Shown: positions 1-37,335 of the stretch, in pieces
Layout: each line of letters opens with the position of its first letter
Position numbering within the stretch: position 1 is the stretch's first letter
Assembly: GCA_030041225.1 (NCBI GenBank)
Contig: JASHOG010000096.1
Span: 1 to 37,335, forward strand
Origin: Vulcanimicrobiota bacterium
GTDB lineage: Bacteria; Vulcanimicrobiota; Vulcanimicrobiia; Vulcanimicrobiales; Vulcanimicrobiaceae
Reading direction: 5' to 3'
Length of the DNA: 37,335 nt
Notes under the pieces: generated by a model
The model's input: the letters and a program-made list of their open reading frames with translations, nothing else
Told to the model about the DNA's origin: nothing
The model's database searches: none
Translations under genes and position numbers: made by a program

Positions 1-2
1 AT

Positions 3-521
3 GCCGGTCACGACGGGCTCGCATATGCGACGATATGCGCAGCGCTCATCGTGGTTGTGGTGCGCGGCGGCGACGCGCTCGTGCATCCGCGCTTCGTCGT
101 ACCGCTCGCCTGTTGTGCGATCGTGAGCGCCGTACTTGCCCTCACGCATCGCCGCGCGTCATCAGCGAGAGCACGCATCGCTCCGGCGCTTATGCTCGCG
201 GGCGCATTCATCACGGCACCCGCGCCCGTCTACACCGCGACCGAGACGACGCTGACAGACGTCTTTCCGGGCGAACGCCTGACCTTTACCGGCCAGCTGG
301 TGCACGGCAAGGACGCCGATGCGCTCGTTCGCTATGCGATCACGTGCTGCCGGGCCGACGCAGCGCCGGTCGCCGTGCGCCTTGCGGAGCGGATACCATA
401 CGGCGCAAGCACCTGGCTACGCGCCGACGGCATCGTCGTGCGCTCACACGAGGAGTTGCGCCTCCTCGCGCGGCAGGCCGAACGCATCACGCCTCCCGCA
501 GATCCGTTCGTGTACAGATGA
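3..521 (+). CDS. DUF1980 / TIGR03943 (YcgQ-like) membrane protein, 5' end cut by window
   Basis: The reading frame is open to the left edge, so the true start lies outside the window; the first internal start is a GTG at 51. Two hydrophobic segments come first (about the first 20 residues, then VVPLACCAIVSAVLAL), separated by a short HPRF loop typical of the YcgQ family. The C-terminal part carries the family hallmark ITCCRADA followed by PV and a G/D-rich stretch, and ends in PADPFVYR, matching the usual PxDPY-like ending. In the family this protein is encoded beside a DUF318/YcgR permease and is thought to form a membrane complex with it; the partner would be expected just left of this window. 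The substrate is not known. Family assignment is fairly firm; function is not. Confidence 0.8.
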   Translation, partial: AGHDGLAYATICAALIVVVVRGGDALVHPRFVVPLACCAIVSAVLALTHRRASSARARIAPALMLAGAFITAPAPVYTATETTLTDVFPGERLTFTGQLVHGKDADALVRYAITCCRADAAPVAVRLAERIPYGASTWLRADGIVVRSHEELRLLARQAERITPPADPFVYR

Positions 522-527
522 AGGCCG

Positions 528-929
528 TTACGACAGCGTCTTCCCCCTGCGCGGTTCGAGGAGCTCGACCGGGATGCCGTTCGGATCCTCGATGAACGCG
601 ATGGCGCGCGTGCCGCTCGGTGAGCTGTAGACGTCTTTGAGAATCTTCACACCTCTTGTTTTGAGCGAGTCGACGTAGGTCTTCAGGTCACCGTCGGCTT
701 CAACGGCAAGGTGCTCGTAGCGATTCCCGATCTGGTACGGCGGGTGCTGTTCCAGATCGTAAACGAGCTCGATATAGGCGTCCCAATCGTTGCCGACGAA
801 CGCCATGTCCGCATTTCCGGGATAGTGGAAGGGGCCGTCGAGGAGCTTGAGCTCGAGCTTGTCGCGATAGAACGCTATCGACTCGTTCATGTCGTTGACG
901 AAGATCGACGTGTGTAGAAAGCGCGGCAT
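528..929 (-). CDS. gloA: lactoylglutathione lyase (glyoxalase I), VOC family
   Basis: This 133-aa protein is close to the length of E. coli GlxI (135 aa) and lines up with it from end to end. The four metal ligands of the family are visible: His6 (FLHTS), Glu54 (YIELVY), His73 (YEHLA) and Glu122 (PVELLEP). It isomerises the hemithioacetal of methylglyoxal and a thiol (glutathione in the classical enzyme) to the lactoyl thioester, a cytoplasmic detoxification step. The thiol used by this organism cannot be read from the sequence. The start is secure: an AAAGGAGGAG Shine-Dalgarno sequence lies directly upstream of the ATG. It is a single-gene unit, divergent from the oxidoreductase at 1010, with a plausible promoter of its own at 949-978. 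Confidence 0.93.
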   Translation of the reverse strand: MPRFLHTSIFVNDMNESIAFYRDKLELKLLDGPFHYPGNADMAFVGNDWDAYIELVYDLEQHPPYQIGNRYEHLAVEADGDLKTYVDSLKTRGVKILKDVYSSPSGTRAIAFIEDPNGIPVELLEPRRGKTLS

Positions 930-948
930 GGCTCCTCCTTTCGGCGCG

Positions 949-978
949 TTCGTACCGGATTCGGCGGCGCGGATGCAA
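949..978 (-). promoter_or_regulatory. candidate sigma70 promoter of gloA
   Basis: On the minus strand TTGCAT (973-978) and TACGAA (949-954) are separated by 18 bp. The start of transcription would fall near 942, right before the AAAGGAGG ribosome binding site at 932-941, giving a very short leader. The match is moderate (4/6 in each box). Confidence 0.4.
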
Positions 979-989
979 CCCCCGTCGAG

Positions 990-1007
990 CTTCGGGTATT
1001 CCCGAAG
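990..1007 (+). repeat. inverted repeat abutting the oxidoreductase start codon
   Basis: CTTCGGG (990-996) and CCCGAAG (1001-1007) are perfect 7-bp arms around a TATT loop. The 3' arm contains the only Shine-Dalgarno-like bases (GAAGG) two bases before the ATG at 1010, so the hairpin could hide the ribosome site. It has no T-run after it and is not a terminator. Confidence 0.55.
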
Positions 1008-1009
1008 GC

Positions 1010-1675
1010 ATGAGGATTGGAATCATCGGTGCGGGACGCATCGGCGGCACGCTCGCGCGACGGCTGAGCGCTCTCGGGCATCGCATTCGTATCGCGAACT
1101 CGCGTGGGCCGCAGAGTCTCACAGATCTCGCCCGTGAGACCGGCGCAATCCCCGTGACCGTTGCGGACGCTCCGCGCGATGCCGATCTCGTGATCGTGAC
1201 GATCCCGGAGAAGAACATCCCACATCTCCCCGTCGATCTTTTTAGCGGCACTGACGGCAATCTCGTCGTCGTCGATACGGGAAACTACTATCCGCAGCAA
1301 CGCGACGGCCGCATCGCTGAAATCGAAGATGGTCTGCCGGAGAGCCGCTGGGTCGAAAAGCAGCTGCGCCATGCGGTCATCAAAGCATTCAACACCATCT
1401 ATGCGCAGCATCTGCTCGAGATGGGGAAGCCGCCGGGAACTCCCGGACGCATAGCGCTGCCGATCGCCGGAGATGACACGAAGGCCAAAAGCGTCGTCAT
1501 GAAGCTCGTCGATGAACTTGGCTTCGACCCCATCGACGCCGGCGGCCTTGACGAGTCTTGGAGGCAGCAGCCGGGAACGCCGGTGTACGGACAGGATGAC
1601 GATGCCGAGGGTGTCCGCCGCGCGCTCACACAGGCATCGCCGCAGCGCCAACCGGAGTGGCGCGCACGGCGCTAG
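1010..1675 (+). CDS. NAD(P)-binding oxidoreductase, F420-dependent NADP reductase-like (NPD) fold
   Basis: The 221-aa protein opens with a Rossmann dinucleotide motif, GIIGAGRIGGTLA (Gly7, Gly10, Gly13 region), followed at the end of the second strand by ANSRGPQSL. An Asn-Ser-Arg at that place fits binding of the NADP 2'-phosphate. Later segments (VIVTIPEKN, VVDTGNYY, VIKAFNTIYAQHL) match the F420-dependent NADP reductase/NAD(P)-binding family, including the conserved KAFNT motif. Whether it uses F420 or another partner cannot be told; many relatives in aerobic bacteria have unknown substrates. No neighbouring F420 genes are seen. Its stop overlaps the stop of purH: both TAG codons lie in one CTAG (1672-1675), so the two genes converge with no spacer. 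Confidence 0.85.
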   Translation: MRIGIIGAGRIGGTLARRLSALGHRIRIANSRGPQSLTDLARETGAIPVTVADAPRDADLVIVTIPEKNIPHLPVDLFSGTDGNLVVVDTGNYYPQQRDGRIAEIEDGLPESRWVEKQLRHAVIKAFNTIYAQHLLEMGKPPGTPGRIALPIAGDDTKAKSVVMKLVDELGFDPIDAGGLDESWRQQPGTPVYGQDDDAEGVRRALTQASPQRQPEWRARR

Positions 1676-3171
1676 TGCGCGAAGTGCCGGCGCGAGGAAA
1701 AAACGAGCGCGATTCCGGCACGATCTGCCGCGGCGATGACCTCGGCGTCGCGAATGGAGCCGCCGGGAGCGATGACGGCGGTGCAACCGGCAACGATCGC
1801 AGCCTCGAGTCCGTCCGCAAATGGGAAAAAGCCGTCGCTCGCACACGCTGCTCCCGCCGCGTGTGCGCCTGCGCGCGCCGCCGCGATTTCGACGGCGCTG
1901 ACGCGATTGGTTTGGCCTGCACAGATGCCGCGCGTGACGCCGTCCCTGGCGACGACGATGCCGTTCGATTTCACGTGGCGCACGACGTCCCAAGCAAAGA
2001 GCGCGTCGCGCCGCTCGCGCTCCGTCGGCTGACGCTGCGAGACGACGTGAAGCTCCTCCGGCGCCGCCTCTGAGTCCGGCTCCTCGACGAGCACGCCGCC
2101 GAGCGCGCTGCGCAGACGACGTTCGCGCGTGAGCCGATCCGGCAGCTCGCGAGCAAAACGCATGATGCGCAGATTATGCTTGCGGCGCAGCAGCGCGAGC
2201 GCCGCATCATCGAAGGTGGGCGCGGCTACCATCTCGAGGAAGACGCTTTTGAGAACCTCCGCCGTGTTGCGCGTCAGCGGCGCATCGAGCGCAACGATGC
2301 CGCCGTAGGCGGAGACGCGATCGGCGTCCAGCGCCTCTCTTACAGCGTCGACGGCGTCTGCGCGCTGCGCGACGCCGCACGGAATCATGTGCTTTACGAC
2401 CACGGCGCGTACGGCGTCATCGTTCCTCTGGGCAAGCGACGATCGCGAGAGGAGGCGAAGCGTCGCGTCGAGGTCGAGCAAGTTGTTGTACGAGAGCTCC
2501 CTGCCGTGAAGTTGCTCCGGAACAAAGCCGTCGGCGGCGGCAAAGAACGCGCCGCTTTCGTGAGGATTCTCGCCGTAACGCAACGACGAATGCAAGGGTA
2601 GCGCGAGCGAGAGTGCGGCGGCGCCGCCGAGCCGCTGGGCGTTTTGGGTGTCGTAGGCTGCGACGTGCTCGAGTGCTCGCGCCGCGAGCGCGCGACGCTG
2701 TTCGAGATCGGTTCCGCCGCGTGCCAATGATGCGATGAACGCCTCGTACTGAGAAGGGTCACAGAGCACGCTGACGTGCTCGTAGTTCTTTGCCGCGGCG
2801 CGTAAGAGCGCGACGCCGCCGATGTCAATCTCCGGCGGTGGGTAGAGCGTCACTGCGACAACCGCCATCGGAATGATGCCGTGCCGTACGGCTTCCTCTC
2901 GGTGCCCCGGAACGTTTCGGTCGTAGAGGATTGCGCCGAGAATCCCCGGGTGCAGCGTCTTGACGCGCCCGCCGAAGAGCGCGGGAAAACCGGTAAGCTC
3001 CTCGACGTCGTGGACCTCGACTCCGGTGCGCGTGAGGAACGCCTTCGTTCCCGTGGTCGCGTAGATCGGCATGGCTCGCTCGTGCAACGCACGCGCGAGT
3101 TCCACCGCGCCGTCGGTGTTCGAGAGCGAGAGAAGGGCGGCGTCTCGCCGATCAGGTGAGCGCCGGTTCAC
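1672..3171 (-). CDS. purH: bifunctional AICAR formyltransferase / IMP cyclohydrolase
   Basis: PurH catalyses the last two steps of IMP synthesis in the cytoplasm. The N-terminal cyclohydrolase (about 1-190) shows LFGGRVKTLHPGILGAIL and IDIGGVALLRAAAKN. The C-terminal transformylase shows SLRYGENPHE (196-205), the catalytic Lys-His pair in VVKHMIPCG (260-261), SNGIVV and the closing PGGSIRDAEVIAAAD...RHFAH. At 499 aa it is a little short: the loop that normally separates the LYPF and ENIDIGG motifs (about 18-20 residues) is missing, leaving LYPPPEIDIGG. The usual Asn in KHxNPCG is Ile here. The GTG start lies inside the last codons of smc (20-bp overlap), and no alternative start is available before the conserved region. 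It is the last gene of the fabF-rnc-smc-purH array. Confidence 0.95.
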   Translation of the reverse strand: MNRRSPDRRDAALLSLSNTDGAVELARALHERAMPIYATTGTKAFLTRTGVEVHDVEELTGFPALFGGRVKTLHPGILGAILYDRNVPGHREEAVRHGIIPMAVVAVTLYPPPEIDIGGVALLRAAAKNYEHVSVLCDPSQYEAFIASLARGGTDLEQRRALAARALEHVAAYDTQNAQRLGGAAALSLALPLHSSLRYGENPHESGAFFAAADGFVPEQLHGRELSYNNLLDLDATLRLLSRSSLAQRNDDAVRAVVVKHMIPCGVAQRADAVDAVREALDADRVSAYGGIVALDAPLTRNTAEVLKSVFLEMVAAPTFDDAALALLRRKHNLRIMRFARELPDRLTRERRLRSALGGVLVEEPDSEAAPEELHVVSQRQPTERERRDALFAWDVVRHVKSNGIVVARDGVTRGICAGQTNRVSAVEIAAARAGAHAAGAACASDGFFPFADGLEAAIVAGCTAVIAPGGSIRDAEVIAAADRAGIALVFSSRRHFAH

Positions 3172-6067
3172 GTTCCGGCGTCAGCTCGGCGGAGATGATC
3201 GATGTGACACCCAACTCGCGCATCGTTACGCCGTACATCTGATTGGCCAGCTCCATCGTTTTCTTGTTGTGCGTAACGATGATCATCTCGGCATCGCCGC
3301 TCGATAGCTCGCGCACCATTTCCGAGAAACGGCCGACGTTTGCATCGTCCATTGCCGCATCGACCTCGTCGAGCAAGTAGAACGGCGCCGGCCGCACGCG
3401 GATCAATGCGAAGATCAGGGCTGCGGCCGTCATCGCCTGCTCGCCGCCCGAGAGCGCAGGCAGCGGCATCTGCTTCTTTCCGGGCGGCTGCACCGCTATC
3501 TCGATGCCCGTCTCTGCAAGGTTCTCGGGGTTCGTCTGCCACATGTGCGCGACGCCGCCTTCGAAAAGTCGCGCGTAGACGTGAGAGAACTCGCGCACGA
3601 CGCGTTCGAACGTCTCGTTGAACTTCGCCTGCGTCTGCTGCTCGATTTCCTTGATCGATTCGAGCAACGTCTCACGCGCCTGCGTGAGATCGTCGAGTTG
3701 CGTACGCAGGAAGCGCTCGCGCTCCGCAAGTTCTTCGCGCTCCGCCTCGGCGTTCAAGTTGACGTTTGCGGTCAGGCGAGTGAGCTCGTCACGCAGACGC
3801 GGCAACTCCTCGACGACGGCGTCCGGATCCTTGTGATAGCGTTCCTCAACGTCGCGGCACTCATCATCGCTCGCCGGGTTCTGTGCAAACTGCGAAACGA
3901 TCATCCCGAGCTCCGCCTCAATCTGCGTCATTCGCGTTCGGCGGCTCTCTCCCGCACCGGCGACCTCGCGTTCTTCGATCTCTGCGGTGTGAACCTCGCC
4001 CTCCAGCGCACTCTGCCGTTGCAAGAGCGACTCGCGTTCCTCGCGCGCCGTGTCGATCTGCGCGTCGGTCTCGCTCATGCCACGGCGCAGTCCTTCGATG
4101 TGCTTGTGCGACGCGCGGGTCTCCGGTAGCGGCGCATCGCCTCCCGCCGCTGCGATGTCGCGCCGCAGCCGCTCGATCTCGCTCGTGCGAAGCGTCGCCT
4201 CCGCGCGCGCCTCCGCGAGCGCCAGCTCGCGCCGCGCAGCCGTCTCGCGAGCCTGCTCGCGCGTTCGCTCGGCGCTCTCAACGTGCGTACGCGCGCCCCG
4301 TGCTTGTGTGTCGAGGGCGGCGAGCGCGCTGCGCATCTCGACGAGTTGTTCGCGTAGTTGCGCGGCGTGCGCGCGGCGGGAGAGAATGGAGCGTTCGCGC
4401 TGGAACCGCCCACCGGTGAGCGCGCCACCCGTCACCATCTCGCCGCCGAGCGTCACGATCGTCTGCGCTACGCCGCGTTCGAACAGCTGCATCGCGATGG
4501 TTGCATCCTCGACGACGAGAACGTCGCCGACGAGGTGCTCGATCAGCGGCGCGTAGTGCGGCGGTGCCGCGATCAGCTGCGAAGCATACCCAATGACACC
4601 CGGCTCGCGCGAGAGCGACGACCGTGCCGCACCGTCGCCATGCGGATGGACGCGATCGAGCGGCATGAATGTCGCACGTCCCTGTTCGGTGCGGTTGAGA
4701 AAGGCGATTGCTTGCTGCGCGTCGGCGGTCGTGCGCGTCACGATGTGCGAGAGCCGAGCACCGAACGCGACGTCCATTGCGTGCGCGTAGCGCTCCTCGA
4801 TCGTAATGAGGTTCGAGACGATACCTTCGATACCGCCGAGCTCGCCGCGCTGCCACGCTTCGACGACGGCGCGAGTTCCAGGGACGTGGCCTTCGAGCGC
4901 GTTCTCGAGCTCCTCAATGGTAGTGAGCCGCGACTGCGCGGCAGCCATTGTCTCCGCGTGCTCTCGGTGAAGGCGCTCGGCGTGAAGGAACGCTTCGCGA
5001 GCTTCCAGCGCGCTGCGCTCCGCGGCATCGAGTGCGCCTCGCGCGTCGTGCGCCTGCGTTTCGACGGCCGTGAGATGGTCACGCCGCTGCGCGAGCTGCT
5101 CACTGGCATTCGCGAGCGATTCCTCGAGCGCTTCGCGCCGTGCGAGCGCGGCCGCGTACTCGGTCTCAGCGTGCGCGAGCTCGCCGCGCCGCTGCTGCCC
5201 CTCGGAGCGAAGCTCCTCGAGGTGGAGTTCTTGCCGGTAGAGCTGCGTTCGCGTTTGCGCAAGATCGGCTCCGAGCGCGGCGACCCGTGCGGCTGCGACC
5301 GCGCGGCGCTCCTCGTCGCCTTTCATCTCCTCTCGTAAGCGCTCGCGCTCCTCGCGCCGCGAGGCGCTCGCGCGCACGTACGAGAGAATCTCAAGGTCGC
5401 GTACGCGCGCGTTGACGCGCCGGTACCGCCGAGCGCGCCGCAGCTGCGTCTCCAGCTCCGGAATGCGCCGCTCCGTCTCCGCGATGAGATCGCTGATGCG
5501 AATCGCGTTTTGCTCCGTCTGCTCGAGACGGCGCAGTGACTCGTTCTTGCGCGCCAGGAACTTGCTGATCCCGGCCGTTTCTTCGAAGAGCTCGCGTCGC
5601 TCCGCGGGCTTGCTCTTGAGGACTGCGTCGATCTCACCTTGCGAAACGATGGCATATGAACCGGGGCCGAGGCCGGTTCCCATCAAGAGATCGTGCACGT
5701 CGCGCAGCCGAACCTGAGCGCGGTTGATGAAGTACTCGCTCTCGCCTGCGCGATAGGCGCGTCGGGTGATTTCTACTTCTTCGTACTCGATGGGCAAGGC
5801 ATGGTCGGTGTTGTCGAAGGTGATCGAGACCTCCGCGAGCCCAAGCGGCTTGCGCTTTTCGTTGCCGGCGAAGATCACCTCTTCGAGCTTTCCGGAGCGC
5901 AGCGAGCGCGTCGACGTCTCCCCGAGCACCCAGCGAATCGCATCGACGAGATTCGACTTGCCCGATCCGTTCGGACCGACGATCGCCGTTATACCGGCAC
6001 CGAACTCGACCGTCGTCGGCTCCGCGAACGTTTTGAAGCCGAAGAGCTTCACGCGCTTGAGCTTCAC
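3152..6067 (-). CDS. smc: chromosome segregation ATPase SMC (short-arm form)
   Basis: SMC forms a dimer of long coiled coils that loads at parS through ParB and compacts the origin region. The N-terminal head has Walker A GPNGSGKSN (31-39) and a Q-loop (SQGEID, about 142-147). The C-terminal head has the signature ALSGGEQ (about 871-877) and Walker B FYLLDEVDAAMDD (896-908). The hinge lies at about 395-560 and ends in the typical TGGALTGG. The two coiled-coil stretches run about 170-390 and 565-810, so both arms are some 90-110 residues shorter than in B. subtilis SMC; total length is 971 against about 1186. Heads and hinge look intact, so this is not a decayed copy. The GTG start overlaps the rnc stop by 4 bp. 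scpA and scpB are not in the window. Confidence 0.97.
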   Translation of the reverse strand: MKLKRVKLFGFKTFAEPTTVEFGAGITAIVGPNGSGKSNLVDAIRWVLGETSTRSLRSGKLEEVIFAGNEKRKPLGLAEVSITFDNTDHALPIEYEEVEITRRAYRAGESEYFINRAQVRLRDVHDLLMGTGLGPGSYAIVSQGEIDAVLKSKPAERRELFEETAGISKFLARKNESLRRLEQTEQNAIRISDLIAETERRIPELETQLRRARRYRRVNARVRDLEILSYVRASASRREERERLREEMKGDEERRAVAAARVAALGADLAQTRTQLYRQELHLEELRSEGQQRRGELAHAETEYAAALARREALEESLANASEQLAQRRDHLTAVETQAHDARGALDAAERSALEAREAFLHAERLHREHAETMAAAQSRLTTIEELENALEGHVPGTRAVVEAWQRGELGGIEGIVSNLITIEERYAHAMDVAFGARLSHIVTRTTADAQQAIAFLNRTEQGRATFMPLDRVHPHGDGAARSSLSREPGVIGYASQLIAAPPHYAPLIEHLVGDVLVVEDATIAMQLFERGVAQTIVTLGGEMVTGGALTGGRFQRERSILSRRAHAAQLREQLVEMRSALAALDTQARGARTHVESAERTREQARETAARRELALAEARAEATLRTSEIERLRRDIAAAGGDAPLPETRASHKHIEGLRRGMSETDAQIDTAREERESLLQRQSALEGEVHTAEIEEREVAGAGESRRTRMTQIEAELGMIVSQFAQNPASDDECRDVEERYHKDPDAVVEELPRLRDELTRLTANVNLNAEAEREELAERERFLRTQLDDLTQARETLLESIKEIEQQTQAKFNETFERVVREFSHVYARLFEGGVAHMWQTNPENLAETGIEIAVQPPGKKQMPLPALSGGEQAMTAAALIFALIRVRPAPFYLLDEVDAAMDDANVGRFSEMVRELSSGDAEMIIVTHNKKTMELANQMYGVTMRELGVTSIISAELTPEREPALT

Positions 6068-6771
6068 CGCGCGCGTACACTCACATCAAGCGCGCGCAGG
6101 GCATCTTGCGCCGCTGCCTGCTGTGCGATTTTCTTCGAAGAGCCGTGCCCTGTGCCCAAGAGCCGGCCGTTGACCTCGACGCGTGAGATGAACGACGGAT
6201 GCTGCGGCGTGCCGCGCTCTTGGTCAACGTAGGACGGCGTCGCACCCATATGCGCTTGCGCGTGGTGCTGTAAGCGCGTCTTCGCATCGAGCGGCGCCCC
6301 CGTCTCGTGTTCGAGTCGCTCGACGTGCTCGCGCAGTACGAAGCGCCGCGCCCGCTCGACGCCGTAGCGTACGTACAGAGCGCCGACGACCGCCTCGAAC
6401 GCGTCTGCGAGAATCGACGTGTTTTCCGCGCCCCCGGCATTACGCATTCCCGTGCCGAGCAGCACGAGCTGCGAGAAGCCGAGGCGGCGCGCCGTTCGCG
6501 CGAGCTGTGCGTCGTTGACGATCCACGCTTTGCGCAGCGTCAGCTCTCCTTCGGGCTCGTCCGGGAAGCGCTCGTACAGCCACGCTGCCGTGACTGCGCC
6601 GAGCACGGAGTCGCCGAGAAACTCGAGGCGCTCGTTCGAGGTCTGCTTGAGCTCGCGTGCGTAGCTCTCGTGCACGAAGGCTCGATCGATGGCATCGAGA
6701 TCGGGGGCGAGACGAACACCGGCGAGCGCGATGAGCGCACGCAGTCGCCGTTTCCTGCTGTCGGCCGCCAC
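6064..6771 (-). CDS. rnc: ribonuclease III
   Basis: RNase III cuts double-stranded RNA, including the 30S rRNA precursor. The 235-aa protein has the signature NERLEFLGDSVLG (about 42-54), which supplies the metal-binding Glu and Asp. Further metal ligands lie in the ADAFEAVVGALY segment (about 122-133). A C-terminal double-stranded RNA-binding domain ends with GHGSSKKIAQQAAAQDAL. Length is normal for the family. The start is a GTG two bases behind the fabF stop, and the gene overlaps smc by 4 bp. Linkage of rnc with smc is common in bacteria and supports one transcript. Confidence 0.96.
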   Translation of the reverse strand: MAADSRKRRLRALIALAGVRLAPDLDAIDRAFVHESYARELKQTSNERLEFLGDSVLGAVTAAWLYERFPDEPEGELTLRKAWIVNDAQLARTARRLGFSQLVLLGTGMRNAGGAENTSILADAFEAVVGALYVRYGVERARRFVLREHVERLEHETGAPLDAKTRLQHHAQAHMGATPSYVDQERGTPQHPSFISRVEVNGRLLGTGHGSSKKIAQQAAAQDALRALDVSVRAR

Positions 6772-6772
6772 G

Positions 6773-8068
6773 TCAACGCGGTTTGCCGAAGACGATCACG
6801 CAGTTGTGACCTCCGAAGCCAAACGAGTTCGAGAGCGCGGTGCGAACCGTCGCCTTGCGCGCGACGTTCGGTACGTAGTCGAGCGTGCACTCCGGATCCG
6901 GAAACTCGTAGTTGATCGTCGGGGGCATGACGTCGTTTGCCACGGAGAGTGCGGTCGCGACGCCTTCAAGGCCTCCCGCAGCCCCCAACGCATGCCCCGT
7001 CATGGACTTCGTCGAGCTCACGCCGATGCGGTACGCGTGCTCTCCGAAAGCCCGCTCGATCGCCTTCGATTCGGCAGGATCTCCAATCGGCGTTGCCGTG
7101 CCGTGCGCATTGATGTAGTCTATGTCCTTCGGCTCGATGCCGGCGCTCGCGCACGCGCGCTCGAGCGCGAGAACGACGCCGTCACCGTTGGGCTCGACTG
7201 CAACGATGTCGTATGCATCCGCCGATTGCCCGTAGCCGAGGATCTCTGCATAGACCGTCGCTCCACGGGCGCGTGCGTGCTCAGCCTCCTCGATGAGCAG
7301 AATGCCGGCGCCCTCTCCCAGAACGAAACCGTCGCGCTCGCGGTCGAACGGGCGGCAGGCGCGCGGAGGATCGTCGTTGCGCGTCGAGAGGGCGCGCATC
7401 GAACAAAAGCCTCCGATCGCGAGCGGCGTGATCGTCGCCTCCGTTCCCCCGGTTATCGCCGCGACGCAGTCCCCGTGCGCAACCAAGTTGTAGGCGGTCG
7501 CGATCGCATCGTTCGCGCTCGCGCACGCGCTCGCGGTCGCGAAGATCGGGCCGCGAAAGCCGAAGCTCATCGAGATGTGCGCGGGAGCGGCGTTGCTCAT
7601 AAGCATTGGAATGAAGAACGGTGAGGTTCTCGCCCACGTGCCGAGCTCGTGGGCACGGTCGGACATCTCCCAAAACGTCCGGATGCCTCCGATACCGGTT
7701 CCGAGCACGACGCCGACGCGTTCGCGCACATCGGCGTCTTCGGGAAAGTGCGCGTCCGCGATCGCCTCACGAGCGGCTACAAACGCGAACTGCGTGAAGC
7801 GATCCATACGGCGCGCCTCTTTTCTGCCGATGAGCTCGCCCGGGTCGAAGTCTTTCACCTCGGCGGCAAAGCGCGTCGTAAAACCTGCGGCGTCGAAGCT
7901 CGTAATGAGCCCAACCCCGGACTCACCGGCACAAAGGCGACGCCAGAACTCTGCGCAAGCGTTACCGAGCGGAGTCACGGCGCCAAGTCCCGTGACAAAG
8001 ACGCGAAGCCGAGCCGTCCTCCCGGCGGGGCTCGGATTGCGATGCAGCGAGTCCAAAACTAGGTGCAA
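6773..8068 (-). CDS. fabF: beta-ketoacyl-ACP synthase II
   Basis: FabF extends acyl-ACP by condensation with malonyl-ACP in type II fatty-acid synthesis. The Cys-His-His triad is visible: Cys182 in TASACASAN, His322 in NAHGTATPIGD and His359 in STKSMTGHALG, with the conserved Lys354. The C-terminal NSFGFGGHN is also present. Family proteins begin at VFVTGLGAVTPLG, which corresponds to residue 23 here. In that position there is no ATG/GTG/TTG, although a GGGAGGA sequence precedes it. The nearest usable starts are the TTG codons at 8068 and 8056, giving an extension of 17-21 residues, so the exact start is uncertain. The gene heads the fabF-rnc-smc-purH run; no acpP or other fab gene adjoins it. 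Confidence 0.93.
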   Translation of the reverse strand: MHLVLDSLHRNPSPAGRTARLRVFVTGLGAVTPLGNACAEFWRRLCAGESGVGLITSFDAAGFTTRFAAEVKDFDPGELIGRKEARRMDRFTQFAFVAAREAIADAHFPEDADVRERVGVVLGTGIGGIRTFWEMSDRAHELGTWARTSPFFIPMLMSNAAPAHISMSFGFRGPIFATASACASANDAIATAYNLVAHGDCVAAITGGTEATITPLAIGGFCSMRALSTRNDDPPRACRPFDRERDGFVLGEGAGILLIEEAEHARARGATVYAEILGYGQSADAYDIVAVEPNGDGVVLALERACASAGIEPKDIDYINAHGTATPIGDPAESKAIERAFGEHAYRIGVSSTKSMTGHALGAAGGLEGVATALSVANDVMPPTINYEFPDPECTLDYVPNVARKATVRTALSNSFGFGGHNCVIVFGKPR

Positions 8069-8212
8069 GTTACGGGGGAGTTAATGTGGGACCTTCCCGC
8101 GGGTACCACCGCCTTCGCCGCTGAACTCTCGCCGCCGGTGACGACGCGAGGCGAGTTTCTCTCATTGACGATGGCCGCTGCAACCTGCGCGCTTCCCTCC
8201 TTCCCGGCTTCG

Positions 8213-9124
8213 ATGCGTAAGCCGCCTGCGCTGCGTCGCGGCGATCGCGTCGGGTTGATCGCTCCTGCGTCGCCGCTTTCGAGTCACGAGATCGAAAAAG
8301 GCATCGAGCACGTGCGCTTGCTGGGGTTGGAACCCGTGCTAGGGCGCTTCGCCGCCGCGTCGAGCGGCTATCTGGCGGGCAATGACCGGGAGCGCGCCGC
8401 TGACTTCAACCGCATGGCGCGTGATCCGGAGATTCGCGGCATCATCGCGCTGCGCGGCGGTTACGGCACGATGCGCATTCTCGACGAGCTCGACTACGCC
8501 GCAATCGCAGCCGATCCGAAGGTCATCATGGGCTTCTCGGATCTCACGGCAGTACTCAACGCCGTCGCGAGGCGCAGCGGTGTCGTGACATTCCACGGTC
8601 CTCTCGCCGCGCGCGAGTCCGTCTTTGACGAAGCGACACTCCGGTACGTCGAACGCGCGTGCATGTCGCCGGAGCCGATCGGTACGCTTCGTGCGACTGA
8701 GGCGCGCGTCGTGCGCGCCGGTACCGCGCGAGGACGGCTCGCAGGCGGTAATCTGAGCCTCGTCTCCGCTTTGGTGGGGACCCCCTGGGCGCCCGCCTTT
8801 CAAGGGGCGCTTCTCCTCCTCGAGGAGACCGAAGAGCAGCCTTATCGCATAGACCGCATGCTGACCCAGTTGCGCCTCTCCGGCGCGCTCGAGGCAACCG
8901 AAGGCATCCTCTTCGGCGCCTGCACGCATTGCGAGGCAAACGGTCCTTCGATGACCGCGGGTCAGGTGATCGCCGACCGGCTTGGCGATCTCGATCGGCC
9001 GGTTCTCGCTGGGCTTCCTTTCGGGCACATTCACGAGCAGTGGGTACTGCCGATCGGCCTCGAGGCCAGGCTCGATGCCCAGAGCTTGAGTCTGGAAATT
9101 CCCGAGGCCGCGGTTCGCCCGTAA
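8213..9124 (+). CDS. ldcA: LD-carboxypeptidase, peptidase family S66 (muramoyltetrapeptide carboxypeptidase)
   Basis: The enzyme removes the terminal D-Ala from cytoplasmic tetrapeptides during peptidoglycan recycling. The family core starts at [21 protein letters not shown], which fixes the ATG at 8213 as the likely start. The frame is open upstream to a GTG at 8063 and an ATG at 8084 that has GGGGGAG three bases before it; these would add 43-50 residues without similarity to the family. The S66 triad can be placed by motif: Ser in GFSDLT, Glu in [17 protein letters not shown] and His in [25 protein letters not shown] matches the conserved RGGYGS loop with Ser replaced by Thr. The gene stands alone between fabF (divergent) and the rpmA promoter. 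Confidence 0.88.
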
Positions 9125-9129
9125 CGTCC

Positions 9130-9158
9130 TTGCCAAGGCCGGGGGCCCCTGTTACAAT
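9130..9158 (+). promoter_or_regulatory. sigma70-type promoter of rpmA, predicted leaderless transcript
   Basis: TTGCCA (9130-9135), a 17-bp spacer and TACAAT (9153-9158) make a near-consensus promoter, strengthened by an extended -10 TG at 9150-9151. The expected transcription start (7-9 bases after the -10) is 9165-9167, and the rpmA ATG begins at 9168. There is no ribosome binding site, so the mRNA should be leaderless or nearly so. Confidence 0.75.
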
Positions 9159-9167
9159 CACGCGGCT

Positions 9168-9446
9168 ATGGTCCGCTTTGATCTCCAACTCTTCGCGACG
9201 AAGAAGGGAGCCGGCTCGACCCGCAATGGCCGCGATTCGAACGCTCAGCGCTTGGGTGTCAAGAGGTTCGGCGGTGAGCGCGTGGTCGCAGGGAACGTCA
9301 TCGTGCGCCAGCGCGGGACGCAGTTCCATCCCGGTGAGAACGTCGGCATGGGGAAGGACCACACGATCTTCGCGCTCGTCGCAGGCACGGTCGAGTTCAC
9401 CGACCGCCGCAACCGCAAGCACGTCAACGTTAGGTCCGCAGCCTAA
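9168..9446 (+). CDS. rpmA: 50S ribosomal protein L27 with N-terminal extension
   Basis: L27 lies near the peptidyl-transferase centre. The 92-aa sequence is unmistakable: [25 protein letters not shown], then [29 protein letters not shown]. It begins [14 protein letters not shown], the kind of short extension ending in LQ-F-A that in Firmicutes is removed by the Prp protease so that the mature N-terminus can reach the catalytic centre. The usual upstream partners rplU and prp (ysxB) are absent here; the preceding gene is ldcA. The ATG is fixed by the promoter position just upstream. Confidence 0.96.
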
Positions 9447-9462
9447 TTTTCGATAGAACGCT

Positions 9463-9549
9463 CGGATTTCGCCCATGCGGGTTTCGCCTCGGGGCTCATT
9501 TACCGCAGTAAACCTCGCCCGCTCGGCTCCTACGCCTGAGCGAAATCTG
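9463..9549 (+). promoter_or_regulatory. possible structured RNA leader between rpmA and obgE
   Basis: The 111-bp spacer can fold as a closed element. An outer stem pairs CGGATTTCGC (9463-9472) with GCGAAATCTG (9540-9549), with one G-U pair. A second stem pairs GCGGG (9477-9481) with CCCGC (9518-9522). Inside are a small GCC-TCGG-GGC hairpin (9486-9495) and TTTAC-CGCA-GTAAA (9499-9512). The outer stem ends eight bases before the obgE GTG, which has no Shine-Dalgarno sequence. Folding is by eye only, and it could be chance in GC-rich DNA. Confidence 0.3.
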
Positions 9550-9557
9550 CGCTTTCT

Positions 9558-10820
9558 GTGCAGTTCATCGACGAAGCAACGGTAAACGTCGCGGCCGGGA
9601 ACGGCGGCGACGGCATCGTAGCGTGGCGGCGCGAGAAGTATATCCCGAAAGGTGGTCCGGCGGGCGGTGACGGCGGCGCAGGCGGGAGCGTTTTCCTCGA
9701 GGCGACGAGCGCGCTCTCCACGCTCGTCGAGTTTCGTTACCGGCGCAGCTTCGAGGCGGAATCCGGTAAGAACGGCGGCAGCTCCAACAAGTCGGGGCGC
9801 AGCGGTGAGGATCTCACGATCCACGTTCCCGCGGGTACACTTATCTATCGTTCATATGAAGGAAGATCCGAGGCACTCATCGCCGACCTCGCACAGCCCG
9901 GTGAACGCGTGCTCGTCGCCAAGGGCGGACGCGGCGGCCTCGGCAATCAGCATTTTGCAACGAGCGTGCGCCAAGCGCCACGGTTTGCAGAGCGCGGAGA
10001 ACCGGGTCAGCGTTGCACGCTCCGTCTTGAACTGAAGCTTCTCGCCGACTGCGGGATCGTCGGCGTTCCCAACGCGGGAAAATCGACGCTCCTCTCCGTC
10101 GTTTCGGCCGCGCGGCCGAAGATCGCCGACTATCCGTTTACGACGCTCGAACCACAGCTCGGCGTCGTACGCATCTCCGACGAAGAGTCTTTCGTGCTCG
10201 TCGATGTCCCGGGGCTCATCGAAGGCGCGCACGAAGGCGCGGGACTCGGCGACCGGTTCCTGCGACACGTCGAGCGCACGCGGGTTCTCCTCCACTTGCT
10301 CGATGGCGCGAAGCCGTTCGAGGAGATCGTGCACGACAGGACGACGATCGAGAATGAGCTGCGCGCTTGGAACGAGAGCTTGGTCGAGAAGCCGATGCTC
10401 CTCTGCCTCTCGAAACTCGACCTTCCCGATGCGCGCCGGAGCCTCTCCCTGCTGCGGGAGCGATTCGGTGAAGTTCACGGCGTCAGCGCCGTCACCGGAG
10501 AGGGCGTGCGCGAGCTCCTGTACGCCGTCACGCGCGCGATCGCCGCTGCGCCGCAGCCTCCAGAAGCGCAGCCGGAGGCGCGTATCGATCTCGTGCCGCG
10601 CGCAGATTTCTCGATCGAGCGCACGAACGATGGAAGCTTCGTCGTTCTCGGCGAGCGCATCGAGCGGCTCGCCGCTATGACGAACTTCGAATCCGATGAG
10701 GCGCTTGCGCGCTTCGAGCAGGCTCTCGAGCGCATCGGCGTCGAGCGGCGGCTGCGAGAGATGGGCGCCTCCGAAGGGGACACGGTGCGGATCGGCGCGT
10801 ATGAGTTCACGTACTCGTGA
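9558..10820 (+). CDS. obgE: Obg-type GTPase, ribosome assembly factor
   Basis: ObgE binds the 50S subunit and couples ribosome assembly to nucleotide state. The 420-aa protein has the glycine-rich Obg domain (1-158), including NGGDGIVAWRREKY and GGPAGGDGG. The GTPase domain follows, with G1 GVPNAGKST (169-177), a DYPFTTLEP switch I and DVPGLIEGAHEGAGLG (G3). A C-terminal OCT domain (about 345-420) ends in DTVRIGAYEFTY. All motifs are intact. The start is GTG at 9558 because the family begins with MFxD; the gene follows rpmA as in most bacteria. It overlaps nadD by 4 bp (GTGA), which suggests translational coupling. Confidence 0.96.
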   Translation: MQFIDEATVNVAAGNGGDGIVAWRREKYIPKGGPAGGDGGAGGSVFLEATSALSTLVEFRYRRSFEAESGKNGGSSNKSGRSGEDLTIHVPAGTLIYRSYEGRSEALIADLAQPGERVLVAKGGRGGLGNQHFATSVRQAPRFAERGEPGQRCTLRLELKLLADCGIVGVPNAGKSTLLSVVSAARPKIADYPFTTLEPQLGVVRISDEESFVLVDVPGLIEGAHEGAGLGDRFLRHVERTRVLLHLLDGAKPFEEIVHDRTTIENELRAWNESLVEKPMLLCLSKLDLPDARRSLSLLRERFGEVHGVSAVTGEGVRELLYAVTRAIAAAPQPPEAQPEARIDLVPRADFSIERTNDGSFVVLGERIERLAAMTNFESDEALARFEQALERIGVERRLREMGASEGDTVRIGAYEFTYS

Positions 10821-11431
10821 AGGTCGGCATCTTCGGCGGGACATTCGATCCCGTACACAACCTGCATCTCTTCATCGCTGAGGCGGTGCGTCGTCTCGAG
10901 GGGCTCGATCGCGTACTCTTTGTCCCGGCGAACCACCAGCACTACCGACCGCAGCCGCTCGCCTCAATCGAGGATCGCTGCGCCATGGTGCGCGCGGCGA
11001 TCGCAGGCAATGACGCGTTCCTCTTCGACGACACCGATCTGCGCGATGACGCAAGTGGGTACACGGCCGACCTCATTCCCGCACTGCGAGAGCGCCATGC
11101 AGGGGCGGCTTTTACCTTCATCATCGGGGCAGATTCACTCGTCAACTCGCAGTGGGTACGCTTCGACGAGGTGCTCGAGTCTTTAGATCGATTCGTGATC
11201 GCTCCGAGAGCGGGTATCCGCCCGGAGGCGGTAGAGCGCGCGATCGCGACGGTTGAAGGCCCTCTTCGCGAAAGGATTCGCGTGCTCAACCTGCCGGAGC
11301 TTCCGGAGTCGGGAACGCTGCTGCGATCGCTCCTCGCGCAGCGGCAGTCGGTTCGCTATCTCGTTCCTGAGGCCGTTTGGACGTACATCGTCGCGCACGA
11401 GTTGTATGGCTATGACACGTCGGCGCTCTAG
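10817..11431 (+). CDS. nadD: nicotinate-nucleotide adenylyltransferase
   Basis: NadD converts nicotinate mononucleotide and ATP to deamido-NAD in the NAD pathway. The 204-aa protein opens with GIFGGTFDPVHNLHL, the nucleotidyltransferase T/HxGH-type motif with both histidines kept. The C-terminal part has LPESGTLLRSLLAQRQSVRYLVPEAVWTYI, matching the family ISSTxIR...YLVPxxVxxYI block, although the ISST part is altered to ESGT. The start is a GTG overlapping the obgE stop. The obgE-nadD pairing is widespread, which supports the call. rsfS, often next, is not found; a DUF3465 lipoprotein follows instead. Confidence 0.93.
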   Translation: MKVGIFGGTFDPVHNLHLFIAEAVRRLEGLDRVLFVPANHQHYRPQPLASIEDRCAMVRAAIAGNDAFLFDDTDLRDDASGYTADLIPALRERHAGAAFTFIIGADSLVNSQWVRFDEVLESLDRFVIAPRAGIRPEAVERAIATVEGPLRERIRVLNLPELPESGTLLRSLLAQRQSVRYLVPEAVWTYIVAHELYGYDTSAL

Positions 11432-11825
11432 GCGATACTGCGGGGCTATGCTCGCGGTCGCGCTGTGCGGCTGCACGCCGGGGCCGAACGACGCAGCCGT
11501 GTGCAGTGCGTTTTCGCAGATGCACAGCGGCGTCGAAGTCACCGCCGATGGCCGCGTCGTTCACGTGTTCGGAACGAGTGTCGGCCCGAGCGGCCCGCAC
11601 GAGGGATTTCTCCTGTCCCTGCGTAGCGGCTGCGCGCTCGTCGTACGCGTCGAGACGAATGTTGCCTTCACCGGTCCGATCCCGCTGCACACCGGCGACA
11701 CGGTCGTCGCGAGAGGTGAGTACGAGTACGATCCGAGCGGCGGCGTCATCCACTTCACCCATCGCGAGCTGCGCGGGCGCCATGCGGGCGGATATGTCGA
11801 AACCGGCGGGCGCTTCTACTGGTAA
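11406..11825 (+). CDS. DUF3465 family lipoprotein
   Basis: The 139-aa product starts with a basic segment (MAMTRRRSRRYCG), a short hydrophobic core (AMLAVAL) and a lipobox-like LCGC, so it is probably exported and lipid-anchored. The rest matches DUF3465: VVHVFGT, HEGFLLSL, then TGDTVVARGEYEYDPSGGVIHFTHRE and GGYVETGGRFYW at the end. The family is a small beta-rich domain of unknown role. Starts at 11412 or 11448 are possible, but the latter would lose the charged n-region. The gene is squeezed between its neighbours: its 5' end overlaps nadD by 26 bp and its 3' end overlaps maf by about 30 bp, in different frames. Confidence 0.75.
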   Translation: MAMTRRRSRRYCGAMLAVALCGCTPGPNDAAVCSAFSQMHSGVEVTADGRVVHVFGTSVGPSGPHEGFLLSLRSGCALVVRVETNVAFTGPIPLHTGDTVVARGEYEYDPSGGVIHFTHRELRGRHAGGYVETGGRFYW

Positions 11826-12414
11826 GGAGCTGCGGGAGATCGTCCTCGCGAGCGGCTCCCCGCGGCGCTTGGAGCTCTTGCGAAGCCTCGGCTTCGCTGT
11901 GGAAGTCGCCCGCAGCGGATACGATGAGCCCAACGACGAGAGGCTTGCGCCTCCAGAGCTCGCCGCTCACCACGCCCGCGCAAAACTCGACCTCGTTCGC
12001 CCGCGTTTTCCCGCGGCCGCGGTCGTCGCAGCCGATACCGTCGTCGATCTCGACGGGCACTCTCTCGGGAAGCCGAACGACGCTCGTGAAGCCGCCATCA
12101 TGCTTCGGTCGCTCTCTGGGCGCTCGCACCGCGTGCACTCCGCCTACGCGCTCGCCCTTCCGGGTGCGCAGGCGCCGCTCGAGCGCCTCTCGACGACCCT
12201 CGTCCGCTTCCACCACCTAAGCGAGGACGAGATCGCGGCCTACGTCGCGACCGGCGAGCCGATGGACAAAGCCGGGGCGTACGGCATACAGGGCCGAGCG
12301 ACTGCTCTCGTCGAGACGATCGACGGAGACTATTGTACCGTCGTCGGCTTCCCCCTCGGCGATTTCATCCGCACGTTGCAGGACTTGGGATTTAGGCTTC
12401 CGAGCGCGAAGTGA
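11794..12414 (+). CDS. maf: Maf family nucleoside-triphosphate pyrophosphatase
   Basis: Maf proteins hydrolyse dTTP/UTP or modified nucleotides to monophosphates and are linked to cell division control. The sequence shows VLASGSPRRLELL near the N-terminus, AADTVVDLDGHSLGKP in the middle, LSGRSHRVHSA, and DKAGAYGIQGRATALVETIDGDYCTVVGFPL. This is the complete motif set, with the catalytic Asp in AADTVV. The first in-frame ATG near the conserved region is at 11794, inside the lipoprotein gene, giving 206 aa; no closer ATG/GTG/TTG exists before VLASGS. It precedes mreC by 13 bp, and maf-mreBCD linkage is common. I see which subfamily it resembles only loosely, so the substrate is open. Confidence 0.92.
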   Translation: MSKPAGASTGKELREIVLASGSPRRLELLRSLGFAVEVARSGYDEPNDERLAPPELAAHHARAKLDLVRPRFPAAAVVAADTVVDLDGHSLGKPNDAREAAIMLRSLSGRSHRVHSAYALALPGAQAPLERLSTTLVRFHHLSEDEIAAYVATGEPMDKAGAYGIQGRATALVETIDGDYCTVVGFPLGDFIRTLQDLGFRLPSAK

Positions 12415-12427
12415 ATCACTCGCCCCC

Positions 12428-13228
12428 GTGTACCAAGACGAACGCAAACTTCTCGCGCTGATCGGCGTCATCGTCGTCGCCGGAGTTCTCCTATTCGTCC
12501 AAATAGGAGCCGCTCGCAGCGGGCGTCCGGGGCCGATCATATGGGCGGGGTCAACGGCAGTCGCCTTCGTCGAGCAAGTCGCCTCGGCATTCATCGATGG
12601 CGTGCGCGGCGCAGGTGGGACCGTGCTTTCGGTTCCGCAGATGAGCCGTCAGAACGCGTCGTTGCGCGCGCAAAACGAGCAGCTTCAGGCGGAGAACGCC
12701 CGCCTCCAGGAAGAGATTGCGGCGGAGGCGTCGACTGCGGCGATCGACCCGGTGGTACGGGACGATCCCGACGGCATCGAGGCGCGCGTCATAGGCTTCC
12801 CGCCGGAGAACGAGTCGCGCACCGTGACGATTGACCGCGGATCCCGGGCGGGTGTGAAAGCGGACGACGGCGTCATCGCACCGGAGGGTGTCGTAGGGCG
12901 TATAGCAGAGGTCGGCCCATTCTCGAGCACCGTGTTGCTCATCACCGACTATACCAGCCGAATTCCCGCGATCGTTCGGCGCGGACGCTGGTGGGGCATC
13001 GCGCAGGGAAATCTCACGAGCGTTCGGTTGCAGTACGTCTCACAAGATGCTACCCTGCGCGTCGGCGACGTCGTCGTGACGGGAAATGGCCGCTCGTTCG
13101 ACTCCGGAGTGCCGATCGGTACGATCGTCGAGATCGACCACAACGACGCCGCGCTCTACCAGACCGCCGTCCTTCGCCCGGCCGTAGAGCTCGGTGCACT
13201 CGATCGCGTTGTCGTACTCTCGAAGTAA
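12428..13228 (+). CDS. mreC: rod shape-determining protein MreC
   Basis: MreC is a periplasmic scaffold of the elongasome. The 266-aa protein has one N-terminal membrane segment (about 7-28) and a short coiled coil (about 72-100, SRQNASLRAQNEQLQAEN). The beta domains follow, with ARVIGFPPENESRTVTIDRGSRAGVKADDGVIAPEGVVG, then TDYTSRIPAIV and GDVVVTGNGRSFDSGVPIGTI. These are standard MreC motifs. The start is GTG. It sits in maf-mreC-mreD-mrdA; mreB is not in the window. Confidence 0.94.
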   Translation: MYQDERKLLALIGVIVVAGVLLFVQIGAARSGRPGPIIWAGSTAVAFVEQVASAFIDGVRGAGGTVLSVPQMSRQNASLRAQNEQLQAENARLQEEIAAEASTAAIDPVVRDDPDGIEARVIGFPPENESRTVTIDRGSRAGVKADDGVIAPEGVVGRIAEVGPFSSTVLLITDYTSRIPAIVRRGRWWGIAQGNLTSVRLQYVSQDATLRVGDVVVTGNGRSFDSGVPIGTIVEIDHNDAALYQTAVLRPAVELGALDRVVVLSK

Positions 13229-13748
13229 AGCGCCGCCGCGCTACACCGGCCCCGCCGTTCGTGTGGCTGCGGCGTGGCTCATCGTGGCGCTCGTCGTTCA
13301 AGCGACGCTCATGCATTATGCCGTCGTGCGGGGTGTCGAGCCAAGTCTCGTGCTCGTGGCGGTCGTCTGGTACGCGATGCGCGCAGATGCGTGGCGAGCG
13401 ACGCTCTATGGCTTTTTTGCCGGCCTCGGAGAGGATCTGATCGCTTTCGACGCCGGCGGCGCGTGGACGTTCTCGACGGCGATCGCTGCGTTCCTCGCCT
13501 CGCTGCCGACGCGGCGCTTTTTCGAAGATTCTATACCGCTCCTCATGCTCGTCACGGCCTGCGCGACGCTCGTGCGCGCGGTCATCTTCTGGAGCGTCTT
13601 GACGATTGAGGGCTACCCGCCCGGGCTTGGAACGCTCCACTTTCATGAGGCGCTCCTGCAAGCGGTGCTCAATGCCGCGCTCGCGGGTGCCGTCATGCTC
13701 GTCGCGCGGCGCTGGGAACGGCGCGGCATCTCTCGGCGGCGGCGATGA
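13194..13748 (+). CDS. mreD: rod shape-determining protein MreD
   Basis: This small membrane protein sits between mreC and the PBP2 gene, where mreD is expected. It is strongly hydrophobic with about four to five membrane segments (AAWLIVALVVQATLM, LVLVAVVWYAM, GFFAGLGEDL, IPLLMLVTACATLV, VLNAALAGAVMLV). The GFFAGLGEDLIAFDAGG loop resembles the conserved GxxxGLxxDxxxxxxxG of MreD. Sequence conservation in the family is low, so context carries much weight. The listed GTG start overlaps mreC by 35 bp; another GTG at 13263 would sit just before the first membrane segment. The 3' end overlaps the PBP2 gene by 4 bp. Confidence 0.85.
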   Translation: MHSIALSYSRSKAPPRYTGPAVRVAAAWLIVALVVQATLMHYAVVRGVEPSLVLVAVVWYAMRADAWRATLYGFFAGLGEDLIAFDAGGAWTFSTAIAAFLASLPTRRFFEDSIPLLMLVTACATLVRAVIFWSVLTIEGYPPGLGTLHFHEALLQAVLNAALAGAVMLVARRWERRGISRRRR

Positions 13749-15601
13749 CGCCGCTTCGCCCCGCGCGTAGGCGCATCTCGTGGGAACGACCGCCGCTTCG
13801 AATCATCGTCTTTGCGATCGTGATGCTCGTCGCGCTCATGGTGCTCGCGGTACGTCTGGCGATCATCCAACTTCTGGATGGTGCGACGTATCGCGCGCAG
13901 GCACAAGAGAACCAGATTCGCCTCATCCGCGTTGCGGCGCCACGCGGACTCATGTACGATCGGAACGGCATCGTCATCGCACGTAGCCGCCCCTCGTTCG
14001 TCGTCGCGCTCATTCCATCGGAGATCGAGAGCCTTGCGCACGAGATGCACGTTCTGTCACAAACCATCGGTGTGCCGGAGCGCTCCCTCATGGAGCGGCT
14101 CTTCCACCACCACGGCATCGACTACACGAGCTTCTCGCAGATCGTCGCGAACGAACCGTACGGCCCGATCATCCTCGCGGTCGATCTCCCGGTTCCCACG
14201 GTTGCACGGCTCTCGGAGATTCTCACCGACCTTCCCGGCATCGACGTCGAGGTGCAGCCTATTCGTGACTACCCATACGACGAGATCGGATCGCACATCA
14301 TCGGCTACGTCGGCGAAATCAGTGAAACGGAGTATGCGCGCCTGCGCAGGTTCGGCTATTCGCCGAACGACGTGATTGGGAAAGATGGGCTTGAAGCGGA
14401 GTACGACACGTATCTGCGCGGGCAGCCGGGCGGCGAGCAGATCGAAGTCGATGCCTCGGGGCAGGTCGTGCGCGGAGCGGAGTTTCCGCAGAAACCCGCC
14501 ATCCCAGGTGATGCACTCGTCACGACGATCGACTGGCGGTTGCAGCGCATCGCCGAGTACGCCCTCGCGGCCGGCATCAGGAGTTGGGGGCACGGGCAGC
14601 CGCTCTCGGGCGCAGTCGTTGCCGAGGATCCGTACACCGGTGGAATCCTCGCACTCGCAAGTTATCCCAACTTCGATCCGAATGCGTTTGCGCGAGAAGA
14701 CTCGCAGCAGGTCGAGGCCTATCTCACGTCGCCGCTCGAGCCGCTCTTCGATCGCGCAATCGCCGCAGCAACACCGACCGGCTCGACGTTCAAGATGGTT
14801 ACCGGGTCTGCCGCGCTCACCGAGGGCGTCGTCAAGGTGGACCAAGTCGTCTATGACAGCGGCGAATGGGACTGCGGCGGCTACATCGCGCGCGACATCG
14901 CGGCAGGAGGACTCGGCGACACGACATTCATTCCTGCGCTCGCCGCTTCGAGCGACGGTTATTTCTACCGGCTCTCCTGGTATCTGGGCAACGAACGCCT
15001 GCGGAAGTGGGCGCTGCTCTTCGGTCTGGATCAGCTCACCGGCGTCGATCTTCCCGGCGAAGGACAGGGAAACTGGCCAACCGACGCATGGATGGAACGC
15101 ACGTACAACCTGCCGCTCGAACCGAGCGATGCGTGCTTCCTCGGCATCGGACAAGGCGCGATGCAAGCGACACCGCTCCAAATGGCAAACGTTGCCTCCG
15201 CGGTTATCAACGGCGGCACGCTCTATAGCCCGCACGTCGTCAGCCAGATCGTTACACCAACCGGCGCCCTCGTCCGGCGCATGCCCATTCGGATTCTGCG
15301 CACGATTCCGGCCTCGCCGCAGGCGCTCGCAGCGGTTCGGGCCGGAATGGCCCGCGTCACGGATCCGGGCGGAACAGCGTACGGCCTCGCGATAGCAGGG
15401 CTGCCGTTCTCCGGGAAGACCGGTACTGTTGAGACCGAAGGCGGGCACGGTCCGAACACGACGTGGTTCGTCTGCTGGGTGCCCACCGATCATCCGAAGT
15501 TCGCGATGGCGGTGTTCGTCGACCGTAGCGGCGGTTACGGCGCCAGCGTCGCGGCGCCGATCGCACGCGCGATCCTTGTGCAGTACTTTAGAAAGAAGTA
15601 G
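13745..15601 (+). CDS. mrdA: penicillin-binding protein 2, peptidoglycan DD-transpeptidase
   Basis: PBP2 cross-links peptidoglycan in side-wall growth together with RodA and MreCD. The 618-aa protein has a single membrane anchor (about 19-43) and a dimerisation domain beginning VAAPRGLMYDRNG. The transpeptidase domain has SxxK at Ser347-Lys350 (TGSTFK), SxD at 402-404 (SSDGYFY, the SxD form usual in PBP2) and KTG at 558-560 (SGKTGTVE). Length is normal. It overlaps mreD by 4 bp and ends the rightward group; rodA is not next to it. Its last 14 bp overlap the 3' end of the opposing gene at 15588. Confidence 0.95.
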   Translation: MTPLRPARRRISWERPPLRIIVFAIVMLVALMVLAVRLAIIQLLDGATYRAQAQENQIRLIRVAAPRGLMYDRNGIVIARSRPSFVVALIPSEIESLAHEMHVLSQTIGVPERSLMERLFHHHGIDYTSFSQIVANEPYGPIILAVDLPVPTVARLSEILTDLPGIDVEVQPIRDYPYDEIGSHIIGYVGEISETEYARLRRFGYSPNDVIGKDGLEAEYDTYLRGQPGGEQIEVDASGQVVRGAEFPQKPAIPGDALVTTIDWRLQRIAEYALAAGIRSWGHGQPLSGAVVAEDPYTGGILALASYPNFDPNAFAREDSQQVEAYLTSPLEPLFDRAIAAATPTGSTFKMVTGSAALTEGVVKVDQVVYDSGEWDCGGYIARDIAAGGLGDTTFIPALAASSDGYFYRLSWYLGNERLRKWALLFGLDQLTGVDLPGEGQGNWPTDAWMERTYNLPLEPSDACFLGIGQGAMQATPLQMANVASAVINGGTLYSPHVVSQIVTPTGALVRRMPIRILRTIPASPQALAAVRAGMARVTDPGGTAYGLAIAGLPFSGKTGTVETEGGHGPNTTWFVCWVPTDHPKFAMAVFVDRSGGYGASVAAPIARAILVQYFRKK

Positions 15602-15917
15602 GCTCGTCGGTTCGCACCGCGATCAGCGTCTGCCAGATCGCTTCGCGCACCCGAGCATCGGGCTCGTCGGCGAGCGCAGCCTCGAGCACCGCTGTGGCCC
15701 ACGTACTCGCGACGACGCCGAGCCGCGCGACGATTGCACGACGCTCTTGCGCGTCGAGTGCTGCGGTGTCGGCGAGAATCGTCGCGGTCCAGCTCGCGCT
15801 TGGCGGGTAGAGCGCGATCGCAGACGCTGCAGCCTCCCGCGCAGCGCGATGGCGCTCGGCCGCGACGTAGACTGCCGCCGCAAGAAGCAGTATGACGAGA
15901 ACGCCGATGAGCGGCAC
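15588..15917 (-). CDS. small membrane-anchored HEAT-like protein (B')
   Basis: I do not recognise a named family. The likely product is about 109 aa: an N-terminal membrane segment (PLIGVLVILLLAAAVYVAA), a basic flank (ERHRAAR) suggesting a cytoplasmic C-terminus, and a helical HEAT-repeat-like body. It aligns with the protein at 16557 over nearly 58 residues. Shared points are the Trp-Thr pair, the acidic stretch ALDAQERRAIVARL against GLSDCARCDLVFAV, and VLEAALADEPDARVREA against LLEYALQDPSEGVALAA. The GTG start at 15917 is one base after the stop of the preceding gene; the frame is open further up (to 16049), but that part has no membrane-like or other protein features. The 3' end overlaps the PBP2 gene tail to tail by 14 bp. 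Confidence 0.65.
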   Translation of the reverse strand: MPLIGVLVILLLAAAVYVAAERHRAAREAAASAIALYPPSASWTATILADTAALDAQERRAIVARLGVVASTWATAVLEAALADEPDARVREAIWQTLIAVRTDEPTSF

Positions 15918-15918
15918 G

Positions 15919-16560
15919 TTATGCTGCCAGAACGGCCGCAGCTCTAAGCGCGTCGACCGCGCTACGCAGTTGCTCGTGCAAGGCGGGCTCCGCATCTTCG
16001 ACGAGCGCTTGGAGAAATATTTCCGCAGACTGCTCGGCGAGCTCGGCAAGGCGACGCGCGAGGATCGTGCGGTAGCCGGCGAGGACGGTGCGCTCGACTC
16101 CGCGACAACGGATCGTCGTGCCGAGCAGCTCCGTCAAGAGCATCCACGGAACCGCCGAGCCGAGCGGTGCTCGCTCGACCTCGCCGAGAAGCGCACTCAT
16201 GCGGTCCTTCGCCAGGTCTCCGATGAGGCACAGCTCCGGCGGCGCGGCGTCGTCGTTCCGAGTTTCCGTCTCGACGAGTGCTCGAGCAACGTCGATCAGG
16301 GACGTGCGCATCTTCTCGCTCTCCATCTGCGCCGCTCGTACCGTGCTCGGAGCGCGCACGAAGAGTCGCTCGCAATGCTCACGTAGCGGCTCGCCGAAGC
16401 GCTCGAGCGAATCCGACAGCTCCGGCGACTCGATGACCAGATTGGGCAGCAGCAGCGCGATCGCGATCGCGTGTGTGAGGAGTCCGTTGCCGGCGCCGTG
16501 CTCGAGGACGCGAACGCGGCGCAAGAACGAGCGCGCAGAGAGCGCGAGTGCGGCTCTCAC
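15919..16560 (-). CDS. free-standing copy of the C-terminal helical domain of the 17014-20208 protein (A')
   Basis: This 213-aa protein has no known family that I can name and no clear signal peptide. Most of it aligns with the last 190 residues of the large protein two genes upstream. Examples are RVLEHGAGNGLLTHAIAIALLLPN against RFLEEARFSGLVTHLFALRAFLPD. APLGSAVPWMLLTELL aligns with APLATALSWSALARLL, and YRTILARRLAELAEQSAEIFLQAL with YRGLLIDRLDTLCEAESAEFIEAL. It therefore looks like a duplicated domain living as a separate protein. The GTG start overlaps the stop of the gene before it by 4 bp, and the next gene starts one base after its own stop, so all four genes are probably one coupled operon. 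Confidence 0.75.
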   Translation of the reverse strand: MRAALALSARSFLRRVRVLEHGAGNGLLTHAIAIALLLPNLVIESPELSDSLERFGEPLREHCERLFVRAPSTVRAAQMESEKMRTSLIDVARALVETETRNDDAAPPELCLIGDLAKDRMSALLGEVERAPLGSAVPWMLLTELLGTTIRCRGVERTVLAGYRTILARRLAELAEQSAEIFLQALVEDAEPALHEQLRSAVDALRAAAVLAA

Positions 16561-17003
16561 CGCACGACGAAGACGGCTTCTTGCTTCTTCGAAGGAACGG
16601 TGAGCAGCGAAAGCGTCGAGACGATGCGCTCGGCACGCTCGCCGGGATGCTGCGCGAGAAAACGCTCGACGATACCGCTGCGCCCGGAACCCGCGAGCGC
16701 GTGCGCGGCGGCGAGTGCTACGCCTTCGCTTGGATCCTGCAGTGCGTATTCGAGCAGGTGCGTCGAGCGATCGTCATCGAGCGCAGCGACCGCGAAAACG
16801 AGGTCGCAGCGCGCGCAGTCCGAGAGCCCGGCAAACTCTTGTCCGGCTTCGTGAGTCCAGGTCGTCGTCGCTTGCAACGGTGCCACCTCGACTTGGTCGA
16901 GCAGCGTCGGCTCCGTGATCGGCGGGCGCGGCGCGATCACGGCGTAGATACCCAGAGCGATGCCCGCAATGAAGAGAATGGCGATAGCAATGGTAATCAA
17001 CAT
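16557..17003 (-). CDS. small membrane-anchored HEAT-like protein (B)
   Basis: The 148-aa product begins with a hydrophobic anchor (LITIAIAILFIAGIALGIYAVIA) and a proline-rich linker (PRPPITEPT), then an alpha-helical body with HEAT-like spacing: LLEYALQDPSEGVALAAAHALAGSG followed by another helix pair. A CxxC (SDCARCD) is present here but not in its paralogue at 15588. The ATG at 17003 has TGAGG eight bases upstream, so this start is well supported; the longer frame to 17075 would overlap the previous gene without adding a sensible N-terminus. Ten bases separate it from the large gene upstream and it overlaps the next gene by 4 bp. Function unknown; an inner-membrane partner for the adjacent large protein is a reasonable inference. 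Confidence 0.75.
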   Translation of the reverse strand: MLITIAIAILFIAGIALGIYAVIAPRPPITEPTLLDQVEVAPLQATTTWTHEAGQEFAGLSDCARCDLVFAVAALDDDRSTHLLEYALQDPSEGVALAAAHALAGSGRSGIVERFLAQHPGERAERIVSTLSLLTVPSKKQEAVFVVR

Positions 17004-17013
17004 GGTGAGAGCC

Positions 17014-20000
17014 TCAGGACACCGCTGCTCGTAGTGAAGTGAGCCAGACGTCGAGTGCGCCGTCCAGAACCACATCCTGACGGCGTTGCAGCGCCTCGAT
17101 GAACTCCGCCGACTCGGCTTCGCAGAGCGTATCGAGACGATCGATCAAGAGCCCGCGGTAATGCTCGATTTGCGGCGTGCCGTCCGGCAAGAGCCGCGCG
17201 AGCGCAGACCACGAAAGGGCCGTCGCGAGCGGCGCTCCACGGAGGCGTTCGCCGATCTCGCGCAAGGCTGCCGGATCGTAGGCGCCCCGTAGCGTCAGTG
17301 AAGCACCGGGCGGATCCGCCGGCGCGCCGTGCGCCGCCGCTGCTTCGTGAACCACATGCTCGATCGAGGCTCGCAACGAGGGAGTCTCGATATCGCGCGG
17401 TGCGAGGGCGTAGCTGGGTAGACGCAGCTTGATGAAGAGCCGGTCGAGCTCTTCGCGCAGCGCCGCGCTTACCGGCGCTACGGTGACGCGCCCATCGCCG
17501 ACGGCGTCGGGCAGGAAGGCGCGTAACGCAAAGAGGTGCGTCACAAGGCCGCTGAAGCGTGCCTCTTCTAAGAATCGCAGCGTTCGTCCAAGCCATTCAT
17601 TGCTGAACCCGAGCACCGTTCCGACGTGGGACGCGTCGACGACGCGCCCATTCGAGTAGGTGCCCTCTCCATTGTGGAAACTGCCACTGCTCGGCCCCTC
17701 CCCGCCGGAGCCCGCGATTGCCGGAGTCAGCTCCGCGAGGCGCTCGTCTCGCGCCGCCGCGTCAGGCGTCGGGCCGACGAGTCCTTCGAGACCGAACTGC
17801 AAACCCGGAATAGCGTTGGCGAAGACCGGCGCCGCCCGCACCTTGAGTTCGTCCGATGCGAGCTCGTCGTATCGGTCGCCATCGTACGTGATGTGCGCAA
17901 CGCGCACGATCGCCTCACCGGCGGGAAGCTGATTGTGCACGACGTCGCGCCAGCGAATCGTCGCTTCCACACCTGGGTCGAAGTCATTGAGCACGATACC
18001 GCGCTCGTTCGCGAACGGCCCGACCGCACCGACGTCACGAATCGGAACGTCGTTGACGCTCGTCGAGTTCGGTACGTAAATGAGTGACGTGAGCTGCGCG
18101 ACGCGTATCTGCACTTGTCGCGCGGGACCGTCGCCGCCGTTGCGCAGGTGCAGCGCCCACTCGATCGTCTCGCCGAGATCCGCGAAGTCGTTGGGGTTGC
18201 TTCTGAAGCTTCCCACGGAAAAATCCGGTGTTGCGGTCGTCACGATGGTGAGGCGCTCGAGCGGCACGGGCAGCATCGAGTCGGCCGTCAAGACGGCGTC
18301 TACCGTGAGCGGATGCTCTTTCGGTACGCTGCGCAGGAGGCGCAGCCCCAGGCGCGCCTGAGCTTGTGCACCGGGCGCAATCTCGCCGAAGAGGATCGAA
18401 GAACGTTCGCGCGTTGCGCCCTCGACGCTCTCGAATCGCGCCTCGGGCGATACCAATAGGCGGAGGCGCACGTTGCGCGCCGCGTCGCTCCCGATGTTCA
18501 AGACGTTCACGAGCACCTCGGCAAGCTGATTCGGACGCAAGAGCGTGCCGCTCGCGAGCTCGAGGTGCGAGCTCGCCGGAGCAAAAGCCGGATGCGAGTC
18601 GATACGCCAGCTCGCCTCGCCGAGCTGCGTCTCGCCGAGCTCACGAGTCGTCAAGGAGGCACCGATCACGATGTCACTGCGATCCGCGTACGGCGTGCGC
18701 ACGTGCGCTTGCAACGCGATGCGTCGCGTAGCGTACGGCTCGATCGAACCGAGCTCGGCGACGCCGTTCTCCATAGGGATGCCGACGCCGCGTTCGCTCA
18801 ATCGCACGTCCTCGAGCGCAGGGTCGAGACGCAGCTGCAGTGTAGCGTCCTGCACCGGTGCGCTACCGTCGTTTGCGACTGCTATCGTTGCCTCAACCTC
18901 TTGACCCGGACGCACGACGCCCTCACCCGAACGCCGTATCGTATTGCGGCGGCGCACGAGCGCGGGCTCCGAGCGTACGACCACGCTGCGCTCGAAGCGC
19001 CGGTTGCCTTCACCCTGCGACGGTTGCCAGCCCAGACTCGCAGCTACCGGCAGCGTCGCGCCGTCGGGCAGCGGTGCAACTGCAATTGCCTCGCAACGAA
19101 GCTCGACGCGCTCGCCGCCCTCGACTCTGCCGAGATCGAAGACGACATGATCGCCGCGCCGCTCGCGACTCGGACGTCCATCAGTGCGCGAGGCCCCTCG
19201 AACGTAGAGCAGCGACTCCGGAAGATCGACTGAAAGCCACGTTGATTCCGCGGCAGCCGTGCCGGAGTTACATGCGACGAAGGTGAGCACGACACGCTCG
19301 CCCGGATGCACTTGCGTCGCCGGCTCGACCGTAAACGTCGTACGGTCATCGGCGAAATCCGGCGCCGCGTGCACGACGAGCACGGTGGGATCGAGTGAGA
19401 AGGCTGCCGTCTCCTGCGATGCAACCTGCGCATGAGCAATGACGCGAGTGCCGTCGGGTAACGGCGAATCGATGCGTACGCGATAGACGAGCATCGCGCT
19501 TGCACTTGCTGAGAGCGAAGAGGCGACGATCGGCGCGTAGACGCGGTCGTAACCACAACCGAGATCGCGCTCGATCTCGCGTCCGTTTACCCTCGCAGAG
19601 CCGGGAACGTAGCTCGTGTGCTCAGGAATCGGCGCAACCACGACGACGTCGTGCGCGCTCGACTCTCCCGCGTTGTGTATACGAACGGTGATCTCGGCCT
19701 CCGCACCCGGCGCGGGCTCGCGACGCGTCTCGATCGTGATCCCGGTCAACGCGTTGTGCAGCTGCGGGCGGCTGCGCGCGATGAGACGGACGACATTCGA
19801 GCCGACCGGTTGGACCTCGAAGGATGCGACGGCCGCCTGAAGCTCGATCGTCGTGCCGTTTTCAATGGCGCCGACGACGCTGTAGGCGATTTCGAGCCGC
19901 CGCTCTTCACTGGGTGCGACGTCGCCGATGTGCGCACCGTTTCTCGCGAGCAACGGCGAGTTCCCGAGCTCGTCGTCGAGATCGGCGCCGTCGAGGCGTC

Positions 20001-20208
20001 CGCTCCCGACGAGATAGACGAGCCCCTCAGGAAGATTGAAGCGCACCCGGACGCCGGTTGCGGCAGCTCCGCCGTTGTTACGGAACGTAAAGCTTGCACG
20101 CACGGTCACTCCAGGTTCTAACTCGCGCTCGGGAGAAACCACGAGCGTTCGGAGCCCTTCGGGCAACGTCGGCGCGCCCGGCGCGAAAACTTCCGACAGG
20201 GTACGCAT
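17014..20208 (-). CDS. large protein with six DUF11-like beta repeats and a helical C-terminal domain (A)
   Basis: This 1064-aa protein has about six repeats of 115-130 residues (roughly 22-147, 156-282, 290-413, 421-540, 547-660, 662-797). They follow the DUF11/conserved-repeat pattern: a PG turn, NxGxxxAxxV, LPexlxYVxGSxxxDG, then a G-x-x-x-xGE-x-R segment and PLPDGT. Clear copies are NNGGAAATGVRVRFNLPEG, NAGESSAHDVVVVAPIPEH and NSGTAAAESTWLSVDLPES. A Gly/Ser-rich linker (about 815-865) leads to a helical domain (about 867-1064) that recurs as the separate protein at 15919. DUF11 repeats are usually on exported surface proteins, yet no signal peptide, membrane segment or sorting motif is visible. 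The ATG at 20208 has no good ribosome site, but the conserved region starts soon after. Function unknown. Confidence 0.85.
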   Translation of the reverse strand: MRTLSEVFAPGAPTLPEGLRTLVVSPERELEPGVTVRASFTFRNNGGAAATGVRVRFNLPEGLVYLVGSGRLDGADLDDELGNSPLLARNGAHIGDVAPSEERRLEIAYSVVGAIENGTTIELQAAVASFEVQPVGSNVVRLIARSRPQLHNALTGITIETRREPAPGAEAEITVRIHNAGESSAHDVVVVAPIPEHTSYVPGSARVNGREIERDLGCGYDRVYAPIVASSLSASASAMLVYRVRIDSPLPDGTRVIAHAQVASQETAAFSLDPTVLVVHAAPDFADDRTTFTVEPATQVHPGERVVLTFVACNSGTAAAESTWLSVDLPESLLYVRGASRTDGRPSRERRGDHVVFDLGRVEGGERVELRCEAIAVAPLPDGATLPVAASLGWQPSQGEGNRRFERSVVVRSEPALVRRRNTIRRSGEGVVRPGQEVEATIAVANDGSAPVQDATLQLRLDPALEDVRLSERGVGIPMENGVAELGSIEPYATRRIALQAHVRTPYADRSDIVIGASLTTRELGETQLGEASWRIDSHPAFAPASSHLELASGTLLRPNQLAEVLVNVLNIGSDAARNVRLRLLVSPEARFESVEGATRERSSILFGEIAPGAQAQARLGLRLLRSVPKEHPLTVDAVLTADSMLPVPLERLTIVTTATPDFSVGSFRSNPNDFADLGETIEWALHLRNGGDGPARQVQIRVAQLTSLIYVPNSTSVNDVPIRDVGAVGPFANERGIVLNDFDPGVEATIRWRDVVHNQLPAGEAIVRVAHITYDGDRYDELASDELKVRAAPVFANAIPGLQFGLEGLVGPTPDAAARDERLAELTPAIAGSGGEGPSSGSFHNGEGTYSNGRVVDASHVGTVLGFSNEWLGRTLRFLEEARFSGLVTHLFALRAFLPDAVGDGRVTVAPVSAALREELDRLFIKLRLPSYALAPRDIETPSLRASIEHVVHEAAAAHGAPADPPGASLTLRGAYDPAALREIGERLRGAPLATALSWSALARLLPDGTPQIEHYRGLLIDRLDTLCEAESAEFIEALQRRQDVVLDGALDVWLTSLRAAVS

Positions 20209-20294
20209 AGGTAGGGCCTGACTGGTTCGCCCGTGCCTGAGCAGCCCCCTTGACGAATTTCTACTGCTTTAGTCACCGCGAAAGGGACCATTAG
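20209..20294. promoter_or_regulatory. divergent intergenic region between gene A and the aminotransferase
   Basis: These 86 bp must hold the promoters for both directions. A TTGACG lies at 20250-20255 on the plus strand, but no good -10 follows at 16-18 bp. AAAGGGA at 20280-20286 is the ribosome site for the aminotransferase. No clear promoter is visible for the minus-strand operon. Confidence 0.4.
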
Positions 20295-21491
20295 ATGCTT
20301 GCCGTGACCCAAGATCGCATCGCCGCCGCCGTCGGACGCTTAGGGGCCGAGAACGCCTTTCAGGTCCTGGCACGCGCCCGGGCTCTAGAAGCCAAGGGGC
20401 GCCGCGTCGTGCACATGGAGATCGGTGAGCCGGATTTCGATACGCCGCAGCACATTAAGGAGGCCGCGGTTGCGGCGCTCTACGCCGGGGAGACACACTA
20501 CCTGCCCTCCGCCGGGCTCGCCGAGCTGCGCAGCGCCGTCGCGGAGTACTCGAGCCGCTTCCGCCGGATCGAGCCGGGGTATTCACCGGAGAACGTCATC
20601 ATTACGCCCGGCGCCAAGCCGGCGATCTGGAACACGCTCTGCGCCCTCCTCAACCCCGGGGACGAGTTCGTCTATTTCGATCCGGCCTATCCCGCCTACG
20701 CGTCCGCAGCCGGCTATCTCCAGGCAAAGGTCACGGCGATTCCACTGCGCGAGGAGCGCAACTGGCGCATGGATCTCGACGAGCTCGAACGCAGCGTCTC
20801 CGAACGTACGAAGCTGCTCGTCATCAACTCACCACACAATCCGACCGGCGGCGTTTTGCAACGAGAGGATCTCGAGCGAATCGCCGAGCTCGCCAAGCGT
20901 TTCGACTTCTTGGTCCTTGCCGACGAGATTTACAGCCGCAACCTCTACCTCGAAGGCGAGTACCTTTCGATCGCCTCGCTGCCCGGCATGCGCGAGCGCA
21001 CGATCATCGTTGACGGCTTCTCGAAAGCCTATGCGATGACGGGCTGGCGCCTTGGCTACGCGATCATGGACGAGAAGCTCGCGAACGTCGTGACGCTCTT
21101 CAACAACAACACCTTCAGCTGCGTTGCCTCGTTCGTGCAGCGCGCCGGAATCGCGGCACTTCACGGACCCGACGAGCCGGTGCGCGCGATGAATGCGACG
21201 TTCCGCGAACGGCGCGATCGTATCGTTGCGGGGCTGAACGCGATCCCGCACCTCTCGTGCACGCTTCCCGAGGGCGCGTTCTACGCGTTCCCCAACGTAA
21301 GCCGCATCACGAGGGACGGGCGCAAGCTCGCGAGCTTCCTTCTCGACGAGGCGGGCGTCGCGTGCACCGCAGGAGCGGCATTCGGAGCAGCGGGCGAGGG
21401 ATATCTGCGCTTCTCGTACGCAGCGTCACTCGAGGACATCGACTGGGCACTCTCCGCAATCGCCGAGGCGCTGCCCGCGTTTCGAGGCTGA
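20295..21491 (+). CDS. PLP-dependent aminotransferase, class I/II (aspartate aminotransferase-like)
   Basis: The 398-aa protein is a fold-type I aminotransferase. Motifs seen are GEPDFDTP (44-51), HYLPSAGLAELR, INSPHNPTGGVL (177-188), LADEIYS (208-214) and the PLP-binding Lys244 in VDGFSKAYAMTGWRLGY. The C-terminal Arg for the substrate carboxylate is in GYLRFSYA. These fit the AspC/AspB-like branch of subgroup Ib/gamma, which acts on aspartate, alanine or aromatic amino acids; the exact substrate cannot be set. The ATG has AAAGGGA eight bases upstream. It is a single gene, divergent from operon A-B-A'-B' and convergent with trpS. Confidence 0.92.
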   Translation: MLAVTQDRIAAAVGRLGAENAFQVLARARALEAKGRRVVHMEIGEPDFDTPQHIKEAAVAALYAGETHYLPSAGLAELRSAVAEYSSRFRRIEPGYSPENVIITPGAKPAIWNTLCALLNPGDEFVYFDPAYPAYASAAGYLQAKVTAIPLREERNWRMDLDELERSVSERTKLLVINSPHNPTGGVLQREDLERIAELAKRFDFLVLADEIYSRNLYLEGEYLSIASLPGMRERTIIVDGFSKAYAMTGWRLGYAIMDEKLANVVTLFNNNTFSCVASFVQRAGIAALHGPDEPVRAMNATFRERRDRIVAGLNAIPHLSCTLPEGAFYAFPNVSRITRDGRKLASFLLDEAGVACTAGAAFGAAGEGYLRFSYAASLEDIDWALSAIAEALPAFRG

Positions 21492-21636
21492 CTGCTCGGC
21501 CGGCTCTAGAAACCGCTCGGGCGTCTGACGAGCGAGTACGCAAGCAACGAGAGGACGATCAACACTTGCTGTTGGGAGTCTAGCGCGTCGCGCAAGTACT
21601 AACACCGCTACATGCACAAAGCCGCCTTCTCCGCAG
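21492..21636. other. convergent intergenic region between aminotransferase and trpS
   Basis: I see no gene here. Two weak repeats exist: CGCTCG/CGAGCG around 21513-21534 with a long loop, and CTTCTC/GAGAAG around 21626-21645 followed by TTTC on the plus strand. Neither has the T-run of a proper intrinsic terminator. Confidence 0.3.
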
Positions 21637-22635
21637 CTAGAGAAGTTTCATTGCGCGTTTGACGTCGCGCAGAACGCCTGAGGCGATCCCACGTACGTGT
21701 TGCGTGCCCTCTTCTATAATCTGCGTCACGCCTGCGCGATCGCGACGGTACGCGGCGAGCCGTTCGCGCACGGGGCGAAGATACTCGTTGAGTGCGTCGG
21801 CAAACTCGGTCTTGTCCTGCACGCAGCCGAGTTCGCCGGAGCGACACGTCGCCGCCACGATATCGACCCGCAGCGGATTGACGAACTTCCAGAGAGCGAA
21901 GAGCGGACAGATCTCGGGCCTTCCGGGATCGCCACGCCGAATCTTCTGCGGATCGGTCACCATCGAGCGCACTTTCTTCGTCGTCGTCTCTTCGTCGTCG
22001 GCGATGAGAATCGCGTTGTCGTAGGACTTGCTCATCTTGCGCCCGTCGGTGCCGAGCACTTCCGGAAACTCCGAGAGCGTCGGCTGCGGTTCGATGAGAA
22101 CGTCACGGCCCTCCCCGTAGAGAAAGTTGAAGCGGCGCACGACCTCGCGTCCGAACTCGAGGTGCGCGACCTGGTCGCGTCCCACCGGAACGCGCTCGCC
22201 GCGCACGACGGCTATGTCGCACAACTGGAGCAGGGGATAACCGAGAAAGCCATACGTCGCAATCTCGCCGCCGAGTGCATCGATCTGCCCCTTATACGTC
22301 GGTACGCGCTCAAGCCAAGAGACCGGCACCATCATCGCGAGCAACGCCTCCAACTCGCCGATCTCCGGCACACCGGATTGCAGGTAGATCGTCGCTTTCG
22401 TCGGATCGACACCCGCCGCGAGCCAGACGGCGACCATTTCCTCACGCGCGGCGCGAATCGCCTGCGGGTCTTTGAACCCGGTCGTGTACGCATGCAGGTC
22501 GGCTATCTCAAAGAACGCCTCGGCGGTTTCGCAGTACTGCGCCCATTGCGTCAGGACGCCGACGAGATGACCGATGTGCAGACCTCCCGTCGGCCGCATC
22601 CCGGACATCACGCGAGGCTTGCGAATGCCGCTCAT
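21637..22635 (-). CDS. trpS: tryptophanyl-tRNA synthetase
   Basis: TrpS charges tRNA-Trp with tryptophan. The 332-aa class Ic synthetase has the HIGH motif in GGLHIGH (17-23) and KMSKS at 200-204 (DGRKMSKSYDN). It also has MRPTGGLHIGHL and the family segment GYPLLQLCDIAVVRGERVPVGRDQVAHLE. Length is normal. The ATG follows the thiD stop by seven bases. It is the last gene of the long leftward array. The 145 bp beyond it, up to the aminotransferase, hold only weak inverted repeats and no convincing terminator. Confidence 0.96.
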   Translation of the reverse strand: MSGIRKPRVMSGMRPTGGLHIGHLVGVLTQWAQYCETAEAFFEIADLHAYTTGFKDPQAIRAAREEMVAVWLAAGVDPTKATIYLQSGVPEIGELEALLAMMVPVSWLERVPTYKGQIDALGGEIATYGFLGYPLLQLCDIAVVRGERVPVGRDQVAHLEFGREVVRRFNFLYGEGRDVLIEPQPTLSEFPEVLGTDGRKMSKSYDNAILIADDEETTTKKVRSMVTDPQKIRRGDPGRPEICPLFALWKFVNPLRVDIVAATCRSGELGCVQDKTEFADALNEYLRPVRERLAAYRRDRAGVTQIIEEGTQHVRGIASGVLRDVKRAMKLL

Positions 22636-22642
22636 CGCCGCG

Positions 22643-23383
22643 CTATTCTCCGCGAGCGTTCGCCGTCATCTTCTCACGGAGATACGCACGCGCGCCGACG
22701 ACGGCGTCGCGAAGGTGACGGCCGTGCGCGAGCTCACAGGCGATTGCCATCGCGAGCGTGCAGCCCGTCCCGCGCATCACCCCAGCGATGCGCGGAGCTG
22801 CAAAGCGCTCCGCACTACCGCGCGTGACGAGAACGTCGACGGGATCACCGTCGAGGTGACCGCCTTTGAGCAGGACCGCGGCACAGCCGCGCTCGCGCAG
22901 TTCTCGCGCCGCAGCGTCCATCTCGCTTTCTCCGATCCGGGTGCGCCCGAGAAACGCCGCGGCCTCCATGAGATTCGGCGTCAGGATGACGTTTGAAAGA
23001 CGCGCGAGTCCGTCGCGCAGCGAAACGAAACCCTCTTCGTCGATCAGCTCGCCGCCCGTGCTCGCTTCCAGCACCGGGTCGACGACGGTCGGAACCGGCG
23101 ACCTCGCGATAAGGTGCTCTGCTACGATGCGGACGTTCTCGGCCGAGCCGAGGGCGCCGACACGAATTGCATCGGCATGCACCTTCGCAAGCGCCTGCAA
23201 TTGAGCTTCGACGACATCGCCGGGAAGGACGTAGAGCTCCCGTAGTGCCTCATCGTCCTGCGCGCTGGCGGCCGCAATCGCGGTCACGACACCGCAACGA
23301 TACTCGTTGCCGACGGCGATGTCGCGTCCGACACCCGCGACATTGCGTGGATGGGTCGTGCCGATAGAGAGAATCGTCGGCAC
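22643..23383 (-). CDS. thiD: phosphomethylpyrimidine kinase ThiD (hydroxymethylpyrimidine kinase)
   Basis: The ribokinase-type kinase phosphorylates HMP and HMP-P in thiamine synthesis. The 246-aa product shows VITAIAAAS-like helix (VVTAIAAASAQDD), VDPVLEASTGGELID, ILTPNLMEAAAFLG, VLLKGGHLDGDPVDVLV and the anion-hole RGTGCTLAMAIACELAHG. The N-terminal substrate loop, normally GSDPSGGAGIQAD, is divergent here (GTTHPRNVAGVGRDI), and the usual His before GTGC is Arg. So pyrimidine binding may be changed even though the fold is clear. The GTG at 23383 is four bases after the thiE stop; the open frame continues far upstream only as a shadow of thiE. Its position next to thiE supports the thiamine role. 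Confidence 0.88.
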   Translation of the reverse strand: MPTILSIGTTHPRNVAGVGRDIAVGNEYRCGVVTAIAAASAQDDEALRELYVLPGDVVEAQLQALAKVHADAIRVGALGSAENVRIVAEHLIARSPVPTVVDPVLEASTGGELIDEEGFVSLRDGLARLSNVILTPNLMEAAAFLGRTRIGESEMDAAARELRERGCAAVLLKGGHLDGDPVDVLVTRGSAERFAAPRIAGVMRGTGCTLAMAIACELAHGRHLRDAVVGARAYLREKMTANARGE

Positions 23384-23387
23384 TGAG

Positions 23388-24011
23388 CTAGCCCCACAAA
23401 CGCACGAGCGCGGCGGCTGCCGCAGCAGGATCACCGGCATCAGCGACCGCCGAGATCGTTGCCGCCATCGCGACGCCGCTTTGCCGTACCTCGCGAAGCG
23501 TTTCGAGCGTGATGCCGCCGACCGCTGCGACCGGGAGCGGCGCAGCCGCGGCGATGTGGCGCAGTCCCTCAATACCGATCGGGTCGCCGGCGTCGGCCTT
23601 CGAGTGCGTCGAATAGACGGAGCCGACGCCGGCATAGTCGGCGCCGCCACGATACGCGGCACGCATCTCCTCTTCACTCGCGCAAGAGAATCCGAGAAGC
23701 ATCTCCGGTACTTCCGCGCGCACGGCGGCGGCGTCGGAGAAGCCGGGGTCGCCGGGCCCCAGGTGCGCACCATCACATCCGAACGCTCGCGCAGTGCGCC
23801 AGTCATCGTTCAAGATGAGGAGGGCGCCGTGCGCGAGCGTTAGCTCTCGCAGCGTGCGCAATGTCGCCGGCTCGATCCCGCCCTTCGCGCGATACTGCAC
23901 GATGCCGACTCCGGCGGCAAGCGAGGCGCGGACGATGTCGAGCACTCGTTCCGATTCGTTCACGATGAGGTAGATGCCGTGCAGCTGCAAAACGCGCTGC
24001 GCGCGCGTCAT
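23388..24011 (-). CDS. thiE: thiamine-phosphate synthase
   Basis: ThiE joins HMP-PP and the thiazole phosphate to thiamine phosphate. The 207-aa TIM-barrel protein shows YLIVNES, GVGIVQYRAKG (the QxR/K diphosphate site), LILNDDWRTARAFGCDGAHLGPGD (ND metal site), LGFSCASEEEM, ADYAGVGSVYSTHSK and VAAVGGIT. All key segments of the family are present. The start overlaps the parB stop by 4 bp (ATGA), so thiamine genes are coupled to the segregation genes, an odd pairing. No thi-box (TPP) riboswitch is visible before it, which agrees with its being inside an operon. Confidence 0.94.
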   Translation of the reverse strand: MTRAQRVLQLHGIYLIVNESERVLDIVRASLAAGVGIVQYRAKGGIEPATLRTLRELTLAHGALLILNDDWRTARAFGCDGAHLGPGDPGFSDAAAVRAEVPEMLLGFSCASEEEMRAAYRGGADYAGVGSVYSTHSKADAGDPIGIEGLRHIAAAAPLPVAAVGGITLETLREVRQSGVAMAATISAVADAGDPAAAAAALVRLWG

Positions 24012-24871
24012 TCTTTCAGCAAGCGATCGCCGAGGTCCACGAGCTCATGCTCGTCGGTGAAGTGGAACTCGATACGACCACCGTTACCGTTGCGCACGAC
24101 ATTGACACGCACACCGTACCGCTCGCGCAGACGCGCTTCGAAGTCGCGCTCCTCCGCAGAGAGCGGGCGCAACGGACGCGCGGTCGTGATGCGTGGTGTT
24201 CCCGCCTCCGACGCGAGCCGCTCGAGCTCGCGCACCGAGAGCCCCTGCGCCACCACGCGCGCAGCGAGGGCCATGCGTTCGCGCTCCGGTACGGCAAGGA
24301 GCGCACGCCCATGACCGCCGGAGAGGCGTCCGTCGACGATCATCGCTTTGATCGCGTCGTGAAGCGTCAGCAGGCGCAGCGCGTTTGCGACCGCCGGCCG
24401 GCTCTTGCCGACACGTTGCGCCACGCGCTCCTGCGTCAGCTCATAATCTTCCATCAACTGAGCATAGCCCGCAGCTTCCTCCAACGGGTTCAGGTCTTCA
24501 CGTTGGAGGTTCTCGACGATCGCCGTCTCGAGCGACGCGCGATCGCTCTGCTCGCGGACGATCGCCGGAATCGCCGTGCGCCGTAGGGCCGCGCAGGCAC
24601 GCCAGCGCCGCTCGCCCGCGACGATCTCAAAACGGTCGCCTCGCGGGCGAACGATGATCGGAACGAGCACGCCGTGCTCTTGAATGGAGTGCTGCAACTC
24701 CTCGAGCCCGCTCTCCGGAAAGGCTTTGCGCGGCTGAAAGGGATTGGGAACGATGCGATCGAGCGGGATCTCACGTAGCCCCGTTCCTTGCGCCGGAGTT
24801 ACGGGCAGCGGCGCATCGCCGAGCAAGGCGTCGAGACCGCGACCGAGCCCACGCGACGGCTTCGCGCTCAT
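24008..24871 (-). CDS. parB: chromosome partitioning protein ParB
   Basis: ParB binds parS, clamps DNA with CTP and spreads, then recruits SMC and stimulates ParA. The 287-aa protein has the N-terminal GLGRGLDALLG start, the ParB/Srx CTPase motif GERRWRA (86-92), ENLQREDLNP (120-129), and a helix-turn-helix (LTQERVAQRVGKSRPAVANALRLL). A C-terminal dimerisation part ends IEFHFTDEHELVDLGDRLLKE. It overlaps parA and thiE by 4 bp each. A parS-like site lies 4 kb upstream in rsmG. Confidence 0.97.
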   Translation of the reverse strand: MSAKPSRGLGRGLDALLGDAPLPVTPAQGTGLREIPLDRIVPNPFQPRKAFPESGLEELQHSIQEHGVLVPIIVRPRGDRFEIVAGERRWRACAALRRTAIPAIVREQSDRASLETAIVENLQREDLNPLEEAAGYAQLMEDYELTQERVAQRVGKSRPAVANALRLLTLHDAIKAMIVDGRLSGGHGRALLAVPERERMALAARVVAQGLSVRELERLASEAGTPRITTARPLRPLSAEERDFEARLRERYGVRVNVVRNGNGGRIEFHFTDEHELVDLGDRLLKE

Positions 24872-25677
24872 ACCTGGAGTTCCGCCGGCTCGAGCATCTC
24901 GCGCGCGAGCGACATGTAGGCCTGCGCGCCGCGGCTCTTCGGGTCGAAGAGCATCACCGGCTTCCCGTACGACGGGGCCTCGGAGAGCCGCACGTTGCGC
25001 GGAATCTGCGTTTTGAACATTTGCTGCGGAAAGAAGCGCGCGAGCTCTTCGAGCACCTCGACGGCCAGTCGCGTGCGACCGTCGTACATCGTCACGAGAA
25101 CACCGCTCACGTGCAGCGGCGGATTGAGCGCCTCTCGTACGCGATTGATAACGCGCGTCAACTGCGACAGCCCTTCGAGTGCGTAGTATTCGGCCTGCAC
25201 GGGGATAAGCGCCTCGCTCGCGGCAACCAGTGCGTTGATCGTTAGAAGCCCGAGCGACGGTGGTGAGTCGACGAGCACGTACTCGTATTGCTCGACGAGC
25301 GGCTGCAGCGCCTCTCGTAGACGCGTCTCGCGCGAGAGCTCGGAGACGAGCTCGATCTCAGCACCAGCGAGGTTGATCGTTGCAGGAACCAGATCGAGGC
25401 GCTCGACTTCCGTCCTGCGCAGCGCCGTTTCGATTCCGGCTTGGCGCATGAGGATCTCGTAGGTGCTCGGCAGTGCACCGGCCTTCTCGACACCGAAACC
25501 GGTGGTCGTATTTCCTTGAGGATCGCCGTCGATGACGAGCACGTTCTTGCCGAGCAGTGCCAAGGCCGTGCCCAGATTGACGGCGGTCGTCGACTTGCCG
25601 ACGCCGCCTTTCTGATTGACGAGCGCAATCACGCGCGCCCCGCCGCGGTTAAGCGGCAGGTCCCCGAAGGTAGTCAT
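24868..25677 (-). CDS. parA: chromosome partitioning ATPase ParA (Soj)
   Basis: ParA is a deviant Walker ATPase that moves ParB-parS complexes on the nucleoid. Motifs seen are the Walker A loop KGGVGKSTTAVNLG with the signature Lys, VLVIDGDPQGNTTTG, VLVDSPPSLGLLT (Walker B) and IPRNVRLSEAPSYGKPVMLFD. I take the ATG at 25677 (269 aa), which overlaps cca by 29 bp. A GTG at 25632, 14 bases after the cca stop and preceded by a G-rich stretch, would give 254 aa, close to B. subtilis Soj. The longer frame to 25737 is not supported. It is coupled to parB by a 4-bp overlap. Confidence 0.96.
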   Translation of the reverse strand: MTTFGDLPLNRGGARVIALVNQKGGVGKSTTAVNLGTALALLGKNVLVIDGDPQGNTTTGFGVEKAGALPSTYEILMRQAGIETALRRTEVERLDLVPATINLAGAEIELVSELSRETRLREALQPLVEQYEYVLVDSPPSLGLLTINALVAASEALIPVQAEYYALEGLSQLTRVINRVREALNPPLHVSGVLVTMYDGRTRLAVEVLEELARFFPQQMFKTQIPRNVRLSEAPSYGKPVMLFDPKSRGAQAYMSLAREMLEPAELQV

Positions 25678-27028
25678 CCACCAGTGCCAAGAGCGTTTGG
25701 CGCTCGTTACGCTCGGGATTCTCCGTAACCTGCTCAAAGAGGCGCTGCAAGAGCTCGCCGACGCGCGGATCGCCGCGGAAGCCTTTTGGTGCAGCGCCGG
25801 TGCGCACCATCACGTCGATGACGTCGTCACCGCCGACCGCAAGATCGGCGATCGAGAACGGTGGTTTTCGCGAGACCTCTTGATGCACTCGCGTCTCGAA
25901 GCGCTCGTTCGTGTCGTCGCGTTTTGGTAGCCCCGAGCCGGCGATGTCGGCTCGCCGCAACTCGAACTGACGCTCGAGATGCTCGACGCCGATGCGCCGG
26001 ATGAAACGACGCAGCGCGGCATCTGAGAGCGCGGGGTCTGCAACGTACATGTGTGACGCTACCAGATGTGCCGTCGTCTCGACGACGTCGTTCGAGAACC
26101 GCAAGCGGCGCAGGAGCTCGCGCGTCATCTCGGCGCCAACCTGCTCGTGCCGATAGAAGTGCGGTCCTTCTTTCGTTCGCGGCTTGCCGACGTCGTGCAG
26201 CAGCGCCGCAAGACGCAGCACGAGATCGCCCTGCGGCGCTGCATCGAGCGTCGCAAGTGCGTGAGACCAGACGTCGTACGCATGCCACTCGTTCTGCTCG
26301 ACGCCGACGCCTTCGAGCAGCTCGGGCGCGATGACGGCAAGCACGCCGGCCTCGCGCAAGATCTCCAGGCCCAGCGAGGGACGGCGCGCGCGAACGAAGA
26401 GCTTCGTCAGCTCCTCGGCGACGCGCTCCGGCGAGATCGTCGCGGCGAGCTGCGCGGATGCACGCATTGCGGTCTGCGTGCGCGGGGTCAGCTCATACTC
26501 GAAGCGCGCCGCAAACTGTGCCGCGCGCAGCATGCGTAACGGATCCTCTTCGAACGCGCGCTCGAAGATGATGTCGATGCGGCGCGCACGGATATCGGCC
26601 TCTCCACCGTAGGGATCGACGAGCGCTCCGGAGGGTAGGGCACGAGCCACGGCGTTCATGCGGAAGTCGCGCCGCGCGAGGTCGTCGGAGAGCGAGATCT
26701 CCGGCCCTCCCTCAACCTCGAATGCACGATGCTCGGCTCCGGTCGAACGCTCGCGACGCGGCAGTGCGACGTCGATCGTCGTACCGTCGAGCGTCACTTT
26801 GAACACAGCGAACGAAGCGCCGACGAGATCGACGCGGCCTATTCGCGCAAGCAGCGCGCGCAACTCATCCGACGATATGCCGGTAACGACGTAATCGAAA
26901 TCCTTCGCCGGCGCCGCAACGCCTTCTACCTGCGCTCGTATCTCGTCACGCACTCGCCCTCCGACCGCGTAGAGCGTACCCCGCGGCAGCGCCTGCGCAA
27001 GTCTCTCGTCGAGGGAGCCCGTTCTCAC
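25649..27028 (-). CDS. cca: tRNA nucleotidyltransferase (class II CCA-adding type) with HD domain
   Basis: The enzyme adds or repairs the 3' CCA of tRNA. The 459-aa protein has the class II head: LYAVGGRVRDEI, the catalytic KDFDYVVTG, SLSDDLARRDFRMNAVA and FEEDPLRMLRAAQFAARF. An HD-type domain follows (LAALLHDVGKPRTKEG, then HEQVGAE), as in many CCA/polyA polymerases with repair phosphohydrolase activity. I cannot separate CCA-adding from A-adding or poly(A) polymerase function from motifs alone. The GTG at 27028 overlaps the exporter stop by 4 bp and starts just before the first motif; the much longer open frame upstream is a shadow of the exporter gene. The protein is not otherwise truncated. 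Confidence 0.92.
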   Translation of the reverse strand: MRTGSLDERLAQALPRGTLYAVGGRVRDEIRAQVEGVAAPAKDFDYVVTGISSDELRALLARIGRVDLVGASFAVFKVTLDGTTIDVALPRRERSTGAEHRAFEVEGGPEISLSDDLARRDFRMNAVARALPSGALVDPYGGEADIRARRIDIIFERAFEEDPLRMLRAAQFAARFEYELTPRTQTAMRASAQLAATISPERVAEELTKLFVRARRPSLGLEILREAGVLAVIAPELLEGVGVEQNEWHAYDVWSHALATLDAAPQGDLVLRLAALLHDVGKPRTKEGPHFYRHEQVGAEMTRELLRRLRFSNDVVETTAHLVASHMYVADPALSDAALRRFIRRIGVEHLERQFELRRADIAGSGLPKRDDTNERFETRVHQEVSRKPPFSIADLAVGGDDVIDVMVRTGAAPKGFRGDPRVGELLQRLFEQVTENPERNERQTLLALVDDYLRGPAA

Positions 27029-28524
27029 TCCGCCATTGCGTGTGCGGGACCGGCGCTCCCGCCGCGCGGCGGACGCATGAAGAACACGAGAGGCAGGATT
27101 GCGATGAACACGACCGCCGTAACCTGGAAGAGAAAATTGTACGCGATCACCGAGGACTGCTGCACGACCAGGCCGTTCATCAGTGCTACCGTATGGCCTT
27201 GGAGCGAGGTCACGCCGCCGGAAAGCGCCGACTGGGCTAGCGCTGAGTGGGTGGTGAGCAACGTCGTGAGGATCGCTATGCCAAAGCTTCCTCCGATCTG
27301 GCGCACGAGATTCGAGACGCCGCTCGCGCCCGCGAGCCCACTTTGCGGCACCGGTGCCATCATCACCGTCGAGAGTGGCACGAAGAGAAATCCCATCCCG
27401 AAGCCCTGGATGACACGCGGCCAGAAGACGTCCCAGGGACCGGTATTTTGATTCAATGCACCCATCAGCCACGTCGAGATCGCGAACATGACGAGTCCAA
27501 ACGAGACGAGAATCCTCGCGTCGACTCGATTGACGAGCGGCCCTGCGATGACCATGGAGACCGCCGTCGCAAATGCTCCCGGCAGGAGCACCATGCCGGT
27601 TTCGAACGCCGTCATCCCCGCAATCCCCTGGAAGAAGAGCGGCATGATGAGCGTCGTGCCGAAGAGACCGAAGCCCAAAATCGAGAGCAAGATGTTGCCG
27701 ATCGTGAACTCGCGGTATCGAAAAACGCGAAGATCGACGAGCGGTTGGCGTTCGCGCAACATCCTGACGATGAAGGCCGTAACGCCGACGACGGCGACAA
27801 CGGTGAGCAGAGCGATCGCGGCAGAGTTATACCAGTCGTCGTGCTCTCCGCGCTCGAGCACGTACTGAAGCGAGCCGAGTCCGGCGACAAGTAAACCAAG
27901 ACCGAGAGCGTCGAGGCCACCCTTCGGCTTTTGCAGATAGTGCGGGTTCGGAATGAACGTCAGCGTCATCAAGAACGCGACGATCCCGATGGGAATATTG
28001 ATGAAGAAGATGAGCGGCCACGAGAGGTTGTCGACGATGTATCCTCCGAGAAGCGGCCCAATCGCGGGGCCGAACATCACGCCGAGGCCAAAGATTGCCA
28101 TCGCTCTGCCGCGATCTTTCGGCGGAAACGTTTCGAAGAGAAGCGCCATCGCCGTGGGCTGCAGCGCGCCGCCCCCGATGCCTTGAATGATGCGGTAGAA
28201 CGTCAGCTGCCAGATCCCCGTCGCAGTTCCGCAGAGGAGCGACGCAATGGTAAAAATCGCGATGCACGCTGCGTAGAAGTTCTTACGCCCGAAGTAGGCC
28301 GTAAGCCAGCCGTTGAGCGGCATGATGATGACCGCGGAGAGCAGATAGCCCGTCGCCACCCACGCCGCGTCGTCGATCGTGGCCCCGAGATTGCCGGCTA
28401 TGGTGGGCAGCGCGACGTTGACGATCGTCGAGTCGATGATCGCCATGATCATGCCGAGCATGACCGTCGCGGCGACGATCCAAGGGTTCACCTTCGGTTG
28501 ATCGGCTGCGGCTATCGCTGCCAT
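27025..28524 (-). CDS. DHA2-family (EmrB/QacA type) multidrug efflux MFS transporter
   Basis: The about 499-aa protein has some 14 membrane segments, as in the DHA2 drug:proton antiporters. The first helix has MAIIDSTIVNVALPTIAGNLGA, the D1 motif of EmrB/QacA. Motif A is NGWLTAYFGRKN; the RIIQGIGGGALQPTAMALLFE segment and the antiporter motif C-like GVMFGPAIGPLLGGYI follow. Substrates cannot be told. The ATG at 28524 is the first good start and has GAGAGGG upstream; the frame runs open to a TTG at 28605, but that region instead encodes two small leader ORFs in other frames. No EmrA-type adaptor is adjacent. It lies between rsmG and cca, not a usual place for an exporter. Confidence 0.93.
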   Translation of the reverse strand: MAAIAAADQPKVNPWIVAATVMLGMIMAIIDSTIVNVALPTIAGNLGATIDDAAWVATGYLLSAVIIMPLNGWLTAYFGRKNFYAACIAIFTIASLLCGTATGIWQLTFYRIIQGIGGGALQPTAMALLFETFPPKDRGRAMAIFGLGVMFGPAIGPLLGGYIVDNLSWPLIFFINIPIGIVAFLMTLTFIPNPHYLQKPKGGLDALGLGLLVAGLGSLQYVLERGEHDDWYNSAAIALLTVVAVVGVTAFIVRMLRERQPLVDLRVFRYREFTIGNILLSILGFGLFGTTLIMPLFFQGIAGMTAFETGMVLLPGAFATAVSMVIAGPLVNRVDARILVSFGLVMFAISTWLMGALNQNTGPWDVFWPRVIQGFGMGFLFVPLSTVMMAPVPQSGLAGASGVSNLVRQIGGSFGIAILTTLLTTHSALAQSALSGGVTSLQGHTVALMNGLVVQQSSVIAYNFLFQVTAVVFIAILPLVFFMRPPRGGSAGPAHAMAE

Positions 28525-28565
28525 CCTGGCCCTCTCTTCATGTGTCGCAACATATCGCGATACAT
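28512..28565 (-). CDS. leader ORF 2 (17 aa) overlapping the start of the exporter gene
   Basis: The frame encodes MYRDMLRHMKRGPGWQR. An AAGGAG ribosome site (28572-28577) lies six bases before the ATG, better than the one of the exporter itself. Its stop codon is 10 bases inside the exporter gene, so the two are read in overlapping frames. This fits a coupled leader peptide; it could still be chance. Confidence 0.5.
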   Translation of the reverse strand: MYRDMLRHMKRGPGWQR

Positions 28566-28568
28566 CGC
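28557..28568 (-). promoter_or_regulatory. palindrome at the start of leader ORF 2
   Basis: GCGAT-AC-ATCGC is a perfect 5-bp palindrome with a 2-bp centre, and it covers the ATG of leader ORF 2. Flanking bases extend a TATCGCGATA-like pattern. It could be an operator for a repressor, or an RNA hairpin that hides the ATG. No regulator gene is adjacent. Confidence 0.3.
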
Positions 28569-28600
28569 TATCTCCTTCCGCGCCCCCGTCCTGGTCGCAT
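28568..28600 (-). CDS. leader ORF 1 (10 aa), arginine-rich
   Basis: The frame encodes MRPGRGRGRR. A GAGGAG ribosome site (28608-28613) lies seven bases before the ATG. Its last codons contain the AAGGAG ribosome site of leader ORF 2, and its stop lies two bases before that ORF's ATG. Alternating Arg residues match the +X+ pattern that stalls ribosomes in the presence of macrolides. Small size makes chance possible. Confidence 0.45.
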   Translation of the reverse strand: MRPGRGRGRR

Positions 28601-28624
28601 GACAACGCTCCTCAAACGACGGTT

Positions 28625-29284
28625 TCAGCCTTGTCGCGTTTCCCGTGAAACATCCGAGCAGAGAGGGCGCTTCGCCGGGACCCCGGCTCGCCGGGGAAAC
28701 CGCAGCGGCGTTGGCGCTCTCTTCCGCAGGATGGCGATGCAGCGCCTCTCGCCGAGGGGAATTAGCTGCTCTAGCTCCGCGCCGAGAACGAGAGCCGCGT
28801 CGGACAACGCGGCGATCTCTTCGTCGCTCATGTTCGCGCGTTGGAGTAATCCGGCCCCGCCACGCTCGATGAACGGGAGAAGGAGCTCCGCGGCCGTGGT
28901 CGCCGATCCGACCGCTCGACACGTTCCGCAAGAAAACCGTTCCCGTAGCCGTTCCTCGTGCGCCGCCTCCTCTGCGCGCCTTGCGACAACTTCACCGTCG
29001 AGCTCGAGCTCTGCCAGCGCCGAGCTGAGAAACCGCGCCTTCTTCGCGTTCGACTCGATCAGCGTGATCGAGACTCCACAAGCGATCGCAAGCGGAATTG
29101 CAGGGAGGCCCCCACCGGAACCGATGTCGACGAGCGGGCTCGTAACGTAGGGCTGCAATGTCAAGCTGTCTCTGATGTGAGCCGCGATCTGATCGGGCGT
29201 CTTGGCCCCCGTCAGGTTCGTCCGCGCGTTCGCGCGAAGCAACAGTGACCCATAGCTCGCTAGGCGGTCGCCGAGGTCGCTCAT
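28625..29284 (-). CDS. rsmG: 16S rRNA (guanine527-N7) methyltransferase RsmG
   Basis: RsmG methylates G527 of 16S rRNA using SAM. The 219-aa product has NLTGAKTPDQIAAHIRDSL near the N-terminus, the SAM motif VDIGSGGGLPAIPLAI, ITLIESNAKKARFL and CRAVGS. It closes with RFPRRAGVPAKRPL, matching the family PRR-GxPxKxPL. The KG after the fourth motif is not kept (LQRANM). The ATG at 29284 opens MSDLGDRLASYG; the frame runs up to 29308 inside mnmG. The 3' end of the gene, reading DVSRET, encodes a parS-like site. It follows mnmG closely, the usual gidA-gidB order. Confidence 0.95.
   Translation of the reverse strand: MSDLGDRLASYGSLLLRANARTNLTGAKTPDQIAAHIRDSLTLQPYVTSPLVDIGSGGGLPAIPLAIACGVSITLIESNAKKARFLSSALAELELDGEVVARRAEEAAHEERLRERFSCGTCRAVGSATTAAELLLPFIERGGAGLLQRANMSDEEIAALSDAALVLGAELEQLIPLGERRCIAILRKRAPTPLRFPRRAGVPAKRPLCSDVSRETRQG
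28637..28652. other. parS-like ParB-binding site
   Basis: CGTTTCCCGTGAAACA matches the 16-bp parS consensus TGTTTCACGTGAAACA at 14 of 16 positions and keeps most of the palindrome. It lies inside the 3' end of rsmG, about 3.8 kb from parB. parS sites near gidB/parAB are common. I found no second copy in the window by eye. Confidence 0.75.
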
Positions 29285-29304
29285 AATGCCATATTTATGG
29301 CATT
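29285..29304 (-). repeat. perfect inverted repeat at the mnmG/rsmG junction
   Basis: AATGCCAT (29285-29292) and ATGGCATT (29297-29304) are perfect 8-bp arms with a 4-base ATTT centre on the plus strand. The repeat includes the mnmG stop codon (29295-29297) and ends directly before the rsmG ATG. It has no T-run, so it is not a standard terminator. It is AT-rich in a GC-rich setting. A role in coupling mnmG and rsmG translation, or protein binding, is possible. Confidence 0.6.
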
Positions 29305-31103
29305 TCATGCTCGCGCGCCGCTCGGTGCAACCAGACGCTGAGGATCGCGACGTCGGAAGGCGTTACGCCGGGAATCCTGCCGGCCGAACCGAGAGTGCGC
29401 GGGCGCTGCGCCGAGAGTTTCTCGCGCGCCTCGCGCGAGAGCGCGGCAATTCCAGCGTAGTCGAAGGCTTCCGGAATCTCCACGCTTTCGAGGCGTCTTG
29501 CGCGCTCGATCGTTTCTCTCTCGCGCTCCGCATAGCCGCTGAGCTTCACCTCGATCGCGACTCGCTCGCCCGTCTCGTCGTCGAGCTGCGGCTCGAAACG
29601 CGATGCGACGTCGGCGAACACGATCTCCGGGCGTCGCAGCTGTTTGGTCATACGCTCCTTGTGCGCAAATGAGAGCGCCTGCGACAACGCTGTGCGGCGC
29701 CGCTCGAATCCGTCCCACATTGCATCGTCGACGAGTCCCATCTGCCGCCCGAGCGGCGTCAGACGCAGATCGGCGTTGTCGTGGCGCAGTAAGAGCCGAT
29801 GCTCCGCGCGCGAGCTCAGCATCCGATACGGCTCGTCGACGCCTTTGCCGACGAGGTCGTCGATCATCACGCCGATGTAGCCTTCGCTGCGCGCAATCCG
29901 TATCGCACTTTTTCCTTGCGCTGCGCGCGCAGCGTTGATTCCTGCGACGATTCCTTGCGCGGCGGCCTCTTCGTATCCCGAGGTTCCGTTGAGTTGGCCG
30001 CAGTGATAGAGCCCCGCTATACGGCGCGTCTGCAGCGTCTCGTCGAGTTCCGTCGGCGGCACCATGTCATACTCAACGGCATATCCCGCACGTAGCATGC
30101 TGCACAACTCGAGCCCCGGCAGTGTGTGCAACATCTCGAGCTGCACGTCGCTCGGAAGCGAGGTCGAGAAACCACCGACGTACAGCGTGGGCTCCTCCCA
30201 GCCCTCGGGTTCGATGAAGATTTGATGGCTCGGGTTGTGCGCGAACTTGATGACTTTATCTTCGATCGAGGGGCAGTAACGCGGCCCGATACCGCGGATG
30301 AGATCGAGACCGTAGAGCGGCGAGCGGTGGAGATTCTCGCGCACGAGCCGGTGCGTGCGCTCGTTCGTCTCGGTCACATAGCACGGGAGCTGCTCGCCGG
30401 GGAAATCAAGGGAGCTGCGGTAGGAGAACCGCAGCCGCTTAGCACTCGGCAGTTGCGTCCGCATCGCGGAGCGATCGACCGAGTCGCGCGCGATGCGCGG
30501 CGGGGTTCCGGTCTTCAAGCGCCTGGTTGGGAAGCCGAGGGCACGCAGAGCGGCCGAGAGTCCGATCGCGGGTGCCTCTCCGAAGCGCCCTTCGGCTGCG
30601 ATAACGTCGCCGCGAAAGGTCTTGCCACCGAGAAACGTGCCGGTCGCAAGGACCACCCGGCCGGCACGATGGCATCTGCCGTCGGCGCGGCGGACGCCGC
30701 GAACGCCGCTCGCGTCAACGATGAGCTCCTCGACCATGCCCTGGACGATCGTGAGGCCCGGCTGGCCTCGCAGAAGCGCTATCGCCGCGCGGTTGTACGA
30801 CGGCTTGTCCATCTGCGCGCGCAGCGCTCGCACCGCCGGACCCTTACTCTCGTTCAAAAAGCGGGCGTGAAGCGAGCACGCATCCGCGAGCATGCCCATG
30901 GCGCCGCCGAGCGCGTCGATCTCGCGCACGATCTGACCCTTCGCGCTCCCGCCGATCGAAGGGTTGCACGGCAGCGTGCAGATCTTCTCCGGATCTCCCG
31001 TAACGAGCAGCGTCTCGACGCCAAGACGCGCCGCAGCGTGTGCCGCTTCGATCCCCGCGTGGCCGCCGCCGACGACGATGACGCCGGCGTCATCTTCTTT
31101 CAT
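29295..31103 (-). CDS. mnmG: tRNA uridine-5-carboxymethylaminomethyl modification enzyme MnmG (GidA)
   Basis: MnmG works with MnmE on U34 of several tRNAs and binds FAD. The 602-aa protein opens [21 protein letters not shown] (FAD site), then [22 protein letters not shown] with the catalytic Cys region, [19 protein letters not shown] and [19 protein letters not shown]. Length is slightly below the 620-630 of E. coli/B. subtilis. The ATG at 31103 is chosen because the family starts only a few residues before the FAD motif; the longer frame to 31172 is in the preceding lipoprotein gene. The preceding gene stops 11 bases before it. Confidence 0.96.
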
Positions 31104-31113
31104 ACCGCCGAAA

Positions 31114-32691
31114 TTACGGCGAGAGCGCCCAGTCCTCCACCTGACCGAAGTTATAGAGCATGTTCGGCGCAACGCCGTGCAGCGCCGGGTTGATCGCCTC
31201 GAACTCCGTGCGATAGACGAGAAACATCGCCGGAAGCTCGTCGTGCACGCGCTGCTGCATCACGGCGAAATCCGAAAAACGAACACGCGGCTCGAGTCGC
31301 TGCTGCTGCGCTATGAACGCCGCGTCGTACCGCGCGTCGCACCAGCGTGCGACATTAGGGCCGTTCGGCGCGCGGTTCGCGCACGTCCACGGCTCCGACG
31401 CCTCCGGATCCAAGCCTCCGTACCAGCCGCCGACCTCGATGTCGAAGCGTCCATCGTAGAGGACTCCACCGCTCGCGGGCGGCGCGTAGAGCAACGCGGG
31501 CGTCGCCGGTTCGAGCGTTGCGTCGATGCCGACAGCTCGAAGATTCTCTTGCACGATCGTCGCGACCGCCCGATAGACCTCTTCCGAAGCGTTGAAAGAG
31601 ATGCGCGCGCTTACGTGTCGACCATCGATCAGCGCGCGAGCGCGTGCTGGATCATACGGATAGGCGGCGATGCCCGCGTCATGCTCGGGAAAGAGCGGCG
31701 AAATCTCCGTTGCCGCCGGTGGGCTCGTCCCACGGTACACCGCGCGCGCGATCGTCGCGCGATCGACGGCGTACGCGACGGCTCTGCGCATGCGCAGATC
31801 GTGCATCGCCATCCCCTGCGTCTGAAACTCGAGGTCGTCGACCTCGTTACGTGGTACGGCGACGACCTTAACGCCCCGATCGGCGCGCGCCTCCGCTTGC
31901 TGTTGAAACGTGACGTCGGTGAAGTCGATCGCATGCGCCCGCAATGCGATGAACGCGGTGTTCTCGTCCGGAAGCATCCTCACGACGACGCGCTGCAGTT
32001 TCGCTGCCGGGCGAGCGTATGGATTGGCTACGAGCTCGACGCTGTCGCCCCGAATCCACTGCACGACGCGGAACGGGCCGGTCCCAAAGGGATGCTCGTT
32101 CCATGCGGCGTGCACCATGTCGGTACTCGTGAACGCGTGGGCCGGTAGGATGCCGTAGATGTAGTCGGATGCGGCGAAGAGCTCGTAGACTGCGCCGTAC
32201 CACCGGTGCTTCAAGGTGATGCGCACGGTGTACGCATCGGGGGTTTCGAGGGACGCTATGCGCTCGTACGGCGCGGCTTCGGTGACGGGATTGCGCGGGT
32301 CGAGAATTGCGCGATAGGTGAAGGCAACGTCGCGCGACGTGAACGGCACGCCGTCGGCAAAGCGAACGTTGCGCCGGAGATGATAGGTGATCGTGAGTCC
32401 GTCGCGCGATATACCGCCGTTCGCAAGACTGGGCACCTCTTCACAGAGCACCGGAATCGCACGATTGCCCGGGCTCAGCCCAACGAGCGGTTGCGTGTAG
32501 AGTTGCGTGAGGTCGATCAAGCGCTGTCCGAATGCAATGAGTGGGTTGAGCGTGTAGATCGTACCGAGGTAGCCGATGCGCACCTCTCCGGGCACGCCCC
32601 ACGTCCGGCTCGGCTTCGCGCACGATGACGGACACACGCCGAGTGCCGTCGCGATGACGAGCAGCACGCATCGCCTCTGCCACGTCCCCAT
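31114..32691 (-). CDS. family-5 extracellular solute-binding lipoprotein (DppA/OppA-like)
   Basis: The about 525-aa protein starts with a signal sequence ([24 protein letters not shown]) with a possible lipidation Cys (PSSC, an imperfect lipobox). The mature part matches SBP family 5: [86 protein letters not shown] and [23 protein letters not shown]. Such proteins deliver peptides or other solutes to ABC importers. No permease or ATPase gene is in the window, so its ligand and transporter are unknown. The ATG at 32691 has GAGG six bases upstream; a GTG at 32703 overlapping the mnmE stop is the other choice. Its place between mnmE and mnmG is odd. Confidence 0.88.
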
Positions 32692-32699
32692 CTCGTTCC

Positions 32700-34034
32700 T
32701 CACTTTCCGATGCAGAAGCGGGCGAAGATGCCGTCGATGATCTCTTCGGCGACCTGCTCGCCGCTGACGCGCCCGAGTGCGGCGATCGCCCTCTGAAGCT
32801 CGCCGGCGCAGAGATCGACCGGATCGCCCGCGGCGAGCGTCGCACGCGCCAGCCCCAACGCTTCGAGCGCCGCTTCTACGGCGGCGATCTCCGCAGCGGT
32901 CGCCAAGTGCGGACGGGAGAGATCGATGCTCTCGCCGTGCCAGCCGGCATCGGCGATCGCAGTGCGAATGGCGGCGAGTGTCTCGTGCGCGAAGACACTT
33001 CCGACCACCGGCGCGTAGGCGGCCAGCTCGCGCGCTCCGGTATCGCCGAGATCGGCTTTGTTGCAGAAGAGAACGCGCTCGCGTTCCGAGGTCTGCGCTA
33101 AGACCTCGCGCTCGGGTTCGTCCAGCGCGAGCGAGCCGTCGAGCACGACGAGCGCAATATGTGCTTCGTCCAGCGCGCGCAACGTTCGAGCGATGCCGGC
33201 CGCTTCCAGGCGGTCGGCGTGCATACGAATACCGGCGGTATCGATCAACCGCACGATGACACCGTCGATCGCAATCGACTCCTCAATCGTATCACGCGTC
33301 GTTCCCGCCACCTCCGAGACGAGCGCGCGCTCCTCGCCGAGCAACGCGTTCAGGAGCGAGGATTTCCCAGCATTCGGCGGCCCGACGATCGCGACGGATA
33401 CGCCCTCGCGCATCACGCGACCGAGCTCGCCGGTTGCACGCAGACGCCCGAGCTGCGCTTCGATTTGCGCGAGCGCAGCATCGAAACGCTGCGGATCGAC
33501 ATCCGGCACCTCGTCGGGAAAGTCGATTGCTCCCGCGAGCTCTTCCAGCAGCCCGCGCAATGCAGCGCGCAGGCGCTGAACTTCGCGTGCGAGCGCGCCA
33601 CCGAGGTTGGCGAGCGCAGCCCGAGCCGAGGCACGGCTCTCCGCGGCGATAAGGTCGCCGACGGCTTGCGCCGCTGAGAGCTCGATCTTACCGTTGAGGA
33701 ACGCGCGGTGCGTGAACTCGCCCGGCTTCGCGGGGCGCGCTCCCGCCGCAAACGATGCCTCGAGTACTTCGCGCACGATCACAGGTGATCCGTGGACCTG
33801 CAGCTCGAGCACGTCTTCTCCCGTGTAGCTGTGCGGCGCACACCATAGGATCGCGATGGCACGATCGATCGCCGCTCCCTTCCGATCGGCGATCGAAACG
33901 AGGCGCGCCCGTCCGGGACGCAGCGAACGAGAGGGTTGCACGAGACGCTCGGCGATTGCGAGCACGCCCGGCCCGCTGAGACGCACGACCGCGATTGCGC
34001 CACGCCCCGCGGGCGTCGCGAGCGCGGCGATCGT
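32700..34034 (-). CDS. mnmE: tRNA modification GTPase MnmE (TrmE), start codon uncertain
   Basis: MnmE is the GTPase partner of MnmG. Seen are the N-terminal folate-binding part (PHSYTGEDVLELQVHGSP, KPGEFTHRAFLNGKIELSAAQAVGDLI), the inserted G domain (VAIVGPPNAGKSSLLNALL, EVAGTTRDTIEE, DTAG, NKAD) and the C-terminal CIGK. The conserved N-terminus TIAALATPAGRGAIAVVRLSGP is readable from about 34034, but no ATG, GTG or TTG lies in that frame between the upstream stop at 34128 and a GTG at 33986. That GTG would remove the first 16 or so conserved residues. Translation must begin at a rare codon (ACG 34034, ATC 34031 or CTG 34064), or the sequence has an error. I give 34034 as the left-most conserved codon, not as a proven start. 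Confidence 0.9.
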   Translation of the reverse strand, partial: TIAALATPAGRGAIAVVRLSGPGVLAIAERLVQPSRSLRPGRARLVSIADRKGAAIDRAIAILWCAPHSYTGEDVLELQVHGSPVIVREVLEASFAAGARPAKPGEFTHRAFLNGKIELSAAQAVGDLIAAESRASARAALANLGGALAREVQRLRAALRGLLEELAGAIDFPDEVPDVDPQRFDAALAQIEAQLGRLRATGELGRVMREGVSVAIVGPPNAGKSSLLNALLGEERALVSEVAGTTRDTIEESIAIDGVIVRLIDTAGIRMHADRLEAAGIARTLRALDEAHIALVVLDGSLALDEPEREVLAQTSERERVLFCNKADLGDTGARELAAYAPVVGSVFAHETLAAIRTAIADAGWHGESIDLSRPHLATAAEIAAVEAALEALGLARATLAAGDPVDLCAGELQRAIAALGRVSGEQVAEEIIDGIFARFCIGK

Positions 34035-34045
34035 CTCGCCGCTCG

Positions 34046-34510
34046 TTAGGCCGCTCCGGCCCAGCGAGCGCGAGCTATTGCGTCGAGGAGCTCCTGCGGG
34101 TGATCCGTCCCGAGGAGAACCGTGCGCTTACGTGCGTTGCGCAGGCGCACCGCGTTCAATCCCGAGAGATTCCAGAGCCATCCGCTCGCCGTCAAGTGGA
34201 CGCCCCAGCCTTGGAGTAGCGTCGTGCGTGTCGCCGATGCATCGAGCACGTCCGCGAGACACATGTGGCCCCGTGGCCACCCGAGACCGAACCACCATGC
34301 GATCTGGTCTTCATGCACGGCAACCGTCAGCGACGAAAACGTCAGTCCAAGCAACAGCACGACGCTCACGCCGCCTGCGATGCGAAGGCTCAACGGTGCC
34401 GTCGACGCGCCGGAGAGCGCACCCCAAAGTGTCGCAGCCCAGAGCACGCAGATCGCAAGCAGCGTTACGGCGACGTACCATGCCGATCGCTGCGTGTGCC
34501 GGTAGATCAC
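34046..34510 (-). CDS. small membrane protein with bacterial PH-like domain
   Basis: The likely product is about 154 aa with two membrane segments (WYVAVTLLAICVLWAATLWGAL and LRIAGGVSVVLLLGLTFSSL). A soluble part follows that resembles bacterial PH-like domains: VHEDQIAWWFGLGWPRGHMCLADVLDASA, then GWGVHLTASGWLWNLSGLNAVRLR and GTDHPQELLDAIA. Related proteins are hypothetical, and no function is assigned. The GTG at 34510 is seven bases behind the jag stop; the upstream open frame to 34579 would overlap jag and add no conserved part. It ends just before the start of mnmE. Confidence 0.7.
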   Translation of the reverse strand: MIYRHTQRSAWYVAVTLLAICVLWAATLWGALSGASTAPLSLRIAGGVSVVLLLGLTFSSLTVAVHEDQIAWWFGLGWPRGHMCLADVLDASATRTTLLQGWGVHLTASGWLWNLSGLNAVRLRNARKRTVLLGTDHPQELLDAIARARWAGAA

Positions 34511-34517
34511 ACGAAAC

Positions 34518-35111
34518 TCACGTTGGGTGGACGACGACCCGCCGTTCGGGTTCTTCCCCTTCAGACTCAGTGCGCACAACGTCGCTGGCGGCGAGAGCGA
34601 GATGGACGATCTTGCGCTCGGAGGGCAGCATGGGCTCGAGGTATTGCGGTTTCTTCTCGCGCACGCAGCGCTCGAGCGTCGCGAGCGCGAGATTCTTCAA
34701 CTGATCGGCGCGACGCGCGCGATAGCCCTCGGCATCGATCGTAAAGTAGTGGCGGTTCTCCTTGAGGCCCGCGTTCATGATGTTGTTGAAGAGGTGGTTG
34801 AGCGCCTCGAGCGTGTTGCCGCCGCGGCCGATCAGCGCGCCGAGCTCGCGACCGCTGATCTCTAAATATTCGCCTTCTTCGCGCGCGATGTACGAGATCT
34901 CGACGTGCGTCATGCCCATGTGCTCGAGAATCTCGAGCAGGAGGTCGCGCGCGCCGTGCGCCTCTTTGGGAACCTCGCGCCCGTGCGCGGGGCGCCGCGA
35001 GCGCTGCTCGCTCCGCGGCCCGCGCCGCCGCCCGCCGGCGCGCCCAGGGATCTCCCGGTCGCGAATCGACGCCGGTTGTTCTTCGAACTCGTAGTCGTCT
35101 TCGTAGATCAT
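34518..35111 (-). CDS. jag: Jag/KhpB (SpoIIIJ-associated) KH-R3H RNA-binding protein
   Basis: The 197-aa protein has a KH domain with the GxxG loop (LGALIGRGGNTLEALNHL) and an R3H-type domain (YFTIDAEGYRARRADQLKNLALATLERC). The conserved LEPMLPSERKIVHLALA segment comes before the end. The N-terminal part is a charged, Arg-rich stretch (about 15-50) rather than a Jag_N domain. In other bacteria the protein binds many RNAs and influences cell elongation. The start overlaps yidC by 4 bp. Confidence 0.93.
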   Translation of the reverse strand: MIYEDDYEFEEQPASIRDREIPGRAGGRRRGPRSEQRSRRPAHGREVPKEAHGARDLLLEILEHMGMTHVEISYIAREEGEYLEISGRELGALIGRGGNTLEALNHLFNNIMNAGLKENRHYFTIDAEGYRARRADQLKNLALATLERCVREKKPQYLEPMLPSERKIVHLALAASDVVRTESEGEEPERRVVVHPT

Positions 35112-36064
35112 CGCTTTCTCTTCTTCTTATTTCGCCGTCGCCGTCGCGCGCCGGCCGGCGCAGCGCCGCTTCCGTTGCCCGCCGCGCTTTCCTGCGAATC
35201 TGCTGCAGGTTTGGCGGCCTTGCCGTCGGTCGCCGGAAGCGCCTTCTTGCCGACGTCTTCCGTCACGACGTGTTCCGAGTCGAGCACCGAGAGCGGCTGA
35301 TGGTAACGGCGCAGCATGTACATTTGCTGCCCCATCGTCAGAGCGTTGTACGAGAACCAATAGAGGATCATTGCCGAGGGCCACTGCGCGCGCCAGCCCA
35401 TGTAGCCGATCATGAGCGGCAGGAAGATCGCCATCATCTTCTGCACTTGCGCCTGCTGCTCGTCGGTCGACGGTGCGCTTCCGTAGCGCATGCTGAAGTA
35501 CATCGAGACCGCGTAGAGCGCAAGTAGCACGACGTCCGGCTTGGCCAGGCTCGTCGCAAGGATCGCGTGGTACTGCGTCGAGAGCCCGCTCCCGATCCAG
35601 AGGAACGGCGCGTTGAAGCACAGCGCGTGCAGCTGATCGTGCAACGGAAACGACGCGAACCACGTCGGCGGCGCTCCGCCGTTGCACATCTTCGTCTTGA
35701 TCGTGTCGTTCAGCGCGATCACCCAGTAGACGCTGTAGAGAATCGGCAGCTGCACGACCATCGGAAGGCAACCGGCGAGCGGGTTCACGCCCGCCTCGCG
35801 ATAGAGCGCCATCGTCTCCTGTTGCAGGCGCTGCTGGTCGTCTTTGTAACGTGCCTGCAACTGTTTCAGACGCGGCGCGATACGCTGCATCGCAAGCATC
35901 GCCTTGAACTGCTTGACGTTGAGGCCCCAGAAGGCGAGCCTAATGAGCAGTGCCAGCAGTATCAGGCTGATGCCGAGGTTGCGAACGACGAGGGTCAGCT
36001 CCTGAACGACCCACCACGTGAGTGCGACGAACGGATCGAGCCACGACGCGAGCAGGACGTGCAA
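35108..36064 (-). CDS. yidC: YidC/Oxa1 membrane protein insertase
   Basis: YidC inserts and folds inner-membrane proteins. The 318-aa protein has several membrane segments (LGISLILLALLIRLAF, GCLPMVVQLPILYSVYWVI, VVLLALYAVSMYF, MMAIFLPLMIGYMG, PSAMILYWFSYNALTM). The conserved Arg in LIRLAFWGL marks the hydrophilic groove. The short N-terminus without a large periplasmic domain is of the Gram-positive/mitochondrial type. The C-terminal tail is Lys/Arg rich (ARRRRRNKKKRKR), as used for ribosome binding. The start is a TTG one base after the yidD stop; family length supports it. Confidence 0.95.
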   Translation of the reverse strand: MHVLLASWLDPFVALTWWVVQELTLVVRNLGISLILLALLIRLAFWGLNVKQFKAMLAMQRIAPRLKQLQARYKDDQQRLQQETMALYREAGVNPLAGCLPMVVQLPILYSVYWVIALNDTIKTKMCNGGAPPTWFASFPLHDQLHALCFNAPFLWIGSGLSTQYHAILATSLAKPDVVLLALYAVSMYFSMRYGSAPSTDEQQAQVQKMMAIFLPLMIGYMGWRAQWPSAMILYWFSYNALTMGQQMYMLRRYHQPLSVLDSEHVVTEDVGKKALPATDGKAAKPAADSQESAAGNGSGAAPAGARRRRRNKKKRKR

Positions 36065-36065
36065 C

Positions 36066-36299
36066 TTATTGCTCGCTCAGGCGGTCCGGCACGAGATCGA
36101 CGCCGCCCGGATGCCATGGATGGCAGCGCCCGAGCCGCCCTAGCGCGAGCAGCGCACCAGGAATCAGTCCGTGGCGCTCGATCGCGAGCTTCGCGTACTG
36201 CGAGCAGCTCGGATAGAAGCGACACGCGGCGGGTAAGACCGGCGAGATAAAGCGCCGGTAGAGCCCGATAACGGCGACGGCGATGCGCTGCACGCTCAC
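36066..36299 (-). CDS. yidD: membrane protein insertion efficiency factor YidD
   Basis: This 77-aa protein has the family core LYRRFISPVLPAACRFYPSCSQYAKLAIERHG and GRLGRCHPWHPGGVDLVP. Three conserved Cys residues are visible (CRFYPSCS and RCHPWHPGG). An amphipathic N-terminal helix contacts the membrane. It overlaps the rnpA stop by 4 bp with a GTG start and is followed by yidC, the usual order. Confidence 0.95.
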   Translation of the reverse strand: MSVQRIAVAVIGLYRRFISPVLPAACRFYPSCSQYAKLAIERHGLIPGALLALGRLGRCHPWHPGGVDLVPDRLSEQ

Positions 36300-36622
36300 G
36301 CTGCTTCGAGCGCCGAGCGTAGATCGCTGCGGATTCGTTGAAAATTCGCGCTTGCGGCGGCCGGGCGAGCTACAATGAGCAACCGCTCCCCGGGATGTGC
36401 CGGCAACAACTCTTGAAGCGCCGCTGCGATGCGGCGACGCACCGTGTTCCGCACGACGGCCCTCCCGACGCGCGTATCCACCGTGATCCCGGCACGCGCA
36501 AGGCGCTCTCCCGGAGCCTGCAAACGGTACAGAAGGAGCGTCGGCCGCGCTTTGACGCTTCCGCGCCGACGCACGGCGGTGAACTCCGCCCGGCGCTTCA
36601 GCGCAGCATAGCTACGCGCCAC
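36296..36622 (-). CDS. rnpA: ribonuclease P protein component
   Basis: RnpA helps the RNase P RNA bind precursor tRNA 5' leaders. The 108-aa product has LKRRAEFTAVRRRGSVKARPTLLLYR, GITVDTRVGRAVVRNTVRRRIAAAL (the RNR-type signature) and LLIVARPAA. The GTG at 36622 shares a base with the rpmH stop (TAGTG), so the pair is coupled. The longer open frame to 36823 runs through rpmH and is not real coding. Confidence 0.93.
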   Translation of the reverse strand: MARSYAALKRRAEFTAVRRRGSVKARPTLLLYRLQAPGERLARAGITVDTRVGRAVVRNTVRRRIAAALQELLPAHPGERLLIVARPAAASANFQRIRSDLRSALEAA

Positions 36623-36756
36623 TAGACGGTAAGGCGGTGGCGACCCTTCCTCCGCCGGCGGGCGAGGACGCGGCGGCCGTTCTTGCTCCGCATCCGCTCG
36701 AGGAACCCGTGAACGCGCTTGCGACGGCGGTTGTGCGGCTGATACGTCCGCTTCAT
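36622..36756 (-). CDS. rpmH: 50S ribosomal protein L34
   Basis: The 44-aa basic peptide starts [18 protein letters not shown], then [26 protein letters not shown], a full L34. AGGAG lies about 12 bases before the ATG, and a near-consensus promoter is 35 bases upstream. It begins the long leftward array. L34 is usually next to dnaA; here the neighbour on the other side is not dnaA. Confidence 0.97.
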
Positions 36757-36790
36757 CTCTCAATCGAACTCCTGGCTGGTGACTCGCGCA

Positions 36791-36819
36791 AGTATACGGG
36801 CGGGGGCCCCGGGCGTCAA
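36791..36819 (-). promoter_or_regulatory. strong sigma70 promoter for rpmH operon
   Basis: On the minus strand TTGACG (36814-36819), a 17-bp GC-rich spacer and TATACT (36791-36796) closely match the consensus (5/6 each). Transcription should start near 36784, leaving a leader of about 28 bases before the rpmH ATG. Confidence 0.8.
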
Positions 36820-36877
36820 GCATTTGGTACTGTCCTAGTTTGATTCAAAATGGGGCTAGACGCCCGATAAAACCGCG

Positions 36878-36886
36878 TGTTACGTT
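36878..36886 (+). promoter_or_regulatory. possible extended -10 promoter for the KGG-protein gene
   Basis: TGTTACGTT reads as an extended -10 (TG-N-TACGTT) on the plus strand. Its last base is 8 bases before the ATG at 36895, which again predicts a leaderless or nearly leaderless transcript. No -35 box is convincing. Confidence 0.35.
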
Positions 36887-36894
36887 ACGGGGGT

Positions 36895-37131
36895 ATGCCA
36901 AAACGCTCAAGCAAGCCTAGAGCCCTCGACGTGAACCAGCTTGCGGCCCGGATCGTGGCCGCCTCGACGGACGATGACGAGCCTCCGAAGCGCAAGAAGA
37001 ACCCGCATGCCGTCGCGCTAGGGCGTAAGGGCGGTAAGGTTGGGGGTAAGGCGCGGGCTAAGGCTTTGACTGCGGAGGAGCGGACGGAGATCGCTCGGGC
37101 TGCGGCAGAGGCCCGCTGGCGGAAACATTAG
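36895..37131 (+). CDS. KGG-motif basic small protein
   Basis: The 78-aa protein is Lys/Arg/Ala-rich. After an N-terminal MPKRSSKPRALDVNQLAARIV it has KKNPHAVALGRKGGKVGGKARAKALTAEE and ends IARAAAEARWRKH. This RxGGKxGGxARAxxL pattern occurs in many short bacterial proteins that are annotated as hypothetical, sometimes as histone-like. A nucleic-acid binding role is plausible from charge only. The ATG at 36895 is preferred; a GTG at 36877 would add six residues. It converges with the partial NYN gene: their 3' ends overlap by 74 bp. Confidence 0.75.
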   Translation: MPKRSSKPRALDVNQLAARIVAASTDDDEPPKRKKNPHAVALGRKGGKVGGKARAKALTAEERTEIARAAAEARWRKH

Positions 37132-37335
37132 CAGTGGGGACAGCGGCGCGGGCCGCATCATGCCGGGTTAATTGCGGAATCAGGGCGTCCATAAAAAACG
37201 AGGCCCAACAAGCCTGCGCAAGATGATTCCCATAACCTGTCCAGGTTGCATTAACAACCTTCAGCCCTCGGTCCTGAATTTTCTCGACCGCAGGAACCAA
37301 ATCAGCGTCCCCGCTTACGAGGATAGCAACGTCGT
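37058..37335 (-). CDS. NYN-domain (LabA/DUF88-like) protein, 5' end cut by window
   Basis: The visible C-terminal part begins DVAILVSGDADLVPAVEKI at the right edge, a hallmark of NYN/PIN-like nucleases with the SGDxDL acidic site. It goes on GLKVVNATWTGYGNHLAQACWASFFMDALIPQ. A proline/serine-rich tail of about 35 residues follows. The gene continues outside the window. Its DNA is visibly less GC-rich (near half) than the housekeeping genes, which may mean a different origin. The tail overlaps the KGG gene by 74 bp in antisense. Confidence 0.75.
   Translation of the reverse strand, partial: DVAILVSGDADLVPAVEKIQDRGLKVVNATWTGYGNHLAQACWASFFMDALIPQLTRHDAARAAVPTANVSASGPLPQPERSPSAPPQSKP

Follow-up and report, generated by a model that had tools for sequence, protein, structure and literature searches.

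The stretch of DNA analyzed here (the window; 37,335 nucleotides) belongs to a 2.38-Mb draft genome that is 95% complete and that its named close relatives place in Candidatus Eremiobacterota, and it carries an operon of four minus-strand genes. Gene 1 (17014-20208; 1,064 amino acids, ATG start), here referred to as A1, encodes six DUF11/CARDB-type Ig-like repeats, a linker, and a C-terminal domain, here referred to as CT. It is followed by gene 2 (B1; 16557-17003; 148 amino acids, ATG start), with a transmembrane helix at residues 2 to 23, a linker, and a six-helix HEAT-like body. Gene 3 (A2'; 15919-16560; 213 amino acids, GTG start) is a second A paralogue cut down to the CT domain, and gene 4 (B2; 15588-15917; 109 amino acids, GTG start) encodes a transmembrane helix and a shorter HEAT-like body and matches the B-family profile. 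A1 and B1 are separated by 10 bp, B1 and A2' overlap by 4 bp (GTGA), and A2' and B2 are 1 bp apart; the ORF coordinates thus bear out the gene layout and junctions described in an earlier note on this DNA. On one side, the operon is flanked by a divergent aminotransferase gene, aat (20295-21491, plus strand), which is also found beside A1 in order f2 and in many of the f1 genomes. On the other side lies the convergent PBP2 gene (13745-15601, plus strand), downstream of mreC and mreD, into which the 3' end of B2 reaches by 14 bp.

The earlier note had proposed that the operon arose by duplication of an undescribed two-gene module, gene 3 resembling the C-terminal ~190 residues of gene 1 and gene 4 resembling gene 2, and the homology of both gene pairs was upheld, over the last ~200 residues of gene 1 in the case of gene 3. 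When the window's own genome was searched by tblastn with gene 1, gene 3 surfaced unprompted (residues 865-1062, 29% identity, E=2.4e-6). A profile built from 21 A1 CT domains only retrieved gene 3 at E=6e-30, while 0 of 1,000 shuffled gene 3 sequences were listed by the same profile up to an E value of 10. In a profile-profile comparison, the alignment of B1 with B2 took in the membrane helix and extended to 97 columns (E=2.4e-7, probability of 93.5%). The genes were also found adjacent and not dispersed in related genomes. The paired genes are therefore significantly similar and stay together in relatives, the opposite of the two outcomes, dissimilar pairs and scattered genes, that the note had set against its own proposal.

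The Ig-like array of A1 (17809-20208, minus strand) spans about residues 1 to 800 and comprises six repeats of ~130 amino acids; the array was recognized with Pfam and NCBIfam DUF11 models, and the count of six comes from our own repeat alignment, with boundaries placed by eye. A1 matches DUF11 at 4e-25 (88.8 bits against a curated cutoff of 24.6) and CARDB at 2e-10, and gene 3 contains 0 DUF11 repeats. The CT domain of A1 (17020-17640, minus strand; about residues 857 to 1063) is predicted to adopt an alpha/beta fold, with a mean pLDDT of 96.9 and a pTM of 0.92 in the AF2 model. A Foldseek search of this model against the PDB gave a best E value of 0.65, with TM-scores of the best matches mostly about 0.2 or less, and the viral folds of BFVD gave no match. 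The CT profile found nothing under an E value of 0.55 among PDB sequences, CT matched no family in Pfam or NCBIfam, and no Pfam family was common to the CT members. Its N- and C-terminal halves are weakly alike (hhalign E=5.6e-5, probability of 66%). Since the fold is confidently predicted and a solved relative was not detected, a single structure could add a fold. The CT and B profile searches of genomes covered the phylum Eremiobacterota, and one scan of genome contigs with the whole A1 protein returned close relatives alone.

The AF2 model of B1 (pLDDT of 85.5) consists of a 22-residue helix and six further helices and was assigned by Foldseek to alphaRep/HEAT proteins with probabilities of 0.97 to 0.99. 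The B-family profile matches alphaRep-based chains at 1e-28, and the window B1 sequence alone falls under the HEAT cutoff in Pfam. Lysine and arginine residues are distributed very unevenly around the membrane helices, with 4 before and 54 after the B1 helix (20 homologues) and 2 before and 30 after the B2 helix (12 homologues), and these positive-inside counts point to an N-out/C-in orientation for both. A1 has no transmembrane helix, and its conserved N terminus (MRTLSEVFAPG..) has no hydrophobic stretch. A hydrophobic N terminus is likewise absent from 20 of the 21 homologues examined, the exception being a transmembrane-anchored protein, L063; outside this protein, the maximal KD19 hydropathy of the first 60 residues of the A homologues examined ranges from 0.36 to 1.45. 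Because A lacks a signal peptide and the B anchor is predicted to be oriented N-out/C-in, the A-B complex is probably cytoplasmic. The inner-membrane location suggested by the earlier note thus stands, with the charge counts and the A N termini pointing to the cytoplasmic face.

Gene order was compared in 60 relatives, and the whole-phylum set comprised 149 genomes. Many genera of the same family encode two tandem full-length A proteins, each of ~1,080 to 1,110 amino acids, in the order A1-B1-A2-B2, and other genera have A1-B1 only. In trees of the CT domain, A1 and A2 form separate clades, the single-copy f2 genes fall outside both, and gene 3 and its congeners constitute one group nested within the full-length A2 clade. 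This topology indicates that the duplication is old and that gene 3 is a reduced A2 that has lost its Ig-like array, as opposed to having been born as a lone domain. The earlier note's description of gene 3 as a domain alone therefore holds for the CT-only protein that it encodes and fails as a statement of the original condition; a recent copy of the gene 1 tail is ruled out by the same trees. In f2 and g9 (L059-L062, L115), the single B is a longer protein. The long f2 B resembles B2 in its N-terminal half (E=6.8e-8) and B1 in its C-terminal half (E=1.8e-8), which suggests that B1 and B2 kept complementary parts after duplication, with the certainty lowered by the fact that these are repeat proteins. 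In one genome (G013), the module has been relocated away from the mre locus, and B1 is also separated from A2 by genes for a Phd-family antitoxin and a putative toxin of PIN-like type (L042:7479-8137). A plasmid-borne origin was discarded, as a tblastn search with CT against 72,556 plasmids gave 0 matches.

CT was detected in 82 and B in 85 of the 149 phylum genomes, nearly all of them in one order, and the pairing of the two is near constant. In 111 of 134 CT matches, B lies within 600 bp downstream, with a median gap of 23 bp; CT genes without a nearby B are mostly at contig ends, belong to ten B1-A2CT fusions, or are accompanied by diverged B genes. True exceptions include G020, which keeps a full-length A2 without B2. 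This agrees with the earlier note's proposal that each CT domain has its own anchored HEAT-like protein. In all 10 genomes of genus g24 (L052, L099-L107), B1 and the CT domain of A2 are joined in a single in-frame ORF, the A2 Ig-like array having been lost there independently of the window's genus. This natural fusion supports contact between A and B, which we infer from the fusion and the pairing together. The exceptional protein L063 (L063:6833-9994, in G035) is an A-array paralogue with an N-terminal, N-out/C-in membrane helix of its own and no detected CT, as if an anchor and CT-B docking could substitute for each other.

Taken together, we consider it moderately probable that the operon encodes two copies of a membrane-tethered cytoplasmic scaffold. 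B would be the inner-membrane anchor, with one N-out/C-in helix and its HEAT-like body in the cytoplasm, and the CT domain of A would dock on this body, thereby tethering A at the cytoplasmic face of the inner membrane. A itself, with some six Ig-like domains in a row, would form a rod that arrays or positions putative client proteins. An ancestral single A-B pair was tandemly duplicated early in the window's family to give A1-B1-A2-B2, and in the window's genus, A2 then lost its rod, so that A2'-B2 retains the putative docking half only and probably tunes or caps the assembly of A1-B1.

A more specific function is suggested by relatives of the module in type IV pilus operons. In five f1 genomes (G010, G021, G024, G089, and G109; L133-L137), a short CT protein is encoded directly after pilQ in the pil operon and is followed by a B-like gene of the transmembrane/HEAT type (which could not be made out in G010 and whose transmembrane part was not called in G089) and then by an extra PilT-like ATPase gene. 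In a sixth genome (G038, contig C76; L138/L139), a full-length A-B pair stands at the end of the pil operon, after secretin (pilQ)-GGDEF-HD, so that homologous pairs occur in such operons in six genomes of two families. Downstream of A-B, the latter operon encodes a 586-amino-acid protein that has no Pfam match and contains a hydrophobic segment close to the N terminus (L138:10843-12603). The homology of the pilus-operon genes is supported by E values of 6e-15 for CT (0.046 for a reversed control) and 2.6e-8 for the B-like protein against the f2 B. A and B might thus be type IV filament accessories at the cytoplasmic base of the pilus, with the window copy serving its own pilus in trans, since the window genome has a pil operon on contig C34. 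That operon, however, contains no A-B, and the window copy sits at the aat/pbp2 locus, location in a pil operon being confined to distant paralogues. The pilus-operon CTs, moreover, form a separate group from those at the aat/mre locus with 99% SH-aLRT support (six labeled rows on one side of the branch, plus the CT of G022). A-B is retained in two drafts, G011 and G110 (each 96% complete), that matched neither T2SSF nor the PilB-type model (TIGR02538), and other module-bearing genomes, G031 and G026 among them, have weak PilB-type matches only. PilM_2 (PF11104) was dropped as a pilus marker, as it matches nearly every genome, probably through cross-matches to FtsA and MreB. On balance, we regard this role of the module as a pilus accessory as unlikely.

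It is also conceivable that genes 3 and 4 are functionless, decaying leftovers. Between the window and its closest relative, dN/dS was 0.03 for the array and 0.11 for the CT domain of A1, 0.07 for B1, 0.29 for A2', and 0.30 for B2, i.e., about two- to ninefold higher for the second pair than for genes 1 and 2; across pairs, A2' ranged from 0.29 to 0.58, the values for more distant pairs being rough due to high dS. The second pair has been lost from G006 and is absent from several genera, and this loss, as well as the retention of A2 without B2 in G020, indicates that it is dispensable. On the other hand, the gene 3 frame is open in 5 of 5 congeners compared (38 to 67% identity to the window gene), the genes are tightly packed, and the dN/dS values are well below 1. 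Genes 3 and 4 thus drift faster together yet are still under purifying selection. Their fast evolution is compatible with a weakening function, and outright decay seems to us quite improbable.

The earlier note took the convergence with the mreCD-PBP2 genes as a clue to an envelope role, and most f1 genomes do have the module converging on pbp2. A second MreB gene is located between maf and mreC in G129 (L115:12805-13893) and also in G012 (L142), and it is missing at the same place in the window's lineage (window positions 12414-12428). Most f1 genomes with A-B beside pbp2 have only one MreB-level match. Membership of the module in the MreCD-PBP2 cell elongation machinery could thus be argued from the position of pbp2 and from the disappearance of the second mre-linked MreB gene in the window's lineage. 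However, the genes are convergent and not cotranscribed, order f2 retains aat-A-B without an adjacent pbp2, and G013, G015, and G035 carry A-B elsewhere. In G129, both the second MreB gene and A-B are present at the locus. Moreover, a 96% complete draft (G028) keeps A-B with maf following B where mreCD-pbp2 would be; this draft has no MreC match, and its best MreB_Mbl match (1e-18) is at the level of DnaK and FtsA, with no MreB-level match. An elongation role is therefore very unlikely, and with f2, G013, and G028 against it, the mre neighborhood was abandoned as a primary clue to function. The retention of A-B without MreB and MreC or without detectable pilus ATPase and platform genes implies that neither machine is an obligate partner, with the proviso that drafts can miss genes.

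DUF11 arrays are usually found in surface proteins, and A could in principle be an exported protein that leaves the cell by an unrecognized route and is held by B on the outer side of the inner membrane. This is highly improbable, and a surface adhesin is disfavored, given the hydropathy scan, in which A lacks the export signal expected of a surface-type DUF11 protein, the strong C-in charge bias of B, and the B1-A2CT fusion, which places CT on the side of B. Anti-phage defense was dismissed, as PADLOC models gave no match at E<=0.01.

The scaffold reading can be extended to a broader, more speculative picture that we offer tentatively, as it may well not hold in full: a previously unknown internal scaffold of Eremiobacterota, tethered to the inner membrane from the cytoplasm, in which Ig rods carry a new-fold CT docked on a HEAT anchor, shared by pilus bases and a separate membrane site, with the reduced pair as a regulator. 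To our knowledge, membrane-held cytoplasmic Ig-array scaffolds are not a recognized system in bacteria, and a full-text literature search found no paper on the A-B module. The novelty thus lies in the protein pair and its fold, and the function that we suggest is a proposal. The history of the module, which was duplicated, lost the rod on two separate occasions, and had its anchor fused to the docking domain, amounts to a natural experiment that shows which of the parts cooperate. A first concrete pointer to what the module does comes from its relatives in pilus operons, and it could be tested in Vulcanimicrobium alpinus, which belongs to the phylum, has been cultured, and bears type IV pili (PMC9758169).

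Several known systems share features with the module. The MreCD-PBP2 genes are its neighbors in most f1 genomes but are convergent, separable, and not homologous to it. DUF11/CARDB repeat proteins (PF01345, PF07705, and TIGR01451) resemble residues ~1 to 800 of A1, which differs from them in lacking a signal peptide, in its undescribed CT cap, and in having an anchored HEAT protein as its partner. B has the fold of HEAT-repeat and alphaRep proteins (PF13646) but is distinguished by a single N-terminal membrane helix, a body of only about six helices, and its CT partner. The likeness to pil operons (pilB-T-C-A-D-M-N-O-P-Q) lies in the homologous CT-B pairs found in the operon of six relatives; the window pair, in contrast, is outside the pil operon, such modules persist without pilus genes, and neither A nor B matched a named Pil protein in Pfam or NCBIfam. 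PilM-PilN, like A-B, combines a cytoplasmic protein with a single-pass membrane holder; no sequence relation between the two was found, and the predicted topology of B, with its body in the cytoplasm, is the opposite.
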